This document shows, one piece after another, positions 1 through 64,000 of a stretch of DNA of 64,000 nt. The notes under the pieces were generated by a model, which saw only the letters and a list, made by a program, of their open reading frames with translations, ran no database searches and was not told the DNA's origin. Numbering within the stretch: the first letter of the stretch is position 1; every line of letters begins with the position of its first letter. This DNA comes from Aureimonas sp. AU12. GTDB lineage: Bacteria; Pseudomonadota; Alphaproteobacteria; Rhizobiales; Rhizobiaceae. The position numbers and the translations under genes were made by a program. The stretch spans positions 1 through 64,000 of the forward strand of contig NZ_BBWH01000053.1 in assembly GCF_001463705.1 (NCBI RefSeq), in the 5' to 3' direction.

Positions 1-208
1 GGGCGGACACCCACCCCCCGGGATAGCGAGTGCCGCTATGCTTTGTTCGTATGGTCCACAACGGTCCGGTTCGGGCCGGAAGCAGACGGACCGCTGCTGG
101 ACACAACGATCGGAAAGCTGCCCTTCCGAAAACGATCCCAAACGGACACTGCATCCCGTTTTGGGCGAACCCGAAAGCTGCCGTTTCGACCGGAGATCGG
201 CCCTGCCG
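1..208. other. No gene seen; short degenerate repeats
   Basis: No convincing coding sequence. Two related segments near 109-125 and 171-187 share the core AAAGCTGCC followed by a TTCCG/TTTCG-like run; similar pieces recur near 3882-3900 and, inverted, near 5265-5280. They look like remnants of a dispersed intergenic repeat. Function unknown. Confidence 0.35.
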
Positions 209-535
209 TCAGCCTTCCTTCGGCGTCCAGTCCGGACTGTAGCCACCGAGCGCTGGGTGATACATCTCGTCGCCGGAATGCTGGGTGAACTCGACGTTGA
301 GGCGATCCTCGTGCAGGCCCAGCACTTCGACGCAGTGCGCGCAGAGCGCCCCGGCGACCTGCATCCGCAACTCGGCCGAGCGGCCACTGCGGATGTCCAG
401 CATCATCATGGACACCGGCACCGGGTCGTCGCCGACCTCCGCGATCCGCCAGAGGCCGCCCTCGCCGAGGTCGCGGATCGCGACGCTGATCCGCCGGATG
501 TCGACCGACATCATCTCGGCGTAGGTCCGGCTCAT
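209..535 (-). CDS. Tautomerase-family small protein
   Basis: A 108-residue protein resembling the tautomerase (4-oxalocrotonate tautomerase-like) family, cytosolic enzymes that move protons in enol/keto substrates. The best support is the C-terminal block with the pattern VEVLG-hydrophobic-xED-x-LNVEFTQHSGDEMYH, typical of bacterial tautomerase-like proteins. The N-terminal proline used as catalytic base in classical members is not at position 2 of this reading, so catalysis is uncertain. It stands alone; the next gene rightward is a broken nuclease on the other strand. The substrate cannot be named. Confidence 0.6.
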   Translation of the reverse strand: MSRTYAEMMSVDIRRISVAIRDLGEGGLWRIAEVGDDPVPVSMMMLDIRSGRSAELRMQVAGALCAHCVEVLGLHEDRLNVEFTQHSGDEMYHPALGGYSPDWTPKEG

Positions 536-588
536 CAGCGCCGCGAGGCGCCGCTTGACGACGAGACAGGGGAGGTTACGAAGGCAGC

Positions 589-1226
589 ATGAAGCGCTGT
601 CCGAAATGCGAGCGGAGCCTTGCGCTCTACGCCTTCAATAAGGACAAGTCGCTTCCGAGCGGCTTGGCCTGCTGGTGTCGGGAATGCACCAAGGCAAAGA
701 ACAAGGCCTTCTACGAGGCCAAGCGTGAGGAGCGGTGCGAGAAGCAGCGCGCCTGGCACCACGCGAACCCCGAGAAGGCCAGGGCGAACATGCGGCGCCA
801 GTATCAGCGCAACCGCACGACCCGGATCGCCGAAGCGGTGCGAGTGAAGCAGCAGATGGACCCGGAGAAGAGGTCCGCAGCGAGCCGTCGGCACTACGAA
901 CGGCACCGGCCCCAGATTCTCGAGCGCCAGCGCCGCTACGCCGGGCAGACCCGGCGCTCTTCCGCGCCAAGGCCGCGGCTCATCGTGAACTCGTCAAACG
1001 CGCCACGCCACCTTGGGTCGACCTCGAGGAGATCGTAGCGTTCTACGAGGAAGATCGACGCCTCACGCGCGCGACCGGCGTTGCTCGCGAGGTCGACCAC
1101 TTCCACCCGCTCTCGCATTCGCTACTATGCGGGCTGCACGTCCCCTGGAATCTTGTCGTCACGACGAAGTCGGCGAACGCGTCGAAGGGGAACAAGCTGC
1201 TCGACGACAATCGATCCGCCTCCTAG
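589..1226 (+). pseudogene. HNH endonuclease with N-terminal zinc knuckle, frameshifted
   Basis: The first about 120 codons (from 589) encode a four-cysteine knuckle (CPKC...CREC) and a long basic helical region with repeated tyrosine/histidine/arginine-rich segments. The reading frame is then lost near 940-955, and the continuation lies in another forward frame to 1226. That second part has the HNH signature of phage-like nucleases: a VDHFHPLSH block, then GLHVPWNL and an asparagine/lysine-rich NASKGNKL tail. Together they would form one protein of about 210 residues, a likely DNA nicking or cleaving enzyme. One indel separates the halves, so it is called broken; a sequencing error cannot be excluded. 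Confidence 0.7.
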
Positions 1227-1268
1227 TCGTCGTTGCCCGTCGCAAGCCTGCTGTGAAATGGTAGGCTT

Positions 1269-2228
1269 TTAGTCGAACAGCATCAGTTCCGGCAATCGAG
1301 GTGCATCAATCGGCAAGCCGGCGGTCGCGAAAAACTCACGTTCAATGATGCCCCGACGTTCTGGCGTCCAGCTCTCAACAACGCTTGGCTTCATGAAAAA
1401 GTTTTCTGCGCGATTTATAATCAAATATGATAGTTCGTATAATTGATCTCTTCCCGCATTAGCGAAAACTGGAGCAAGGTATTTTCTCGCAATAGTTCGA
1501 TATTGATCAGGATAACTCGCTATGACAGCGGTTTGAGTTTCAGACAACGGTATTAGGTTAAGCGTCATGAGGTAGAGCGGATCTTTCTTAAGAACCCTAT
1601 CCTTGACCGAAAACGTCGAGGATGCTGCGATCATCGGTGCACGATTTTCAATTACAAACACCGAATGCTGAATGGTTCTAAATTTTTGCCGTAGGTAGCT
1701 AAGATCGTAAAACTTCACTCGAAACTGATACGCCTCATAGCCTCGGACTAGGGCGCTCGTAGCCACCATCATGGCTTCGTTCATTTGATTCGCTGGCACA
1801 CGGCCTTGCTTTACGCCGTCGTTGTATGCCTTCTGTGTCCTAATCCCGCCTTCCATTAAAGCGTGTAATTCCTTGATGATGGAACGATATGAAATAAGAA
1901 ATAGCTGCTCACTATCCTTCAAGTCGATTGGACGAGTGTCGATTTGCTTAAATATTTCCGTATCATGCGAGTTGCATAATCCGCAGAAGGTAGACGCCTT
2001 ATTTCGGCTTAGTCGAGTGAACTGCGCGTTAGGCTCTCTATCAACGAGCTTTCCACTCAAGCCATAAACATGATCCGCTTCCGATATAAGGTCCATAGCG
2101 CGCGCGTTTTGAACTGAATGCGCACGGATTGCCGGCTTATCGCAGCGCATCGTCGGCTCGAGGCATTTGTTGAACGACCACTTCTGGGATTTGTAAAAAG
2201 CCTGCAATGCCTCGTTACTGATACTCAC
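1269..2228 (-). CDS. Conserved hypothetical protein with Cys/His cluster
   Basis: A 319-residue protein of clearly lower GC than its neighbours. The N-terminal third holds a candidate metal site: a cysteine pair near residues 22-29, an AHSVQN block, a GHVY-like element and STFCGLCNSHD followed by IFKQID. I associate this arrangement with uncharacterised, possibly HNH-like proteins of accessory regions. The remainder is mainly helical with no motif I can name. No signal peptide or membrane segment. The base composition suggests acquisition from a different donor. A nuclease or defence role is only a guess. Confidence 0.6.
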   Translation of the reverse strand: MSISNEALQAFYKSQKWSFNKCLEPTMRCDKPAIRAHSVQNARAMDLISEADHVYGLSGKLVDREPNAQFTRLSRNKASTFCGLCNSHDTEIFKQIDTRPIDLKDSEQLFLISYRSIIKELHALMEGGIRTQKAYNDGVKQGRVPANQMNEAMMVATSALVRGYEAYQFRVKFYDLSYLRQKFRTIQHSVFVIENRAPMIAASSTFSVKDRVLKKDPLYLMTLNLIPLSETQTAVIASYPDQYRTIARKYLAPVFANAGRDQLYELSYLIINRAENFFMKPSVVESWTPERRGIIEREFFATAGLPIDAPRLPELMLFD

Positions 2229-2427
2229 TGCGTGCGCCCCGATCGGAAAATGCCGACAGGGTAAACATAGGCTCGGGGTCGCCCGGATATAAGCTCTTCA
2301 CGACCTCTGATAGGCCACAAGACGTTCCGCGACGACAAGGCGGACGAGCAGAGCGTGCCGCTGGCCGCATAGCTTTCCGGAAATTCAGAAATCCAGACGG
2401 GCGGGCTCTTAAGGGCTTGCCCGTTTG

Positions 2428-2778
2428 TCATCCGGTTCCAAGGATCACGATCTCGTAGGTGCGTTTTGCGCCCCAAACGACTGCCATGAAATAGAACAAG
2501 AGCACAACGTAGTAGATCCAGGTCTCCGCATAGAAGCCCTTGTTCTCCTCGACGCGCTCCTCGATCCACTTGAAAGCCAGGATCGCGGCAAAGCCCCCTG
2601 CCAGGGCGAAGGAGCCCACTTGCTTCAAGTAGGCGCTGGTGATCTCTCCCGGCCAGGCTCCATAAAGGCCGAAGAGGGCAAGCGCAGCCGAGATCGGAAT
2701 CCAGTAGCGCCTGGCTCGCTTTTCGACCTTCTTGATCTGCAAAAGGCTGACCGGTCGCTTCAGTTTAGCTAGGTTCAT
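2428..2778 (-). CDS. Small two-helix membrane protein
   Basis: About 116 residues when started at the ATG at 2778, chosen over the upstream ATG at 2814 because a GGAG box lies about 8 bases before it. A basic N-terminal stretch (KKVEKRARRYW) is followed by two hydrophobic segments (near ISAALALFGLYGAW and VVLLFYFMAVVWGA) flanking a shorter hydrophobic patch and an acidic WIEERVEENK loop. No enzyme motif is seen. It is most likely an inner-membrane protein of unknown role. Confidence 0.55.
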   Translation of the reverse strand: MNLAKLKRPVSLLQIKKVEKRARRYWIPISAALALFGLYGAWPGEITSAYLKQVGSFALAGGFAAILAFKWIEERVEENKGFYAETWIYYVVLLFYFMAVVWGAKRTYEIVILGTG

Positions 2779-2886
2779 CGGGCGATCTCCATCTTTCAGC
2801 CCATGGCCTACCACCGAGGCTGGAAAGTCGGATCTCCGGTGCGGATCGCATTTAACGACCTCGTCGATTTCGCATCGTGTGGCAGA

Positions 2887-2904
2887 GGCGGGCTGAAGCC
2901 CGCC
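2887..2904. terminator. GC-rich hairpin, possible terminator
   Basis: A perfect 7-bp inverted repeat, GGCGGGC-TGAA-GCCCGCC, lies just downstream of the leftward gene ending at 2914. On the plus strand it is followed by CCTTTG, on the minus strand by no thymine run, so it is a weak or structural terminator at best. Confidence 0.45.
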
Positions 2905-2913
2905 CCTTTGCGG

Positions 2914-3159
2914 TTACGAAAGGCCGAGGCGTCGAAGCTCGGCCGGGTCCGTGTTCTCGATCTCGGCAACTTCCAAGCGACCCAACTGAATGACAGCCTG
3001 ACCGGCACGGAGTTCCTCGAGCTGCGGCTCGTCAGGTGCGATCGCTCGGCTTCCGACCCGATCCCAACTCGCAGGATCGAAGAGGTTCGAGCCAGTTGGG
3101 TCGAGCGTCCGAGCGGTTTTGGCCGCGCGTTTGTGCGCGAAGAGGAAGAGTTGTTCCAT
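2914..3159 (-). CDS. Small hypothetical protein
   Basis: An 81-residue leftward reading frame preceded by a good GGAGA ribosome site (reverse complement of TCTCC at about 3165). Composition is normal and soluble, rich in acidic residues and leucine in its second half. No recognised family. It lies upstream of the small membrane-protein gene on the same strand and may be co-transcribed, but a strong hairpin separates them. Confidence 0.45.
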   Translation of the reverse strand: MEQLFLFAHKRAAKTARTLDPTGSNLFDPASWDRVGSRAIAPDEPQLEELRAGQAVIQLGRLEVAEIENTDPAELRRLGLS

Positions 3160-3231
3160 CGTGGTCTCCTTGGTTTGGCCCGCCCGAAATTGGGTGGGAT
3201 GGTCTATTTAGACCTCGGCGGATCTTGACCC

Positions 3232-3684
3232 TCATCGGCGTTTTCGGAGCCGTTCGACCTCGAGCGGGAGCTTGATGCGACCTTCCGCGATCATGCGGAT
3301 GTAGGCCCGCAGGTAGCCGCCTGGATTTCGGATGCGCCCGGCGCCCGATCGCTGGTCATCCTCCGCGGCCTGGACGACCAGGAACACCGCGACGAACCGG
3401 ACGCTTGCCGAGTGACGCGTCAACACCTCGCGAAGCTGGTCAAGAACCGGAAGTCCGGCGGCGGCCTCTAGGCGGCGCATCGCGGCCTCGCCGGCCAGGG
3501 CGGACGCGGCGAGTGGGGCTACGTGCCAGCCGCGCCGCTCGGCGACCGCCTGCATCCACCGCCAATCGGCCAGCCACCCGGTCCACGCTTCGTCCGTCAT
3601 CGCGTTCTCCTCCCGGCAGCCGGTCAGCGTCAGCCCAGCAGCCGAAACAGCGATCATCTGCAGAAACCGACGCCGATGCTGCAC
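3232..3684 (-). CDS. RepC C-terminal-like protein, possibly a chimera
   Basis: 150 residues. The C-terminal 60 residues, with VVQAAEDDQRSG, then IRNPGGYLRAYIRMIAEGRIKL, resemble the conserved C-terminal block of alphaproteobacterial plasmid initiators of the RepC type (an SPGGYLRAL-like core). The usual initiator N-terminal DNA-binding half is missing. The first 25 residues instead look like a Tat lipoprotein signal (RRRFLQMIAVSAAG then LTGC). A start at the internal MTDEAW (about residue 29) would remove that oddity. It is therefore either a short replication-protein remnant or a fusion created by deletion. Confidence 0.45.
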   Translation of the reverse strand: MQHRRRFLQMIAVSAAGLTLTGCREENAMTDEAWTGWLADWRWMQAVAERRGWHVAPLAASALAGEAAMRRLEAAAGLPVLDQLREVLTRHSASVRFVAVFLVVQAAEDDQRSGAGRIRNPGGYLRAYIRMIAEGRIKLPLEVERLRKRR

Positions 3685-4331
3685 GGAACGTCCAGACCGA
3701 ATGCCTCGATAGACACCGTAGCGGACCTAATAGGAGAAGCCATGCCGATCTCCGTCGACAGTCCGCTTTCTGCGATGATGGCTCCGAAACGGACTGTCGC
3801 CTTCCCACCCCGTCCTACTCGTTTCGAGACCGGCGACTTCGGGCCGAAAACGGCCTGTCAGCTCTCGGGGTAATCAAGCGAAAAGCTGCCATTCCGCTCT
3901 CGACCCTTCCACGTCGTCGCCAACCGGTCCTTCATCACCCCGGAAGCAGACGTGAGCTTGGTTCGATCCGAGCCGATCGTGTGGCTTCAGATAAAGTAGT
4001 AAGGGGGTCTCACAGCCGACGCTCCCACTCAGCTCGTCCCCTTGCGTGTCGGGATGGATGGTAGCCTGACTCGACATCCGCCCTCAGTGTGTCCGGGATG
4101 GTGTTCGCATCCCATCCCAGTTGGCTCCACCAAAGCTGGAGACGCATCAACCACCCTATGCGCGTCGGACCAGGTGAGGCAGCGGTCGTTTCATTGTCAG
4201 ATACCAAAGCGTCGGAGGGTGAGATCGGCATCGAGCATCTCGCGTGCGGGAAAGTCCACCCGTTCTCCCGCCACAGCCCTTGCCGATCCAATCGAACGTG
4301 CCGCATGGTGCATAAGGAGATTTAATGCATC
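3685..4331. other. Intergenic stretch, no supported gene
   Basis: About 650 bases between the RepC-like remnant and the LysR pseudogene. Small frames on both strands have no recognisable content. A repeat-like segment near 3876-3900 shares AAAGCTGCC with 101-190. The ATG of the LysR gene at 4332 sits beside TTAATGCATCATG, with a GGAG at about 4316-4319. Confidence 0.4.
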
Positions 4332-5234
4332 ATGGTCCGTTCGCTTCCGCCGCTAACTGCGTTGCGCGCCTTCGAGGCGGCTGCCCGCCATCCGAGCTTC
4401 ACCCGCGCAGCCGACGAACTCGGCATGACCCAGGCGGCTGTCAGCTACCAGATCAAAGTTCTGGAAGAGCGGATTGGAGCCTCCTTGTTCACGCGCACGG
4501 GCCGACAGGTCGAACTCACGCCGGCGGCGCACATGTTGGCGGGCGAGACATCGCTCGCCTTTGATCGGATCGCGGCGGCCTACGGAGAGGCGCGGGGTAC
4601 AACAGCAAGCGTTTTATCCATCAGCTCGATCCCGACCTTCGCGAGCCTCTGGCTAGCGCGCCATCTTGGCGAGTTTCAGGTTGCGCACCCATCCATAGCC
4701 GTCCAGCTCGCCTGCTCGCGCGACCTCGTGGACTTCGCCCGCGAGCCTGTGGACGCTGCGTTGCGTGCAGGCGATGGCGATTGGCCCGGTCTGCGCACCC
4801 ATATGCTGGTTCGCGGCGACTTCTCGCCGATGCTGAGTCCTGCACTCATAGAACGCATCGGACATCCCCTTCGGGAGCCGGCGGATCTCCTACACTACCC
4901 GCTTGTCGACCCAGGCTATCCATGGTGGGATTTGTGGTTCGAGAGCGTCGGCGTGCGCCGGGATAAGGCGGGGGTCACGAACCGTTCCAAGTTGCGCAGC
5001 CAAGACCTTGAGGCGATCGCTGCGGCCGCCGGCCATGGCGTCGCAATGCTGACGCCCTTCTTCTATCAGGACCAGGTCGCGAGCGGCGCACTAATCTAGC
5101 CTTTCGCGCATCTCTATCCGATCAATCGCGCCTACTATCTCGTCTACCCCGAGGCGCGTCACACCGTGCCGAAGATCCGCCGCTTTCGCGACTGGATCGT
5201 TTCGTGCTTCCCCGAACCGTCTCATTCAAAATAG
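4332..5234 (+). pseudogene. LysR-family regulator of GcvA type with an in-frame amber codon
   Basis: A LysR regulator whose winged-helix N-terminus (about residues 5-65: LTALRAFEAAARHPSFTRAA, then MTQAAVSYQIKVLEERIG) and effector-binding domain are intact up to residue 255. There the frame meets a single TAG at 5097-5099. The same frame continues with a perfectly normal GcvA-type C-terminus (PFAHLYPINRAYYLVYP...) to a TAG at 5234, giving 300 codons, the usual family length. Homologues commonly have a glutamine before this PF, so CAG to TAG is the simplest change. The truncated 255-residue form lacks the last secondary-structure elements of the effector domain. Confidence 0.85.
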
Positions 5235-5361
5235 GGGCCGCTTCAGTCCCTACACTCTCCGAAGCGGACAGGCAGCTTTCCACCCACATCGCTATCGGAA
5301 CGGTCGCAAACGAGGCTCGTAAGCGGCCGTCCCGCGTTAACTGATGCGATCCGAGGGGATC

Positions 5362-5700
5362 TTAAACCTCGGTTCCCTCGGCAAGGGTTAGTGCATCCTC
5401 GACATCGACACTGAGGTAACGCACCGTGCTTTCGATCTTGATATGGCCAAGCAGGATCTGGACAGCACGCAGATTGCCGGTCGCACGGTAGATGATCGAT
5501 GCCTTCGTCCGCCGCAGCGAATGCGTGCCGTAGTCCTCCTTCCGCAGACCGATCGCCGTCACCAACTCATCGACGAGGTGAGCATACTATCGGGTGCTGA
5601 GGTGGGTGGCCTGATCGATGCGACTCGGGAAGGCGTAATCATCGACCGTTCCGCCGCGTCGCTCCAGCCATCTCAGCCGCTGCTTACGATAGGCCGCTGT
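5362..5700 (-). pseudogene. Tyrosine recombinase C-terminal fragment with an amber codon
   Basis: Leftward remnant of a phage-type integrase. Readable pieces, in order, are RWLERRGGTVDDYAFPSR, HLSTR, a TAG at 5587-5589, then YAHLVDELV and the catalytic core with HSLRR (H-x-x-R), LLGHIKIESTVRYL containing the nucleophilic tyrosine, and a DALTLAE tail. The TAG stands exactly where related integrases have the glutamine of STRQYA. The N-terminal half is absent: the frame is cut where the SMC-like ATPase gene ends, and the last codons of that ATPase overlap this fragment. Confidence 0.8.
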
Positions 5701-8700
5701 GCGTCCTGCCTCAAAATCCGTGCCGCGGCTTGGTTATGCTCTGGAGCGTTCCAAACCACGCCCTTATCAGACGGTGCCGTCAACAAGACTGTGGTGCAGG
5801 GAAGGCCGGCGGCATCGAATTTGCGCGCGATGAACTCGCTTTCGCCGCGGTCATGGCTCGACATAATCAGCTGATAGCCGTTTAGCTCGACCATATTGCG
5901 CATCACGTCGACAAAAGCGGCGGTGTGGATGATGTCGTTATGCTGTAGCGGATCGTCGAGCAGCAGCGCACGCCAGCGTGACCATTGATAGGCCGTGCTC
6001 GCCGCGCACAGAATGCTGAAACCGTTTGCGGCTAACTGGCCCTCGCTCAGGACGACCTGCGGAGGCAGATCCTTCTTCGTCTCGATAGCATTGTCGACCT
6101 TCTCGCGGTAGCGCAGCGCCATCCCGAAGCTGGTCGCATCGACCCTCGTATCGGCCTTGAACTGAATGCTCTCACCCGGCGTGCTAAGCATCGCCTCGTT
6201 GAAGTCGTCGATTACCGTATTGAGCGGATCGAGCACTCGCGCCGAAAAATCGTCGGCCTGCTTCTGAAGATCTTCTGAATAGCGCTTCACTGCATTGCGC
6301 GCCGCAGTCGTGAGTTTGACCGCCGCCCGCGCTGCCTCGACTTTCGTTTTCAGCGCTGCCAGATACGCCACCGGATCCTTGACGCCATCGTCGCCTCCGG
6401 TCGCCCGCATTGACGCGAGGATTTCGTCAATTTCGCCCTGCAGCAGCGCATCCTCATTGTCACGGGCAAGCACGAGCTGGCGTTCCGCGAGGGACCGTAA
6501 CCCCGTCAGCAGCGCGTCGATGGCGGACAAGCCGCGATCATAGTCCACTTGGCTAGGAGTGTCGTTGAAGCCGGCGCGAGTCCAGCGCTGCTGCATCTGC
6601 CGCGCCGTCTGTTCAGAGGTCCCGCGCGTCACCTCGGCCGCAGCAAGCTCGCGCTGCGCATAGTCGAATGCCGCCTGTTCGCGCTGCACATCTGCTGTGG
6701 CGCTGCTCGCAGCCTCAGTCAGTCGTCCCAGACGATCCCGCGCGTCTTCGCCGCGCTCGCGCTCCGCTGTCAATCTGGCTTCGATCTCACCGATCGTAGC
6801 GTTCGATAGATTTCGCGCGGCGATACGATCGGCGCAGGCCTTGTCCTCCGCCTGATACTGCGCCAATCGTGTTCCGGACTGACTGTCGCGCGCGATGAGA
6901 TCGTCGAGATCGGCTGCAGCGCTCGACCGCTGTTCGGTCGCTGCAGCCGCGTTCGCCGACAAAGGCTCAAGCGCAACCTCTGCGGCTGCAAGCGCTGTAT
7001 CTGCATCGCGCGATCGGGCCGCGGCCAGCGCGGTGAGGTTGCTTTCGGGCGTCGCTGCGAGCGTCTGGGCGATGCTGGCGCGCGCATTCGTCACGGCATC
7101 AGCCGCTGCTCTCGCGGTCCGATCGAGTCCTTCAACCGCCGCGACGATCCCACGAAGGCGACGGATCTCATCGCTCAGCGCGGGGCGGGTGGCGCGCAAG
7201 GATTCCACCGCGTCATCGGCTTGCGCGAGGCGATGGTCGCTCCCCGACGCCGCGGCATCGGCGAGCACCTTCAGGGCGCCAGGTTTGAATTGCGTGCGGC
7301 ACACCGGACAGTCGGTGTCGTCCTCATGGATGTGGGTGGCAAGCTGTGACAAGGCTGCGCTAATCGCCGACGCGTGACGGTCTGCCTCGGCGCGTTCGCG
7401 TTGCGCGTCGGCAATTTTGCCGTCGAGATCGGCCAACTGCATTTCAAGTGGCGTCAGTTCCACCGAAGCACGCGCAGCGGACTCGTGTCCCTGCGCCAAC
7501 GCGGCCTCGGCGGCGCCGGACTGAGCTTCCAGGTGGAGACAATCCGCCATTGCCTCTTTAAGCGCTCGGGCCGATGCAGCAAGGCTCCGCAGCCGCGCAA
7601 CATAGGCACTGGCTTCACCATGCTGACTGATCGCCGCGTCGGCTTCCGCCATCGTCGTGCGATGCGCCGCGATCGCGTTGGCAAGCGCCGTTCGATCCTG
7701 TTGCTCGTTCAACACCAGCGCGGCCAATTGGCCACGGCGGGCGAGATCGATTCGTGCCGCATCGAGCACTGCAATATTCCGGTCGATCGTGGCGATCGCG
7801 GCATTCTGCGCGGTCACTGCGTCATTGGCGGAACCCACGAGCGGCGATGCCCGATCGAGCCGCGCCTGCGCATCGCTGACAACGCCGCGCAGGCGGACGA
7901 GCGTTGGATGGTCAAGCCGTCCCTCCGCCTGGCTGACCGCGAACTGCGCGGGCATGTCGGAAAACGCCTCCATAGCCGTCCTGCGCTCACCGGCGGTCCG
8001 CAATGCCTCATCGATCCAGTCCCTGAACGCTGCGAGGCGTGCCGCGACACCGTCGCCAGTGACGGCAATTGGCTGACCTGCCGCAAGCCGTTGGAGGTCG
8101 CGCTCGAGTTGGCCGATCCGCGCAGCGACTTCATCGGCCGTCAACACGCCCGTGGCGCGCGCGGTGGCGCGGAGGCGCTCGAGCCGTGTCATCCATCCCT
8201 GCCAATCGGCGATCTCCCGATCGACCGTAGCAACGACGGCCTGTTCGGCGTCGAGTTTTCGCGTGAAGGCTGCGATGGTCGGTCGCCCGCGCAACCCTGC
8301 GCGGATCCGTTCGAGCCGGTCGATGCCGCTTGGTCCCTTGAGCGCCTGCCATTGGTCCTGCGGGTCGCGACTGGTGAACCGCTGCTGTGCCGCCTGGCCA
8401 AGGAAATGGGTAAGGGCGAGATAGGTCCCAAGATCGTTGATCGTGCGGCGATCGGGCCGCGCAAGCTGCGCGACAATGTCCGCCATGGAAGTCGCGCCGG
8501 CGGTGCTGCGTTCGATGGCGTCGCCGTCCGAGAAGGTCAAAGCGACGCTATGCGACCCGGGCTCGGCGCCCCGGCGCGTGAGATAGTCCTTCTCGACAAG
8601 CTTCTTGCGGCCCTTGTTAATATAGGGTTCGAACCGCCGGATCTTGTTAGTCAGTCCCCATTCGATTGCATCGAAGAAACTGCTTTTGCCGAGGCCGTTG

Positions 8701-8807
8701 GTCCCGGTGAGTAGAACAACGCCGGGTGCTGCCGGAATATCGATCGCGAAGTCGCCGAAGGTCCGGAAGTCTTTAATTGCAATGCGGGAGAGGAACACCT
8801 CGCTCAT
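5673..8807 (-). CDS. SMC/Rad50-like ATPase with zinc hook (ABC-3C ATPase)
   Basis: 1044 residues. An N-terminal Walker A (GTNGLGKSS, about 35-43) leads into long coiled coil. A central zinc-hook CPVC motif sits near residue 500, followed by the return coil. The C-terminal ABC half has the signature LSEGQ (about 919) and Walker B ALLLDDPLQ (about 946). This is the architecture of SbcC/Rad50-type DNA-tethering ATPases, and the LDDPLQ-HNDIIHTAAF block is typical of the ATPases of ABC-three-component systems. It is the last gene of a leftward operon, overlapping its upstream partner by ATGA. Its final codons run into integrase-derived sequence, which supplies the stop. Confidence 0.85.
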   Translation of the reverse strand: MSEVFLSRIAIKDFRTFGDFAIDIPAAPGVVLLTGTNGLGKSSFFDAIEWGLTNKIRRFEPYINKGRKKLVEKDYLTRRGAEPGSHSVALTFSDGDAIERSTAGATSMADIVAQLARPDRRTINDLGTYLALTHFLGQAAQQRFTSRDPQDQWQALKGPSGIDRLERIRAGLRGRPTIAAFTRKLDAEQAVVATVDREIADWQGWMTRLERLRATARATGVLTADEVAARIGQLERDLQRLAAGQPIAVTGDGVAARLAAFRDWIDEALRTAGERRTAMEAFSDMPAQFAVSQAEGRLDHPTLVRLRGVVSDAQARLDRASPLVGSANDAVTAQNAAIATIDRNIAVLDAARIDLARRGQLAALVLNEQQDRTALANAIAAHRTTMAEADAAISQHGEASAYVARLRSLAASARALKEAMADCLHLEAQSGAAEAALAQGHESAARASVELTPLEMQLADLDGKIADAQRERAEADRHASAISAALSQLATHIHEDDTDCPVCRTQFKPGALKVLADAAASGSDHRLAQADDAVESLRATRPALSDEIRRLRGIVAAVEGLDRTARAAADAVTNARASIAQTLAATPESNLTALAAARSRDADTALAAAEVALEPLSANAAAATEQRSSAAADLDDLIARDSQSGTRLAQYQAEDKACADRIAARNLSNATIGEIEARLTAERERGEDARDRLGRLTEAASSATADVQREQAAFDYAQRELAAAEVTRGTSEQTARQMQQRWTRAGFNDTPSQVDYDRGLSAIDALLTGLRSLAERQLVLARDNEDALLQGEIDEILASMRATGGDDGVKDPVAYLAALKTKVEAARAAVKLTTAARNAVKRYSEDLQKQADDFSARVLDPLNTVIDDFNEAMLSTPGESIQFKADTRVDATSFGMALRYREKVDNAIETKKDLPPQVVLSEGQLAANGFSILCAASTAYQWSRWRALLLDDPLQHNDIIHTAAFVDVMRNMVELNGYQLIMSSHDRGESEFIARKFDAAGLPCTTVLLTAPSDKGVVWNAPEHNQAAARILRQDAQRPIVSSG

Positions 8808-9499
8808 GCCTGTCCCCTCCGCTCCCAGGATTTAACCAACGCCGCCACAATATCATCCGGCGTCTTCTTCTCGTCGAGCGCGATCCGTTCCCATTCGTCC
8901 GCCGTCGTCCGCGGCAGCCCCGGTGCGGTCGCACTGGTCCCGCTCAGCGCGTCGAGCGCCACGTCCTCGAACTGACCTTCGGCATGGACCCACGGCCGGG
9001 CCAGGAAAGTGCGCTTAAGGAATTCAGCGAAGCTCTCGTCGTCATTCAGCGGATCTTCGGGTCGCAGCCATGCCAGCTTGCGCGCGACCCGGTCGTCGCG
9101 CTCGACCATCAACGCCATTGCGCGCCAGGCTTCTTGCCGCTCGCTCGCGCGGGGACCAAGCAGCATGAGCTGAAGATCCAGCGTCTCGTTGGTCCCAAGG
9201 AACGAGCGTGCGACGACGCACTGATTGCGGCAGCGCCGCAGCGTCTCAAGAACCGCTTCCATCGTAGCGACCTCGGGGAGGATGCCCAGCACTATGTTGA
9301 AGCGGTCGATCCGGATCGCATGACTCTCTGCCGGTAGATCGGTCGGACTGAGCGTCGTCGACTTGCTCGATCCGCCATTGAACGTCGCGCTCGCCAGCTC
9401 GAGGCGACCATCGACCTTGAGGTCGAGCGCCAGCGCCGCTCTGCGCAGCCGTTCGGCGAAGTCCGCCAATCCAGGTGATAGCGTCGCACGATCCATCAT
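8804..9499 (-). CDS. Middle component of ABC-three-component-like system
   Basis: 231 residues, overlapping both neighbours by four bases (ATGA), so translation is coupled. The core reads ATMEAVLETLRRCRNQCVVA followed by RSFLG, a hydrophobic LQLMLLGP strand, and an acidic-basic block WRAMALMVERDDRVARKLAWLRP. These match my recollection of the conserved middle-component family that links an SMC-like ATPase to an effector protein in ABC-3C systems. It has no enzyme motif, signal or membrane segment. The role as bridging subunit is inferred from order and family likeness. Confidence 0.65.
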   Translation of the reverse strand: MMDRATLSPGLADFAERLRRAALALDLKVDGRLELASATFNGGSSKSTTLSPTDLPAESHAIRIDRFNIVLGILPEVATMEAVLETLRRCRNQCVVARSFLGTNETLDLQLMLLGPRASERQEAWRAMALMVERDDRVARKLAWLRPEDPLNDDESFAEFLKRTFLARPWVHAEGQFEDVALDALSGTSATAPGLPRTTADEWERIALDEKKTPDDIVAALVKSWERRGQA

Positions 9500-12120
9500 G
9501 CCGCGCCTTTCATGATCGTCTTCTCGAGCGCTTCGAAATGCCGCGCCTCGACTGCTGACAGCAAAGAGCGCAGCTCGGCCAGGCCGGCCGCCGCCGCGTC
9601 TATGAAATCGCGACTGATTGACATGATCACCGGACCAGAACCGTCAATATCGCTAAGCCCCGGCTGATCGGTGTCGATCTGCGCGAAAGGCCGCTCGGCG
9701 ATTCGACTGACCTCAATAGCAGTTTTGACGACGAGGATGACGAATTGGGTGCGCCACATAAACGAGGCCGCGCACAATGACATCTCGTCACCATTAATCA
9801 TATCGGCGGCGCAGCCATGACCGGCCCATTCGCTGTCTCCGTCACGCAGGCGCACCAGGTTACCCGGCTTGGCGACCTTCGGCGACGTCGCATCCCAGGC
9901 TGCGGCAATGGCGAGCGCGACCGCGGTACCGCGCAGGATCACCGGCCATTTGCTGGGACCGACTAGGATCTGTGCCGCGTCGCGATGGTCATCCTCATCG
10001 ACCGCGCAAATCATCAGGCGCAGGAAGTGATTGAGCAGTGCCGGGTCATCGGTAAAGGACGCGTGCCAGACCGCCCATGTCGCGGCCATTGCGTCGCGAA
10101 GATCCTGCGCGATCTTCACGTTGATCGGGCGGCCGGGATCGGCGTTGCTCGCGAAGAACGGTTGGAGGTGCGTGTCCAGGCGCTCGAGCAGCCAAGCATC
10201 GAGCGAGCGGTGGATCCGGCGCGCAAGAATGTCGGGCGGCAGCGGGACCGGATCCTGGGCAGCACCACCGGGATTGCCGGCGACGATCGCTGGCATCGCC
10301 ATCCCTTCGGCGTGCTGAGATTCCAGGCTGAGCTCGCGGACGAGCTGGCTCCACAGTCCGGGCGCGGCATGGAGCCGGCAATTGCCACTATGGCAGGCGA
10401 CCCGCAGCACCGCGCCCGCGACGGCGCCCATTTGGCCGGGACCATCAGGCAAAATGATCTCGAAGGGCTTTTGCTCGCTCCACGATCGAATGAGCTGGTC
10501 GACCGGAACCGCGCCGGACCAGCGAATGTTCGTGCCTTCGCGCAGCAATTGCACCGATATGGGAAGCTGATTGGCTGCCAGCCGTTGCAGCCGCGGCGCG
10601 AGGATATCCGCACTGCGTGCCGCTTCCCTGAACAAGGACCGTGCTGGTGCCGACAATTTCGGGACGAGCGTCGCCTCGCCGTGGCGGGCAAGCCATTCCT
10701 TATGGGTCACGTCGAAACTCGTCAGGTGCGCGGCAAATGGCGCTCGCACTACATCGCGCTGGGGGCCGCGCCGAACGATCACCGCATCCGCCGCGACCGT
10801 CTCCCCGGCGCAATCAAGCCAGAACGGGGCATCGACCGGAGCTGGATTGGGGGCGTCGATCCGCGCAACGACACCGCAATGCAGATGCCGAAACGACCGC
10901 TGGGCGTCACCGGCGCACGCCTTGATGGTGAGATAGGCGGCGAGCCGATTGAGCGTTGCTGTAGAGACGTCGAACAGCTCGGCATGCTGGGTCTGGAATG
11001 TCAGCTGCACGCCGGGACGCAGTTGCTGGGCGACCGCGGCGATGAGACCGATATCGGTGAGGGGCTGCAGCAGCTCAGCATCATAGGCTGTCATGAAGTC
11101 GAAGCGGGCACCGTTGGCATCCTCGGCACGGGCGCGCACATCGATTGCGGCAAGGGCCGGCTTCAGCGCCGCGATGCCGGGATGTTCGGAGATAAGCCGG
11201 ATCATCCCGGCGTGATCGAAATCGCGGGCTCCGGCGGCCACGAAATCAATGAGTCCGCCATCGCCCGCGCCGCTGACGAAAAACCGCGGCGTCGGCCGGC
11301 CTGCGAACTCCGCAACCGGAACGCCAGCATCGGTCCAATAGCTGGCGCTTTGTATCGCCGGTAGCGGCTCGCCGGGCTCAAGACCGAACCCCACAGCAAG
11401 AAACACCATGTGAAATTGTTCGTTCAGCTCCGCGCCTGGCGCCGGGGCATTGAGATCGGTGATGTCGAGCCGATAGCCGTCCGCCGTCCGCGCCAGCCCG
11501 GTGACCCGATGGCGCAGCCGTCGCTCAAGGCGCGGCGCCAGCCTGACGACAATGTCTTCAAACCCGAGCAGGACATCGTCGCGCACGGCGCGGCAGGTAC
11601 CGGACTCCCAGTCCAAGATCGGCAAGTCAGCGATGGGATCGGTCGTGTAGTGCGCCGGCCAATCATAGATATGCGGATCGAGCCGCCGGCGATTGGTCGT
11701 CGACTGCAGGGGCAGTAGCGCATCAGCGGACTCGAACAGGACGACCTGCGACCCGGTGACTAGCGCGGCGGCAGCTGCAGCGGTTACACCGGCCGCACCG
11801 CCGCCAATGACCGCGATCCGCGGATTGGCGTGGAGATAGCCGAGTTCCTTGAGCGCGTGGACCAGCGACAGCGCCCGCACCTGCTGGGAGTAGAAGGTGA
11901 TGCGCCGGTCGAAACTGCCGATCACGAAAAGGTTCGGCCGGTCGCGCACCCTCGCGCCGTCTACAATGTCTTGAGCAAGCAGAGCGTCAGCCAACGCAGC
12001 GCGCTCCCGCAGACATGCGCGCCTGCCGTACCGGCACCAAGACAGTAGCGTGAGTTCCCACACACATGGTCGACAATCCGCTCCCCCCATCCGGCCACGT
12101 CGCTGCGACAGCCGGCGCAC
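9496..12120 (-). CDS. FAD/NAD(P)-binding Rossmann protein, putative ABC-3C effector
   Basis: About 874 residues from the first ATG. Homology-like content begins only near residue 40, so the true start may be an internal GTG or TTG (a TTG precedes ADALLAQDIVDG). Residues about 100-130 carry a classical dinucleotide-binding fold (IAVIGGGAAGVTAAAAAALV then VVLFES), followed by FAD-oxidoreductase-like sequence to about residue 310. The C-terminal half (about 470-870) is an uncharacterised, mostly helical region that would be the subunit-docking part if the system follows the ABC-3C plan. First gene of the operon. The proposed job is a redox or nucleotide-sensing or nucleotide-consuming effector released by the ATPase. 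Confidence 0.65.
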   Translation of the reverse strand: MRRLSQRRGRMGGADCRPCVWELTLLSWCRYGRRACLRERAALADALLAQDIVDGARVRDRPNLFVIGSFDRRITFYSQQVRALSLVHALKELGYLHANPRIAVIGGGAAGVTAAAAAALVTGSQVVLFESADALLPLQSTTNRRRLDPHIYDWPAHYTTDPIADLPILDWESGTCRAVRDDVLLGFEDIVVRLAPRLERRLRHRVTGLARTADGYRLDITDLNAPAPGAELNEQFHMVFLAVGFGLEPGEPLPAIQSASYWTDAGVPVAEFAGRPTPRFFVSGAGDGGLIDFVAAGARDFDHAGMIRLISEHPGIAALKPALAAIDVRARAEDANGARFDFMTAYDAELLQPLTDIGLIAAVAQQLRPGVQLTFQTQHAELFDVSTATLNRLAAYLTIKACAGDAQRSFRHLHCGVVARIDAPNPAPVDAPFWLDCAGETVAADAVIVRRGPQRDVVRAPFAAHLTSFDVTHKEWLARHGEATLVPKLSAPARSLFREAARSADILAPRLQRLAANQLPISVQLLREGTNIRWSGAVPVDQLIRSWSEQKPFEIILPDGPGQMGAVAGAVLRVACHSGNCRLHAAPGLWSQLVRELSLESQHAEGMAMPAIVAGNPGGAAQDPVPLPPDILARRIHRSLDAWLLERLDTHLQPFFASNADPGRPINVKIAQDLRDAMAATWAVWHASFTDDPALLNHFLRLMICAVDEDDHRDAAQILVGPSKWPVILRGTAVALAIAAAWDATSPKVAKPGNLVRLRDGDSEWAGHGCAADMINGDEMSLCAASFMWRTQFVILVVKTAIEVSRIAERPFAQIDTDQPGLSDIDGSGPVIMSISRDFIDAAAAGLAELRSLLSAVEARHFEALEKTIMKGAA

Positions 12121-12400
12121 TTGCTTATGGGGCGGAACCCAGGAGGTCGCAAGATTCTGATGAGTCTCGGAAAGTCATTGTAAGCCCGGTTTGGCTATGC
12201 GCGAGTCTGACAGCTATCAGTCCGCTATCGACCAATGCCAGTCGGTCCGACCGCAGTTCGGAGCTTCGTTCACGAACGGCAGGTTTCAGGATCGCGCGGG
12301 GTCAATTTGGACGGCGTAAATGGGCGCATAGCTGACTTCCCGCCGATCCACGTCGAGCGGGCTCAAGAGTGGCCCCAATCTACGCTAGGACGAGCTTCGG
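12121..12400. other. Upstream region of the three-gene operon
   Basis: 280 bases between the exonuclease gene and the oxidoreductase gene, both leftward. This should contain the promoter of the three-gene operon. I do not see a convincing -35/-10 pair, operator palindrome or RNA gene. Confidence 0.3.
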
Positions 12401-13453
12401 CTACGCCTTGAATCGCTCGCAAGCTGTCAGGCGCTCGACATGAGCATGCATACCGCCAGCATAGATCTCGTCTTCCAAGAAGCAGACCTCGTCGTCGTAG
12501 GCATCCTCCGTGACCTCACGCCACCAGCATTTTGGCTTGCCGCCAGTGCCGTCACTCCATCGGTACCCACGCTCCTTCAGGGCATCCTTGGTGTGGAAGG
12601 GCGAGCCGATGGCATGGATGCGCAAACGCGTTTGCTGCGAGGACGCCAGCAACTGCTGAAAGGCCGGCGGCGCCTGCGTCCGTGCCGGGTGCGCAAGAAC
12701 CTCGAGGAGGGCATGGCAATCATCGACGGCGCGGTGGCCGTTGTGAAAGGCGCCGCACTGACCCACGAGATACCCCAGCTTCGTGCCTTCGAAGCCAAGG
12801 CCAACCCAGTCCACCTCCGAAACGGAGCAGGCCCACGGCTTCACATCGAAGCCCGGTGTGAGCTTTTCGCAGAAGGGCCGGTCGAACCGAGCGTTGTGCG
12901 CGATTAGGAGATCCGCGTCCTCGATGAAACGCTGGACGGCATCGAGGTCGAACCGCTGTCCGGCGACCATCTCGTCGGTGATGCCGGTGATACGAGTGAT
13001 CTCGGCACTGATCGCGTGTGAGGGCTCCTGCAGGGCTGAGAAGACACCGACGATATCGCGCACGCCGGTCTGGTCGTAGGTGAAAGCGACCATGCCAAGC
13101 TCGATGACGTCGTGCGTGGCGTGGTCGAGACCTGTCGTCTCGGTGTCGAGGATGATGCCGAGCTGCGGCCAGGATCCCGGCTGGCGGTTCGCCTGCGGCC
13201 AAAGCTCCGGCATGACGGGGCGAGGCTCGAGCTTGCGTAGGACACGATACCGTCCGGTCGCCTCCAGGCGTTCAACCAGAGCGGCGTCCAGCTCCAAGGC
13301 TTTCCTTTGAGCCAGAGCACTCCCTACGATCCCTCGCGAAGGCCTGGGTCGTCGGGTCTCGGCAAGCACGCTTGGGGTGGGCGGGAGCATGCCGAAGAGA
13401 TCCGCCAGAAAAGGCTGATCACCGGCCATAGGCTTGTCTTCCTCTATCCTCAT
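12401..13453 (-). CDS. DnaQ-like DEDDh 3'-5' exonuclease
   Basis: 350 residues. An N-terminal linker of about 95 residues precedes a DEDDh nuclease domain. The ExoI motif is ILDTETTGL (Asp103, Glu105), ExoII includes IAHNARFDRPFC, and ExoIII is HRAVDDCHALLEVL. These fit the epsilon/DnaQ superfamily that removes nucleotides from DNA or RNA 3' ends. The last 80 residues form a separate tail containing GYRWSDGTGGKPKCWWREV, as found in stand-alone DnaQ-like proteins. It begins 8 bases after vapC, with GAGG before the ATG, so it probably belongs to the vapBC transcript. Confidence 0.85.
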   Translation of the reverse strand: MRIEEDKPMAGDQPFLADLFGMLPPTPSVLAETRRPRPSRGIVGSALAQRKALELDAALVERLEATGRYRVLRKLEPRPVMPELWPQANRQPGSWPQLGIILDTETTGLDHATHDVIELGMVAFTYDQTGVRDIVGVFSALQEPSHAISAEITRITGITDEMVAGQRFDLDAVQRFIEDADLLIAHNARFDRPFCEKLTPGFDVKPWACSVSEVDWVGLGFEGTKLGYLVGQCGAFHNGHRAVDDCHALLEVLAHPARTQAPPAFQQLLASSQQTRLRIHAIGSPFHTKDALKERGYRWSDGTGGKPKCWWREVTEDAYDDEVCFLEDEIYAGGMHAHVERLTACERFKA

Positions 13454-13461
13454 AACCCGCC

Positions 13462-13848
13462 TCAGCGAATGACCTCGACCTTCACGCCCGCAGCCTTTGC
13501 AATATCCTTCCAGGCGCGATCGCTTGTAAGGGCAGGCGCCCCCAAGTTCTTGGCGAGTGCGAGGCAGAACCGATCACCCAGCGAAAGACCGAGGTCCTTC
13601 GACAGGGAGCGCAGACGGGCCGCCTCCTCGGCGACGTCCTGACCGACCGGAACGATCGCGATGTCGAGATCGGACAGATCCTGAACCGCCTCGTCTGCAC
13701 CTAGGCCCCGATCGATCAGCTTGGATAGAACCTCGGTGTAGTTGACGACGGACATGCTGGCATCGCCGAGCCGGGCTTCGACCTTGTCGGATCCTTTCTC
13801 GGAAAAGAGCAGACAGAGAACGGCGGACGCATCGAGGACACAGGCCAT
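13462..13848 (-). CDS. vapC: VapC-type PIN-domain toxin
   Basis: 128 residues with the PIN fold: conserved first aspartate in VLDASAVL, the NYTEVLSKL block with its glutamate, and the acidic C-terminal motif LSLGDRFCLALA. PIN toxins of this group are RNases that usually cut initiator tRNA or rRNA loops. The gene follows its antitoxin by three bases, the standard antitoxin-toxin order, and the exonuclease gene follows closely. Confidence 0.9.
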   Translation of the reverse strand: MACVLDASAVLCLLFSEKGSDKVEARLGDASMSVVNYTEVLSKLIDRGLGADEAVQDLSDLDIAIVPVGQDVAEEAARLRSLSKDLGLSLGDRFCLALAKNLGAPALTSDRAWKDIAKAAGVKVEVIR

Positions 13849-13851
13849 CTA

Positions 13852-14100
13852 CTACTCCTTCGTCGCTTCCTGACGCCGCTCGGCGATCAGCTCGTCAGCC
13901 ACCGATCCCGATTCAGGTGCATAGTCACGCAGCTTCTCCTGTAGACGCCGCAACGCAGAGCGGGCGGGGCGGATGCGAACCTCTTCGCCATGCAGTTCGA
14001 TCAGAACGGTATCGCCCTTCTGCAACCCCATCAATTTGCGAAACGCTGCCGGCAGAATGACCCGCCCGCCTTCGACGATCTTGCCCTTGGCTGCCGCCAT
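13852..14100 (-). CDS. vapB: VapB antitoxin, AbrB/SpoVT fold
   Basis: 82 residues. The N-terminal swapped-hairpin AbrB domain is evident (KGKIVEGGRVILPAAFRKL then LQKGDTVLIEL). The C-terminal 35 residues form the acidic, flexible toxin-binding tail. It presumably binds VapC and represses the shared promoter upstream of 14100. An A/T-rich stretch with GGAGAATT precedes the ATG as ribosome site. Confidence 0.88.
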   Translation of the reverse strand: MAAAKGKIVEGGRVILPAAFRKLMGLQKGDTVLIELHGEEVRIRPARSALRRLQEKLRDYAPESGSVADELIAERRQEATKE

Positions 14101-14365
14101 GGTTCAAATTCTCCAATACGCCCTGCGCCTGCAAAGCGGAATGAGATACCTATGCCAAAAACCCGCGATGGTACATAGAGAACCAGTAAAGCAATCTGCC
14201 ACCAAGTTCAGTAACGATGGTGGCCATGGCATTCTGTAGCCGGATGTCCTGCGCTCAAACGATCGGTTTCGCGCAGGGTCGGCTAAGCTTGCCCGTAAAC
14301 TAGCTACCGCTGCTTTCGCGCATGCGCTATAAATTCGAGACGTTTCCGAGCAGGTTTGAGCCAGA

Positions 14366-14980
14366 ATGTCCCGACTTTTTGCTTACGTACGCGTCTCCAC
14401 GAACGGCCAAACCACCGACAACCAGATCGGCGAGATCCGGGCCGCCGGTTTCGAGGTCCAGGTCCGTCGCGTCGTTTCCGAAACCGTCTCGGGTTCGCTC
14501 GCAGCCAAAGAGCGCGAAGGCTTCCGCAAACTCCTCGATCGAATGGAAGAGGAGGACATCCTCGTGGTCACCAAGATGGACCGTCTCGGGCGCAACGCCA
14601 TGGACGTTCGAGCCACCGTCGAGCTGCTCGCCGAGATGGGCGTCAAGGTTCACTGTCTGGCGCTGGGCGGCGTCGACCTGACGAGCTCGACGGGACGCAT
14701 GACAATGAGCGTCATCAACGCGGTCGCCGAGTTCGAACGTGATCTCCTAATCGAGCGCACCCATGCCGGGCTCGTGCGGGCCAGAGAACAGGGCAAGGTG
14801 CTGGGTCGTCCAGCGAAGCTGTCCGCGGAGCAGAAGCGCGTCGTTCGCGAGCGCCTGGGGGAGGGGGCTTCGATCTCGGCGCTGGCGCGAGAGTTCGTGG
14901 TCAGCCGTCTGACGATCCAACGAGCACGCGACGGAGCAGAAGCCGCGGCGCCGCCTGGGGATCGCTTCGCTCGCAGCTAG
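14366..14980 (+). CDS. Serine resolvase/invertase family recombinase
   Basis: 204 residues, the size of a complete Tn3-type resolvase. Catalytic serine lies in YVRVSTNGQ (Ser11). The arginine-containing [12 protein letters not shown], the [27 protein letters not shown] dimer helix, and a C-terminal helix-turn-helix ([18 protein letters not shown]) are all present. It acts on paired recombination sites; none is clearly visible in the 265 bases upstream. A damaged near-copy of its second half lies at 18377-18695, so the gene, or the element that carried it, has existed here at least twice. Confidence 0.9.
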
Positions 14981-15047
14981 AATGAGCAATTTTAGGTAGG
15001 CATCGACCCCGTTAAGACGCCCGGAGCTTTAAGAGCCCCCGTTGACG

Positions 15048-15425
15048 TCAGGCGGCCGAAGTCGACACGGCGGCCAGCGCCTTAAGGACCTCGCGCTGCG
15101 AGAACGGCTTCCCGACAAACCCGGCAGGCTGCCATTTCAGTGCGAGTGCTTGCATCTTCTCGTCGATGTTACCGCTGACGAAGAGCGATGGGATGTCCCA
15201 CCGCTGACGCAAAACCTTCGCCGTCTCGACGCCGCTCGTGCCGCGGGCGAGATGGACGTCCATAATGGCGATGTCGATCTGGTCGGCCTGCCTCTCGCAC
15301 ATCGCGATCGCCTGATGCATGTCGACGGCGTTCCCAACGACACCGTAGCCGGCTTCGACCAGAATGTCCTCGAGATCCATAGCCAGCAGCATCTCGTCTT
15401 CAACGATGAGGACGGATAAGGTCAT
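15048..15425 (-). CDS. Single-domain response regulator
   Basis: 125 residues, only a receiver domain: acidic pocket in VEDEMLLA, phospho-acceptor aspartate in IAIMDVHLARG, and the conserved lysine in VGKPFS. No output domain, so it likely acts by protein contact or in a phosphorelay. Its ATG overlaps the stop of the upstream histidine kinase gene by four bases, which makes the two a coupled pair. Confidence 0.9.
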   Translation of the reverse strand: MTLSVLIVEDEMLLAMDLEDILVEAGYGVVGNAVDMHQAIAMCERQADQIDIAIMDVHLARGTSGVETAKVLRQRWDIPSLFVSGNIDEKMQALALKWQPAGFVGKPFSQREVLKALAAVSTSAA

Positions 15426-16606
15426 GCGGGCTCCTCGCAGGAGAACACGAGCGAGACCTTGAAGCCCTCCTCTGTCGCAGACCTATCGACGGCGGCTCCG
15501 AGCTGGCTCGCCATGGTGGCGACAAGCCTCGTCCCCAGGCCTCCGCCGGACTCCTCCTTGTTCAGCATGCCGACTCCTTCGTCGGCGACCATCAGTTCGA
15601 GCATGCCGTCGGTCCTCTTCAAGAGAGAAAGCACAATCGGGCCGGGACGATCCATTGGATACGCGTATTTTAGACAGTTGGTTACGAGTTCGTTGACGAT
15701 GATCGCCAACGGGATCGCTCGCTCCGTCCTCATTGTTAGGTCGTCGACCTCGACCCGCATCCGATGACGCGTCTCCGGCGTCACCGCGAGGTCCTCCGCG
15801 AGCCCTTCAAGATAAGTCTTCATCTCGACCACAAGGGGGTTGTCCGACTTATACAGCCGCTCGTGCACCGAGGTGATCGCGCGGACACGGCTGATCGCCT
15901 GCTCGAAGGCAGCCTTCGTCACGGGGTCCTTGATCCGTCGACTTTGGAGGCTCAAGGCACTGACGACGAGCTGGAGGCTGTTCTTGACGCGGTGGTTGAC
16001 CTCTGCGAGCAGCACGTCCTTTTCGTCCAGCAAAGACTCCTGAATGGAGAGGGCCACTGAAAGCTCCCGTTCGCGCTCCACCAACCGCCTTTGCGACATC
16101 ACGAATCCGGTTGTCTCGACGCAAGGGCAGAAGATGCCGATGATGCGTCCGTCGGAATCACGCACGGGTGTGTAGGAGAACGAGAAGTGCGTCTCCTCCA
16201 GAAAACCTTTGCGGTCCAGCAGGAGTGCGATGTCGTCCATGAAAATGGACTCGCCCGACATGGCCTGGGCGACGATCGGCTCCAAATCCGCGCGGATCTC
16301 GTGCCAGACGTCAAAGAAGGGCATGCCGAGCGCTTCGGGGTGTTTCGAGGCAAGGATTTCGGCATAGCTATCGTTGTAAATGATGCGGTGATCGACGCCC
16401 CAGACGACAAACATGGGCTGGTGCGAGCCCATCATGATGCTGAGCAGCAGCTTCAGCGCCTCGGGCCATGTCTCCGTCGGCCCGAGAGAGGTCGAGGACC
16501 AGTCATGTCCACGAACGAGGGCGGCCATCTGCTGGCCGCTGACATCCACGCGCTTCATCCGCAACTCCATGGTCGCGGTCGACCGCGTGTGGATGTCGGA
16601 TGCCAT
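15422..16606 (-). CDS. PAS-containing sensor histidine kinase (HisKA_2/HWE type)
   Basis: About 394 residues when started at the ATG at 16606. A longer frame to 16933 exists but its first 100 codons are IS sequence. Residues about 50-170 form a PAS-like sensor (MFVVWGVDHRIIYNDSYAEIL). The phospho-acceptor region is LLAEVNHRVKNSLQLVVSAL, characteristic of HisKA_2/HWE kinases of alphaproteobacteria. The ATP-binding part has IVNELVTNCLKYAYP (N box) and DEGVGM plus GGGLGTRL (G boxes). Soluble, no membrane segment. An IS6/IS1111 junction lies 107 bases upstream and may have replaced the native promoter. Confidence 0.85.
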   Translation of the reverse strand: MASDIHTRSTATMELRMKRVDVSGQQMAALVRGHDWSSTSLGPTETWPEALKLLLSIMMGSHQPMFVVWGVDHRIIYNDSYAEILASKHPEALGMPFFDVWHEIRADLEPIVAQAMSGESIFMDDIALLLDRKGFLEETHFSFSYTPVRDSDGRIIGIFCPCVETTGFVMSQRRLVERERELSVALSIQESLLDEKDVLLAEVNHRVKNSLQLVVSALSLQSRRIKDPVTKAAFEQAISRVRAITSVHERLYKSDNPLVVEMKTYLEGLAEDLAVTPETRHRMRVEVDDLTMRTERAIPLAIIVNELVTNCLKYAYPMDRPGPIVLSLLKRTDGMLELMVADEGVGMLNKEESGGGLGTRLVATMASQLGAAVDRSATEEGFKVSLVFSCEEPA

Positions 16607-16712
16607 GCCGAGAGAGCCTTTGGCAAACTCGAAAACAGTTGGCGACCACTCCTTGGGTCCACTTCGTCCACGAAATAAGGGACGGACTGTTTGATGCCGA
16701 CCAAGCTGGAAC

Positions 16713-16724
16713 GGCTCCGTTGCA
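16713..16724. repeat. IS6 terminal repeat used as IS1111 target
   Basis: GGCTCCGTTGCA is the outer 12 bases of the terminal inverted repeat of the local IS6-family elements (compare 22013 and the reverse of 22837-22848). It stops abruptly at the end of the IS1111-group element. The IS6 sequence resumes on the other side at about 18106 with AATTGCCGAACAGG. Confidence 0.75.
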
Positions 16725-16990
16725 TATGTGGAACGGCCCGGTTTGCAAGGTGATCGCCGCGTCAATCGCCGTCGGACGGTGCAGTCATATGTCCGGCCTG
16801 TGAGCGCGGTCCTGGACCGCTGGCCACGATGAGATCCGCAATGTTGATCGCCTGAATCAAACTGTCGCGCTCGTAGGCGCATTGCAACGGACGGTCTGAT
16901 CAACATCGAGGTGTCGCCCCTCGGGCTCATCACGCTTTGGCACCTTGCCTGGCTCCTCCCGGCGCCGAAGTGCCGGGAAGCTCGTTGTTC
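16725..16990 (-). ncRNA. Candidate seekRNA/bridge RNA region of copy A
   Basis: The right-end region of IS1111-group elements is known to encode the guide RNA of the transposase. Seen here: a 9-bp stem ATGTTGATC (16841-16849) with GATCAACAT (16898-16906) enclosing a loop; inside the loop TTGCAACGGA (16882-16891), which is the exact complement of TCCGTTGCAA in the target repeat; a 6-bp hairpin near 16805-16819; and a 7-bp stem TCCCGGC/GCCGGGA at 16957-16978. Copy B shows compensatory changes in both stems. RNA ends are not determined. Confidence 0.6.
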
Positions 16991-18022
16991 CTACGCAGCG
17001 GCCATCACCATCGGTGCCCGGTAGGTCCCACCCTTGACCAGAAGGGTCCAGATCGTACGGACCATCTTGTTGGCCAGGGCCACAGCTGCGACCTTGTAGG
17101 GCTTGCGGGCGATCAGGGAGACGACCCAGACCGGCAGCTTCACGCCGCGTTTGGCTTGTTTCAGGATCGATGTCGCGCCGACCACCAGAAGCGAACGCAG
17201 CTGCGCGTTGCCGCGTTTCGTGATGCCGCCGAGGCGCTCCTTGCCGCCGCTCGAGTGGGCGCTCGGCGTGATCCCGATCCAGGCCGCCAGGTCACGCCCG
17301 GTTCGGAACGCCCCGGGATCCTGGATCGCGGCCCGGACGCTCGCCGCGATGATCGGGCCGACTCCGGGAATGCTCGTCAAGCGTCGAGCCGTCTCGTCCT
17401 CCTTCATGGCCTTGACGATCTTCGTATCCAACGCCGCGATGTGGGACGACAATCGTTCGATCTGCTCGGCCATCTCCAGAAGGGACGCACGCGCTGCGGA
17501 TGGAAGGCGGGCGTCCGTCTCGTCGCGCAGGATGGCGATCAGCTTGTCGATGCTGGCCATGCCCGTTGCGGAAATGATGCCGAGCTCGGCCATGTGGGCC
17601 CGCATCGCGTTCGACGTCTGGGTTCGCTGACGCACGAACAGCTCTCGGGTCTTCAGGACCATGCAGGCGGCCTGCTCGTCCTGCGTCTTGATTGGCACGA
17701 AGCGCATGGTGGGTCGCGTCACCGCCTCGCAAATCGCCTCTGCATCGGCCGCATCGGTCTTGTTGCGCTTCACATGGGCTTTGACGTAGACCGCTGGCAT
17801 CATCCGCACCGTATGGCCGAACTCGCCGATCGCGTTGGCCCAATGATGTGCGCTGGCACAGGCCTCGAGCCCGACGAGACAGGGCTGGAGACCGCGAAAG
17901 AAGTCCAGCACTTGAGACCGCCGCAGCGTCTTCCGAACGATGACGCGGCCATCCTGCGTGATGGCGTGGACCTGGAAGACCGACTTGGCCAAGTCCAGAC
18001 CGATGGTGGTGATCGTCTCCAT
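16991..18022 (-). CDS. IS110/IS1111-type transposase, copy A
   Basis: 343 residues. The N-terminal DEDD RuvC-like domain has IGLDLAKS, GLEACASAHHWA and KTDAADAEAICEAV. The C-terminal Tnp20 domain has SIPGVGPIIAASVRAAI and the catalytic serine region SAHSSGGKERLGG. Such recombinases insert DNA using a guide RNA made from the element's own end. The frame is intact, so this copy could be active. It is about 95 percent like copy B by eye. Confidence 0.92.
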   Translation of the reverse strand: METITTIGLDLAKSVFQVHAITQDGRVIVRKTLRRSQVLDFFRGLQPCLVGLEACASAHHWANAIGEFGHTVRMMPAVYVKAHVKRNKTDAADAEAICEAVTRPTMRFVPIKTQDEQAACMVLKTRELFVRQRTQTSNAMRAHMAELGIISATGMASIDKLIAILRDETDARLPSAARASLLEMAEQIERLSSHIAALDTKIVKAMKEDETARRLTSIPGVGPIIAASVRAAIQDPGAFRTGRDLAAWIGITPSAHSSGGKERLGGITKRGNAQLRSLLVVGATSILKQAKRGVKLPVWVVSLIARKPYKVAAVALANKMVRTIWTLLVKGGTYRAPMVMAAA

Positions 18023-18105
18023 GGAGCGGGTCCTTCTGTCTCGTGGCGAGGGATCGCCACGATAGGCACCTTCGATGCCGCTTCGAAGGGCCGTTCCACA
18101 CCATC

Positions 18106-18184
18106 AAATTGCCGAACAGGCCACAATGATCCCGTTCTGTTCCAATTTCAGGCGACGAACACCTGAAACAGCCGCCCGATGAAG
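18106..18184 (+). mobile_element. IS6-family left-end remnant
   Basis: Carries the end of an IS6-type transposase gene (CCGTTCTGTTCCAATTTC then CGACGAACACCTGAAACAGC) seen complete at 22040-22100. Together with 16713-16724 it forms one IS6 end interrupted by IS1111 copy A. The inner part is lost at 18184, where a different IS6-type repeat begins. Confidence 0.7.
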
Positions 18185-18376
18185 GGCTCTGTTGCGAAGA
18201 TTTTCCGGCTGCCGGAAAGTTAGAAAATCCGTCCACGCTGAGACCTGTCCGCATCCGATATGGTTAGTTGTCGTAACTTCAAACGGTCCACGAAGCCAAG
18301 TTTCGGTCGCGATTGGCTGTCGATAATGGGAGGCAGTAGGACAAATTTCTACACGTCAAAACTTTGCAACAGAGCC
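18185..18376. repeat. 192-bp MITE-like element with IS6-type ends
   Basis: Bounded by GGCTCTGTTGCGAAG and the inverted CTTTGCAACAGAGCC, i.e. a 15-bp terminal inverted repeat with one mismatch, of IS6 type. No coding content; an internal hairpin TTTCCGGC-TG-CCGGAAA lies next to the left end. No 8-bp target duplication is visible, so it may be an internally deleted IS6 or two abutting ends. Confidence 0.55.
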
Positions 18377-18695
18377 AGGTTCATTGCCTAGCGCTGGGCG
18401 GTGTTGTTCTTACAAGCTCGACGGGTCGAATGACGATGAGCGTCATCAACGCCGTGGCCGAGTTCGAGCGCGATCTCCTAATCAAGCGCACCCATGCCGG
18501 ACTCTTGCGGGCTAATGAGCAAGGCAAGGTGCTGGGCCGCCCAGCTAAGCTGTCGGCAGAGCAGAAGCGCATCGTTCGCGAGAGGCTTGGGAGGGGGTCT
18601 CGATCTCGGCGCTGGCTCGCGAGTTCGCAGTCAGTCGATTGACGATCCAGCGGGCACGCGATGGAGCCCCAACCGCGATAGAACCCGACGGATAG
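18377..18695 (+). pseudogene. Resolvase C-terminal half, truncated and frameshifted
   Basis: Reads [20 protein letters not shown] and [17 protein letters not shown], nearly identical to residues about 95-135 of the intact resolvase at 14366. It lacks the catalytic N-terminal half, which is replaced by the IS6-type repeat ending at 18376. One base is lost near 18590 (GGGAGGGGGTC), after which the helix-turn-helix ([15 protein letters not shown]) continues in another frame to a TAG at 18695. Confidence 0.85.
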
Positions 18696-18865
18696 AGCAC
18701 TTATTGAGCATAAGTTGGAAAATACGAGCCGCCGTTCGAGCTAAACGATTTTGAAGCCCTAGACGGTGCATATGTCCAGCGCTTTTTGGTTGGCCGAAAT
18801 GGAGGGTGTTCGGCCCTGGAACCGGAGCACGTTTTACCGCTTCGTCCCTCATCGAACGAAGGGAG

Positions 18866-19072
18866 ATGACCCTGTCGAACATCACGGGACAGGACCCGGG
18901 GCAGGATCTGCCGGACCCCATTCTGCCGGGAAGCGGCGACAACGACGCGATCGGGCGCCCGGATGGCGGCCCAGGGATCGGCAACGATCTGCCGACCAAG
19001 CCCGCCGGCACTAATGCCGCCAACGAGCCCGACCCGACGACACCCATGCCCACCATTCCCGGCGTCGTTTAG
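18866..19072 (+). CDS. Small Gly/Pro/Asp-rich hypothetical protein
   Basis: 68 residues from an ATG with AAGGGAG just upstream. Low complexity: repeated GQDPGQDLPDP, GSGDNDAIGRPDGG and a proline-threonine tail. No cysteine, signal or membrane segment; probably disordered. Followed 11 bases later by another short acidic frame (now broken), suggesting a two-gene unit. No function known to me. Confidence 0.5.
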   Translation: MTLSNITGQDPGQDLPDPILPGSGDNDAIGRPDGGPGIGNDLPTKPAGTNAANEPDPTTPMPTIPGVV

Positions 19073-19083
19073 GGGCGAACGTG

Positions 19084-19240
19084 ATGTCGAACCCGACGAA
19101 TGTCGGTGACAATCCGGATGACAAGATGCCAGCAGGGAACCCTGCATCCCGATCAGGTCGTGCCTGAGGGGGATGGGGAGGGCGCCGATGAACATCCGCC
19201 CCAGAACGAGCACGATGAGCTAATCGTTGAGGACGATTAG
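19084..19240 (+). pseudogene. Small acidic hypothetical protein, frameshifted
   Basis: The first frame reads MSNPTNVGDNPDDKMPAG and then shifts near 19137-19140 (an extra A in GGGAACC). The next frame continues LHPDQVVPEGDGEGADEHPP and ends DELIVEDD with TAG at 19240. The combined product would be about 51 residues, highly acidic. Confidence 0.5.
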
Positions 19241-19301
19241 TCCCTTCCGATAGCGCTTCCCGCGCCGGCATGGCGGGCGGTTTATCGATGACGGGCAATC
19301 G

Positions 19302-19427
19302 TTGAACGGCAGGAAGCCAGTGCAGAAGTGGGGCGCCCGTGCGCACCGGGTCTTCAACGTGCTCGACGAGCTCAAGGACGATCATGCCGATGAGGATCCG
19401 ACGGTACTGGCGGTGATGGGGCGCTGA
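19302..19427 (+). CDS. Short hypothetical ORF
   Basis: Possible 41-residue product from a TTG (NGRKPVQKWGARAHRVFNVL...DEDPTVLAVMGR). It keeps protein-like composition, and the frame extends upstream without an ATG, so the true N-terminus may be missing. No family recognised. Confidence 0.3.
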   Translation: MNGRKPVQKWGARAHRVFNVLDELKDDHADEDPTVLAVMGR

Positions 19428-19563
19428 GCGGAGGCCGCCATTTGCGATCTACTGCGGGTTACGTTCTACGAGTGTGGCCCATTCGCACTACGCACAACTG
19501 ACGTTTGTGATGCCTATGGCATCGGCCGCGTGTCGCTGCCGCAACCACTCTAAAGGATCGGCC

Positions 19564-19734
19564 ATGAAGTTCCTGACCACCGCCCTCTTCGTATCCGCTA
19601 TCGCCTTGTCTCCGTTCGCTGTCGTGACGTCGGCGAAGGCCTGCACGAACTCTTCTGATCGCGCTTCCGATGGTTCGCGCTGCGGAGACCGCGCATCGGG
19701 CTGTCGTCCTGGCGGACGTGGCGGCATCTGCTGA
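19564..19734 (+). CDS. Secreted Cys-rich micro-protein
   Basis: 56 residues. A clear signal peptide (MKFLTTALFVSAIALSPFAV, cleavage likely after SAKA) leaves a mature piece of about 30 residues with four cysteines (CTNSS, RCGD, SGCRP, GGIC), glycine and arginine. The size suggests a periplasmic or exported disulphide-bonded peptide. AAGGA lies about 10 bases before the ATG. No known family. Confidence 0.5.
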   Translation: MKFLTTALFVSAIALSPFAVVTSAKACTNSSDRASDGSRCGDRASGCRPGGRGGIC

Positions 19735-19768
19735 TTTTGCGATGATGGGTTGAGCGGGCAGCGGGAGA

Positions 19769-20671
19769 TTACCTCTTCGCCGCCCGCCAGCCTGCGGCTT
19801 CGGCCTCTTTCGGCGAGCAGAACCAGCGCTCGCCGGCCTTCTTGTCGATCTTCGTCTTCGAATAGGCCTGCTGACCTGGCACATGGTAGATCCGGCCTGA
19901 GCCCGAAATGTTGCCTTTGATCGCGCACCCAGCTGGCTGGCCGTCGGCGACGCGCTCGGTCTGGAGCCGATCCCCGCGGCGCCACTTCGACGGCTCGACG
20001 AACGTGCCTTGCCACATGCCGCGCTTGGCTGACCGCGCGGCGGCCTCTTCCTGGTCGTAGCGGCCATCGGAATATTGGTCGTACTCGACCGCCCAACCGG
20101 CGCGGACCATCTCCGCGTTGATCACGACGTTACCGGGTGTCGAGCATTCGGCGACGATCCGACCGTAACGGTCGCGATCCTCTTCGAAGCACGTGACACG
20201 CCCGGATCTGCCAATGAGCTCGGCCAGGTGGTCGGCTGCTTGCGTCCCGCATAGGTAGCGCTTGCCCGCGGCGTCATCGCAAGTCTGCCCGCTCTCGGGC
20301 GCGTCGATGCCGTACAGCCTGATGCGCGCCTTCGTTCCCTCGACAGCGATGGTGTCGCCGTCCGTTACCGTGGTACGGCCTTCGATGCGCTCGGCCGCCG
20401 GTGCCGGCATGGCCGACCCCACAGAGACGATCACTAGCCCGACCAGCGAAAGGGTAATGATGAGGCCGAGGCGGCCTTTACGGCGCTCCTTGCGCCCCGG
20501 TCGGTTCAGGATCTCGAGCACTGCATGCTCCATCGCCTCTCGGTCGCTTTGAATTCGAGGGTGCGAGAGATCTACGGGGCGGCTCTCCACGATGTCGGCA
20601 AGCTCGGCGAGGAAGCGATCCTGTTTTATGGACGCACTTTGCTCGGGCGCGGGCGCAGAACGTTGCATCAT
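19769..20671 (-). CDS. Membrane-anchored SNase-like (thermonuclease) protein
   Basis: 300 residues. A cytosolic N-terminal stretch of about 65 residues is followed by one membrane segment (LGLIITLSLVGLVIVSVGSA). The SNase domain (about 95-215) has VTDGDTIAVEG, IRLYGIDAPESGQTC, the GRSGRVTCFEEDRDRYGRIVAE active-site stretch and AEMVRAGWAV. The C-terminal 70 residues (CAIKGNISGSGRIYHVPGQ...GERWFCSPKEAEAAGWRAAKR) form a conserved appendix shared with the paralogue at 59046. It probably degrades nucleic acid outside the cytoplasm. Leftward, stand-alone. Confidence 0.88.
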   Translation of the reverse strand: MMQRSAPAPEQSASIKQDRFLAELADIVESRPVDLSHPRIQSDREAMEHAVLEILNRPGRKERRKGRLGLIITLSLVGLVIVSVGSAMPAPAAERIEGRTTVTDGDTIAVEGTKARIRLYGIDAPESGQTCDDAAGKRYLCGTQAADHLAELIGRSGRVTCFEEDRDRYGRIVAECSTPGNVVINAEMVRAGWAVEYDQYSDGRYDQEEAAARSAKRGMWQGTFVEPSKWRRGDRLQTERVADGQPAGCAIKGNISGSGRIYHVPGQQAYSKTKIDKKAGERWFCSPKEAEAAGWRAAKR

Positions 20672-20744
20672 GGCTCAAACTTCGAAGTGTCCAGGATCAA
20701 AGCGGTCACGGCCGCCCGCGGCAGTACCGGAATGCGAAGCGTGA

Positions 20745-21038
20745 TCAGCATCCGATCTTGGCCTTGATCGCCTCGACCTGCGACACCGATGAGCAGACGT
20801 TCTCGCAGGGGATCCCGTCATTGTCGCCATCAGCCCGGCGGTAGCCGCCGCACCAGAGCTTCACAGCCTCCTCACAGCTCGACACCGCCTTGCACGTGCG
20901 GGCCTGCGCGACGCGGAAGCTCTCGAGCCGCTCCGTCACAGACTGAGGCGCAGCCTTCAGCAACGTGAACTCGGCCGCACCCGCATGGGTAGCTAGAACA
21001 ACCAAGGCGACAACACCGCACCAGCGAACTGACTTCAT
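20745..21038 (-). CDS. Secreted excalibur calcium-binding domain protein
   Basis: About 97 residues from the ATG at 21038, chosen for the GGGGAGG ribosome site just upstream. Signal peptide MKSVRWCGVVALVVLATHAG. The mature part ends in an excalibur-type motif: CKAVSSCEEAVKLWCGGY then ADGDNDGIPCENVC, an EF-hand-like D-x-D-N-D-G loop with paired cysteines. Such domains often accompany extracellular SNase proteins, and the SNase gene is next on the same strand. Confidence 0.75.
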   Translation of the reverse strand: MKSVRWCGVVALVVLATHAGAAEFTLLKAAPQSVTERLESFRVAQARTCKAVSSCEEAVKLWCGGYRRADGDNDGIPCENVCSSVSQVEAIKAKIGC

Positions 21039-21270
21039 CGACCCCACCTCCCCAGGTTGAATTCGCAGAATGATCACAGGCGCGAGGCGTGTCCATAGGA
21101 CTCAAAGACGTTTCACAGATTGCGGTCAGCCGATGGGCCGTTATGAAATTGAAGCGACGGTTGGCTGATACAAACTTCAACCTGTGTCCCTCAACCTACG
21201 CACCTTGACACTCGACCCGAGCGTGTGGCCTGCTGCCACAGTCTTGCCTCATTTCACATCGGGATCTATC

Positions 21271-21666
21271 ATGCGCAAAATCGCGATCGGCCTCGCGGCT
21301 GTACTCGCCCTTTCAGGCTGCGCCAAGCGCGCCGATAGCATTGCGGCTGCCTACGTTTCGCCGACGCCATACATGGGCCTGTCGTGCGCGCAACTCAGCG
21401 AGGAGGCTAAGGTCATCTCGTCTCGAGCCCAAGCTGCGTCTGGAGCACAAGACAGCAAGGCCGGAAAGGATGCAGCCGTGACGGCGGTCGGCCTCGTCGT
21501 GTTCTGGCCGGCGCTGTTCTTCGTGGGCGGCGACAGCGCGACCGCGGCCGAGGTCTCGCGTCTCAAGGGAGAGATGCAGGCGATCGAGGACGCGTCACGC
21601 CGCAAGGGGTGCAAGATCCAGTTCGCTCCGAAACCCGCACCGGCAAAGCCAGGCGCAAAGGCCTGA
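21271..21666 (+). CDS. Hypothetical lipoprotein
   Basis: 131 residues from the ATG at 21271. Lipoprotein signal with lipobox LALSGC. A second hydrophobic segment (VGLVVFWPALFFVGG) and a coiled SRLKGEMQAIEDASRRKGC stretch follow, then a proline/lysine tail. The layout resembles short proteobacterial outer-membrane lipoproteins of unknown function. Confidence 0.65.
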   Translation: MRKIAIGLAAVLALSGCAKRADSIAAAYVSPTPYMGLSCAQLSEEAKVISSRAQAASGAQDSKAGKDAAVTAVGLVVFWPALFFVGGDSATAAEVSRLKGEMQAIEDASRRKGCKIQFAPKPAPAKPGAKA

Positions 21667-21732
21667 CTTCGCGAGGGCCTGCGCGATCACGCAGGCCTTC
21701 CATTCACAGCGACGTCGTGCTCCTGCTTCCCA

Positions 21733-22012
21733 ATATGCAACCTCTACTCGATTACCAAAGGCCAGACGGCGATCCGCAAGTTCACGCGGTCGATGCGCGA
21801 CACGACCGACAATCTGCCGTCGATGCCCGGCGTCTTTCCCGACACGACGGCGGCGATCGTCCGCATGGTCGAGAGCGAACGCACGCTAACGATGGCGTGC
21901 TGGGGCATGCCGTCGCCTCAGTTCGCGTTGAAGGACCGCAAGACCGATCCTGGCGTGACGAACATCCGCGACGTGAAGTCGCCGCACTGGCGCCGCTGGC
22001 TGGGGCCGGAGC
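21733..22012 (+). pseudogene. SOS-associated peptidase (HMCES/YedK), 5' part only
   Basis: The frame reads CNLYSITKGQTAIRKFTRSM, then MPGVFPDTTAAIVRM, MACWGMPSPQFALK, KTDPGVTNIRDVKSPHWRRW and LGPE. This is the N-terminal half of an HMCES/YedK protein, which shields abasic sites by crosslinking through its Cys2. The codon before Cys2 is ATA, not ATG, so initiation is also damaged. The sequence stops where the IS6 element begins at 22013, and no C-terminal half is found on the other side. Confidence 0.82.
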
Positions 22013-22848
22013 GGCTCTGTTGCGAATAGCCCATCGGGCCGCAATGATCCCGTTCTGTTCCAATTTCACGCGACGAACACCTGAAACAGCCGTCCGATGA
22101 AGCGGGCCTCAGATCCGCCGGCGAGGCTGTCGACCATTGAGCGGAATTGCCCCTTCCGGAACATCCGCATCGTCTCGAACTTTGGAATAGCGTTGTGAGC
22201 CGTCTTCTGGGAGTGAAAGCCCCGTACCGGGCGGACCCGCTGCCTCAGCTTGCCGTGGTCGGATTCGAGGCGGTTGTTCAGGTGTTTCACCTGCCGGTGC
22301 TGGCAGGTCGCGACGAGCCGCCCTTCTCGCCGCAGCGAGGCGATCGCCTCGTTGTAGGCCGGGTTCTTGTCCGTCGAAATCACCGATGGCCGGTTGTGCG
22401 GCGACCGGTTCAAAGCCTTGATGAGGAAGCGTTTGGCAGCCTTCGTCGTTCTCTTCGGCGACAGCTGGAAGTCGAGCGTTTCGCCTCGGTCACCGATCGC
22501 GCGGTAGAGGTACATCCACTCACCCCGGACCTTCACATAGGTCTCGTCGACGTACCAGCTGCCGCTGTTGCGATCCCTGCACCACTGGACGCGTCGGTCG
22601 AGCTCGGGGGCGTAGTGCTGAACCCAGCGGTAGATCGTGGTGTGATCCACCGATAGGCCGCGCTCGGCCATCATCTCCTCAAGGTCACGGTAGCTCAGGG
22701 CGTAGCGGCAGTACCAGCGCATGCACAGGAGGATGATGTCGGGAGCGAAGTGCCGGCCCTTGAACGCCAAACTCACGCTCAAGCCCACGCTGTCCGCCGC
22801 TTTGAGAGCGACGAGCTCTCACTGCGATCTGGATTTTGCAACGGAGCC
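22013..22848 (-). mobile_element. Complete IS6-family element
   Basis: Terminal inverted repeats GGCTCTGTTGCGAA and, inverted at the right, GGCTCCGTTGCAAA delimit 836 bases containing one intact transposase gene. No 8-bp target duplication is seen (GCCGGAGC left, CTCTTGGG right), consistent with cointegrate-type movement or adjacent deletion. Confidence 0.85.
22066..22788 (-). CDS. IS6-family transposase
   Basis: 240 residues, full family length. The DDE catalytic domain is intact: WYVDETYVKVRGEW (first Asp), VISTDKNPAYNEAI (second Asp) and LNNRLESDHGKLRQRVRPVRGF with the glutamate. An N-terminal helix-turn-helix (YRDLEEMMAERGLSVDHTTIYRW) precedes it. The start is a GTG at 22788 or at 22776. 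Confidence 0.92.
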   Translation of the reverse strand: MGLSVSLAFKGRHFAPDIILLCMRWYCRYALSYRDLEEMMAERGLSVDHTTIYRWVQHYAPELDRRVQWCRDRNSGSWYVDETYVKVRGEWMYLYRAIGDRGETLDFQLSPKRTTKAAKRFLIKALNRSPHNRPSVISTDKNPAYNEAIASLRREGRLVATCQHRQVKHLNNRLESDHGKLRQRVRPVRGFHSQKTAHNAIPKFETMRMFRKGQFRSMVDSLAGGSEARFIGRLFQVFVA

Positions 22849-22968
22849 CTCTTGGGTGTGTCGGTATCGCAGATCGACGGAAGCGACTTCGTGTTCGCCT
22901 GAACCCATTGCTCGATCTGACGGTATCGGGAGAGGGGGCGGCCCACCTCTCCCATTTGCATAACGACA

Positions 22969-24278
22969 TCAGGCGATGGACATGCGCTTCATGTCGGCCA
23001 CCTGGCGCTCGGTGTAGCCGCTCCACTGATGCGTCTGATAGGTCGCGGTGGAGATGTAGTCCTCGACTTGCAGCACTTCACCTGCGCTGCGATAGTGCTG
23101 ATGCAGCTTGGCGGACTGGTTGCCGGTCACACTGAGCGACGTTCCATCCGCGAACATTAAGCGACCTTCAACGCCCTTCGCAATATCGAGCGTCAGTTTG
23201 TCCCCCGATCCCTTGAACGCGACCACGGCGTTGCCCTGCTCGTAGATGACCGTAGCGTCCGTGGCGCTGTAGCCTGCGACCTTCACCTCGAACTTAAAGT
23301 CGGCCTGGATCCGATCGTGGCCGTCGTCCTTGGCGAAGATCACCGTCGAGTCGGTTCCCGTTAGAACGATGCGATCGTCGCCCATTCCACCGGTCACGGT
23401 CGAGTAGGATCCGGTCTGGACCACGTCGTCGCCCTCGCCGGTGACGACGACACTGTACCCGGTCGTGCCACCGTTGCTGGAACGATCGCCGACCAGGATC
23501 GTGTCGTTACCCCGTCCGCCATCGATCGTCGAATTTCCCATCGTCACCACGAGATCGTCGCCGTCGCCGGCCATGACCGTGGCATAGTCGTCGACCCGGA
23601 TGTCGTCGTTGCCGGTGCCGCCATCCACGTTCATGTAGGCGTTGCCGCGGATGCGATCGTTGCCGGCGCCTCCGCTAGCGGTGGAATTGCTGTATGTAGA
23701 GATCGCCTCATCACCGTCGCCGCCCTCAACCTCGGCATAGGCGTAGGTTCGGATTTGATCGTCGCCCGTTCCCCCCTTCACCTTGGCGTAGTCGTAAGTC
23801 TCGATCGTGTCGTCGCCTTCGTCACCGGTGACGGTGCCGTAGTAGTGGACAGAGACATGATCATTGCCGCGCCCCGCATGCACGTTGGCATAGTTCAGCG
23901 CGAACACGACGTCATCGCCGTCCCCGCCATCGATGTTGGCGTAATGACCGGCGACGATCACATCCCGACCTCGACCACCGCTAACGTTCGTATAATCGCC
24001 AGCCACAACCACATCATCACCATCACCGACATCGATCGTTGCGTGGTCCGCGGCGAACACAAGGTCCCGGCCTGAGCTACCGTTGATCGCGGCCCTGTTC
24101 AGAAGCCCAACGATAATGTTGGATGCCAAGTTCTTATGAGCAGCACCAAGGACTTCCAATACACCTGTAGGCGAAGATGGGGACAAGGGCGTGGGCGCAC
24201 GGCTTGCGGGCGACAGCGACATGGCCTGCAGAAGCGTAAGCGCTAAGTTGTTGGCGGATGAGATCAAGTTCTGTTGTT
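22969..24278 (-). pseudogene. RTX-type repeat protein, 5' end removed by IS3
   Basis: More than 430 codons open from the IS3 junction. Residues about 70-300 are arrays of glycine/aspartate nonapeptide-like repeats (GGDGDDVVFA, GGRGNDTILV, GDEGDDTIET), alternating with Y/A-N/T-V spacers: a calcium-binding beta-roll. The last 120 residues include GHDRIQADFKFEVKV and a LMFADGTSLSV closing unit typical of secreted RTX proteins. The first codons (QQQNLISSANN) enter directly from the IS3 end with no proper start, so the native N-terminus is missing. Such proteins leave by type I secretion; a HlyD piece lies at 26429. Confidence 0.75.
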
Positions 24279-24299
24279 GCCCCCGAATGATCGGACAGA

Positions 24300-25151
24300 T
24301 CAGAGGGATTGTCGGGACGTGATGAACTCACGCGGTGAGAGATAGCCGAGCGCCTTGTGCGGGTGAACCGTATTGTAGTGCTCGAACCAGATCGGCAGCG
24401 TATCGATGACGGTTCGAGCGTCCGGAAGGGATGAGACGCGGACGTAGTCGCGCTTCATCGTGCGGACGAAGGCCTCGGCCATGCCGTTGGATTGCGGGCT
24501 CCGGACAGCCGTCGTTCTGGGCTCCAGCCCGATCTCCCGTGCCAAGCGCTTGGTTTTGCCGGCGATATAGCCCGAGCCGTTGTCGCTGAGCCATTCGATC
24601 GTCTGCGGCAAGCGGTTCACACGACCGAAGCGGGCCTCGACGGCGAGGAGCATGAGATCCTGGACATCATCGCCCTTGATGCCTTCGGTGGTGGCGACGA
24701 AGCCGATGCTCTCGCGGTCGCAGCAGTCCAGCGCGAAGGCCACGCGAACCTTCTCACCGTTGTCGCAACCGATCTCGAAGCCGTCCGAGCACCAGCGCAG
24801 GTTCGAGCGCTCGACGGCCACGCGCCCATCGTGACGTCGCCCATCGGGATTGCCGGCATGACGCTGAAGAAGAAGACCGTTCGCCTTCATCACGCGGTAG
24901 ACGCGCTTATGATTGGGCGCCGGCTCTCCCGTTGTCCGTGCCTTGCGGCAGAGGATGGCGTGTATGCGCCTGTAGCCATAAGTCGGCATGTCGGCGATTA
25001 CCGCCTTGATCGCGGCGACAAGCTCAGCGTCGGGCTGCGGCGGTCGGCCGAGCCGCCGATGCGAACGTCCCGCCATACGCTCGGCGATGTTGGATCGGGC
25101 GACGCCGAGCGCCGTGCATATGGCGCTCACCGCGAACCGTCCTTCGGCCAC
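24300..25151 (-). CDS. IS3 orfB, DDE integrase part
   Basis: 283 residues as an independent frame. It is normally made as a fusion with orfA. Contains the HTH_21-like PTYGYRRIHAIL block and the retroviral-type catalytic core: WCSDGFEIGCDNGE, WLSDNGSGYIAGKTK with the second Asp, and PQSNGMAEAFVRTMKRDY with the glutamate, ending HPHKALGYLSPREF. All catalytic residues are present. Confidence 0.9.
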   Translation of the reverse strand: MAEGRFAVSAICTALGVARSNIAERMAGRSHRRLGRPPQPDAELVAAIKAVIADMPTYGYRRIHAILCRKARTTGEPAPNHKRVYRVMKANGLLLQRHAGNPDGRRHDGRVAVERSNLRWCSDGFEIGCDNGEKVRVAFALDCCDRESIGFVATTEGIKGDDVQDLMLLAVEARFGRVNRLPQTIEWLSDNGSGYIAGKTKRLAREIGLEPRTTAVRSPQSNGMAEAFVRTMKRDYVRVSSLPDARTVIDTLPIWFEHYNTVHPHKALGYLSPREFITSRQSL

Positions 25152-25519
25152 GACAGCGAGCGCAACAGCGCTTTTTTTGGGCCCGCCGCGACCTCGAGGG
25201 CCTCTTTCAGGATCTCGGTCTCCAGCGTCTTCTTGCCGAGAAGGCGATGCAGCTCGCGGATCTGCGCCTGGAGAGCACGATACTCCGAGGCCGCAACGAC
25301 CTCCTCCTGCGCCCGCGTGGCGACCAGCGCGCCTTGCGAAGCCAGCTTGCGCCAGCGAAAAAGCTGGTTCGGCGCAACGCCATGACGACGCGCCACCAGG
25401 CTCACCGTCACGTCGGCCTCATAGGTCTCTTGGACGATCGACAGCTTCTCGGCCGTCGACCACGATCGACGACGCTCGGGACCCGGCAGAACCTCTGCCT
25501 TCGAATAGGAACCAGTCAT
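25127..25519 (-). CDS. IS3 orfA, helix-turn-helix part
   Basis: About 130 residues from the ATG at 25519 (MTGSYSKAEVLPGP). DNA-binding domain RSWSTAEKLSIVQETYEADV...VARRHGVAPNQLFRWRK, then a leucine-zipper-like EYRALQAQIRELHRLLGKKTLETEILKEALE for multimerisation. Ends beyond the slippery site in zero frame. Confidence 0.88.
   Translation of the reverse strand: MTGSYSKAEVLPGPERRRSWSTAEKLSIVQETYEADVTVSLVARRHGVAPNQLFRWRKLASQGALVATRAQEEVVAASEYRALQAQIRELHRLLGKKTLETEILKEALEVAAGPKKALLRSLSWPKDGSR
25172..25178 (-). promoter_or_regulatory. Slippery heptamer for -1 frameshifting in IS3
   Basis: On the coding (minus) strand the sequence is CCC-AAAAAAA-GCG within the overlap of orfA and orfB. Slippage by -1 joins orfA residue PKK to orfB SAVALAVVAEGRFAV, giving the OrfAB transposase in the usual IS3 manner. 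Confidence 0.75.
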
Positions 25520-25581
25520 AGACACAACACTACTCCTAACCCTTGCGGGAGTGGGAGATCGTGTCCGCGTCATTCGGGGGC

Positions 25582-25890
25582 TATTTCAAGTTCAACGGAG
25601 ACTTCCCGAATTCAAGGATTGCAGAGAGGAGCCGCCGGTGAATGCCATTGGCAAAATGTTTTCATCATTACGTATCAATGCCACTCTCCCTAATCGTTCA
25701 CTTATCACCTTCAAGGCGACCGTGCTTCTGGGCGGAAGAAGGGATCACGTTTCCTCTGGTAAATCTGTTTGAAATTTCTAAGGACAGTATTAAAATTTTG
25801 AGCGGGGCGCGCTGCTACGTTGAATTTTGTCAAAATTTTACACGCAAAAATTCGTGGAACGAGCTGTTCGCATGATACTGATAGTAAGAC
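25582..25890. other. A/T-rich intergenic stretch
   Basis: About 300 bases, clearly A/T-richer than the surroundings (runs such as GAAATTTCTAAGG and TTAAAATTTTG). No gene, RNA or repeat recognised. It lies between the IS3 end and a helicase/methyltransferase fragment and may be imported debris. Confidence 0.35.
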
Positions 25891-26364
25891 TTACTGACGA
25901 GAACATACGCGGCAGATGCGCTGCATGTCTTCGAACGCCTCCCGCCAATCGCTCGTCGACGAGAAGCTCTCGCCGGTGATAGTGACGAAGCGACCTCCGG
26001 GCGCGAGGCGCTGCAGGGCGCTGCGGATGTGATTGATGGTCGCGGCCTTGTAGCGGCCCTCAACCTTGGGCGAGGCCGAGAAGGGCGGGTTCATCACCGC
26101 GACCGAGGGCACGATCGAAGCGGGGAGCCGGTCGTGGATCGTCGCGGCGTTGAATTGCGTCACGGCGCGGGTCTCGAACACTTGGCGCAGGATCTGCACA
26201 CGCAGCTCGGCATACTCGTTGAGCGCCAGCGAGGCGCCGGCAAGGCCGGCGAAGACCGCGAGCATCCCGGTGCCGGCAGAGGGCTCGAGAGACAGATCGC
26301 CGTCGTGAATGCCGGCGGCCTCAGCCGCCACAAAGGTAAGCGGCAGGGGCGTCGAGAACTGCTA
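25891..26364 (-). pseudogene. Methyltransferase-like N-terminal fragment of a strawberry-notch-type plasmid protein
   Basis: The frame reads FSTPLPLTFVAAEAAGIHDG, then SLEPSAGTGMLAVFAG (SAM-binding motif I), VPSVAVMNPPFSASPKVEGR (motif IV, NPPF) and LQRLAPGGRFVTITGESFS. This is the N-terminal methylase-like domain of the large strawberry-notch-like helicase proteins of alphaproteobacterial plasmids, normally over 1000 residues. Upstream the frame is closed by TAG at 26362-26364. Downstream it ends after about 150 codons with no helicase part. Clearly a remnant. Confidence 0.65.
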
Positions 26365-26428
26365 AAGGGCTTGCCCGTCCTCGGAACGGCGTGTCTGTGT
26401 TCCGACGAGGCCGGCGAGGCGATAGAGC

Positions 26429-26743
26429 ATGGCAAGGAAAGCCGAAGCCGATCCAGCCTGGCAGCGCATGCGCTTCTCGGCGTTCGACCAAGGAACGACG
26501 CCGGAGGTGACGGGCACCATCGAGCGCATCGGCGCCGATCTCACCCACGAGCCGCAGACCGGCCTGTCCTACTACACGGTGCGGGCCGCGATCGGCGCCG
26601 ACGAGGCGGCGAGGCTCGGCGCCGTGAAGCTCGTTCCTGGCATGCCGGTCGGGGCCTTCGTCAAGACCGGCGATCGCACGGCCCTGTCCTACGTCATCAA
26701 ACCGCTTTGCGATCAGTTCGAACGGGCGTTCCGCGAGGGGTAG
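26429..26743 (+). pseudogene. HlyD-family type I secretion adaptor, C-terminal piece
   Basis: 104 codons matching only the C-terminus of a periplasmic adaptor (membrane fusion protein): RFSAFDQGTTPEVTGTIERI, then TGLSYYTVRAAI, LVPGMPVGAFVKTGDRTALS and YVIKPLCDQFERAF. The membrane anchor and coiled-coil parts are absent, so it cannot work as an exporter subunit. With the RTX gene 2-3 kb away it marks a former type I secretion locus. Confidence 0.75.
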
Positions 26744-26819
26744 ATCTTCGGCATGGGACGGCGACGTGGTACCTCACGACGCCAGCGTGCTGCAGGCGTG
26801 CGAACCGGAGGGCTTGGCC

Positions 26820-27086
26820 ATGGAGCAACGCGATCCCGAGATCGAGGTGTCCCCGCTGTCGGGCAACGTGACACGGGATGGGGTGACGGTGGAGCTCGCC
26901 ATTTACCGGATGGCGGGTTCGAGCGAGGGCTGGACGCTCGAGGTCGTCGACGCCGCGAACACATCCACTGTCTGGGACGACCGCTTCGAGACGGACGACG
27001 AGGCCTATGCCGAGTTCCAGCGCTGCCTCGACGAGGAGGGGATCGAACTGCTGCTGGCCGGCGATGTCGCGCATTCCTTGCACTGA
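26820..27086 (+). CDS. Small acidic hypothetical protein
   Basis: 88 residues from the ATG at 26820, with GGAGGG about 9 bases upstream. Reads MEQRDPEIEVSPLSGNVTRD, then VELAIYRM...GWTLEVVDAANTSTVWDD and DEAYAEFQRCLDEEGIELL. Predicted alpha/beta, soluble, strongly acidic. I recall similar short proteins as common in Methylobacterium genomes, but no function. Confidence 0.6.
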   Translation: MEQRDPEIEVSPLSGNVTRDGVTVELAIYRMAGSSEGWTLEVVDAANTSTVWDDRFETDDEAYAEFQRCLDEEGIELLLAGDVAHSLH

Positions 27087-27243
27087 TCGGTCCGCAAACG
27101 GTCTGACGATAGCGCCGGGCCGACCCGCGAGGCAGGAAGCTCGCTCCGGTCTCGTCGCCTTCGTGACGGCGTCATGATCTGCAGGGGACGGTCGCCGAAG
27201 GCGGCAACCGCTCGGCGAGGCACGTTCCCCACGCGACGGCGGT

Positions 27244-27792
27244 TCAGAACGGCAAGTCCCACTTCCAGCGGTCCTGGAGGGGAAGCTTTCGGCGAAGCGC
27301 GAGCCGACGTTCCCGCCAACCCGGAGCCGTCGGGGTCGAACGCGTCGTCGGCGCCTTCGCGATGGCGGTGACGGGCGAAGACAAAGGCATTACCATCTCA
27401 TCCCGACGATCGCGAGGAGCGACCGTCGCAGCCTTTGAGACCTTCGGCGAGCCGGGTGCGTCGACATCCGACGCTGTGTCCAATTCCGATGCGGCCGACA
27501 CGACGGAGCGATCGATCGCCTCGCCAGGTTCGACATCCAGGGAGGGCGCTCTCGGCTCGACGCGTGCCTCGAGGATCCGTCCCCGTAAGCCGCTCTGGGA
27601 AACGGTCTCGATCTCGCTGGCATGGGACGGCTCGGCGGTGGGGTTCGCCGACGCCTCCGCCCGTTCACCGGCCAGGGCGAGCTCGCGCATCTGTCGGCCT
27701 GCGGTGCCCGTCCAGATCGAGGGCGGGGTCGCGGTGGATGGCCGCGAGCGGCGCTTGTGCTCGACGACAAAGGCTTTCGGAGGGCGTTTCAT
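27244..27792 (-). CDS. SyrB-like regulatory protein
   Basis: 182 residues. The N-terminus (MKRPPKAFVVEHKRRSRPST then PPSIWTG) and the ALAGERAEA stretch resemble SyrB-like proteins of rhizobia and methylobacteria, small basic proteins reported to affect exopolysaccharide regulation. The middle is Ser/Ala/Glu-rich and probably disordered. The C-terminus ends in a basic WRERRLALRRKLPLQDRWKW segment. It runs divergently from the MucR gene 190 bases away, a fitting partner. Confidence 0.5.
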   Translation of the reverse strand: MKRPPKAFVVEHKRRSRPSTATPPSIWTGTAGRQMRELALAGERAEASANPTAEPSHASEIETVSQSGLRGRILEARVEPRAPSLDVEPGEAIDRSVVSAASELDTASDVDAPGSPKVSKAATVAPRDRRDEMVMPLSSPVTAIAKAPTTRSTPTAPGWRERRLALRRKLPLQDRWKWDLPF

Positions 27793-27982
27793 GGAGGTCC
27801 GTCAGGAAGGGAATGGCATCGCAGGCTGCGGCACCGGAGCAATCTCGGGCCAACGCTGCCGTCACTGTGCCACCGCGCCCTTGCCCTCGCAACCGCGGTT
27901 GCAGTGCCTGACGCAATTGCCGGTTGGTTTCCCCGCATTCCTATGCGAACCCCTGGTCCGGTTTGGAATGGAGAGCCTTTGA

Positions 27983-28429
27983 ATGACATCGCAGACAGCC
28001 GGAGCGGCAGAGATCCTGGAGCAGACGGCCGAGATCACGGCTGCCTATGTCAGCAACAATCACCTGCCGCGCGAGGAGATCGCCGGTTTCATAGCCGGCA
28101 TCCATGCAACGCTTGCCACGCTCGGAACGCAGCCCGAGGCAGCACCCGCACCCGACGAGCCGCTCGTCCCGGCCGTGCCGATCCGCAAGTCGGTGACCCC
28201 GGACTACCTGATCTGCCTGGAGGACGGAAAGCCGTTCAAGTCGCTGAAGCGCCATCTGATGACGCATTACGAGCTGACGCCGGACGCCTATCGCCGGAAA
28301 TGGGGTCTTCCGGCCGACTATCCGATGGTGGCCGCCAACTATGCCGCCCAGCGCTCGGAACTCGCGCGATCCTTCGGCCTCGGACGCACGAGGTCGCCCG
28401 TCGAGACCGACGCGATGGACGAAGGCTAG
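27983..28429 (+). CDS. MucR/Ros-family zinc-finger regulator
   Basis: 148 residues. Family hallmarks: IAGFIAGIHATLATLG in the N-terminal oligomerisation part, VPIRKSVTPDYLICLEDGKPFKSLKRHLMTHYELTPDAYRRKW with the single cysteine and two histidines of a Ros-type finger, then GLPADYPMVAANYAAQRSELA. MucR proteins bind A/T-rich promoters and control surface polysaccharide, motility and plasmid genes. The next locus rightward is A/T-rich, a plausible target. Confidence 0.9.
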   Translation: MTSQTAGAAEILEQTAEITAAYVSNNHLPREEIAGFIAGIHATLATLGTQPEAAPAPDEPLVPAVPIRKSVTPDYLICLEDGKPFKSLKRHLMTHYELTPDAYRRKWGLPADYPMVAANYAAQRSELARSFGLGRTRSPVETDAMDEG

Positions 28430-28665
28430 GCAGACGTTACGCAGTTCCAAGTTGGCCAGCACCATCCGGTTCCGTTCGGATGGTGCGCAACGGTTCGGTC
28501 TGGTTTGGTTCGTACGAAACCCGTTATTGCACCGTTGGGAGGGTAGTTTCGCACGGCATACTCAATTTGAACCTAGTCGTAGCGAAAAGGCGTAGCGATC
28601 GTAAGCTAGCGGTTCTGCAGTGAATTTGCAGGAAACTTGTCGCTATTCAATGCGATCATCCACCT

Positions 28666-29874
28666 TTAAAATATAGACTCTTCTATCGAGCGCCGAATCA
28701 AAGACCTACCTGATCCAGATGCATTCTTAAACTCAACACTGGAGAAGTTTATGGTGGAGGCAGGAGCTAGCCTGTCGGAAAAATATTCGACACTTACATT
28801 TTTTGCTACGAGAGCCTCCGGTATGATTTTGCGTAAAATATCAAAAAGTGCTTGAACACCAACAGTTTTTGTAATGAATGACGAGCCGCCCGCTCTTTCC
28901 CAAAATACGCTATCGCAAGCTTTTGTAAAGTTTAGAACTACCGCATAGAGCAGTGCATCATTGCCGGCTAGATACGTACCACGCATTGGCGTGCGGTCTT
29001 TGGGACCCTGGCGTAAAACTGAACGCGTGCCAGGCTCTGTTGTAAGCATCGAATTAGTATCCCGCTTGGGATTAGCAGAAATTAACCTGAGTATTCCCTC
29101 AACTATCGTTGCGGTTGAAATATGCCAGTCTCGGCTTGCGTTCAATTCGGTAAGAGCCTGATCTCGGCGAGGTGAAATTGATATGCGTCCTTTAAGCGGC
29201 GATTCCTCCTGAGTGTTAAGACGTCGAGTAAGAAAAACAGCTAGCTTATCTGGCGACCATTTCTCTTCAGGCTCCTCATCAATATTGTATCCAAACAGTT
29301 CGTATGTAAGACTCTTATCAACCTGTTTTTGTGTTGAATTGATTGTAGCAAAAAGCTGAGCTTGATACGGCTTACTAAGTTCCATAAATATTGAGCATAT
29401 GAGTTGCATTTTCTTGCGGCTTGGATTTTGGATATTTCGAAAACCATCAAGACGATGCTGACCATCAATTATACCAGCAAGCTTCTCGGCCGTAGGGATG
29501 GTAAGCTCAAAGCATCCGTCTTCCAAGTGTTCAACTATCCATAAGGAATTTTGCTCTCCTTCATCTTCCTCAGGCAACTCTTCAGTCCGAATATGTCCGG
29601 TTTCAGCGTCGTAATTTGCAGCCAGGATGATAGAGTTGGGGAAGGCCGAGTCGGTTCGGCCAATATAATCCTCAATTTGTGGCTGCCGAGAACTAGAACG
29701 TGCCCTCTGGGTACCTTCAACCCTGTAGCCCGCTTTCTCATCTTCTCTTGCTCGGAGTCGGTCGCTGAACGCCACGTCCAACAAAACGTTCGCAGGGATG
29801 ATAGCGACATAATATGTGCCTAGCGGCTGAACGACCTGCAAAGCTTTTGTTTTAAAAGGATACACAGTGGTCAT
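28666..29874 (-). CDS. dndB: DGQHR-domain protein, DndB-like
   Basis: 402 residues of low GC. The DGQHR motif (IIDGQHRLDGFRNI, about residues 137-150) and the downstream LFATINSTQKQVDKSL block define the DndB/DGQHR family. DndB is a DNA-binding repressor and modulator of phosphorothioation operons. It is co-oriented with the membrane-protein gene (four-base overlap) and divergent from the dndC-to-tusA operon. Divergence from textbook DndB is considerable, so a DGQHR cousin with another role remains possible. Confidence 0.72.
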   Translation of the reverse strand: MTTVYPFKTKALQVVQPLGTYYVAIIPANVLLDVAFSDRLRAREDEKAGYRVEGTQRARSSSRQPQIEDYIGRTDSAFPNSIILAANYDAETGHIRTEELPEEDEGEQNSLWIVEHLEDGCFELTIPTAEKLAGIIDGQHRLDGFRNIQNPSRKKMQLICSIFMELSKPYQAQLFATINSTQKQVDKSLTYELFGYNIDEEPEEKWSPDKLAVFLTRRLNTQEESPLKGRISISPRRDQALTELNASRDWHISTATIVEGILRLISANPKRDTNSMLTTEPGTRSVLRQGPKDRTPMRGTYLAGNDALLYAVVLNFTKACDSVFWERAGGSSFITKTVGVQALFDILRKIIPEALVAKNVSVEYFSDRLAPASTINFSSVEFKNASGSGRSLIRRSIEESIF

Positions 29875-30440
29875 AGTTGGAACCCGCTCGTATCGCCTTG
29901 TAAATCAGCGCCGGGGTCAACGCCTCCAGTTGGTGCATCTATAGATGGCTCGTCATAGAGGCCTGCGTTATCGGCGTTCGATATCCACCACACCCAAAGA
30001 GAAAAAATGCAGAATACAACAACAGAAAACCACGACAATTTTGACGAATGCGCTGCAAATCCATTCAGATAAACTGCAAATCCAAAAGTTACCATGAGAA
30101 ATATGAACGATATTGCTTGAAGTCTGCGATTCACTGTTTGCTCGAACATCATCTGCATGACAGACGCACCGATTAGCGCAGGAAAAAATGTTGCCAATGA
30201 AGCATAAATCCCTGAAGCGTTTGATGAAGACCCAGTATAATAGTACTTTAGAAGCTCACTAATAATACCAATTCCACCGAGAATACAAACCGCGCCGGCG
30301 AAATAGCACCAATAAACAACCTCTAGCCTGGGTTTTTTTGTCCTACGTTTGATCTCGCCCCATACCAGTTTGAACCCATTCACAGGGCCAGCGCCCCCTC
30401 CGACCACGCTCAAGCCCCACCTCGCCTGTATGGATCCCAC
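29871..30440 (-). CDS. Four-helix membrane protein next to DndB-like gene
   Basis: Up to 189 residues, start uncertain (the GTG at 30440 or an internal GTG). Four hydrophobic segments: YWCYFAGAVCILGGIGII, YASLATFFPALIGASVM, AISFIFLMVTFGFAVYL and FSVVVFCIFSLWVWWI. The C-terminal tail is short, acidic and glycine-rich. No family recognised. It begins the leftward A/T-rich pair and is translationally coupled to the DGQHR gene, so they probably act together; a membrane effector or sensor is possible. Confidence 0.6.
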   Translation of the reverse strand: MGSIQARWGLSVVGGGAGPVNGFKLVWGEIKRRTKKPRLEVVYWCYFAGAVCILGGIGIISELLKYYYTGSSSNASGIYASLATFFPALIGASVMQMMFEQTVNRRLQAISFIFLMVTFGFAVYLNGFAAHSSKLSWFSVVVFCIFSLWVWWISNADNAGLYDEPSIDAPTGGVDPGADLQGDTSGFQL

Positions 30441-30512
30441 CGTATAAGTTGTGCACAGTCGCTAGCAAACGACCCTATTCGTCAAGGGTCACGGCGTGCG
30501 ACATAGCACAAA

Positions 30513-30540
30513 GGTGTTTTGTGGTGCATTTTGGTGCTGC
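30513..30540 (+). promoter_or_regulatory. Three GGTG repeats at 10-bp spacing, candidate RHH operator
   Basis: GGTG occurs at 30513, 30523 and 30533, one DNA turn apart and on the same face, 27 bases before the ATG of the ribbon-helix-helix gene. Ribbon-helix-helix proteins commonly bind such tandem half-sites in their own promoter. The site also lies in the divergent promoter region of the DGQHR pair. Confidence 0.5.
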
Positions 30541-30562
30541 GGATCAACGATTGGAGGCTGTC

Positions 30563-30775
30563 ATGGCGCGGCCCAAGGGAAAGAAGGGGTTAGTGCGGAT
30601 GTCCGTCAGTTTGGACGTGCAGGCCCACTCCGAACTTTGTCGCATGGCGTCCGATTTAAATTTATCGGCGGCTTGGCTTGTCCGTCGTGCGGTTTCTGAA
30701 TTCGTAAGTCGTCAGGAGAAGCTGGAACAAGCTGAGCTTCCACTCGGATTTCACTCTGAAAAAAGCCCGCATTGA
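30563..30775 (+). CDS. Ribbon-helix-helix regulator of the dnd operon
   Basis: 70 residues from the ATG at 30563 (GGAGG five bases upstream), rather than the longer frame from 30449. The beta strand VRMSVSLDVQAHSELCRMAS and helices DLNLSAAWLVRRAVSEFVSR form an Arc/CopG-like fold. Its stop at 30775 directly abuts the ATG of dndC, so it heads the operon and likely autoregulates it. Confidence 0.7.
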   Translation: MARPKGKKGLVRMSVSLDVQAHSELCRMASDLNLSAAWLVRRAVSEFVSRQEKLEQAELPLGFHSEKSPH

Positions 30776-31915
30776 ATGCCCCACTCGCTAGCCATTTTCG
30801 ATGAGGTTCCATCTATCGAGGAAACGTGGGCATCCATCGTTTCCTCGATCCGCGCCGAGTATCTATCAGAGACGCAGGCATACCCGTGGATCATCGGTTT
30901 CTCCGGGGGCAAAGACAGCACCGTCGTCACGCACGCGGTGTTCGAGGCTCTTCTCCAGATCTCGCCATCCCGGCGGACGCGTCCGGTTCATCTCGTCTCG
31001 AATGATACGATGGTCGAGTCTCCTCTCGTCATCGCGCATCTGGATGTCGTCACCCAACGGATCGCAGAAGCGGCTGATGGGCTGGGACTTCCCATCACTG
31101 TCGCGCGGACGAAGCCAGATCCCGATAAGACGTTCTGGGTGCTGCTCATCGGCAAAGGCTACCCAAGCCCCAACATGACCATGCGCTGGTGCACGGATCG
31201 GCTGAAGATTCAGCCGACCAGCGGCTACATCAAAGGCCAAGTCTCAGAGTCCGGCGCGGCGATCGTTCTCCTCGGCGTGCGTCGCGACGAAAGCCAGTCG
31301 CGTCAGAAATCAATCGATCGCTGGCGGAATGCTCGCGGTAGCAATCTGTCTCCGCATGAGCGCCTGCCGGGCGCTCTCATCTACCGGCCGATCGTCGATC
31401 TCGCGGTCGAGGACGTTTGGGAGATCCTTGGGACCTGCCACGCTCCTTGGGGCGGTGATCACACGGCCCTCATCAAGCTGTATCGCGACGCCGAAGGCGG
31501 CGAATGCCCTGTCGTGTTAAGCGTTGACGAGGCGCCTGGCTGTGGGACCGCGAACAGCCGTTTTGGCTGTTGGACCTGCACGGTGGTCGAAAAGGACAAG
31601 AGTCTGCAAGGGTTCGTGGATGCGGGCCAACACCATTACGTGCCTCTCCTTGGCTTCCGTGACTGGCTGCGTTCGATCCGAAACAAGCCGGAGATGCGTC
31701 AGATCGTTCGCCGGAACGGCAAGGTGTCGTTCAGTCCGGACGGAAAACACATTCCAGGCCCGTTCACAGTCCAGGCCCGGCGCGAAATCCTGGCACGCCT
31801 TCTCGACGTGCAAAGCCAATTTGGCGCTCCCCTCATCACCGACGATGAGGTTCATCGCATCCATCAGCATTGGTCGGAAGAACTTCAAACCCAAGGTGCG
31901 CTAGCGAATGTCTGA
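30776..31915 (+). CDS. dndC: DndC, PAPS-reductase-like phosphorothioation protein
   Basis: 379 residues. P-loop of the PP-ATPase type, FSGGKDSTVV (Ser43 to Thr49), followed by HLVSNDTMVE and MTMRWCTDRLKIQP. The cysteines of RWCTD and of CGTANSRFGCWTC are the expected ligands for the [4Fe-4S] cluster. DndC adenylates or otherwise activates the backbone and hands over sulfur in the DndCDE modification complex. Its stop overlaps the next small gene by eight bases. Complete by length and motifs. Confidence 0.92.
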   Translation: MPHSLAIFDEVPSIEETWASIVSSIRAEYLSETQAYPWIIGFSGGKDSTVVTHAVFEALLQISPSRRTRPVHLVSNDTMVESPLVIAHLDVVTQRIAEAADGLGLPITVARTKPDPDKTFWVLLIGKGYPSPNMTMRWCTDRLKIQPTSGYIKGQVSESGAAIVLLGVRRDESQSRQKSIDRWRNARGSNLSPHERLPGALIYRPIVDLAVEDVWEILGTCHAPWGGDHTALIKLYRDAEGGECPVVLSVDEAPGCGTANSRFGCWTCTVVEKDKSLQGFVDAGQHHYVPLLGFRDWLRSIRNKPEMRQIVRRNGKVSFSPDGKHIPGPFTVQARREILARLLDVQSQFGAPLITDDEVHRIHQHWSEELQTQGALANV

Positions 31916-32123
31916 CGCCACGCTCGAAGAGATCAATCTCAGTGACCTGCCGCTATGGGCGGATAAAGAGGCCACCGCGATCCTGGAAGGGATTGCAGCC
32001 GAGCACGGGGTGCCCGTGGACGTTCTGACTGAGCTGGTTGGATTGCAGCGCGCAAGACAGCACCAAGAGCGTGCTGCCGGCATCAATCAACGGATCGAGG
32101 AGATCCTGGGGCGAATGGACTGA
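31908..32123 (+). CDS. Small protein of DNA-modification operons
   Basis: 71 residues overlapping the end of dndC. Sequence core LPLWADKEATAILEGIAAEH then VPVDVLTELVGLQRARQHQERAAGI and EILGRMD: two helices with an amphipathic, arginine-rich second half. A small protein in this position, between dndC and dndD, is known in many dnd operons and is annotated as associated with DNA modification, without a settled role. Likely a subunit or assembly factor. Confidence 0.75.
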   Translation: MSDATLEEINLSDLPLWADKEATAILEGIAAEHGVPVDVLTELVGLQRARQHQERAAGINQRIEEILGRMD

Positions 32124-32150
32124 TGAGATCGCATCAAACGGGAGGCGTCG

Positions 32151-34220
32151 ATGTGGATCTCTAAAATCGAGTTGGTCTGCTTCAAATCATATCAGCGCCA
32201 GGAGTTCGAGTTCCCACAACCCGAGGGTGGTCGGAACATCGTTCTTGTGGGGGGTCTGAACGGTTACGGAAAGACCTCCATTCTGGAGGCCATCTACCTG
32301 TGCCTGTATGGCAAGGATGCGATGGCCCACCTAGCGCGCGCCGGTTTAAAGACGGACGAGAAGAAGGGCTATCCGACCTTCCTCGAAAAGGCTTTCAACG
32401 GAGAGGCGCTAAGGGCGGGGCAGGACACCATGACGGTGCGCGTCGTTGTCCAGCGCACCAAAACCAAAGGCGCCGAAATCACGCGCAAATGGTACTTTCG
32501 GTCGAACGGCACGTGGACCGACGAGGAAACCACGTATCGGGAGATCGTTCGCGGCGTACCGGAAATGCCGCGATCGGACGGGCGAAATGGCTTCCACCTT
32601 TCCGAGGTGCTCGACGAATTTTTCGTACCGGCTCACATCGCTCCTTTCTTCTTCTTCGATGGTGAAGAGGTCAAAAAACTCGCCGATCAGAACCGGATCG
32701 AACAGGTTAAGCAGGGTTTGGAAGGCCTTCTCGGTGTTGTGCTCCTGCGCTCGCTCACAGAGCGCCTCCGCAGTTTTGAGCGCTCCAAGCGTGATGGCGT
32801 TGCCAACGTCGACGAGGACCGCCTTCAGAGCCTCTATACGCAGCTGACCGAGAATGAGCGTCAGGCTTCAGAACTGGCGCGTAAGGGCGTCGAGACGAAA
32901 GCGGACCGTGAGGCTCTAGAGGGCGAATTCCAATCGCTCTTGGAGCGTGTCACATCGCTTGGTGGTGGAGGTGGCGATACCGCGACCTACAAGGACCTGA
33001 TCGAAGAGCGAGAGCAGGTGCGTAACCGCCTTCGGGAAACTCACCGCCGGATGGAAGAGGTTCTGGCTGGACGGCTACCGCTTCATCTCGTGTCCAAGGA
33101 CGTGTTCACGACCTTCAAAACCCAGCTCGAGGAAGAGGTTCGCTACTTCCAGTGGGAAGGGGAGAAGCGTGCCTTGGAACCGCGTCAGCGCGAGTTTGAA
33201 AGCGCCTACGACAAACAGACCGAGCGCCCCATCAACCCACCGCTGACAGCGGAGCAGGAGGGGGTCGTAAAGTCGCGAATCCAGGCCGCGTGGGAAAGCC
33301 TATTTTCGCCGATACCGGACGACTGCGCGGATGAGATCATCTACGACTTCCTCTCGATCGAGCAGCGCACGCAAACGCTGGCAGCTCTCGCCGGCTCCTC
33401 GCTTGGAATGCAGGAAATCCAGGAAGTTCTACGGCAGCAAAGCGAGGCGGACGAGCGCATCAACGATCTCGGACGCAAAATCTCCCGCCTTGAAGGCATC
33501 GATCGCGACGGCACTCTCACCGCTCTACGGGCAGAGCTTAAGACGGTTCAGGACCGGCGAACCGAACTCGACGAAACCTGGCGAACCGATGAGCGGCGAA
33601 CCGTCGCCTTAGAGGCCCAAATCAGTTCGCAGCGCGCCGAGTATGAGCGCGAGAGGAAGAAGCTCGACGACTCCTCGCCGTCGCGCGAGATCATCGATCG
33701 TTCCGAGCGCGTGCGCCGCGTCATTGATGCCGTGATCCCCGCCCTTTTCCCGCTGAAGGTGAAGGAACTGGCGAGCAGCATGACGCAGGTCTACAAACAG
33801 CTCGCGCACAAAGGTCAGGTCGCCAAGATCGAGATTGGTGATGATGGATCGACGACGATCCTCAGCAAATCCGGCAAGGCTCTGACGTTCGATCGGTCCG
33901 CTGGCGAAAATCAGATCTTTGCCACAGCCCTTATCGCAGGGTTGGCGAAGGTCTCAGGCGTTCGCGCGCCATTGGTGGTCGATACGCCGCTTGGCCGGTT
34001 GGACAGCCGGCATCGTCAGAACATTCTTGGCTACTGGACGAGCGATAAGAACCGTCAGGTCATCCTCCTCAGTCAGGACGAGGAGATCGATGCGGATTTT
34101 GAGAAGCGGCTGCGCAAGTCCGTCTCCAAGACGTACCTGCTGAACCACATCGATGTCGGCGATGGAGTTGGACGTACGACCGCCATCCCGGATGCCTACT
34201 TCGCGGAGCGCGGCGAATGA
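32151..34220 (+). CDS. dndD: DndD, SMC-like ATPase of phosphorothioation
   Basis: 689 residues, normal DndD length. Walker A in GGLNGYGKTSILEAIYLCLYG (about 34-54), the DndD-specific IAPFFFFDGEEVKKLA (about 165-180), long coiled coils (about 210-560) and a C-terminal half with RSAGENQIFATALI (signature) and APLVVDTPLGRLDSRHRQNIL (Walker B and D loop). Provides the ATP-driven DNA-opening or nicking step together with DndC and DndE. Starts 28 bases after the small gene; its stop overlaps the next gene by four bases. Confidence 0.93.
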   Translation: MWISKIELVCFKSYQRQEFEFPQPEGGRNIVLVGGLNGYGKTSILEAIYLCLYGKDAMAHLARAGLKTDEKKGYPTFLEKAFNGEALRAGQDTMTVRVVVQRTKTKGAEITRKWYFRSNGTWTDEETTYREIVRGVPEMPRSDGRNGFHLSEVLDEFFVPAHIAPFFFFDGEEVKKLADQNRIEQVKQGLEGLLGVVLLRSLTERLRSFERSKRDGVANVDEDRLQSLYTQLTENERQASELARKGVETKADREALEGEFQSLLERVTSLGGGGGDTATYKDLIEEREQVRNRLRETHRRMEEVLAGRLPLHLVSKDVFTTFKTQLEEEVRYFQWEGEKRALEPRQREFESAYDKQTERPINPPLTAEQEGVVKSRIQAAWESLFSPIPDDCADEIIYDFLSIEQRTQTLAALAGSSLGMQEIQEVLRQQSEADERINDLGRKISRLEGIDRDGTLTALRAELKTVQDRRTELDETWRTDERRTVALEAQISSQRAEYERERKKLDDSSPSREIIDRSERVRRVIDAVIPALFPLKVKELASSMTQVYKQLAHKGQVAKIEIGDDGSTTILSKSGKALTFDRSAGENQIFATALIAGLAKVSGVRAPLVVDTPLGRLDSRHRQNILGYWTSDKNRQVILLSQDEEIDADFEKRLRKSVSKTYLLNHIDVGDGVGRTTAIPDAYFAERGE

Positions 34221-35740
34221 GCGCCCTCAGCCTCCAGCAGATCATGTCGTCGCGGTTTCGCACGTCGGCCGTAGCGGATGGGCACACCCGAGAGCTGATG
34301 GATCTCCTAGGCCTTTCCACGAAGGCCAACGTCGCACGCTTGTCGATCGGCCGCTCCTTGTCGCTTGGAGCCTTCGATAACGACAGCGTCGATGCAAAAG
34401 GTTTGGAGATCCCAGCTGCGTCCCTGTTCACGCAGGAGGACGTAACAATCTGGGTCGGACTGATCCTGACCCATGCCAGGGCGAACGGCATCACCATGGA
34501 TGGAATGGATGCATTCCGTTCGGCACTTCGCCAGCACTGGCACCGGGGCGCTGGCCTCCTCATGGAGGATTGGCGAAGCAGCGGCGAGAATTTCGATAAC
34601 TTCGTCAGCACCCTTGTGAAGCGTCGTGCGGACTTGCCGGACATCGGTACGCTGGCACAAGCGCAGAAGGCGACAGTCGGCAAAGCTGTCTCGGCCGAGG
34701 ATCAATCTACGCAACTTGGTAAGGCGCTCGGCGAGATCGGCGTGGGTGCCGAGGTCAAAGGCGTGGTCCACGGTCCTCGCCTATCCCGGTACAAGGTCGC
34801 GCTTCGCGACGTGAATCAGCTCGATAAGCTCCGCAAGGGACTAGAGCGTTTGGCGTTGGCCATGAGCCTTCAGGACATGATGCCAGCGCTTGGTCACAGC
34901 GACGAGCCGAAGACTGTCACGATCGATATTCCCCGGCTCAGCAAATCCTGGACCACGGCTTCGAAAATCGAGTTCCTGGAAGCCCTGAATGCGGTTGGCG
35001 GTTCAGGGACGGAACTTATCGTCTGCCCTGGTATGACGGTCGTTGGTGAGCCCGTTCTGTTCGATCTGCGCTCGGCGCCTCACCTTCTGGTTGGCGGGGC
35101 TACCGGACAAGGCAAGAGCGTGTGTGTCCACGCGATCCTTAGCTCACTCATTGTGAAGCACACCCCGACGACCCTTCAGCTCGCACTGATGGATCCTAAA
35201 CGGGTCGAGTTCTCCATCTACGCGAAGAGCCGCTTTCTCTGGCGCAATGAGATTGCCGTGGGCGCTGATGCGGCACGCGAAACCCTGCGAGCGCTCGTCG
35301 CGGAGATGGATGAACGATACGAGCGGATGAGCGAGTTGGGGGTCAACAGCATCGCGGATCTCGCGCTGAAGGGCGTGAAGCTTCCCTATATCGTCGCCTG
35401 CGTGGACGAGTTAGCCGACCTCATTATGCAGGATCGCGGCGTCGAAGCTGAAATTATCCGGCTGGCACAGATGGCCCGTGCGGCTGGCATTCACCTCATT
35501 TTGGCGACACAACGCCCCGACGCTAAGACGTTCAGTGGTTTGATCCGCAGCAATATCCCGGCTCGAATTGCTCTGACGGTTCAGAAGGCGTCGGAGTCGC
35601 AGATCATCCTGGACGAAAGCGGCGCAGAGGACCTGCTGGGGCGAGGAGACATGATCGTCAAGCTGGCGGGCTCACCGCTGGTCAGGGCGCATGGATATTA
35701 CCTGACGTCGACCGACGTCGAGAACATCGTCGCTCGATGA
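34217..35740 (+). CDS. DndE fused to an FtsK/SpoIIIE motor
   Basis: 507 residues. Residues about 1-130 look like DndE (RFRTSAVADGHTRELMDLLG, KANVARLSIGRSLSLG, FTQEDVTIWVGLILTHAR), the small protein that binds nicked DNA. Residues about 165-505 are an FtsK/SpoIIIE motor: HGPRLSRYKVAL, Walker A GGATGQGKSVCV (about 292), MDPKRVEFSIY, Walker B VACVDELADL (about 395), LILATQRPDAKTFSGLI and RIALTVQKASESQIILD. There are no FtsK membrane helices and no gamma domain. Stop overlaps tusA by four bases. A DndE with its own translocase is unusual: DndE is normally about 120 residues. Confidence 0.85.
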   Translation: MSALSLQQIMSSRFRTSAVADGHTRELMDLLGLSTKANVARLSIGRSLSLGAFDNDSVDAKGLEIPAASLFTQEDVTIWVGLILTHARANGITMDGMDAFRSALRQHWHRGAGLLMEDWRSSGENFDNFVSTLVKRRADLPDIGTLAQAQKATVGKAVSAEDQSTQLGKALGEIGVGAEVKGVVHGPRLSRYKVALRDVNQLDKLRKGLERLALAMSLQDMMPALGHSDEPKTVTIDIPRLSKSWTTASKIEFLEALNAVGGSGTELIVCPGMTVVGEPVLFDLRSAPHLLVGGATGQGKSVCVHAILSSLIVKHTPTTLQLALMDPKRVEFSIYAKSRFLWRNEIAVGADAARETLRALVAEMDERYERMSELGVNSIADLALKGVKLPYIVACVDELADLIMQDRGVEAEIIRLAQMARAAGIHLILATQRPDAKTFSGLIRSNIPARIALTVQKASESQIILDESGAEDLLGRGDMIVKLAGSPLVRAHGYYLTSTDVENIVAR

Positions 35741-35982
35741 CCGGTAAAGCGTTCGACCATCTGCTCGACACCTCCGGCCTGAAATGTCCTTTGCCGGTCA
35801 TCCGGGCTCGTAAACTCATTCGAACAATGCCGTCAGGAACCCGGCTGAAAATCATCTGCACCGATCCGCTTGCGGAGATCGATATTCCTCATCTCGCAGC
35901 GAGCGATGGGCATCAGCTCGCAGCGAAGGGACGTGACGGTGATCAGTTTTGGTATGTCCTTGAATTAGCTCATAACTCATAA
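35737..35982 (+). CDS. TusA-like sulfur carrier in the dnd operon
   Basis: 81 residues. The TusA/SirA signature is complete: LDTSGLKCPLPVIRARKLIR with the active cysteine in C-P-x-P, then LKIICTDPLAEIDIPHLA. TusA accepts persulfide sulfur from a cysteine desulfurase and passes it on. Here it overlaps the DndE-FtsK gene by four bases, so it is made with the complex. As no DndA gene is present, it may bring sulfur from a chromosomal IscS/SufS-type enzyme to DndC. Confidence 0.88.
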   Translation: MTGKAFDHLLDTSGLKCPLPVIRARKLIRTMPSGTRLKIICTDPLAEIDIPHLAASDGHQLAAKGRDGDQFWYVLELAHNS

Positions 35983-35996
35983 GGCCGACATACGTT

Positions 35997-36031
35997 AGAG
36001 AGGGGTCAGAGGATAGCCTCGACCCCTCTCT
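35997..36031 (+). terminator. Strong hairpin at the end of the dnd operon
   Basis: An 11-bp perfect stem, AGAGAGGGGTC (35997-36007) with GACCCCTCTCT (36021-36031), followed by TGTTTGCC. It sits 14 bases after tusA and overlaps the last codons of the convergent antitoxin gene, so it can serve both directions. Confidence 0.75.
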
Positions 36032-36338
36032 TGTTTGCCAAGGTCAGGAGCTTCAAAGAGGGGCCGCTAGGCTTCTTCTCGCCTCGCTCCCATTTGCTGA
36101 CGACCGACGCCGTGACATTGAGGACCTTCGCGAACAGCGCTTGGCTCATCGCCGCGCGTTCACGAATTTCCCGAATGCTGTCGGCATCGAGTGCGTCCAC
36201 CGATGTGAGGCAGCTCACATCGAACCCTCGCATAGTTGCCTTATCGATGGCGCCTACCTTGTGCAGACCCTCCATCGCGGAGTGCAGAGAGCGTAGGGCA
36301 TCACTCTGATACTCCCTCCGGCTCGTGCGGTTCTTCAA
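36006..36338 (-). CDS. HTH antitoxin, HigA-like
   Basis: Up to 110 residues; the start may be the ATG at 36338 or a later codon near SDALRSLHSAM. KVGAIDKATMRGFDVSCL is followed by an XRE helix-turn-helix (IREIRERAAMSQALFAKVLNVTASVVSKWERGEKKPSGPSLKLL). It overlaps the upstream toxin gene by 38 bases. Toxin-first order is typical of higBA-like loci. Confidence 0.85.
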   Translation of the reverse strand: MKNRTSRREYQSDALRSLHSAMEGLHKVGAIDKATMRGFDVSCLTSVDALDADSIREIRERAAMSQALFAKVLNVTASVVSKWERGEKKPSGPSLKLLTLANKRGVEAIL

Positions 36339-36696
36339 TCTGTATCCATTCCTTCGTTTTTAAGAGGGCTTTGACCATTGATTGAGGGACAACAGCAAGG
36401 ATTTTTGCGGCCTCGCGATACCCATCGAGCTCGGTCTTTGTCAGGTTCTCTTGGTCTCGTTTAGCGAAGAGATGAAGGAAGACAATTCGGTCTCCGTCCT
36501 TCGTCGCGATGATGGCTCGATGGGCGTTTGCACGACCGCCTTGCCCTTGAGAAACACGCTGTTTGATCAAAAAGGCGCCAAGATCGGCGTCGATCCGTCC
36601 CTCTCTGATCTCCCTAGCAGCTTCCCGCAATTCTAAATCTGTGACCTTCGCCTTGCGGGCGAGCCGGTCAAATGCCTTGGTCTTGTACACTTCCAT
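36301..36696 (-). CDS. RelE/HigB-type toxin
   Basis: 131 residues from the ATG at 36696. Reads MEVYKTKAFDRLARKAKVTD, then LREAAREIREGRIDADLGAF, LIKQRVSQGQGGRANAHRAI and GDRIVFLHLFAKRDQENLTK, a pattern of the RelE superfamily (killer proteins that cleave mRNA on ribosomes). The basic GGRANAHRAI strand and aromatic/charged C-terminal region are intact. Paired with the antitoxin immediately downstream. Confidence 0.85.
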   Translation of the reverse strand: MEVYKTKAFDRLARKAKVTDLELREAAREIREGRIDADLGAFLIKQRVSQGQGGRANAHRAIIATKDGDRIVFLHLFAKRDQENLTKTELDGYREAAKILAVVPQSMVKALLKTKEWIQIEEPHEPEGVSE

Positions 36697-36852
36697 CCTG
36701 GTTTCCTGGGCGAATTCGGAGTGCGGCTGCCATCGTTGGTCTCCTATGGTCGGCTGATGCATTGCACTGGCTAGATCAGCACCACGCTGATCCCAAACTC
36801 AAAATATGGTACTTAGTGCTATAGTTCAAGCCTGGAGCCGATGAATTTTCGC

Positions 36853-37174
36853 GGATTAAAGCTCTGCCTGTGGAGCGCCGCGAAAAGATCGAAGCCGGCG
36901 CGGCGAAGGTGCTGGAAGACATGCACCTAGCCGATATTCGCAAGGCTTCGCATCTGACACAGGCGCAGGCAGCCGAACGCAGCGGCTGAAACAGAGCGAG
37001 ATTTCCAGGATCGAGCGGTCGTCAGAGACCGTACAGCTTCGAACACTCTGGCATTACGCGAGCATCTTAGGAGGCAGCGCGCGGGTCGTTCTGGATTTCC
37101 CAGATGGTATGAGCGCGTCTGTCGGACTTCACCGGGGCAAACTGGCGAAATCCAAGATCGCCGCGAAAGCTTGA
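36853..37174 (+). pseudogene. XRE-type antitoxin-like gene, frameshifted
   Basis: The first frame gives VERREKIEAGAAKVLEDMHL then ADIRKASHLTQAQAAERSG and a TGA near 36989. The next frame continues KQSEISRIERSSETVQLRTL and ILGGSARVVLDFPDG to a TGA at 37174. Together this is a complete XRE helix-turn-helix protein of the kind paired with RelE-like toxins. No ATG is evident upstream and no toxin partner remains. IS6 sequence begins 11 bases further on. Confidence 0.75.
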
Positions 37175-37197
37175 GGCGTCGAAATGGCTCTGTTGCA

Positions 37198-37463
37198 TAT
37201 GTGGAACGGCCCGGTTTGCAAGGTACGCGTCGCGTCAATCGCCGTCGGACGGTGCAGTCATATGTCCGGCCTGTGAGCGCGGTCCTGGACCGCTGGCCAC
37301 GATGAGATCCGCAACGTCGATCGCCTGAATCAAACTGTCGCGCTCGAAGGCGCATTGCAACAGACGGTCTGATCGACATCGAGGTGTCGCCCCTCGGGGT
37401 CATCACGCTTGGGCACCTTGCCTGGCTCCTCTCGGCGCCGAAGTGCCGAGAAGCTCTTTGTTC
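37198..37463 (-). ncRNA. Candidate seekRNA/bridge RNA region of copy B
   Basis: Same layout as copy A with informative differences. The closing stem is GTCGATC (37316-37322) with GATCGAC (37371-37377), both arms changed relative to copy A. The end stem is TCTCGGC (37430-37436) with GCCGAGA (37445-37451), again changed on both sides. The loop carries TTGCAACAGA (37355-37364), complementary to TCTGTTGCAA of its own target. Confidence 0.6.
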
Positions 37464-38495
37464 CTACGCAGCGGCCATCACCATCGGTGCCCGGTAGGTC
37501 CCGCCCTTGACCAGAAGGGCCCAGATCGTGCGAGCCATCTTGTTGGCCAGGGCCACAGCTGCGACCTTGTAAGGCTTGCGGGCCATCAGGGAGACGACCC
37601 AGGCCGGCAGCTTCACGCCGCGTTTGGCTTGTTTCAGGATCGATGTCGCGCCGACCACCAGAAGCGAGCGCAGCTGCGCGTTACCGCGCTTCGTGATGCC
37701 ACCGAGGCGCTCCTTGCCGCCGCTCGAGTGAGCGCTCGGCGTGATCCCGATCCAAGCTGCCAAGTCACGCCCGGTTCGGAAAGCCGCCGGATCCTGGATC
37801 GCGGCTCGGACGGTCGCCGCGATGATCGGGCCGACACCGGGAATGCTCGTCAGGCGACGAGCCGTTTCGTCCTCCTTCACGGCCTTGACGATCTTCGTGT
37901 CCAACGCCGCGATGCGGGACGACAGTCGTTCGATCTGCTCGGCCATTTCCAGAAGCGCCGCTCTCGCCGCGACTGGAAGACGGGTGTCCGCCTCGTCGCG
38001 CAGGATGGCGATCAGCTTATCGATGCTGGCCATGCCCGTCGCGGCGATGATGCCAAGCTCAGCCATGTGGGCCCGCATCGCGTTCGATGTCTGGGTTCGC
38101 TGACGCACGAACAGCTCTCGGGTCTTCAGGACCATGCAGGCGGCCTGCTCGTCCGGCGTCTTGATCGGTACGAAGCGCATCGTGGGTCGCGTCACCGCCT
38201 CGCAGATCGCCTCTGCATCCGCTGCATCGGTCTTGTTGCGCTTCACATAGGCTTTGACGTAGGCCGCCGGCATCATCCGCACCGTATGGCCGAACTGGCC
38301 GATCGCGTTGGCCCAGTGATGTGCGCTGGCACAGGCCTCGAGTCCGACGAGACAGGGCGCGAGACCGCGAAAGAAGTCCAGCACCTGAGACCGCCGCAGC
38401 GCCCTGCGGATGATGACGCGGCCATCCTGCGTGATGGCATGAACCTGGAGGACCGACTTGGCCAAGTCCAGACCGATGGTGGTGATCGTTTCCAT
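37464..38495 (-). CDS. IS110/IS1111-type transposase, copy B
   Basis: 343 residues, intact, with the same DEDD (IGLDLAKS, GLEACASAHHWA, KTDAADAEAI) and serine-containing Tnp20 motifs (SIPGVGPIIAATVRAAI, SAHSSGGKERLGG) as copy A. Substitutions against copy A are mostly conservative, so both may be functional and could act on each other's ends. Confidence 0.92.
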   Translation of the reverse strand: METITTIGLDLAKSVLQVHAITQDGRVIIRRALRRSQVLDFFRGLAPCLVGLEACASAHHWANAIGQFGHTVRMMPAAYVKAYVKRNKTDAADAEAICEAVTRPTMRFVPIKTPDEQAACMVLKTRELFVRQRTQTSNAMRAHMAELGIIAATGMASIDKLIAILRDEADTRLPVAARAALLEMAEQIERLSSRIAALDTKIVKAVKEDETARRLTSIPGVGPIIAATVRAAIQDPAAFRTGRDLAAWIGITPSAHSSGGKERLGGITKRGNAQLRSLLVVGATSILKQAKRGVKLPAWVVSLMARKPYKVAAVALANKMARTIWALLVKGGTYRAPMVMAAA

Positions 38496-39139
38496 GGAGC
38501 AGGTCCTTCTGTCTCGTGGCGAGGGATCACCACGATAGGCACCTTCGATGCCGCCTCGAAGGGCCGTTCCACACCATCAAAGATGCGAAGGCAGTGAGAG
38601 CCAGTGGCTCTGAAGACGGCGGACAGCGAGGGCTTGAGCATGAGTTTGGCGTTCAAGAGCCGACACTTCGCCTCCGACATCATCCTGCTTTGCATGCGCT
38701 GGTACTGCCGCTATGCGCTGAGTTATCGCGACCTCGAGGAGATGATGGCCGAGCTCGGCCTCTCGGTCGATCACACCACGATCTACCGCTGAGTCCAGCA
38801 CTATCCCCCGAGCTCGACCGACGCGTCCAGTGGTGCCGAGATCGCAACAGCGGCAGCTGGTACGTCGACGAAACCTACGTGAAGGTGCGTGGCGAATGGA
38901 TGTATCTCTATCGCGCGATCGGTGACCGCGGTGAGACGCTCGACTTCCAGCTATCGCAGAAACGGACGACAAATGCGGCCAAACGCTTCCTCGTCAGGCC
39001 TTTGAGCCGGTCGCCTCCCAACCGGCCCTTGGTGATCCCGACGGACAAGAACCCGCCATACGACGAGGCGATCGCCTCGTTGCGGCGAGAGGGGTGGCTC
39101 GCGGCGACCTGCCAGCACCGGCAGGTCAAATACCTGACG

Positions 39140-40632
39140 GATGTGTTTGAACAGTCCCTTTCTTCAGGCTGGCCTCCTTCTCGACTCTTAGGATGGTTTC
39201 GGTTTGGGTCGCGCACGCCAGTTGGCGACAAAGCGGCGGTACGCCTCCTCGACCTGCCCCATCATCTGTCGTTCAGCCTCTCTCACAGCCTTGAGGCTGT
39301 AGACGGCAGCCGATCCCTTGGGTTGGCCTCGGCGTGACGCCTGTCCCGCCGCGAGCTCAAGAGATCGCATCTTCCACGCCAGAAGCGCGGGACGGACCCA
39401 GGTGTAGTCCTGTCCTTTTGTCAGCATGTGCCAGATTACGACTGCCAGCTTGCGTGCTGTCGCAACCGCTGCGACGGGCTTGCTCTTCTTGGCAGCGATC
39501 CGGTGGAAGAACGCACGCAGCGGGCCTGGAATGCGCATCAGGCACCATGCAGCCTCGACCAGCATCGATCGGGCATGGCCCCGGCCTGCTTGCTGATCCG
39601 CCCATGATAGGCGGAATGGTCGCCTGACTGGCGAACCTTGGGGTTCAACCCAAAGGTGCTCACAAGCTTCTGGGGCGAGGAGAAGCGCGTGATGTCGCCG
39701 ATCGCCGCCATCACGCTCATAGCGACCATAACATCGATACCGGTGATCGTCATCAGCCGTCGCGCCTGAGGCTCCATCAAGGCCTGCTGAGCAAGAACCT
39801 TGTCCATGTCCGCAAGCTCGACGCCGAGGCGGTCGAGTTCTGCAGCGTGGCGCGTCACGCTCCGACGCTGATCCTCTTCGAGCGGCAAGGCTTCCAGCCA
39901 GGCGCGGCCACGCCGGGAGAACAGTTCGCCCTTGTAGGGGGCGATCAGCTGGGCGTGGAGGATCGACTGGATGCGGTTCTTCGCGCGCGTCATCTGCGCC
40001 ACGATCTGACCGCGCTCCGCGGTCTCTCGCCGGCGCCGCTCCGTCGCATCGTCCGGCATCCAGACCTCCGGAAGGAAACCACTGGCGTGAAGCCTGGCCA
40101 GGACCCGGGCGTCGATCTTGTCGGTCTTCACCTTGGCGTAGGCGATGGCCCGGACCTGGCGAGGGTTGGCGATGACGACGCGCGCGACATACGGCCTGAC
40201 AAGACGCACGATGGCACTGGTGTTGCCGGTCGCCTCCAGCACCACTTCGTCATCGGCTCGAAGCGTCTGTGCGAACTCAAGGAAGCGACTTCGTTCCAGA
40301 TCCACCCGTCCGCCGTCCTCTAGGACGTCGGCTTCCAGAATGGCCATTTGCGCGAAGGACCGATGAACGTCGAGAGCGATGATCCTCATCTCCAGCTCCT
40401 CATCCACGTTGAACATGCATGAGAGCTGGCGGGCCACACGACACTTACGGATCCGCGCTCACGGCGCACCTAGGCCAGTCGAAGGAGCAGCCAGATAACA
40501 ACACGAGCTCGCAGCTCAGAGGTACTTTCGGCCTGCCCACCTTCATGCTCCCGGCCTCCCCTTTCCCGGTTGCGATCAGCTTACGCCGGAGGCGACGCTG
40601 CGCAAGCGATGTCGGTGATGCCGCCGCCAGCA
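39140..40632 (-). mobile_element. Second IS110-type element
   Basis: About 1.49 kb inserted in the IS6 transposase between codons for QVKYL and NNRLE. Transposase gene leftward at 39188-40389. A 240-base non-coding stretch precedes the gene (40390-40632), as in the IS110 group proper, where the bridge RNA is encoded upstream. Exact ends not resolved. Confidence 0.65.
39188..40389 (-). pseudogene. IS110-family transposase, frameshifted
   Basis: Start at the ATG encoding MRIIALDVHRSFAQMAIL. DEDD residues visible in IALDVH, VVLEATGNTSAIV and VKTDKIDARVLARL. The C-terminal part TITGIDVMVAMSVMAAIG and LNPKVRQSGDHSAYHGRISK is in frame. The frame shifts near 39575, and SMLVEAAWCLMRIPGPLRAF...MLTKGQDYTW continues in another frame. 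Unrelated in detail to copies A and B. Confidence 0.82.
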
Positions 40633-40907
40633 TGCCCGATAACAACCGCCTCGAATATGACCACGGCAGGCTCAAGCAGCGGATCCGCCCCGTGCGTGGC
40701 TTCCAGTCGCAAAAGACAGCGCACAACGCCATTCGCGGCTTTGAGACGATGCGGTTGTTCTGGAAGGGCCAGTTCCGCTCGATGGTCGACAGCCTGGCCG
40801 GTGAATCGGAAGCTCGCTTCATCCGGCGGCTGTTTCAGGTGTTCGTCGTCTGAAAATGGAACTGATCGGGATCATTGTGGCCTGATCGGCCATTTGCAAC
40901 GGAGCCT

Positions 40908-41771
40908 GCCAGCGCACATCATTGGGCCAACGCGATCGGCCAGTTCGGCCATACGGTGCGGATGATGCCGGCGGCCTACGTCAAAGCCTATGTGAAGCGC
41001 AACAAGACCGATGCGGCGGATGCAGAGGCGATCTGCGAGGCGGCGACGCGACCCACGATGCGCTTCGTCCCGATCAAGACGCCAGACGAGCAAGCCGCCT
41101 GCATGGTCCTGAAGACCCGAGAGCTGTTCGTGCATCAGCGAACCCAGGCATCGAACGCGATTCGGGCCCACATGGCCGAGCTCGGGATCATCACCGCAAC
41201 GGGCATGGCCAGCATCGATAAGCTGACCGCCATCCTGCGCGACGAGGCGGACACCCGTCTTCCAGTCGCTGCGAGAGCAGCGCTTCTGGAAATGGCCGGA
41301 GATCGAAGGACAGTTGGCCCGCATCGAGGCGTTGGACACGAAGATCGTCAAGGCCGTGAAGGAAGACGAGACGGCTCGACGCCTGACGAGCATTCCCGGC
41401 GTAGGCCCGATCATCGCGGCGACCGTCCGAGCCGCGATCCAGGATCCGGCGGCCTTCCGAACCGAGCGTGATCTGGCGGCTTGGATCGGAATCACGCGAG
41501 CGCCCACTTGAGCGGCGGCAAGGAGCGCCTCGGTGGCATCACGAAGGGAGGCAAGACCCAGCTGCGCTCGCTTCTGGTGGTCGGTGCGACCTCGATCCTG
41601 AAACAGGCCAAACGCGGCGTGAGGCTGCCGGCCTGGGTTGTCTCCCTGATGGCCCGCAAGCCCTACAAGGTCGCAGCCGTGGCCTTGGCCAATAAGATGG
41701 CTCGCACGATCTGGGCTCTTCTGGTTAAGGGCGGAAGCTGCCGGGTACCGATGGTGACGGCCGCTGCGTAG
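40908..41771 (+). pseudogene. IS1111-type transposase copy C, truncated with frameshifts
   Basis: Begins at ASAHHWANAIGQFGHTVRMM and continues KTDAADAEAICEAA to LLEMAG near 41300. The frame then changes, IEALDTKIVKAVKEDETARR...LAAWIGIT follows, and a second change near 41505 leads to SGGKERLGGITKGGKTQLRS and the normal C-terminus. Missing the first catalytic aspartate. Not functional. Confidence 0.85.
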
Positions 41772-42037
41772 GAACAAAGAGCTTCTCGGCACATCGGCGC
41801 CGGGAGGAGCCAGGCAAGGTGCCCAAGCGTGATGACCCCGAGGGACGACAACTCGATGTCGATCAGACCGTCCGTTGCAATGCGCCTTCGAGCGCGACAG
41901 TTTGATTCACGCGATCGACATTGCGGATCTCATCGTGACCAGCGGTGCAGGACCGCGCTCACAGGCCGGACATATGACTGCACCGTCCGACGGCGATTGA
42001 CGCGGCAATTCCCTTGCAAACCAGCCCATTTCACGTA
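41772..42037 (+). ncRNA. Candidate seekRNA/bridge RNA region of copy C
   Basis: Retains the closing stem ATGTCGATC (41858-41866) with GATCGACAT (41915-41923), nine pairs, and the guide-like TCCGTTGCAA (41873-41882) in the loop. The transposase-proximal stem is weakened (CCCGGC facing GCCGAG). Possibly still transcribed, but its own transposase is broken. Confidence 0.45.
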
Positions 42038-42057
42038 CGCAACGAAGCCATCGATAG

Positions 42058-44085
42058 TCAAGGGTGCTTGTCGGGTCTGTAGCCAATCTCGACCATCGTC
42101 TGCCCGCAGAGTTCAGGCACGGTAAAGCGCACCTTGTCGCCCTCGACGGAAAATTCGAGCACCGACATCTCGGGAACGGACCGCACCGACACAACTGGGT
42201 AATCCATACGGACCTCCACCTCGATATTCTGGAGCGTCACGATATCTTGGATTGGTTGTATGTTGGCACCTCCAATGTTGCCGCGGAGAGCCGGTGCTGC
42301 GTGGAGGAGATGGACGATGTCGCGGTTCTGCGCCGGTTGCCGGCGGATCGTGACGCGGCCTGCCCGCGGAAGAGTGGTGCGTACGAGGCGCTCGCCCCCC
42401 AAGGCGAAGTCTATCGCATTCTCCGCGATCTCCAGCATCGCGACCGCCCCGGTCTCGTGGTAGGCGCTGAAGACAGGGTGGGCGAGATGGATGAAGTTGC
42501 CCTTTCGCGCTCCCGCGGCGTAGCCGTTGGGCTCCGGCTTACTCGGCGCGTTGACATGGCCGCTGAAATGACGCGCGGTGCGATCGAAATATGGGTCGAA
42601 GACCTCGCCGAGGCTTTCCCCGTCGCGTATGCGCATTCGCTCGGACGGCTTGTACATGAAGAGGGGGTCGTGGACGAACCCGGCGCGCAGGGGCGCCACT
42701 GGCAGGAGATAGTCCCCTCCCGCCATGCCGGACGTTCCCTGCCACTCGGCGCCGACGTCGAACAGAAAGCCGCGCGCGGGATCGATGCCGCTGTTGCCGG
42801 TAGACAGCACCTTGCCGCCTGCCGCCGCAAAGGCCTCTATTTTCGCCCGAAGATTTTCGTCGACGACGATGACATCGGGAAGGATAAGGAGGCGGTAACC
42901 GAACAGATCGCTCTCGCCGTCGACGACATCAAAGGCGAACTGGCCTTCGAGAAGAACGCGCACGCCGCCTTGCTCGGGGGAATCGAAGCGGCGGTCGAAT
43001 TGCCCGGGAAGCCCGACGAGATCGGGGGTCGAACAGGCTTCCACCGACAGGAACGCGATGTCGGCCCGGTTGGTCGTGTCGATCGCCCAGGCTTCGCGCC
43101 CGGCCACCCAGCGATAGGCAGCGCCGATGATCGCCATGGTGGAGGTATCGATCGCGGCGGTCGGGTGCAGATGGTCGCCGACCGAACAGCGGGCGCCCTG
43201 CGCCAGCATCGCGGCGCATTCGTACACTAGCGCTTCGGGCTTCTTGTAGCCCCCTACCTCCCCCCAATGGTAGTGGAACTTGCCGGTCATTCCTAGAAAC
43301 GGAATCCCCAGCGCATCGAAGTAGCGGGCGCTCAAGGGAAAATGCTCGTAGCCCCAGCCGGCCGTCGGCAGGGACTCCAACTCCATGTGACTGTAGACCT
43401 GGTAATGCCTGCGCATGCCCTTGCGCATGTGGCCAGAGTTGAAGAACACGGGCATGGACGGGTTGTGCCGGTACACCGCATCGCGGACGCGCTCGTAGAA
43501 GCGCTCGGCGGAGAGTTGCGTGAAACGGCGGACATCACCGGAATCGGTCCAGTCGAGGCCCATCTCGTCCATCGCGTCGCGGGCCGACACCGACACGGTC
43601 GGCAACTGGAACGCGATATCCATGAAGATGCCGTCGCCGTCGGGATAGTTGACCATCACCTCCTCGGTCTGGTCGCAAAGGTAGTCGAGATAGGGTGTCG
43701 AGAAGTCCAGAAAGGCCCAGCCCGCACCGTTGGGCGAGCTGTGTTGGCGCGGCTGCTCGCCCTCCGGCGTCACGGTGCGCCATTCGGGATGCCGGTGCGC
43801 TGCAAGCTCGTCCCAGGTGGCGGTCAGATAGATCGGCGCCTTGATCCCGACGCCATGCAGGGCGTCGATCTGGCTGCGCAGAAGGTCGAATTCTAGGCCG
43901 GGATGCATCTCCCCGACCTTCGTCGGGTGATAGGAATAGCCATGGTGACATTTCGAGAAGACGGTAACGGAATCGACGAAGGCGTCCTTGAAGGCGCTCG
44001 CAAAGCGGAGGGCGTCGAACCGCGAGCCGATACCCGGAATGAGGCCCGACGTGTGGAAGTCGAGATGAACTTGTCGGAAGCGCAT
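42058..44085 (-). CDS. Glycoside-hydrolase-like protein (GHL6/beta-galactosidase trimerisation type)
   Basis: 675 residues. The N-terminal TIM-barrel-like region (VHLDFHTSGLIPGIGSRFDA, VTVFSKCHHGYSYHPTKVGE, YLTATWDELAAHRHPEWR) resembles hypothetical glycosyl hydrolase 6 proteins. The middle (about 370-480: YRLLILPDVIVVDENLRAKI, FAAAGGKVLSTGNSG) is a beta-galactosidase trimerisation-type domain. No signal peptide, so it works in the cytoplasm on an imported sugar. It is the last gene of the leftward ABC-importer operon; the substrate is unknown. A catalytic pair cannot be assigned by eye. Confidence 0.75.
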   Translation of the reverse strand: MRFRQVHLDFHTSGLIPGIGSRFDALRFASAFKDAFVDSVTVFSKCHHGYSYHPTKVGEMHPGLEFDLLRSQIDALHGVGIKAPIYLTATWDELAAHRHPEWRTVTPEGEQPRQHSSPNGAGWAFLDFSTPYLDYLCDQTEEVMVNYPDGDGIFMDIAFQLPTVSVSARDAMDEMGLDWTDSGDVRRFTQLSAERFYERVRDAVYRHNPSMPVFFNSGHMRKGMRRHYQVYSHMELESLPTAGWGYEHFPLSARYFDALGIPFLGMTGKFHYHWGEVGGYKKPEALVYECAAMLAQGARCSVGDHLHPTAAIDTSTMAIIGAAYRWVAGREAWAIDTTNRADIAFLSVEACSTPDLVGLPGQFDRRFDSPEQGGVRVLLEGQFAFDVVDGESDLFGYRLLILPDVIVVDENLRAKIEAFAAAGGKVLSTGNSGIDPARGFLFDVGAEWQGTSGMAGGDYLLPVAPLRAGFVHDPLFMYKPSERMRIRDGESLGEVFDPYFDRTARHFSGHVNAPSKPEPNGYAAGARKGNFIHLAHPVFSAYHETGAVAMLEIAENAIDFALGGERLVRTTLPRAGRVTIRRQPAQNRDIVHLLHAAPALRGNIGGANIQPIQDIVTLQNIEVEVRMDYPVVSVRSVPEMSVLEFSVEGDKVRFTVPELCGQTMVEIGYRPDKHP

Positions 44086-44123
44086 GGCAGCTCCTTCTCG
44101 AAGAAATGAGATGGTGACGGGCG

Positions 44124-45242
44124 TCAGCGTTCGGGGAAACGGACGGTGGTGCCATCCGGCGCGAAGACGAAAAGCGTCTCCGGATCGAGGGTCAGCGTGA
44201 CGGGGTCTCCCTGCTTCACGTCGATCTGTCGGGACCGATGGACCGCCAGATACCCGTCTTGCGACTCGGAATCGAATGAGCGCAGAACCCCAGCATCCAC
44301 GTAGACCAGCGTCTCGCGGCCCAGGCTCTCGATCACAGCCACCGTTCCCCGGATCCGAGATCCCGTCGCGGCCGCCTCGCCCAGACCCTCGGGTCTTATA
44401 CCCAGCGTCACCTCGTCGCCGACCGATACACCGGGCGCGGTCAGGCGGAGCGACTCCTCCATTCCGGCGATCGTCAGCGTCGCATATTCGCCGTCCAGTG
44501 CGAGGACGCGTGCGCGGATGAAGTTCATGCGCGGCGAGCCGATGAAGCCAGCGACGAAACGGTTCGCTGGGCGGTTGTAGAGTTCCAGCGGTGCGCCGAC
44601 CTGCTCAATCCTCCCGGCGTTGAAGACAACAATCCGACTGGCCATGGTCATCGCCTCGGTCTGGTCGTGAGTCACGTAGACCATCGTGGCGGAGAGTTCC
44701 GCGTGGAGACGGCCGAGTTCTACCCGCATCTGCGAGCGCAGAGCCGCGTCCAGGTTCGACAGGGGCTCGTCGAAGAGAAACACCTCCGGCGAGCGGGTGA
44801 TCGCCCGCCCGATCGCCACGCGTTGCTTTTGGCCGCCGGACAGCTGCTTGGGTTTCTTGTCGAGATGGTCTTCGATGCGCAGGATGCGGGCAGCCCGTTC
44901 CACCGCAGCCTTGACCTCAGCGCGCGTGGCGCCGGCGATCTTCAGTGCGAAGCCCATGTTCTCGCGTACGCTCATATGCGGGTAGAGCGCGTAGTTCTGG
45001 AAGACCATCGCCACGCCGCGCTCGGAAGGCTGCTCGCGCGTCACGTCGCGGCCGTTGATAAGGATGCGGCCGCCGGAAATCTCCTCCAATCCGGCGATCG
45101 AGCGCAGCAAGGTAGACTTGCCGCAGCCCGAGGGGCCGACCATGACGATGAACTCACCCGGATCCACCTCGAAGCTTACGCCCTTGATGGCACGGAACTC
45201 GCCGTAGTTCTTCGTGACGTCCACGATTTCGAGGCTGCGCAT
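44124..45242 (-). CDS. Sugar ABC importer ATPase (UgpC/MalK type)
   Basis: 372 residues. Walker A GPSGCGKSTLLRSIAG, Q loop in VFQNYALYPHM, signature LSGGQKQRVAIGRAI, Walker B VFLFDEPLSNLD, switch histidine in VYVTHDQTEAM. The C-terminal about 120 residues form the OB-like MalK regulatory domain (LGIRPEGLG). Powers import through the two permeases. Ten bases separate it from the upstream permease gene. Confidence 0.95.
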   Translation of the reverse strand: MRSLEIVDVTKNYGEFRAIKGVSFEVDPGEFIVMVGPSGCGKSTLLRSIAGLEEISGGRILINGRDVTREQPSERGVAMVFQNYALYPHMSVRENMGFALKIAGATRAEVKAAVERAARILRIEDHLDKKPKQLSGGQKQRVAIGRAITRSPEVFLFDEPLSNLDAALRSQMRVELGRLHAELSATMVYVTHDQTEAMTMASRIVVFNAGRIEQVGAPLELYNRPANRFVAGFIGSPRMNFIRARVLALDGEYATLTIAGMEESLRLTAPGVSVGDEVTLGIRPEGLGEAAATGSRIRGTVAVIESLGRETLVYVDAGVLRSFDSESQDGYLAVHRSRQIDVKQGDPVTLTLDPETLFVFAPDGTTVRFPER

Positions 45243-45252
45243 CCGGGACTTC

Positions 45253-46068
45253 CTATTTGCCGAGGCCGGCGAGCGAGCGAACGAAATAGCGCTGCGCCAG
45301 AATGAAGATCAGGAGGATCGGCGCGACGGCGATGGAAAGGCCGGCCATGATCGCCGGCCAGTCGGCCGTGAACGAGCCCTGCAGTTGCAGGATGCCGACG
45401 GGCAGCGTCTTCACGCCGGGGCTGGTCAGCATGAGCAGCGCCAAGAGGAACTCGTTCCAGATGAACACCGCCTGGAAGATGCACGCACTGGCCACGCTGG
45501 GTCCCGACAAGGGCAGGATGATGCGCACGAAGATCTGCAGCCGACTGCAACCGTCGAGCCGGGCCGCCTCTTCCAGTTCGCGGGGGAAATCGAGGAAAAA
45601 AGCGTAGAAGAGGATCGTTGTGAACGGGATGCCATAGGCTGCGTATGGCAGAACGATCGCGAGGCGTTGATTCAGGAGGCCGGCAGCCGAGATCATCTGA
45701 AAAAGGGGCACGAGCACAGCTTGAACCGGGACTGCGAAGGCCGCCACGATGAGGAGATAGACAAGGCGCGTCCAACGGCTGTCGGAACGTGCCAGGACAT
45801 AGGCGGCGGCAGCGGAAGCGACCACGATCAACGCGACAGTGACGGAGGTGATGAGGAGCGAGTTCAAGAGGAAGTCGCCGACGCCCACCCGCCAGGCACG
45901 GCGGAAAGCCGACAGATCGAACTGGCCCGGTAAGCCGAGCGGGCTCGCGAAGATCTCGCGCCGCGTCTTGAGCGCCGCAAAGACCATCCAAGCCAGCGGC
46001 ATGGTCACGAAGAGCGACCAGAAGACGACGAAGCCATATGCGGTCAAACGGGGAAGACGAGACATCAT
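45253..46068 (-). CDS. Sugar ABC importer permease, MalG type
   Basis: 271 residues from the ATG at 46068, which overlaps the previous stop by one base (TGATG); a longer frame exists but is the shadow of the other permease. Six hydrophobic segments. EAA loop ELEEAARLDGCSRLQIFVRI followed by ILPLSGP contacts the ATPase. Inner-membrane half of the channel. Confidence 0.93.
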   Translation of the reverse strand: MMSRLPRLTAYGFVVFWSLFVTMPLAWMVFAALKTRREIFASPLGLPGQFDLSAFRRAWRVGVGDFLLNSLLITSVTVALIVVASAAAAYVLARSDSRWTRLVYLLIVAAFAVPVQAVLVPLFQMISAAGLLNQRLAIVLPYAAYGIPFTTILFYAFFLDFPRELEEAARLDGCSRLQIFVRIILPLSGPSVASACIFQAVFIWNEFLLALLMLTSPGVKTLPVGILQLQGSFTADWPAIMAGLSIAVAPILLIFILAQRYFVRSLAGLGK

Positions 46069-46967
46069 CAGGTTCTCCTCGACGCCTTGAGTTGAAGAAC
46101 GCCAAGAAGTACAGCCAGGACGAGAAGCACGACAGAGAGGGCGTTGGCGTACCCCATATTGTTGAGCGTGAAGGCCTGTCGGTAAATGTAGGTGCCCATG
46201 ACCTGCGTTGCGTCGGCAGGCCCGCCCTGCGTTGTCGCGTAGATCAGGTCGAACACCTTGATGCCGCCGATGGTGGTGATGAGAACAGACACCAGAAGGA
46301 CGTTGCGGATCGCCGGGAGGGTGATGTGGCGGAAGGCCCTGACCCCGCGCGCGCCGTCGAGCGCGGCCGCCTCGTAAAGGTCCTTGGGAACCGCCTGGAG
46401 CCCAGCTAGGATCAGCACCATCATGAAGCCGGTATACTGCCACGCTGCGACGATCAGGAGCATCCAGATCGCAAGATCGGGATCGCCGAGCCAGCCGAGC
46501 GTGGGCGGCGACAGCCCCGTCGCCTTCACCAAAGCGTTCAAAGCACCAATATTGGGGTCGAGGATGATGAGCCAGATCACTGCGACGGCCACCGAGGACA
46601 CGACCATCGGCGCGAAGATGACTGTTCGGAAGAACGTCGAGCCTTTAGGAAGGCCGCGGTCGAGGATCGCGGCCAGAACTGTGCCGAAGCCGACCTGCAG
46701 GACGATCGAGCCGACGACGATGATCAGGTTGTTGCGCAATGCCAGCCAGAAGATCGGGTCGGCGGCCGCTCGGGTATAGTTGGCAAAGGCGACGAACCGC
46801 CGTTCGGGCGAGGTGAGCGAGAACTCGTAGAACGAGCCGACTATGGCCAGAACGGCTGGAATGAATATGAAGATCGAGCATAGGACGAATGCCGGCCCCA
46901 AAAGGAACGCCGTACCCGCCGCGGAAGACATAGCCGGCCGCTTCGCCATCGTGATTTTCTTGGACAT
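46068..46967 (-). CDS. Sugar ABC importer permease, MalF type
   Basis: 299 residues, six membrane segments beginning FLLGPAFVLCSIFIFIPAVL. The EAA motif is YEAAALDGARGVRAFRHITL followed by PAIRNV. The MalF-like partner of the following permease. A longer 5' spacer (about 90 bases) separates it from the binding-protein gene, as usual. Confidence 0.93.
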   Translation of the reverse strand: MSKKITMAKRPAMSSAAGTAFLLGPAFVLCSIFIFIPAVLAIVGSFYEFSLTSPERRFVAFANYTRAAADPIFWLALRNNLIIVVGSIVLQVGFGTVLAAILDRGLPKGSTFFRTVIFAPMVVSSVAVAVIWLIILDPNIGALNALVKATGLSPPTLGWLGDPDLAIWMLLIVAAWQYTGFMMVLILAGLQAVPKDLYEAAALDGARGVRAFRHITLPAIRNVLLVSVLITTIGGIKVFDLIYATTQGGPADATQVMGTYIYRQAFTLNNMGYANALSVVLLVLAVLLGVLQLKASRRT

Positions 46968-47059
46968 GGGTTTTCACCGATCAGCGTCGACAGTCTTTGG
47001 GGCGCGATCTTTGTAAGCGCCCCAAGGTCCCTGCCGGACACGGCGAGGATGGGGAGGAG

Positions 47060-48370
47060 CTACCTCGCCGCCTCGGCTTTGGTCTGAATGGCCGCGGCAC
47101 GGATCTTGTCCATCGCCTGACTCGGCGTGATCGAGCCGGTGAGTATCTCAACGCCCGCGTTGAGATAGGCTTCGGCAACCGGCTGTTCTAGGATGACGTC
47201 GAGCGAATTCACCCCTTTGGAAACCTTGGAAACGTCGCCGATCATCCAGTTGAACTGCTCGGTGGCGCCAGGCACGGTGCCGATATTGTCCGGGTTCGAG
47301 GGGATCGCCTTGCGGAACTCGGCGAACTTGGCGGCGACCGGCCCGGAAACGAGAAAGCTCAGCCATTCCACGGCCGCGTCGGCATGCGGGGTCTTCACAG
47401 ACACTTGGTAGCCTTGCGGCACGAGGAAGTTGGTGTTCGGATCGCCTCGGCCGCCGGCCACGGGAGGCATGCGGAAAAGTCCATAGCCGTTATAGCCTTC
47501 GGCATCGATGATCGGCATGCACCATGTTCCGCAGTAGATCATCGGCGAGATTTCGGATGAGAACATCGTGCGCGTGACCTCGGGGGACGTGGCGTTCGGC
47601 GCGTCCTGAAAACAACCGGCGCTCTTGAGGTCCAGAAGCTTCTGCCATGCCTCGACATAGCCGGGATCGGTGAACAGGGCGTCGTCGGCATGGGTGAGGG
47701 CATAGTCGCCCGCCGTCGTTTGCGAGCCGACGACCCGGTCGTTCAGCATGGAGATGTAGTGGATCACCTTCCAGCGCTCCGAATTGCCGAGCGGCAGGGG
47801 CACTACCTCGGGATCGGCCGCGCGCACGGCCCGGCACACTCCCGCCAACTCGTCGAAGGTCGCCGGAACCTTCAGCTGGTGCTTTTCGAAATAATTTATG
47901 TTGTAAAAAAAGTATTTCGAAACGGCTTCGATCGGAACCCCATAGCTACGCCCGTTCTTCTCGAAAGAGCTTCGCCAAGCATCAGAGATTTCCGACATGA
48001 AGCCGTTCGGCCGCGCGCCAAGATCGGTGATGTCGAGGACGAGCTTGTCAGCGATCAGGCGACTGGAGGCCTCGCCAGCCCAATTGAAGAAGATGTCCGG
48101 CGGCTCGGAGCCAACCAAGGCAATCTGGAGATTGGTCTTATAGGCTTCGTTCGGATAAAATTCGTTGACGATGGTGACGTGCGGGTGCGTCTTGGCGAAT
48201 TCGCCCTTGGCATATTCGAAGAATTCCGGAGCGCCTTCTTCGGACAGGCTCCACATCCGGAGCGTCACAGCTTCTTGCGAGTCCGCCATGGAAGCCGTTG
48301 TCAAAAGCGCCGTCGTCCCGACTAATGTTGCAATGCTCACCGCCAGGGCTGCACGAAACCGAGCCATCAA
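47060..48370 (-). CDS. Extracellular sugar-binding protein (family 1)
   Basis: 436 residues. Signal peptide MMARFRAALAVSIATLVGTT with likely cleavage after SMA. Mature part is of the family 1 solute-binding type (VTLRMWSLSEEGAPEFFEYA, TIVNEFYPNEAYKTNLQIAL, PPDIFFNWAGEA, NTNFLVPQGYQVSVKTPHAD). Captures the sugar in the periplasm. GGAGGAG ribosome site just upstream; first gene of the operon, divergent from lacI-type regulator. Confidence 0.93.
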   Translation of the reverse strand: MMARFRAALAVSIATLVGTTALLTTASMADSQEAVTLRMWSLSEEGAPEFFEYAKGEFAKTHPHVTIVNEFYPNEAYKTNLQIALVGSEPPDIFFNWAGEASSRLIADKLVLDITDLGARPNGFMSEISDAWRSSFEKNGRSYGVPIEAVSKYFFYNINYFEKHQLKVPATFDELAGVCRAVRAADPEVVPLPLGNSERWKVIHYISMLNDRVVGSQTTAGDYALTHADDALFTDPGYVEAWQKLLDLKSAGCFQDAPNATSPEVTRTMFSSEISPMIYCGTWCMPIIDAEGYNGYGLFRMPPVAGGRGDPNTNFLVPQGYQVSVKTPHADAAVEWLSFLVSGPVAAKFAEFRKAIPSNPDNIGTVPGATEQFNWMIGDVSKVSKGVNSLDVILEQPVAEAYLNAGVEILTGSITPSQAMDKIRAAAIQTKAEAAR

Positions 48371-48439
48371 AATCTCCTCCCAGAGACAGCGATCAGGTTA
48401 ATCCAAACTCACCGGCTCCAACCAGAAGCCAAACTTTTT

Positions 48440-48512
48440 ATCGAACCGTTTCGATCCATACTAATAAGAATCTGTATGCGTAAAATACGCACATCAATCG
48501 CAACGGTTCGAT
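48440..48512. promoter_or_regulatory. Two LacI-type operators in the divergent promoter region
   Basis: ATCGAACCGTTTCGAT (48440-48455) and ATCGCAACGGTTCGAT (48497-48512) are near-palindromic 16-mers with a central CG; the second matches the reverse complement of the first at 15 of 16 positions. Centres are 57 bases apart. Position between the binding-protein gene and the regulator gene fits repression of both. Confidence 0.75.
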
Positions 48513-48664
48513 GGCATTGAGACCATGGACGTGGCTGTCGTCAAGAGCCTTGATGCCCGGTAGACGCTGCTGGAGGGGAGGCCCGCTTGGAAGCGACTAG
48601 GATTTGCGTCCCGCCTGGAAAAGCGGCAAGCCTTGAAGCTGCAGGCACGAGAAGCAATTTGAGC

Positions 48665-49672
48665 ATGGCAACCATCCGAGACGTCGCGCGACTAGCTGGA
48701 GTGTCCATCTCCACCGTTTCGCTTGCTTTGCGCGACGCCTCTCGCGTCAGTCTGCAGACCCAAGAGCGGATTGCCGAGGCGATCCGAGACATCGGCTATG
48801 TTGCCAACCCGATCGCTCAAACGCTGAAGAGCGGGCGCAGTCGCCTTATCGGCATCATATTCGGCAACGTGACGAATCCGTTCTTCGGTGAGATCCTGCA
48901 GAAGGTGGAGCGTGCAGCTTTGGAGCGGGACCATCTGGTTATTGTCTCGGAGTCGCGGTTCGATCCCGAACGCGAACTCGCCATCCTGTCCCATCTTGTT
49001 GGTCAAAGGGTTTCCGGGTTGATCCTCGTGCCCCATGGACGGGGGGAGCGGTATCTTAACTATCTGCGCCGTCTCGACCGGCCGCTCGTCACCCTCGACC
49101 ACCGGGTGGAGGGACTGCCCGCCGACTTCGTCGGTTCCGACAACCATCTCGCCAGCGCCATGTTGACAGAGCACATGATACGATACGGCCATCGGCGCAT
49201 TGCCCATATCGCCGGACCCTCTGGTCTATGGACCGCCGACGAGCGCAAGAGAGGTTTTCTCGACACCATGGCAACGGCCGGGCTTGGCGTCGACGACGCA
49301 ATGGTCGTTCACGGAGATTACGAGGCCGAGATGGGGTATGGTCTGGCGATGCGCCTTTTGACGAGCGCCAGCCGTCCCACTGCCATCCTAGCGGCCAACA
49401 ATACAACGGCGCTCGGCGTTCTTCAGGCCATCGACGATTTAGGCTTGAGATGTCCGCAACACATCTCACTGACCTGCATTGACGATGTGCCTTGGTCGAA
49501 GATTATTAAGCCTCGCTTGACTATGGCCGTCCAATCAACAAGCGATATCGCTGATATCGCAAGCAGTTGGTTGTTCGATCGCATCGACCAGTCAGTCGCC
49601 ACTGCCCCACCCCCGCGCGAACGGCTGCTCATGCCGAAGCTAGTGGTAGGCCAGTCATGCGCACCACCCTGA
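48665..49672 (+). CDS. LacI-family repressor of the sugar operon
   Basis: 335 residues from the ATG at 48665. The N-terminal helix-turn-helix and hinge are classical (MATIRDVARLAGVSISTVSL then IGYVANPIAQTLKSGRS). The periplasmic-binding-like effector domain follows (IGIIFGNVTNPFFGEILQKV, GLILVPHGRG, IAHIAGPSGLWTADERKRGF, AILAANNTTALGVLQAIDDL). Divergent from the importer; presumably released by the imported sugar. Confidence 0.93.
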   Translation: MATIRDVARLAGVSISTVSLALRDASRVSLQTQERIAEAIRDIGYVANPIAQTLKSGRSRLIGIIFGNVTNPFFGEILQKVERAALERDHLVIVSESRFDPERELAILSHLVGQRVSGLILVPHGRGERYLNYLRRLDRPLVTLDHRVEGLPADFVGSDNHLASAMLTEHMIRYGHRRIAHIAGPSGLWTADERKRGFLDTMATAGLGVDDAMVVHGDYEAEMGYGLAMRLLTSASRPTAILAANNTTALGVLQAIDDLGLRCPQHISLTCIDDVPWSKIIKPRLTMAVQSTSDIADIASSWLFDRIDQSVATAPPPRERLLMPKLVVGQSCAPP

Positions 49673-49844
49673 CCGTCTTCTGCCGGATCCGCATGGTTTG
49701 AGGATCGGCACCGAGCCGGCGCTGAACCATCTCCAGGACATCTTTTTGCTCGCAGCGCGCGACCCGCAACTCTTTGCCTGTCGTGCAGTCTGCCTTCCGC
49801 GTGCGAGCCTCGCAGGCGTGCGTCCAGTTGCAGCTGAGCGTCAT
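49673..49844 (-). pseudogene. IS1182-type transposase remnant
   Basis: A leftward frame reads NWTHACEARTRKADCTTGKE then LEMVQRRLGADPQTMRIRQK, matching the C-terminal third of IS1182 transposases (compare the copy at 55324, with EAMQDRLDRMPDAMRIRRRT). No ends or other parts are found; old debris between the LacI gene and the next IS remnant. Confidence 0.55.
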
Positions 49845-49886
49845 CCCCTTCCACCGTGGTAGAGCGATGACGAGAAGCTTTAGATC

Positions 49887-50156
49887 GTGATGGAAAGCCA
49901 GGCGGCCTCGCGCATGGTCTCAATGACGTCGCGCCGTCATGGGATCTCGCGCTCGCAGTTGGGGACACGGCTTCCCAGCTTTCGCGCCGAGCATCCGTCA
50001 TTTCATCCGGAGCCAGCCTTCGTGCTGGCCCTGATCGACCCTGAGCCTATGTCCGAACCGGTCGCCGTCATTGACGATACGGCGATCGTGGTGGAGTTGC
50101 CGACGGGCGGACGGCTACGGTTTCTGGCCTCGACGCTGTCATTCGGCGGGCAAAAT
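49887..50156 (+). pseudogene. IS66 TnpA-like remnant
   Basis: Short frame with SRRHGISRSQLGTRLPSF near its N-terminus and VAVIDDTAIVVELPTGGRLRFL near the end, resembling the accessory TnpA of IS66 elements. It is cut by the ISL3 element starting at about 50157 and its 5' region is also degraded. No TnpB or TnpC partner is present. Confidence 0.5.
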
Positions 50157-51800
50157 TGGGTCTGACGCACTTTCGATGCCCATCAAGGCGCTCCGATGAG
50201 TCGCGCTTCGAGCAAATCGAGCTTGGCGCGCCCGTACATCTAACGTTTGACGAGCTTCAGGCGGTTGACGTGGCCTTCGGTCTGGCCATTCGACCAGGGC
50301 TCAGTGACGGCGGCACGAACAGCCGCGAGATCCTTGCCGATACTGCGGGCGAACGAGGCGATCAGGCTGGAGCCAGCGTCCTGGAGCCAGGGGTCGAGAT
50401 CGGCTTCGGCCATGCGCCGGATGATCGACTGGAAACGGTCGATCAGGGTCCTCGCTTCGGCAAGGGCTGGCGCGCCTGCCTCGATCGCGGCGACGGTAAG
50501 AGTCTCGGTCTTTGCCAGGAGGTCACGCTTCAACGTCATCAAGCGGGCGATGGTGAGAGCTGATGGCGGTCTGCGAAGCTGGGCGGTCGTCATGCGTTCG
50601 GAGCGGCGTCGGCGCGTCGCCCACTCCGAGACGACACGAGTCGATCCGCCAAAGCCAAGCGCCCGCAGGCGGCGCCAGAGTTCGGGCTTGTTGCGGCACC
50701 CCGCCTCCCACTGCGCGTCGAGGAACGGCAGATGCCGATCGAGCGAGCCTTGCCGGACCCGGAAGACGTCTGTGCGCTCGCCACGCACAATCAAGCGTAC
50801 CAGCTTGCGGCTGCGACCCGTTCGGCGGACGATCTCCTTGATCGAGGTGCCACTGGCCGCCACTTCGACGACGATGGCATTCGTCTCTTCGCGGCGGAGG
50901 TAGCCTTCGTATTGCAGCCGCTCTGCCGATGTCAGGAGCATGGAGTCCACAATCGTTGCGCCGAGGGCGGCTCGTATCGGCTTCATCGCCTTCGACACAG
51001 CTTCGAGGAAGCTGCTGCTGGCGTTCTCCATGAGATGCCAGCGGTCGGCGATCTGGACCGCAGCGGGCAAGTCCGTGCAGCCGCTTCCTTGTAGCCGCCA
51101 CCTCGGTCCCGGGAGACAACACGAATGCCGGAATGGGCGGCGAGCCACGCGGCGACGGTCGTAATCTCGCGGTCAGGCAGCAACTTGACGATCCGACGCC
51201 GCTCCAGGTCGCAGACGATCGTGCCGTAGCGGTGGTTGCGGCGGAACGCCCAATCATCGACGTCGACCACTGTCAGGGGCTCAGTACGGGAACGAGCGCG
51301 GCGCCGCACGACGCGCAGCAGGGTGTCGTTTCTCACCGGCAGCATGAGCCGGGCAGCGAAGATGGCACCGGGTCTTCCGCCGAGAGCAAGGCCAAGATGG
51401 TGGACGATCCCCTCCATCCGCCCGGTGCGACGGGCTCGCTCCGGCACGGTCGAACCGAAGCGCTCGGCAAAGATCCTCTGGCGGCAGTCCAGCCCGTCAC
51501 AGCGGAAGCGACGCGCCATAAGATGAAGCTGGACGGCTCCACCGCCTAGGGCAGGTCTGCCACGCGCCGATGGTACCGGCTGTGCACGCGTTGCGAAAGA
51601 CGATTGCAGGATGGGCACGCCGCCGATGTTCCTCGCAGCGATGCGTTGATGATCAGGACGCCGTCCACGAACTCCTGATGATCGATAGCGAGCCCCGCGG
51701 GAGCGACGGCTGAGAGCGGAAGGCGGCATGGCATCTCGACGATCTTCATCGGAAATCGCCAATCCCACAGCAAAATTGCACCGAAGATGAGTCAGACCCA
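50157..51800 (-). mobile_element. ISL3-family element
   Basis: About 1644 bases. Imperfect terminal inverted repeats, both starting TGGGTCTGAC and sharing TTCG and TGC further in (left 50157-50180; right reading inward from 51800). One transposase gene leftward, now broken. No clear 8-bp duplication of the target (the adjoining 8-mers are GGCAAAAT and GTTTTAAA). Confidence 0.72.
50240..51749 (-). pseudogene. ISL3 transposase with frameshifts
   Basis: Three pieces in different frames. From 51749: MKIVEMPCRLPLSAVAPAGL with the CPSCNRLSQRVHSRYHR zinc finger. Then FRCDGLDCRQRIFAERF...LTVVDVDDWAFRRNHRYGTI with the first catalytic Asp and VSRDRGGGY with the second. Then AAVQIADRWHLMENASSSFL and the C-terminal EPWSNGQTEGHVNRLKLVKR with the glutamate. 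Shifts lie near 51550 and 51085. All motifs remain but not in one frame. Confidence 0.82.
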
Positions 51801-52062
51801 GTTTTAAATGCCGTTTGACAGACAATCAAATCACCGTGAAACGGAAGCGGACCGACCCTATGCCGCCTATTGTTCGCATCTGGCTTCGGCTGCATTCACG
51901 CAGCAATCGCTCGTTCATGCTGAACCAGAAGGACATTGACCATATTACCGTTGATAGACTGATGACGAACTATGTCTTACTAGGCGGACGACGCCCGCTG
52001 CATTATTGTCCTCAACGGTATGATGATACCTCTTGGAAAGCTATCTTAATGCATTCACACAT
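51801..52062. other. Intergenic stretch, no supported gene
   Basis: A short rightward frame exists but has no family resemblance, no ribosome site and odd composition. Nothing else recognised. Confidence 0.35.
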
Positions 52063-52542
52063 TCACTGACTACGCTTGTCCATCAAAAGACATGATTGAA
52101 TATGATCATTGTTTGATGTACACTCGGCAAAAAATTGATCCTGCAGGTCACCCTCAATAATGCCTTTTGCCTCATCGTATAGAATTTCGGTGCGGCGTGA
52201 GATCTTTACCCCCCGAAGCGAAGGTAGAGGGCTTATGAAAGTGCCAATACATGACGCTACCTGTTTTATGCGAAGCTCAGGCTGGCAGCAAGTAGCTCGG
52301 TTAGCGTTGCCTGAAACCAACGGACCATCTATAAAATTCTTAAAATGATCCGACCTATTGCACATTTCGTTGTATTCTACCAAGTCGTTGAGTTGCCTAG
52401 CAATGGATCCCGCGACATTTGCAACCTTCGCAGTCTGTTCGGCAGACTGCTTAAGTTTCAAAAAGTCTTCGAACTGGGCTTGTGCTGAAACGGAGGATGA
52501 TGCAAGGCAGGCTCCAATAAGGCCGGCAACAAAATATTTCAT
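52063..52542 (-). CDS. Secreted cysteine-containing hypothetical protein
   Basis: 159 residues with a good signal peptide (MKYFVAGLIGACLASSSVSA, cleavage near AQA). The mature part has a helical FEDFLKLKQSAEQTAKVANV stretch and six cysteines, two of them adjacent (ATCCQ), suggesting periplasmic disulphides. GC is lower than in neighbouring genes. No family known to me; lies alone between IS debris and a truncated unknown. Confidence 0.6.
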   Translation of the reverse strand: MKYFVAGLIGACLASSSVSAQAQFEDFLKLKQSAEQTAKVANVAGSIARQLNDLVEYNEMCNRSDHFKNFIDGPLVSGNANRATCCQPELRIKQVASCIGTFISPLPSLRGVKISRRTEILYDEAKGIIEGDLQDQFFAECTSNNDHIQSCLLMDKRSQ

Positions 52543-52630
52543 CGTTTTTCCGTGTATATGTGGCGAGAGTTTTTAGGGGGTAAAATCGAAACGCTGCAGC
52601 TGTTTGGCTTTGCATACAAAGCGATCCGAT

Positions 52631-52876
52631 CTATTGCGAATGGAATCCGTCCAGCGCGAATAATTCTCCATAGGCGATGCCGTCGACGGCCGCCCGAAGC
52701 TCACCTGCGTCTAGACCAGTCAGCCCATGTCGCTCGGAAAGAAGACGCGTCAATGAGCCGAACATATGGTCTCGTAGGTCGCTGCGGAAAACGACCTCAA
52801 TTAGGTCGGCAGGCGACTCGATTTCGATAAGAGAGATCTGACCGGGCTTGCGGAGCAATTCTTGAGATGGTCGCAT
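52631..52876 (-). CDS. Hypothetical ORF, possibly 3' part of a broken gene
   Basis: 81 codons (SQELLRKPGQISLIEIESPA, LTRLLSERHGLTGLDAGELR) with ordinary protein composition but no ribosome site at the ATG. The frame is open for 12 codons upstream until TAG, and another frame just upstream (52905-53093) also looks protein-like (HMGIDYGWRWRSRLWRW). This may be one gene split by a frameshift. No family recognised. Confidence 0.35.
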   Translation of the reverse strand: MRPSQELLRKPGQISLIEIESPADLIEVVFRSDLRDHMFGSLTRLLSERHGLTGLDAGELRAAVDGIAYGELFALDGFHSQ

Positions 52877-53073
52877 AGCCGTACCAAAGCCGAAAAGTGC
52901 TGTGTTACCAAACTACCTCCGGCGTCGCGGGATCCCGTTGTTTCCATCGCCATAAGCGGCTCCGCCACCTCCAGCCGTAGTCGATGCCCATGTGCGCGAT
53001 GCATTCCGTATCACCAGCAAGCGATCCTAGGACGATCATGCCACAAGTCTTCAGGGTCAGGTTATGGGACCAG

Positions 53074-54330
53074 TCATTCCCCGGCACTGCCATACCGGGT
53101 AAGTGGGCGGCAACGTGCGAGGATCTCCTCGATGGCCGTGTTGCGCAACGTCATGGAAGCCGCGACCTTGCGATCTATCTCAATGTAGGTCGTCATAGAC
53201 TTCGAACGTTCAAGGCCCCAGCCCTCCCAATTCGAGATGGCGTCTTGTCGAACCTCCAGACCTCTTCGAGCCGTTGTAAGATAAGCCTGGAGCGCATCGA
53301 GATCGATGTCAGGTTTGGAGCTGAACGATTCTTGCATGTTCTTCATCAGAGAGGGATCATCGATCGCTTCGATGTCGGCGAGCACTGTTTCCAGCTCACC
53401 TTTGCCGATCAACGCAGCGAGTTCCTGATCGATTGTCATCAGCCTTTGCAGGAACGCATCACGACCGCCCGGACGCACTCGGCGGACGTGATCGATCGAG
53501 TCGGTGATAAAACGCAGCATACCATATAGCGTCGCTCCGGGTTCTAGACCCAGTTCGGGATAATCCTTTACCAATGCTTCGGCTTTCGGCCAAATCGAGC
53601 GAGCATACTCCGCCGAAAGACTCGTCTGCCGAGAGGAGGGTGTCGGGACCCGATCCCCATCGAGCGAAGACATCTGTTCGATGTTGCGCGGCGCCAAAGC
53701 TCTGTGGAAGGCGCTCGCAGTGATGTCCGTCAGACCTGCCATACGTTCGATCGTTGCAGGTGTCGTCTGGTCGGGCGAGACAGGACGGAACAGATCGCCA
53801 CCAGCGACCGTGAAAGCCTGGGCGACCAACGCGGAACAGAATATCCCATGGTCGTCGATGCGATCGAGCATCTGCGTCGGGAAGACCGAGCGCACGGCTC
53901 GCGCGACGGAGTAGTCACGTCCTACCTCGTCCATCGCGATGCGCGCCGCTGTCTCGGCGATCAGGGCATCGGGATAGCGAAGAAGACGAATGTTCCCTAT
54001 GTCGTAGGCAAAGCAGCGCGCCAGCGACAACGTGCTCACTCCAGAGCCTATGGCTTCCACGAACGTCGGTGGATGCGAGCATATCAGGGCATGGCTGAAG
54101 TTGCCCTTGGTAGCTGCCCTGATCATGCTCGAACTGATCAATCCCTTGCGGTCGTCGCTCTCGACGTTGGACGTCAGGAGTATGTCGCCGGGATGCAACG
54201 CGTCCACGCGAGGCAGAAAGACCATTCTTCCATCGAACTTCGGTCGCCCGGCGACTTCATTCACGATTGCCCCACTCCATACTCCGACCTTGCGCATCAA
54301 TATGGTGGGCATCGAACCGAACGCCAACAT
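53074..54330 (-). CDS. YiiX-like permuted papain-fold protein (NlpC/P60 clan)
   Basis: 418 residues. The N-terminal half shows the permuted NlpC/P60-type pattern: LHPGDILLTSN, then the histidine in NFSHALICSHPPTFVEAIGSGV and the cysteine in GIFCSALVAQAF. Such enzymes hydrolyse amide or thioester bonds in peptides or lipids; order His before Cys is the permuted form. The C-terminal 200 residues are helical and unlike known enzymes (possibly substrate or partner binding). No signal peptide. Alternative starts MPTIL or MRKV are possible. Confidence 0.65.
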   Translation of the reverse strand: MLAFGSMPTILMRKVGVWSGAIVNEVAGRPKFDGRMVFLPRVDALHPGDILLTSNVESDDRKGLISSSMIRAATKGNFSHALICSHPPTFVEAIGSGVSTLSLARCFAYDIGNIRLLRYPDALIAETAARIAMDEVGRDYSVARAVRSVFPTQMLDRIDDHGIFCSALVAQAFTVAGGDLFRPVSPDQTTPATIERMAGLTDITASAFHRALAPRNIEQMSSLDGDRVPTPSSRQTSLSAEYARSIWPKAEALVKDYPELGLEPGATLYGMLRFITDSIDHVRRVRPGGRDAFLQRLMTIDQELAALIGKGELETVLADIEAIDDPSLMKNMQESFSSKPDIDLDALQAYLTTARRGLEVRQDAISNWEGWGLERSKSMTTYIEIDRKVAASMTLRNTAIEEILARCRPLTRYGSAGE

Positions 54331-54486
54331 GATGGGAACGCTCGTATGAGCGACGCTTCCTTTTTGGTCCAGTTGGCTTGGTCGATTACGGATTTTGCCC
54401 TTGATATAGGAAGAAGGCCGATTAGTGGCTATCCGCGCTTGAAGCCGGCTTTAAGTCGATGGCTTTTCCAAGCTGGAGGAGCGGGG

Positions 54487-55320
54487 ATGCTGAGCGACCG
54501 GCAATGGTCTGATCTGGAACCTCTGATTGAGGCGTTCCGCCCGCATACCAAGGTGCCGAGCCCCCATCTGCGGCGGATAATTGAGGCAATCCTCTGGCGT
54601 CATCGGAACGGGCCCAAGCGGAGGTCCGTGCCGGGCGAGTTCGGCCCATGGTGGATGGCAGCGCAAACCCTCATCCACTGGGCGCGGCTTGGCGTCTGGG
54701 AGAAGCTGCTGGCGTTGGTTCAGGAGCGAGCCATCCGGCTTGGCATTGTGTTCATGGACGGGGCCAACATTCGTGCCCATCAGAAGGCGGCAGGCGCCAG
54801 CCGAAAGGGGATCTGCAAAAGAGGGACGGCCGTGAAACGCTTGGCCGATCTCGTGGCGGCTATGGCACCAAGGCCTGCGTGATGGCTGACGGCGCGGGGC
54901 GCGTCATCGCCTCCCGCCTCGCACCTGGGCAAGGCCCACGATCTGCCGCACGCCGTCCCCTTCCTCGATCGCCTACCGGACGTGCCGAAGTGGGCGGTGG
55001 CCGACCGCGGCTATACCAGCTCGGCGTTCCGCCGACATATCAGAGACAGGGGGTGCCCGGCCTGGCTTCGCCGCGAGGCCCCCTTCGCCTGTCCGGACTG
55101 GATCTACAACAACCGCAATTGGCTCGTGCGCCTATGGGCTCGGCTGAAGGAATGGCGGGCCGTCGCCACCCGCTACGAGAAGACCGCAACCAGTTTCCTC
55201 GGCGTCCTCAGCCTCGGCGCAGCCATCGAGCAGGCCCCAGAGCCGGGAGAAGTCACTGCAGACCGTCAGGAAACCATTGAGGCTGTGGGGAAACGCCGTT
55301 TCGTGTTACCTTTTCGGTAG
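54487..55320 (+). pseudogene. IS5-family transposase with frameshifts
   Basis: MLSDRQWSDLEPLIEAFRPH, then ILWRHRNGPKRRSVPGEFGP and FMDGANIRAHQKAAGASRKG (first Asp). The frame moves near 54808 to LQKRDGRETLGRSRGGYGTK and again near 54935 to HDLPHAVPFLDRLPDVPKWA...VADRGYTSS (second Asp) and LKEWRAVATRYEKTA (glutamate region). A short open stretch from 54347 (MSDASFLVQLAW) is fused in frame upstream and is probably from another gene. Confidence 0.8.
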
Positions 55321-55323
55321 TGC

Positions 55324-56766
55324 TTGAGGTGTGGGATAGTTCGTTTCATCAAGGGCTGCGATCGGCGCCAGACGCTTCTTCTGGCCGATTGCGTCGACGA
55401 CTATGTCGGCGCGGAGAACCCGGTCCGGGTGATCGACGTCTTTGTCGACGAACTGGATCTTGGAGCGCTCGGCTTCGAAGGCGCGGCCGCGACGGGTCGG
55501 CCCGGCTACCATCCGGCGACGCTTCTGAAGCTCTACCTCTGCGGCTACATGAACCAGGTGCAGTCGAGCCGGCGCCTAGAGCGCGAGGCGGGCCGCAGCG
55601 TCGAGGTCATGTGGCTGACGGGCAAGCTTGCCCCCGACTTCAAGACGATCGCGGACTTTCGCCGCGACAACGGCGAAGCGGTCCGCGCCACGTGCAAGCA
55701 GTTCGTCGTCCTGTGCCGTCAGGTCGGGCTGATCGCTTGCGGCACGGTGGCGGTGGACGGCAGCCGGTTCATGGCCGTGAACACACGCGACAAAAACTAT
55801 GCTCCGGGTGCGATCCGCCTCCGACTGGCGCAGGTCGAGGCGAGCATCGAGCGCTATCTCGACAAGCTCGACACCGCCGACCGGCAGGAGGCGGACGTCG
55901 CCGAGATGCGCACGACGCGCCTGAACGAGCGGATCGAGGCGCTCCGTCGGCAGATGCGCGAACTCCAGGCAATGGCAACAGCCGTAGAGACTGCGCCCGA
56001 CCGTCAGATCTCGCTGACCGATCCGGATGCGCGGGCGATGGCCACGCACGGCAAGGGCACGGGCCTTGTCGGCTACGACGTCCAAGCCGCCGCCGATGCC
56101 GAGAGCCACATCATTGTGGCGCACGAGGTCACCAATCTCGGCCATGACCGGACCCAGTTCGCCAACATGGGCTAGCAGGCGAAAGACGCGACCAGCGCCA
56201 AACATCCGACGGTTTTGGCAGATCGGGGCTACTTCTCCGGGGCCAAGATCCTGGCCTGCCAAGAGGCAGGCATCACGCCCATTTGCCCGAGGCCCCTGAC
56301 CTTGGGCGCCAGGGCCAAGGGGCGGTTCGGCAAGCCGGACTTCCTCTACGATGCGGCCAGCGACACCTATCGGTGCCCCGCCGGCGAAACCTTGCCCAAG
56401 CGCACGACGATCATCGAGAACGGCCTTCTCCTGAACCGCTACTGGTCGCACAACTTTCGATCATGCGCGCTGAAGCCGGGTTGCACCATCGGCAGCGAAC
56501 GGCGCGTGACGCGGTGGGAGCACGAGCATGTAGTGGAAGCCATGCAGGATCGCCTCGACCGCATGCCTGATGCCATGCGGATCCGACGGCGCACCGTCGA
56601 GCATGTGTTCGGCACGATTAAGGATTGGATGGGGCGCAGCCACTTCAAAACGCGAAGGTTGGCGAACGGCGGAACGGAAATGAGCCTCCACGTCCTCGCC
56701 TACAACCTGAAACGGGCCATCGCCCTGCTTGGAGCACCAGGGCTCATCGCCGTGATGCGGGGATGA
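55324..56766 (+). pseudogene. IS1182-family transposase with one in-frame TAG
   Basis: 480 codons in one frame: FIKGCDRRQTLLLADCVDDY, NPVRVIDVFVDELDLGALGF, RPGYHPATLLKLYLCGYMNQ, TVAVDGSRFMAVNTRDKNY (catalytic Asp), GLVGYDVQAAADAESHII, TVLADRGYFSGAKI (second Asp), then VFGTIKDWMGRSHFKTRRL (glutamate side). A single TAG at 56173-56175 separates NMG from QAKDATSAK; a lysine or glutamine codon is expected. Start is TTG or a later codon. Confidence 0.88.
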
Positions 56767-57252
56767 GACGGGAACGGTTTGCTCTGCCCGCCCGCCGCTT
56801 CCTCCTCAATCCGCTTTAACACAGCCTCCACCCCCTTCAGTCTCATGAAGCGAAGTAATCCGACACTCGGAAGCGGTCCAGGTGCTGACGCGACGGATGC
56901 GGCCTCAAAATCTATCGAGCACCGACACTCAGAATTTGTCGCGCTGAGGTCGTTTCAGAGACGTGCTCTGCGATGGACCGCTTCTAATTTCGTCTGGGCG
57001 CTGTTCAGCAAATGTGCAGATGGAAAGTTGTAAGGTTAAAGTATCAAATTGAGAACGCTAAATTGATGAGTCGCGCTCGAACTCCTCGAGTCCTCACGCA
57101 TTGATGGTTCGTTTTGGAACTTCCAGCGCCCGTGCATATGAGGTACAGGAAAAAAGCCGAGCCCAAATGAAGAGCTGGAATAGGTATACAGCATTCCAGG
57201 TCACTTTAGTCTCGAAAAAAAGATAGAAGATGAAACGTGCGCGGGCGAAAAT
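56767..57252. other. Intergenic stretch, no supported gene
   Basis: About 490 bases from the end of the IS1182 remnant to the XRE gene. No conserved frame, RNA or clear IS end was found. The last 150 bases are A/T-richer and should hold the promoter of the XRE gene. Confidence 0.35.
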
Positions 57253-57255
57253 GTG

Positions 57256-57714
57256 ATGGAGAGTAGTTTGAAAAACAAAAGGCCAGACCTGGACCCTTAC
57301 GATGTCATGTTCGGTGCAAATCTTCGTAAGCTGAGGGTTCATCGCGGGATAAGCTTGACATCCCTTGGTGAAATGCTTGGAGTCAGCTATCAGCAAGTTC
57401 AAAAATATGAGACTGGGCGAAACAGAGCTTCCGTTTCGACGCTCGTTCGGATCACACTGTTTTTGGAAATCGACGTATATAGTCTTTTGGCTGGAATTGA
57501 CGGCATAAATGGGACAGAGAGGGCCAACATAACGGACATGGAACACAAAATAAAGCGCCTTCAGGCGCAAGTTCCGCAGACTGCTCAGCAGCTCGCTTAC
57601 TTGGTTGAAGCCTTGGACGATCTCCATCAAGACTTCAAAGGTCCGCAGAAGGCAAAAAAGGGAAGGGACGCCCCCTTCGGGCGCGCTCTAGGAGCATCGC
57701 TCCCCAGGCCCTGA
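57256..57714 (+). CDS. XRE-family regulator, rhizobial PraR-like
   Basis: 152 residues from the ATG at 57256 (the one at 57253 is equally possible). Helix-turn-helix: DVMFGANLRKLRVHRGISLT, SLGEMLGVSYQQVQKYETGR, NRASVSTLVRITLFLEIDVY. The YQQVQKYE-x-G-x-NR signature is that of alphaproteobacterial regulators such as PraR. The C-terminal 60 residues are amphipathic and charged. A distant relative sits at 60584. Likely controls nearby accessory genes. Confidence 0.75.
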   Translation: MESSLKNKRPDLDPYDVMFGANLRKLRVHRGISLTSLGEMLGVSYQQVQKYETGRNRASVSTLVRITLFLEIDVYSLLAGIDGINGTERANITDMEHKIKRLQAQVPQTAQQLAYLVEALDDLHQDFKGPQKAKKGRDAPFGRALGASLPRP

Positions 57715-57860
57715 GCGGTCCAGGCCCATTCGGATGACGATCGCTGGCGCGGGTTTTCTACGAAACCCAATTTCTTGCTTGGTCGAGGAGTCCACCATCC
57801 GTTAGATTCTCGTTCGAACCCCCAGCGAACGACCGTTCGGTTCCAGCTCCGGATAGCCTC

Positions 57861-58298
57861 GTGCCGATTAAACCTGAGATGCGAGGCTTCTATCCCATCG
57901 ACTGGGAACAGCTTTCGGCCTCGATCCGCTTCCGCCGCGCCAATGGCCGCTGTGAACAATGCAAGCGTCCTCACAAGCGGCTCGTTTGCCAATTGACCGA
58001 TGGCCGTTGGTACGATGACGAGGCTCAGCGCTGGCGTGACGAGAAGGGGAGGGGGACCCGCGCCAACCTTCCATCTCCCGAGCGTCTCCCATCCGAGATC
58101 CCAGCCCGCTACGTCTACGTCGTGATCGCCTGCGCTCATCTCGATCATGACGTGGCCAACAACGATGCCGCCAACCTGCGCGCGCTTTGCCAGCGCTGCC
58201 ATCTCGCACACGACCGTCCTCGTCATCGTACACAGCGATGGCTCACCTGGCGAGCGTCGAAAGCCATCGGCGACCTCTTCACCGGTCGCTATCGTTGA
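57861..58298 (+). CDS. HNH-type nuclease-like protein
   Basis: 145 residues from a GTG at 57861. RANGRCEQCKRPHKRLVCQL supplies a zinc pair, RYVYVVIACAHLDHDVANND the histidine core of a beta-beta-alpha-metal fold (AHLDH then N), and LRALCQRCHLAHDRPRH the second CxxC plus histidines. This is the layout of small phage/plasmid HNH proteins. A target is not known. The following small gene starts 21 bases later. Confidence 0.75.
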   Translation: MPIKPEMRGFYPIDWEQLSASIRFRRANGRCEQCKRPHKRLVCQLTDGRWYDDEAQRWRDEKGRGTRANLPSPERLPSEIPARYVYVVIACAHLDHDVANNDAANLRALCQRCHLAHDRPRHRTQRWLTWRASKAIGDLFTGRYR

Positions 58299-58318
58299 CG
58301 ATCCCACCGGGGATTTAC

Positions 58319-58591
58319 ATGTTGCAAGCCGATTACGAAAATTTTCCGAACCTCGTCATCCCAGCGCATGTTTCGAACGCCAGCGAGCTGGTCGAAACAT
58401 CCGTTGGACCCGACAGGGTTTACCGTTTCGCCCGTGGCAACATCGGCTTATGGTCGCGTTTCCACGGCCGTCTGCATGATCGCATGATGCCGATCATCGA
58501 AGGCCGGTCGAAATGGAGCACCGGCGCGAAGGCGTGGCATATTCCTGCGAAGAACGCCGCCAGCGTTATCGGCGACATTCGGGCGCCTTGA
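58319..58591 (+). CDS. Small hypothetical protein downstream of HNH gene
   Basis: 90 residues from the ATG at 58319. Reads MLQADYENFPNLVIPAHVSN, GPDRVYRFARGNIGLWSRFH and WSTGAKAWHIPAKNAASVIG. Soluble, tryptophan- and basic-residue rich at its C-terminus. Same strand as and 21 bases after the HNH gene, so probably co-transcribed. Its last 26 bases overlap the end of the convergent gene. Family unknown. Confidence 0.5.
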   Translation: MLQADYENFPNLVIPAHVSNASELVETSVGPDRVYRFARGNIGLWSRFHGRLHDRMMPIIEGRSKWSTGAKAWHIPAKNAASVIGDIRAP

Positions 58592-59039
58592 TCACCCCTT
58601 TCGTCATGTCGGCTCGTCCGTCCTCGACTGCGCCGTCGCTGTCTTGTGCTGCGTCTTCGTCCACGCGGAAGAAGGCCCATTGGCCGGACTTAGGATCGAT
58701 CACTTGAGGATCGCCGGGATCGGTGTGCGTCTGCGAGACGAGCTCAGCCTCGCCTGTCGCCCATTTGGCGCTGGCATCAACGAAGCTCTTGGCTCGTACC
58801 CGGAAGGTGCGCCTCATCATCGTATCAATGCGAAGCTCGAATTCTCGCTCGCTTCGATACTCTTCGGCAACCTGGCGAGCCCGAACCCCATGGATCCACA
58901 ACCAGGCGTCCCCCTCGCTCTCGTGAAGGTGAGAGTGATGTGCGAGCGCCGCTGGAAAGAGCGACCGCACGCCATCTAAGCTGCTCTCGATTGTGAATGT
59001 CTCGCCGTTCCCAGCGTCAATCTCCAGAGCGCGCTGCAT
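58566..59039 (-). CDS. Hypothetical protein
   Basis: 157 residues. MQRALEIDAGNGETFTIESS, a histidine-rich AHHSHLHESEGDAWLWIHG, a basic RTFRVRAKSFVDASAKWATG and an acidic C-terminus with VDEDAAQDSDGAVEDGRAD. No motif I recognise. Six bases after the SNase gene stop, on the same strand, so it is likely the second gene of that unit. Confidence 0.5.
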   Translation of the reverse strand: MQRALEIDAGNGETFTIESSLDGVRSLFPAALAHHSHLHESEGDAWLWIHGVRARQVAEEYRSEREFELRIDTMMRRTFRVRAKSFVDASAKWATGEAELVSQTHTDPGDPQVIDPKSGQWAFFRVDEDAAQDSDGAVEDGRADMTKGVIKAPECRR

Positions 59040-59045
59040 CTGGGC

Positions 59046-59762
59046 TCACCGCTTGGCCGGGCGCCATTCGGCCGCCTCTGCTTCCGCGGCTGAGCAGAAC
59101 CAACGCTCGTCGGAAGCCTCGTTGATCTGCGTCTTGGCGCAGTCCTGCTGACCCAGCGAGTGATAGATCCCGTTCGATCCTGAGATGTTGCCCTTGATAG
59201 CGCATCCCTCCGGCTGCCCGGCGGCCACGCGCTTGCTCTGAAACCGATCGCCGCTGTTGCGCCACTTCGACGGCTCGGTGAACTGGCCGGCCCACAGGCC
59301 GCGCTTGGCCGCTTTCGCTTCGGCTTCATCCCGATCGTAGCGGCCGTCACTGTACTGGCGGTACTCGATCGCCCAGCCCGCCTTCACCATCGCGGCGTTC
59401 AAGACGACGTTCTGCAGCGTCGAGCACTCTGCCACGATCCGACCATAGCGGTCGCGGTCTTCATCAAAGCACATCACATGGCCCGAGCGGCCGATGAGGT
59501 CGACCAGATATTGCGCGGCCTGGCCATCGCAGAGATAGCGCTTGCCGCCGGCATCGTCGCAGGTCTGGCTGATCTCCGGTGCATCGACGCCATAGAGGCG
59601 AATGCGAACCTCCGAGCCCTCGATGGCGAGTGTGTCGCCATCGACCACTGTTGCCCGCCCTTCGATCCTGCTCTCCTGGGCCTGAGCACCAACCGATCCG
59701 AACAAAGCCCAACCCAAAGCGATTGAGAGAAAAACCTTAGGTAGGGGACTCACCCAAGCCAT
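59046..59762 (-). CDS. Secreted SNase-like (thermonuclease) protein
   Basis: 238 residues from the ATG at 59762, which lies inside the adjoining IS5 end; the original start may have been lost. Signal peptide VFLSIALGWALFGSVGAQA. SNase core: VVDGDTLAIEGSEVRIRLYG, VDAPEISQTCDD, MCFDEDRDRYGRIVAECST, MVKAGWAIEY. C-terminal appendix CAIKGNISGSNGIYHSLGQQ...DERWFCSAAEAEAAEWRPAKR as in the paralogue at 19769. Secreted rather than anchored. Confidence 0.85.
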   Translation of the reverse strand: MAWVSPLPKVFLSIALGWALFGSVGAQAQESRIEGRATVVDGDTLAIEGSEVRIRLYGVDAPEISQTCDDAGGKRYLCDGQAAQYLVDLIGRSGHVMCFDEDRDRYGRIVAECSTLQNVVLNAAMVKAGWAIEYRQYSDGRYDRDEAEAKAAKRGLWAGQFTEPSKWRNSGDRFQSKRVAAGQPEGCAIKGNISGSNGIYHSLGQQDCAKTQINEASDERWFCSAAEAEAAEWRPAKR

Positions 59763-60580
59763 TGAGTGACCGTTGAGATCAGGGCGATGGCGGCGAGATA
59801 GTGGATGGCGAGGCGATCGTATCGGGTCGCGATGCGCTTCCAATTCTTGAGTCTGCCGAACATGCGCTCGATGACGTTGCGGCGGCGATAGGCCTTCCGG
59901 TTCAGCGGGTAGACCACGCTTCGTGCGGCCCGGCCTGGAATGACCGGTTCGATCTGCCGATCGACGAGCCAGTTTCTCAGCTTGTCGGCATCGTAGGCCT
60001 TATCGGCGATTAGGCGCTTGGTCGGCTTTAGGGCTTCCAGAAGCGGAAGCGCCATGGTGATATCGGCGATGTTGCCAGGCGTCAGGGCAAGGGCGACGAT
60101 CCGGCCACAAGCATCGGCCAGACAATGGATTTTTGTCGTTCGCCCGCCGCGCGAGACGCCGACCGCTTGGCTGAACTCCCCCCTTTTCCGCCCGAAGCGG
60201 AGCGATGTGCTTTGACATGGGTGCTGTCGAGGCAAAGCTCGTCCGGCACGGCGCCTGCCGCTGCGACCTTGGCGAAGATGCGCTGCCAGATCCCGCGCCG
60301 CGCCCAGCGGGCAAAGCGGTTGTAGATCGTCTTGGCCGGTCCATACTCTGCCGGCACATCCCGCCAGCGACCGCCGGTCTTCAGGATGTGGAGGATGCCC
60401 GAGATCACCCGCCGGTCATCGACCCGCGGCTTGCCGGGTTGGTTCTTCGGCAGGTGCGGCTCCAACACCGACCATGCCTCGTCCGATAACCAGAACAGAT
60501 CGCGCATGATCGCCTTCCATCCAACGAACCCATTCCCGAACAAAATCAATCAATCTTGGCAATATCTTGGTTGGGTCCCC
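59744..60580 (-). mobile_element. IS5-family (IS427-like) element
   Basis: About 837 bases with related terminal sequences GGGGACTCACCCAAGC and, inverted at the right, GGGGACCCAACCAAG. One transposase in two overlapping frames. Inserted between the XRE gene and the SNase gene; target duplication not evident. Confidence 0.75.
59750..60507 (-). CDS. IS427-type transposase in two frames
   Basis: The first frame from the ATG at 60507 gives MRDLFWLSDEAWSVLEPHLP, RWRDVPAEYGPAKTIYNRFA and LCLDSTHVKAHRSASGGKGG (first Asp). The second frame to 59750 gives GVSRGGRTTKIHCLADACGR, LIADKAYDADKLRNWL (second Asp), RRNVIERMFGRLKNWKRIAT (glutamate). They meet at a GGAAAAGGGGGG run near 60185-60197, the usual programmed frameshift site of this group, so this copy may be active. 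Confidence 0.82.
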
Positions 60581-60583
60581 TGC

Positions 60584-60982
60584 CTAGGAAATAGTGCCAA
60601 TGCGTTTGACCTTCGAAACCAACTTTTCGAGGATCTCTGCCAAATCCGGGTCCAGGCCATCAAGCTGCCTGAGAATTTTATGGCCCTGAAGGCCGACTTC
60701 AGGCAGCTTCTGCTTCGTTCTGGGATCCACCAGTCCTGAGAAGAAGTGGCCGGGATGGACCTCCAGGATGGAGGCGATCCGGAACATCATCGATCCCGAA
60801 ACACGGTTCGCTCCAGACTCATATTTTTGAAGCTGCTGCTGACTGATGATCCCGAGCCGCTCGCTCAACGTCTCGAGCTTCATATTGCGAGCCAATCGGG
60901 TGTCGCGAATGCGCTGCCCGATGTGGATGTCCAGTGGATCATAACCACCTTGTTTCGGCTTGTTCACCGACGATTCCAGCAC
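60584..60982 (-). CDS. XRE-family regulator, PraR-like, second copy
   Basis: About 132 residues from a GTG at 60982 (GGGGA upstream); the longer frame from 61039 has an unlikely N-terminus. DPLDIHIGQRIRDTRLARNM, LETLSERLGIISQQQLQKYE and SGANRVSGSMMFRIASILEV form the helix-turn-helix. GHKILRQLDGLDPDLAEILE is a short C-terminal helix. Related to the gene at 57256. Its downstream neighbour is now an IS element. It may regulate ardC, which is divergent. Confidence 0.75.
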   Translation of the reverse strand: MLESSVNKPKQGGYDPLDIHIGQRIRDTRLARNMKLETLSERLGIISQQQLQKYESGANRVSGSMMFRIASILEVHPGHFFSGLVDPRTKQKLPEVGLQGHKILRQLDGLDPDLAEILEKLVSKVKRIGTIS

Positions 60983-61433
60983 AATCCCGAAGTCCCCCGA
61001 CGACAATCTTATCGTATCCGTGAGTTGGCAACATCCCAATTGGTCGCGGTCTTAGCACGTCTCGCTGGAATGGTCCTCGCTCAATCTAAAGACAAATGAA
61101 CGTAAAACGCAATCGCTCGGAACGCTGTCATGATCAAGTATGGTGCCCGACCCAGAGCACACGATTATGTTGCCTTAGCACACACCACGGTTGAGGCTTG
61201 TTACATCAAGCCACACACAAAACCAATGGGCGCGCGGGTTTTGCCCCTGAGATTTTAGTGCTCGATGTTGGCTTGGGTTGTACATCGAATTGACCGTGAT
61301 GGCCTGAGAATTGCGACGGTTGTAATCCTGCCTGCTTGTCTGCGCGACAGAGGGAAAGTCAGGGAAAGCCCGGCGACGGGCTTTAAGCGAGAGAGAGGTA
61401 TAGCGCCTCCCGGCCCGCCGAAAGATCTTCGAC
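60983..61433. other. Divergent promoter region of XRE and ardC
   Basis: About 450 bases without a supported gene. It contains A/T-rich patches (near 61150-61220) and should carry the promoters of both genes. No clear operator palindrome could be assigned by eye. Confidence 0.35.
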
Positions 61434-62339
61434 ATGGACCGCACCTCGATCTACGACACCGTGACCGCCAAAATCATTCGCGACCTCGAAGGCGGCATTC
61501 TGCCTTGGACCAAGCCCTGGAAGTCGGGCGTTGGTAAGGCAGGGTTCTCCTTCCCGGCCAACGCCACCACCGGCAACACCTATTCCGGCATCAACGTCCT
61601 GCTTCTGTGGCTGCACGGCTCGGAACAGGGCTTCCCCACGCAGCGCTGGCTCACCTTCCCGCAAGCAATTGAGGCCGGCGGCCATGTGCGCAAGGGTGAA
61701 AAGGGCACGCAGATCGTGCGGGCAGGCACCTACACGCCTAAGGGTGAGAAGGTGCGTGCCGCGGAGGAAGGCCGCGATGCGTCCGTTGTGCCATTCCTGA
61801 AGGCATACACGGTCTTCAACGTCGCGCAGTGCGATGGGCTGGACGAGGCTATCACCGGCATCGAGGCGCCCGACATCGACCCCGATCGCGACCTGCCGCG
61901 CGTCGAGGCCGCCGATCGCACCATCGCCGCCACCGGCGTTCGCTTCATCAATCACCCCGACAAGGCGTTCTATCGTCCCGCCGACGACGTGATCGCGATC
62001 CCGCTGATGGCGGCCTATACCGACCCCATCAACTGGTACAGGACGGCTTTTCACGAACTGTCGCACGCGAGTGGCGCTAAGCACCGTTTGAACCGCGAGT
62101 TCGACCGGTTCGGCACTGAGAAATACGCGCGCGAGGAGCTCGTGGCCGAGATCGCGGCGGCTTACCTTTGCGCTGCCCACAACATCGTGCCCACCGTGCG
62201 CCATGCCGACTATATCGGCAACTGGCTGGAGGTGCTGCGCAACGACAGCAAGGCGATTTTCCAGGCCGCTTCATTGGCAACGAAAGCGTCCGATTGGATA
62301 CTCGACCGGGCTGCAAAACCCGAGGCGCTGGCAGCGTGA
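61434..62339 (+). CDS. ardC: ArdC-type antirestriction/ssDNA-binding protein
   Basis: 301 residues. The N-terminal ssDNA-binding domain (IYDTVTAKIIRDLEGGILPW, TKPWKSG, YSGINVLLLWL, QRWLTFPQAIEAGGHVRKGE) is followed by a zinc-metalloprotease-like domain with HELSH in YRTAFHELSHASGAKHRLNR and the downstream EELVAEIAAAYLC glutamate. ArdC proteins of conjugative plasmids protect incoming single-stranded DNA. Supports a mobile origin of the region. Confidence 0.93.
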   Translation: MDRTSIYDTVTAKIIRDLEGGILPWTKPWKSGVGKAGFSFPANATTGNTYSGINVLLLWLHGSEQGFPTQRWLTFPQAIEAGGHVRKGEKGTQIVRAGTYTPKGEKVRAAEEGRDASVVPFLKAYTVFNVAQCDGLDEAITGIEAPDIDPDRDLPRVEAADRTIAATGVRFINHPDKAFYRPADDVIAIPLMAAYTDPINWYRTAFHELSHASGAKHRLNREFDRFGTEKYAREELVAEIAAAYLCAAHNIVPTVRHADYIGNWLEVLRNDSKAIFQAASLATKASDWILDRAAKPEALAA

Positions 62340-62396
62340 GGCAGTCAGTTGGACGAGACGATCCAGCGCCGATTGGCGCTGGATCTGGAGGACGCA

Positions 62397-62663
62397 ATGA
62401 GTGAGCGACGCAAGCCTGACATTCACGCCCTGTTCGGTGCGGAGAACCTGCCGGCGATCGACGCCGGCATCGCCAGTATGGTCACGCATCCTGGCACAAG
62501 CGACTGGCTCCGCCAGGCTCTACAGGACGCCGTTCGGCGCGATCCGGTGGACGCGCTGAAGGACGCCGAGTTGCTGCGGGAGCTGATGGAGCTGCGGCTG
62601 AACTCCTGCCTGCTGGCCCATGGCCACGCCGAGTTCAGAAACGACGATCTCGAACCCGAGTGA
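62397..62663 (+). CDS. Small hypothetical protein after ardC
   Basis: 88 residues from the ATG at 62397, chosen over the upstream TTG because GGAGG lies five bases before it. MSERRKPDIHALFGAENLPA, then SDWLRQALQDAVRRDPVDAL, KDAELLRELMELRL and a short acidic tail. Entirely helical, soluble. Same strand as ardC, 57 bases later, so likely in one transcript. Unknown family. Confidence 0.6.
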   Translation: MSERRKPDIHALFGAENLPAIDAGIASMVTHPGTSDWLRQALQDAVRRDPVDALKDAELLRELMELRLNSCLLAHGHAEFRNDDLEPE

Positions 62664-62734
62664 GAGGAAGGGAGCCAGTTCGACGGGCTGAAGAGAGGAG
62701 AGCGAGACTTTCCCGGCTCGTCGGGAGCGAACCG

Positions 62735-62978
62735 ATGGTTGGATTTGCCGAGCGCTACGCTGAGACCTTCTCGTGCGAAAGCGCCGCCCTTCATTCGCAG
62801 TGTACGAGCTTCGTCTTCCAGCTCGCCCATGCGCTGATGACCTCGGTGCATCGACGGCGCTCGCCACGCTTTCTTGTCCCTCGAAATCGCCGACTACGCG
62901 CCGCTCTATGTCGCGATTGGCGCGTTCGTTTATAACATGCCGGCACCCGCCGGCCAGCCGGAAGCGATCGCGGCATGA
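62735..62978 (+). pseudogene. Small hypothetical gene, frameshifted
   Basis: MVGFAERYAETFSCESAALH and TSFVFQLAHALMTSVHRR in the first frame (GGGAG upstream). The continuation FLSLEIADYAPLYVAIGAFV and YNMPAPAGQPEAIAA is in a different frame and ends TGA at 62978, overlapping the next ATG. One indel near 62850-62870. The combined product would be about 80 residues. Confidence 0.5.
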
Positions 62979-63229
62979 GCGACATTCCGAACGCACCGCT
63001 TCTTGATCCCGAGACCGTCGCGCGCATCGAGCGCGAGAACACGACCGTCGGCCAGTACGGGCGCCTCGCCGGCATCGGTCAAAGCCATGAGGAGCGCCTC
63101 GCCTTCTGGCTTCAGTTCAAGCACTAGGACGGGCGCGAGAGCATCCGCCTGGCGATGAACGAATGCCGGCGTCGCATCGGTTTGCCCCAGCGACCGCCGC
63201 CGGGCGCAAAGCCCGAGCGGCGGCGGTGA
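62975..63229 (+). pseudogene. Small hypothetical gene with in-frame amber
   Basis: Starts by ATGA overlap with the preceding frame. MSDIPNAPLLDPETVARIER, QYGRLAGIGQSHEERLAFWL, QFKH, then TAG at 63125-63127. It continues in the same frame DGRESIRLAMNECRRRIGLP...PERRR to TGA at 63229 (85 codons). The 50-residue short form may still be made. Confidence 0.55.
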
Positions 63230-63356
63230 CGCGATGCCGATCCCTCGAATTTTACGGATCGGCCCGAACCGTATCTCGTTGAGCAAGCGGCAACCCATCG
63301 GCGCTACGATCGATCGTGGAGCAAATCCCTCCACTGCGCGCACCAAAGAGATCCGC

Positions 63357-63545
63357 ATGGGCACATACGTTGCAACCCTCCTCCTTGGCGGCGTGGTCGC
63401 TACGCTCAGCCTCCTGTGGCTGACCAGCTTGGGCCTTCACTTCTCGCAGGGCGCCGGCATGGCGATCATCGCGATGGCGACGCTCTATTCGGCCGAACTG
63501 TTCAGGTTCCTCGAGCGACGGATCGGGCGCTTTCCGCGTCCCTAA
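63357..63545 (+). CDS. Small membrane protein
   Basis: 62 residues from the ATG at 63357: MGTYVATLLLGGVVATLSLL followed by WLTSLGLHFSQGAGMAIIAM and a basic FLERRIGRFPRP end. Two hydrophobic segments separated by a short loop. No family known. Followed by a good terminator. Confidence 0.45.
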   Translation: MGTYVATLLLGGVVATLSLLWLTSLGLHFSQGAGMAIIAMATLYSAELFRFLERRIGRFPRP

Positions 63546-63571
63546 CCGAGCACCCATTCGATCGACATCTT

Positions 63572-63602
63572 GGCGTCTTCCCTGACCGGAAGGCGCCTTT
63601 TT
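63572..63602 (+). terminator. Rho-independent terminator
   Basis: Stem GGCGTCTTCC / GGAAGGCGCC (10 pairs with one G-T) with a 6-base loop, followed by TTTTTG on the plus strand. Placed 27 bases after the small membrane-protein gene. Confidence 0.8.
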
Positions 63603-63797
63603 GTGCTGTCTCGGTCTCCGTTCTAGGACCTCATCCGACCTATCATTACTTTTCCAGGCAAGAGGTGATGATCGCAAAACCCGCCGTCCCCTTGCTCTTT
63701 CGGAAGCTGGTCCAACCGAACTTTGTCCGGCGCCTTATCGGAATCGACACGCTGGCGAACGATCTCTAGTACTCGGAACCTGGAGCGGGATGCCAAG

Positions 63798-64000
63798 TCA
63801 GGCGGGACCGAGATCGTGATATGGGTTTTCACCGCGGCCGATGAAGCGACCAGACACCCAGCCGTTGCCTCCAAACGCATCGACGTAGCACCAGCCACGC
63901 CGACACTATCCGACATTCACAAAGTCGCCTCGACGCAAACGGTTAACGACAGGAGCTTGAGCGGATGGATCACGACGAACGTTGACGTTGGCTGTTACAT
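63798..64000 (-). pseudogene. Bacterial SH3-domain protein, cut by window edge, with in-frame amber
   Basis: Leftward frame entering from the right edge: VTANVNVRRDPSAQAPVVNR, LRRGDFVNVG, TAG at 63906-63908, then CRRGWCYVDAFGGNGWVSGR and FIGRG to TGA at 63798. This is a typical SH3b unit (NVNVRxGPS...GxWxxV...GWVxxxYL), in which glutamine before CRRGWC is expected. Likely a periplasmic cell-wall-binding protein before mutation; the N-terminus is outside the window. Confidence 0.7.

Follow-up and report, generated by a model that had tools for sequence, protein, structure and literature searches.

Elements of the IS110 family can find their insertion sites with an RNA of their own, a guide mechanism already established in 2024 (PMC11187229, PMC11208160). 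Siddiquee et al. demonstrated by experiment that elements of the IS1111 group use a programmable RNA, with natural redirection among relatives (PMC11187229). Siddiquee et al. 2024 set this group apart by its subterminal repeats and by the region downstream of the gene; the inverted repeats are perfect or near-perfect and usually 11-13 bp long, and the extensions beyond them are usually 7 bp on the left and 3 bp on the right, occasionally 6 and 3 (PMC11187229). Durrant et al. reported that IS110 RNAs covary with target and donor, and their predictions assigned a bridge RNA to 93.0% of IS1111 elements (PMC11208160).

Here we describe two elements, copies A and B, in a window of 64,000 nucleotides, the whole stretch of DNA analysed. 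Each very probably belongs to a bridge RNA (seekRNA) system whose top-strand guide matches that copy's own form of an IS6 end.

Copies A and B are complete IS1111-group elements

Both elements lie on the minus strand, copy A at 16725..18106 and copy B at 37198..38579, the limits of the latter being taken from its subterminal inverted repeats together with a comparison to intact IS6 ends. Each is 1382 bp long, and the two align without gaps at 93.6% identity. Their transposases (16991..18022 and 37464..38495, minus strand; 343 aa each) are 94% identical and are of the DEDD type with a Transposase_20 C-terminal domain (Pfam Transposase_20 and DEDD_Tnp_IS110). The copy B protein scored 324.1 bits against the NCBIfam model NF033542, 'IS110 family RNA-guided transposase', whose cut-off is 140, and the G--P----SG motif is present as GITPSAHSSG. 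Membership of the TIGR-Tas systems was considered and rejected, the Tas protein model NF052498 reaching 35.3 bits, below its NCBIfam curated cut-off of 100.

As in the IS1111 group, the longer non-coding region lies downstream of the transposase gene (266 nt, versus 84 nt upstream as calculated from the coordinates). A perfect 13-bp subterminal inverted repeat, TGTGGAACGGCCC / GGGCCGTTCCACA, is present in copies A and B and in close relatives; at this length the extensions are 6 bp on the left and 2 bp on the right, or 7 and 3 if the repeat is taken as 12 bp. Read in element sense, copy B comprises the flank CATCTT, the left end TGATGGTGTGGAACGGCCC, the transposase gene, the right end GGGCCGTTCCACATA and the flank TGCAACAGAGCC, and copy A has the same ends between GCAATT and TGCAACGGAGCC. 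The TG at the junction is common to target and element, and its side is assigned by convention. We assign both copies to the IS1111 group of the IS110 family. Like ISEc11, ISKpn4, ISPa11 and ISPst6 (PMC11187229), they combine a DEDD transposase of 330-350 aa with subterminal repeats and a downstream non-coding region.

Two further features were observed in the vicinity. When the ends of copy B are joined (37198-37221 with 38576-38579), a promoter-like TTGCAA-16-TATGAT spans the putative circle junction; a junction promoter on a circular intermediate is among the traits of the IS1111 group. Between copy B and a third copy, C, a different IS110-family transposase frame occupies 39538-40437 on the minus strand and scored 180.6 bits against the NCBIfam IS110 RNA-guided transposase model (cut-off 140).

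Copies A and B lie in the ends of IS6-family elements

The sequences GGCTCCGTTGCA (16713-16724) and GGCTCTGTTGCA (37186-37197) directly adjoin the element ends. In element sense these right target halves read TGCAACGGAGCC for copy A (16713..16724, minus strand) and TGCAACAGAGCC for copy B (37186..37197, minus strand), both being IS6-family terminal repeats; the left target half of copy B is CATCTT (38580..38585, minus strand). Once joined, the flanks of copy A could be aligned without gaps to an intact IS6 right end in the same window (40837-40906), 64 of 70 bases being identical; those of copy B aligned with gaps to an intact IS6 left end and agreed with it in 58 of 71 columns. The opposite pairings of joined flanks and IS6 ends, which served as wrong-end controls, gave a lower 48/82 each, and copies A and B therefore sit in IS6 ends, one in each type of end. 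The same alignments reveal a specific target and no target duplication, as is characteristic of the IS1111 group.

The 14-base IS6 end also occurs without an insertion in this genome, in three exact copies of a form with G and two of a form with A. One IS6-family element that could serve as a target, its ends being uninterrupted, is found at 22013..22848 on the minus strand (transposase 22066-22788; NCBIfam NF033587). In these IS6 elements the outer repeat is common to both ends and the inner side differs.

Insertion into the terminal inverted repeats of other mobile elements is shared with IS4321 and IS5075, IS1111 elements whose targets, unlike those of copies A and B, are reportedly Tn21-family transposon repeats. 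Partridge and Hall reportedly wrote on IS4321 and IS5075 in 2003.

A putative guide matches the target of each copy

The sequence-only reading had proposed a guide-like decamer in each copy and had placed it correctly, TTGCAACGGA at 16882-16891 and TTGCAACAGA at 37355-37364. The RNA strand is read from the minus strand, so that the putative top-strand target guide of copy B (37355..37364) is UCUGUUGCAA and that of copy A (16882..16891) is UCCGUUGCAA; they match TGCAACAGA and TGCAACGGA, respectively, in 9 of 9 positions. The complementarity of nine to ten bases claimed in that reading is borne out, with nine bases inside the right flank and ten when one base across the junction is counted, as is the claim of a single target difference matched in the loop. 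The first 12 right-flank bases of the two copies differ at one position, the paired one: target position +7 is G in copy A and A in copy B, and the guide differs accordingly.

This agreement could in principle be coincidental, with one of the differences between the copies falling by chance on the paired base and the match of nine to ten bases reflecting a shared repeat word. The pattern TTGCAACRGA occurs six times in the window (mean 0.13 and maximum 1 in 100 shuffles). Copies A and B differ at 14 positions in the 266 nt after the stop codon, exactly one of which falls within the 10-nt guide. Taken by itself, the A/B pair is no more than suggestive, with a chance estimated at about 0.02 (14/266 x about 1/3), and it is in favour of coincidence that two copies and one base difference weigh little alone.

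Guide and target covary among relatives

Relatives were collected from GTDB genomes (best 80 of 302), from plasmids (662 matching records, of which 60 were listed and 12 taken), from 297 genomes of the same family, which yielded 40 further places, and by an RNA-motif search of 397 relatives, 25 of which had a match. Dropped from this material were 72 anchor hits lacking the right end found in copies A and B, mostly diverged elements and also copy C (L083, L195) and L172. In the aligned non-coding regions the RNA is largely conserved, and the place of the decamer varies, being in most cases the reverse complement of the element's own right flank. With a fixed anchor, the top-strand guide was readable in 48 of 58 element rows, the other 10 giving none. 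It matched the right flank at 9 of 9 positions in 19 of the 48 and at 8 or more in 38; the remaining 10 matched less well. For 27 distinct pairs, the mean match at the seven variable positions was 5.30, as compared with 2.91 after shuffling, and 0 of 20000 shuffles scored as high.

Collecting further insertions, as the earlier reading had advised, thus gave a decamer that predicts the flank in most readable rows. That reading had also held that loops and targets differing independently would count against a guide; such variation is not the rule, yet the 10 lower rows depart from agreement. In L115 the guide is one for TGAGTCAGA and the flank is TGCGTCAGA, a clear single-base disagreement at one of the variable positions. 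L121, apparently read one base out of register, was counted as a miss, as was L094, whose guide fits solely the flank TCACGGGTTG of a second right end 35 bp further on (element of 1431 bp). Some low matches come from wrong end assignment or decayed ends and some are unexplained, for example L007.

We further scanned every position of the 215-nt copy B RNA region against target positions -10 to +15 on both strands, using 400 shuffles. The scan comprised 57 rows, or 54 after dereplication, with L172 and L205 added by hand and the insecure left ends of L175 and L178 retained; L119 and L153, whose right end is 4 mismatches off, were kept out of the scan and the protein tree, L119 remaining in the guide-match counts. 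The 11 strongest cells all fell on two diagonals. On the first, at the decamer, the RNA is the complement of target +3 to +8; on the second it is identical with target -5 to -1. Target +1/+2 is nearly always TG, where no covariation is possible. Rows from related genomes are not independent; the shuffles keep this relatedness, and the z values of the scan are therefore not probabilities.

These results bear on three alternatives. Coincidence is exceedingly improbable, given that the aligned place matches different targets of its own in the relatives, at a level that no shuffle reached, and that the guide emerges from an unbiased scan. We give equally little credence to the decamer being a functionless captured fragment of IS6: it is identical to IS6 terminal sequence, as a captured piece would be, but relatives carry unlike sequences at the same place, matching other flanks, and the surrounding RNA structure is conserved. 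The specific form of this objection raised in the sequence-only reading, a captured IS6 piece outside the RNA, is excluded, since the place is inside a structured RNA that is kept in relatives at other targets. A third alternative, recognition of the target by the transposase protein with the RNA match arising afterwards, through gene conversion or through copying of the flank into the guide, is very unlikely. The evidence against it is indirect: the transposases of copies A and B are nearly the same, yet guides and targets differ, and ISEc11 and ISEc21 have been retargeted experimentally by altering guide and flanks jointly (PMC11187229). The comparison of sequences therefore supports the decamer as the probable guide for the top target strand within the bridge RNA (seekRNA) of this element. 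The original proposal that this segment would act as a guide agrees with the relatives, which differ at the aligned RNA place and each match their own, different flank.

The second diagonal identifies a candidate bottom-strand target guide, which, like the donor segment described below, was absent from the earlier reading. It is ACAGUU in both copies, at 37333..37338 in copy B, beside the core UG, and at 16860..16865 in copy A (both minus strand). Across the 27 pairs, the six bases before TG matched the left flank at a mean of 4.19 of 6 positions, as compared with 2.38 after shuffling (0/20000 as high), and in 23 of 32 rows four or more of the five nearest bases matched. The RNA thus holds segments matching both target strands, the top-strand match coming first as in IS1111. 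In copy A the second guide matches GCAATT at 4 of 6 positions. It fits copy B poorly, matching CATCTT at 2 of 6, which counts against our favoured explanation; this weaker fit may arise because the inner side of IS6 differs between its ends.

Conserved RNA structure and a donor segment

The guide RNA region of copy B, to the extent modelled in alignment A1, covers 37221..37386 on the minus strand and has a conserved structure. RNAalifold applied to 23 sequences gave 32 pairs, with 94.8% of cells paired and 13 pairs changed on both sides. None of 500 shuffles reached any of five measures, and slid controls paired in 25-38% of cells, a comparison in which the structure is favoured because it was derived from the tested alignment itself. 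Folded as a single sequence, the copy B region was no more stable than shuffles (z -0.42), and the structural claim consequently rests on the alignment. An Rfam gathering scan of the window returned 0 matches.

An outer stem (columns 6-17 with 71-82) holds the top-strand guide, a GCGC hairpin and the bottom-strand guide, in the order described for IS1111 seekRNAs (PMC11187229). A second domain, with GGCC/GGCC and GGAC...GTCC stems, carries the donor segment ACATATGA. In copy B this donor segment is ACAUAUGA (37258..37265, minus strand), which matches the element's own joined ends CCACATA-TGATGG (hyphen at the join) and whose counterpart in diverged relatives covaries with the right end and the core. 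Donor segment and right-end extension change together, core included: ACAGATG with ACAGA-TG, ACACACG with ACACA-CG and ACAGAAG with ACAGA-AG. Among 21 distinct rows (26 diverged loci, minus six near-repeats, plus one row from the window), 17 matched at 7 of 7 positions, the exceptions being L036 (5), L146 (4; repeats probably misassigned), L100 (6) and L131 (6). The mean of 6.67, as against 5.39 after shuffling (0/20000 as high), applies to the segment matching the right end only and to loci selected through an anchor overlapping the RNA segment under test, and hence with narrowed variation. The core dinucleotide at the right end of L022, L023, L031, L051, L150 and L161 is CG or AG and not TG, and the donor segment follows.

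Compared with the IS621 bridge RNA of the IS110 group (PMC11208160), this RNA is alike in having two target guides and a donor guide that covary, with the core dinucleotide in the pairing. It differs from IS621 in lying downstream of the gene, in the reversed order of its guides and in the long subterminal repeats of the element (PMC11208160). The core is TG here, or CG or AG in some relatives, versus CT in IS621 (PMC11208160).

IS6-end insertions in the genus

A survey of the genus covered 21 genomes, 5 with a match, and 13 places, seven of which are counted as IS6-end insertions with a readable guide and target. At +7, guide and target agree in all seven: A, B, C, L171, L172, L205 and L206. 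Guide form and target base are both A in L172 and both G in L171, L205, L206 and copy C, the last with a decayed flank. This 7/7 agreement has a chance of 1 in 21 and was not blind, having been prompted by A and B; four of the seven have decayed ends (C, L172, L205, L206), and L206 and C were read by eye. Outside the count were L199 and L200 (another target), L202 (right end not found) and L203, L207 and L208 (no readable pair), while L185 has an IS6-like right flank with its guide off the contig. The second guide is TGAYTT in L172 and L205 versus ACAGTT in A, B, C and L171, which suggests that both lines probably underwent the change at +7, in each case together with the target.

Copy C is a remnant (40907..42037, plus strand), its left side cut by an IS6 end and its right end decayed, with the putative top-strand guide TCCGTTGCAA at 41871..41880 on the plus strand. 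It had been called neutral in the earlier reading on account of its degraded flank. The flank is indeed degraded; copy C is nevertheless not wholly neutral, in that the decayed flank CGCAACGAAGCC keeps the guide-predicted G at the discriminating base. At 40893-40920 the IS6 right end TTTGCAACGGAGCC adjoins copy C within the transposase frame of that copy. An element of the targeted family thus seems in its turn to have cut an IS1111 copy.

Relatives at other targets

The guides of other relatives match TGAGTCAGA, TGAGGAAGA, TGAATCACA, TGGGGGCAA and further flanks. Among close relatives the commonest right flank is TGAGTCAGAGCC. In two plasmid insertions with this flank (L114, L122) PLSDB annotation shows an ISL3 transposase immediately beyond the left flank, and L124, which has no secure right end, has an ISL3 transposase neighbour too; from these neighbours we infer that TGAGTCAGAGCC is a candidate ISL3 terminal repeat. 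Read inward, this candidate and the IS6 repeat in its A form both start GGCTCTG, and their 9-nt guides differ at three bases, a distance that may make a switch between the two easy.

When target labels were placed on a protein tree of 33 rows, at least 12 label changes were counted. L194, L166 and L016 have very long branches, with wrong or partial frames suspected, and the tree is therefore used only to conclude that targets switch repeatedly. A search of titles and abstract beginnings in the open-licence literature found no prior description of IS1111 insertions in IS6 or ISL3 ends.

As in the seekRNA elements above (PMC11187229), the top-strand match lies 5' of the bottom-strand match and relatives are naturally redirected. 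Unlike them, the target here is the IS6 terminal repeat, relatives use other ends, some beside ISL3 genes, and the RNA is a predicted one.

Proposed mechanism and significance

The anatomy, RNA structure and covariation observed here allow us to propose a mechanism, in which transcription, binding, excision and the chemistry of insertion would proceed by analogy with the 2024 papers. The region after the transposase gene would encode the bridge RNA (seekRNA). Its top-strand guide is predicted to include the core dinucleotide TG and its bottom-strand guide to abut the core, and the later segment ACATATGA would pair with the element's own joined ends. Transposase and RNA would then recombine the circular element into a matching site at the core, giving insertion in a single orientation and without target duplication. 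The guide of copy A matches the IS6 terminal repeat in its G form and that of copy B the A form, and each copy sits in its own form.

A broader reading sees in the clade a parasite specialised on other insertion sequences. Its guide would be repeatedly rewritten toward the terminal repeats of IS families abundant in its hosts (IS6 and others, ISL3 probably among them), even tracking repeat variants that differ by one base, while the donor segment and core (TG, CG, AG) would evolve in concert with the end of the element itself. We offer this tentatively, as possible and somewhat doubtful.

What is new here is the element, its targets, a clade whose guides switch among mobile-element ends, and a single-base guide-target pair within one genome. 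Elements in the same genome with near-identical transposases and one matched guide/target base, and relatives at other sites, amount to a natural retargeting experiment. Series of this kind can reveal where in the guide changes are tolerated and by what route bridge RNAs come to be rewritten, which has a bearing on bridge RNAs as tools for DNA insertion. For genome biology, the finding draws attention to elements that lodge at the termini of other insertion sequences and may disable them.
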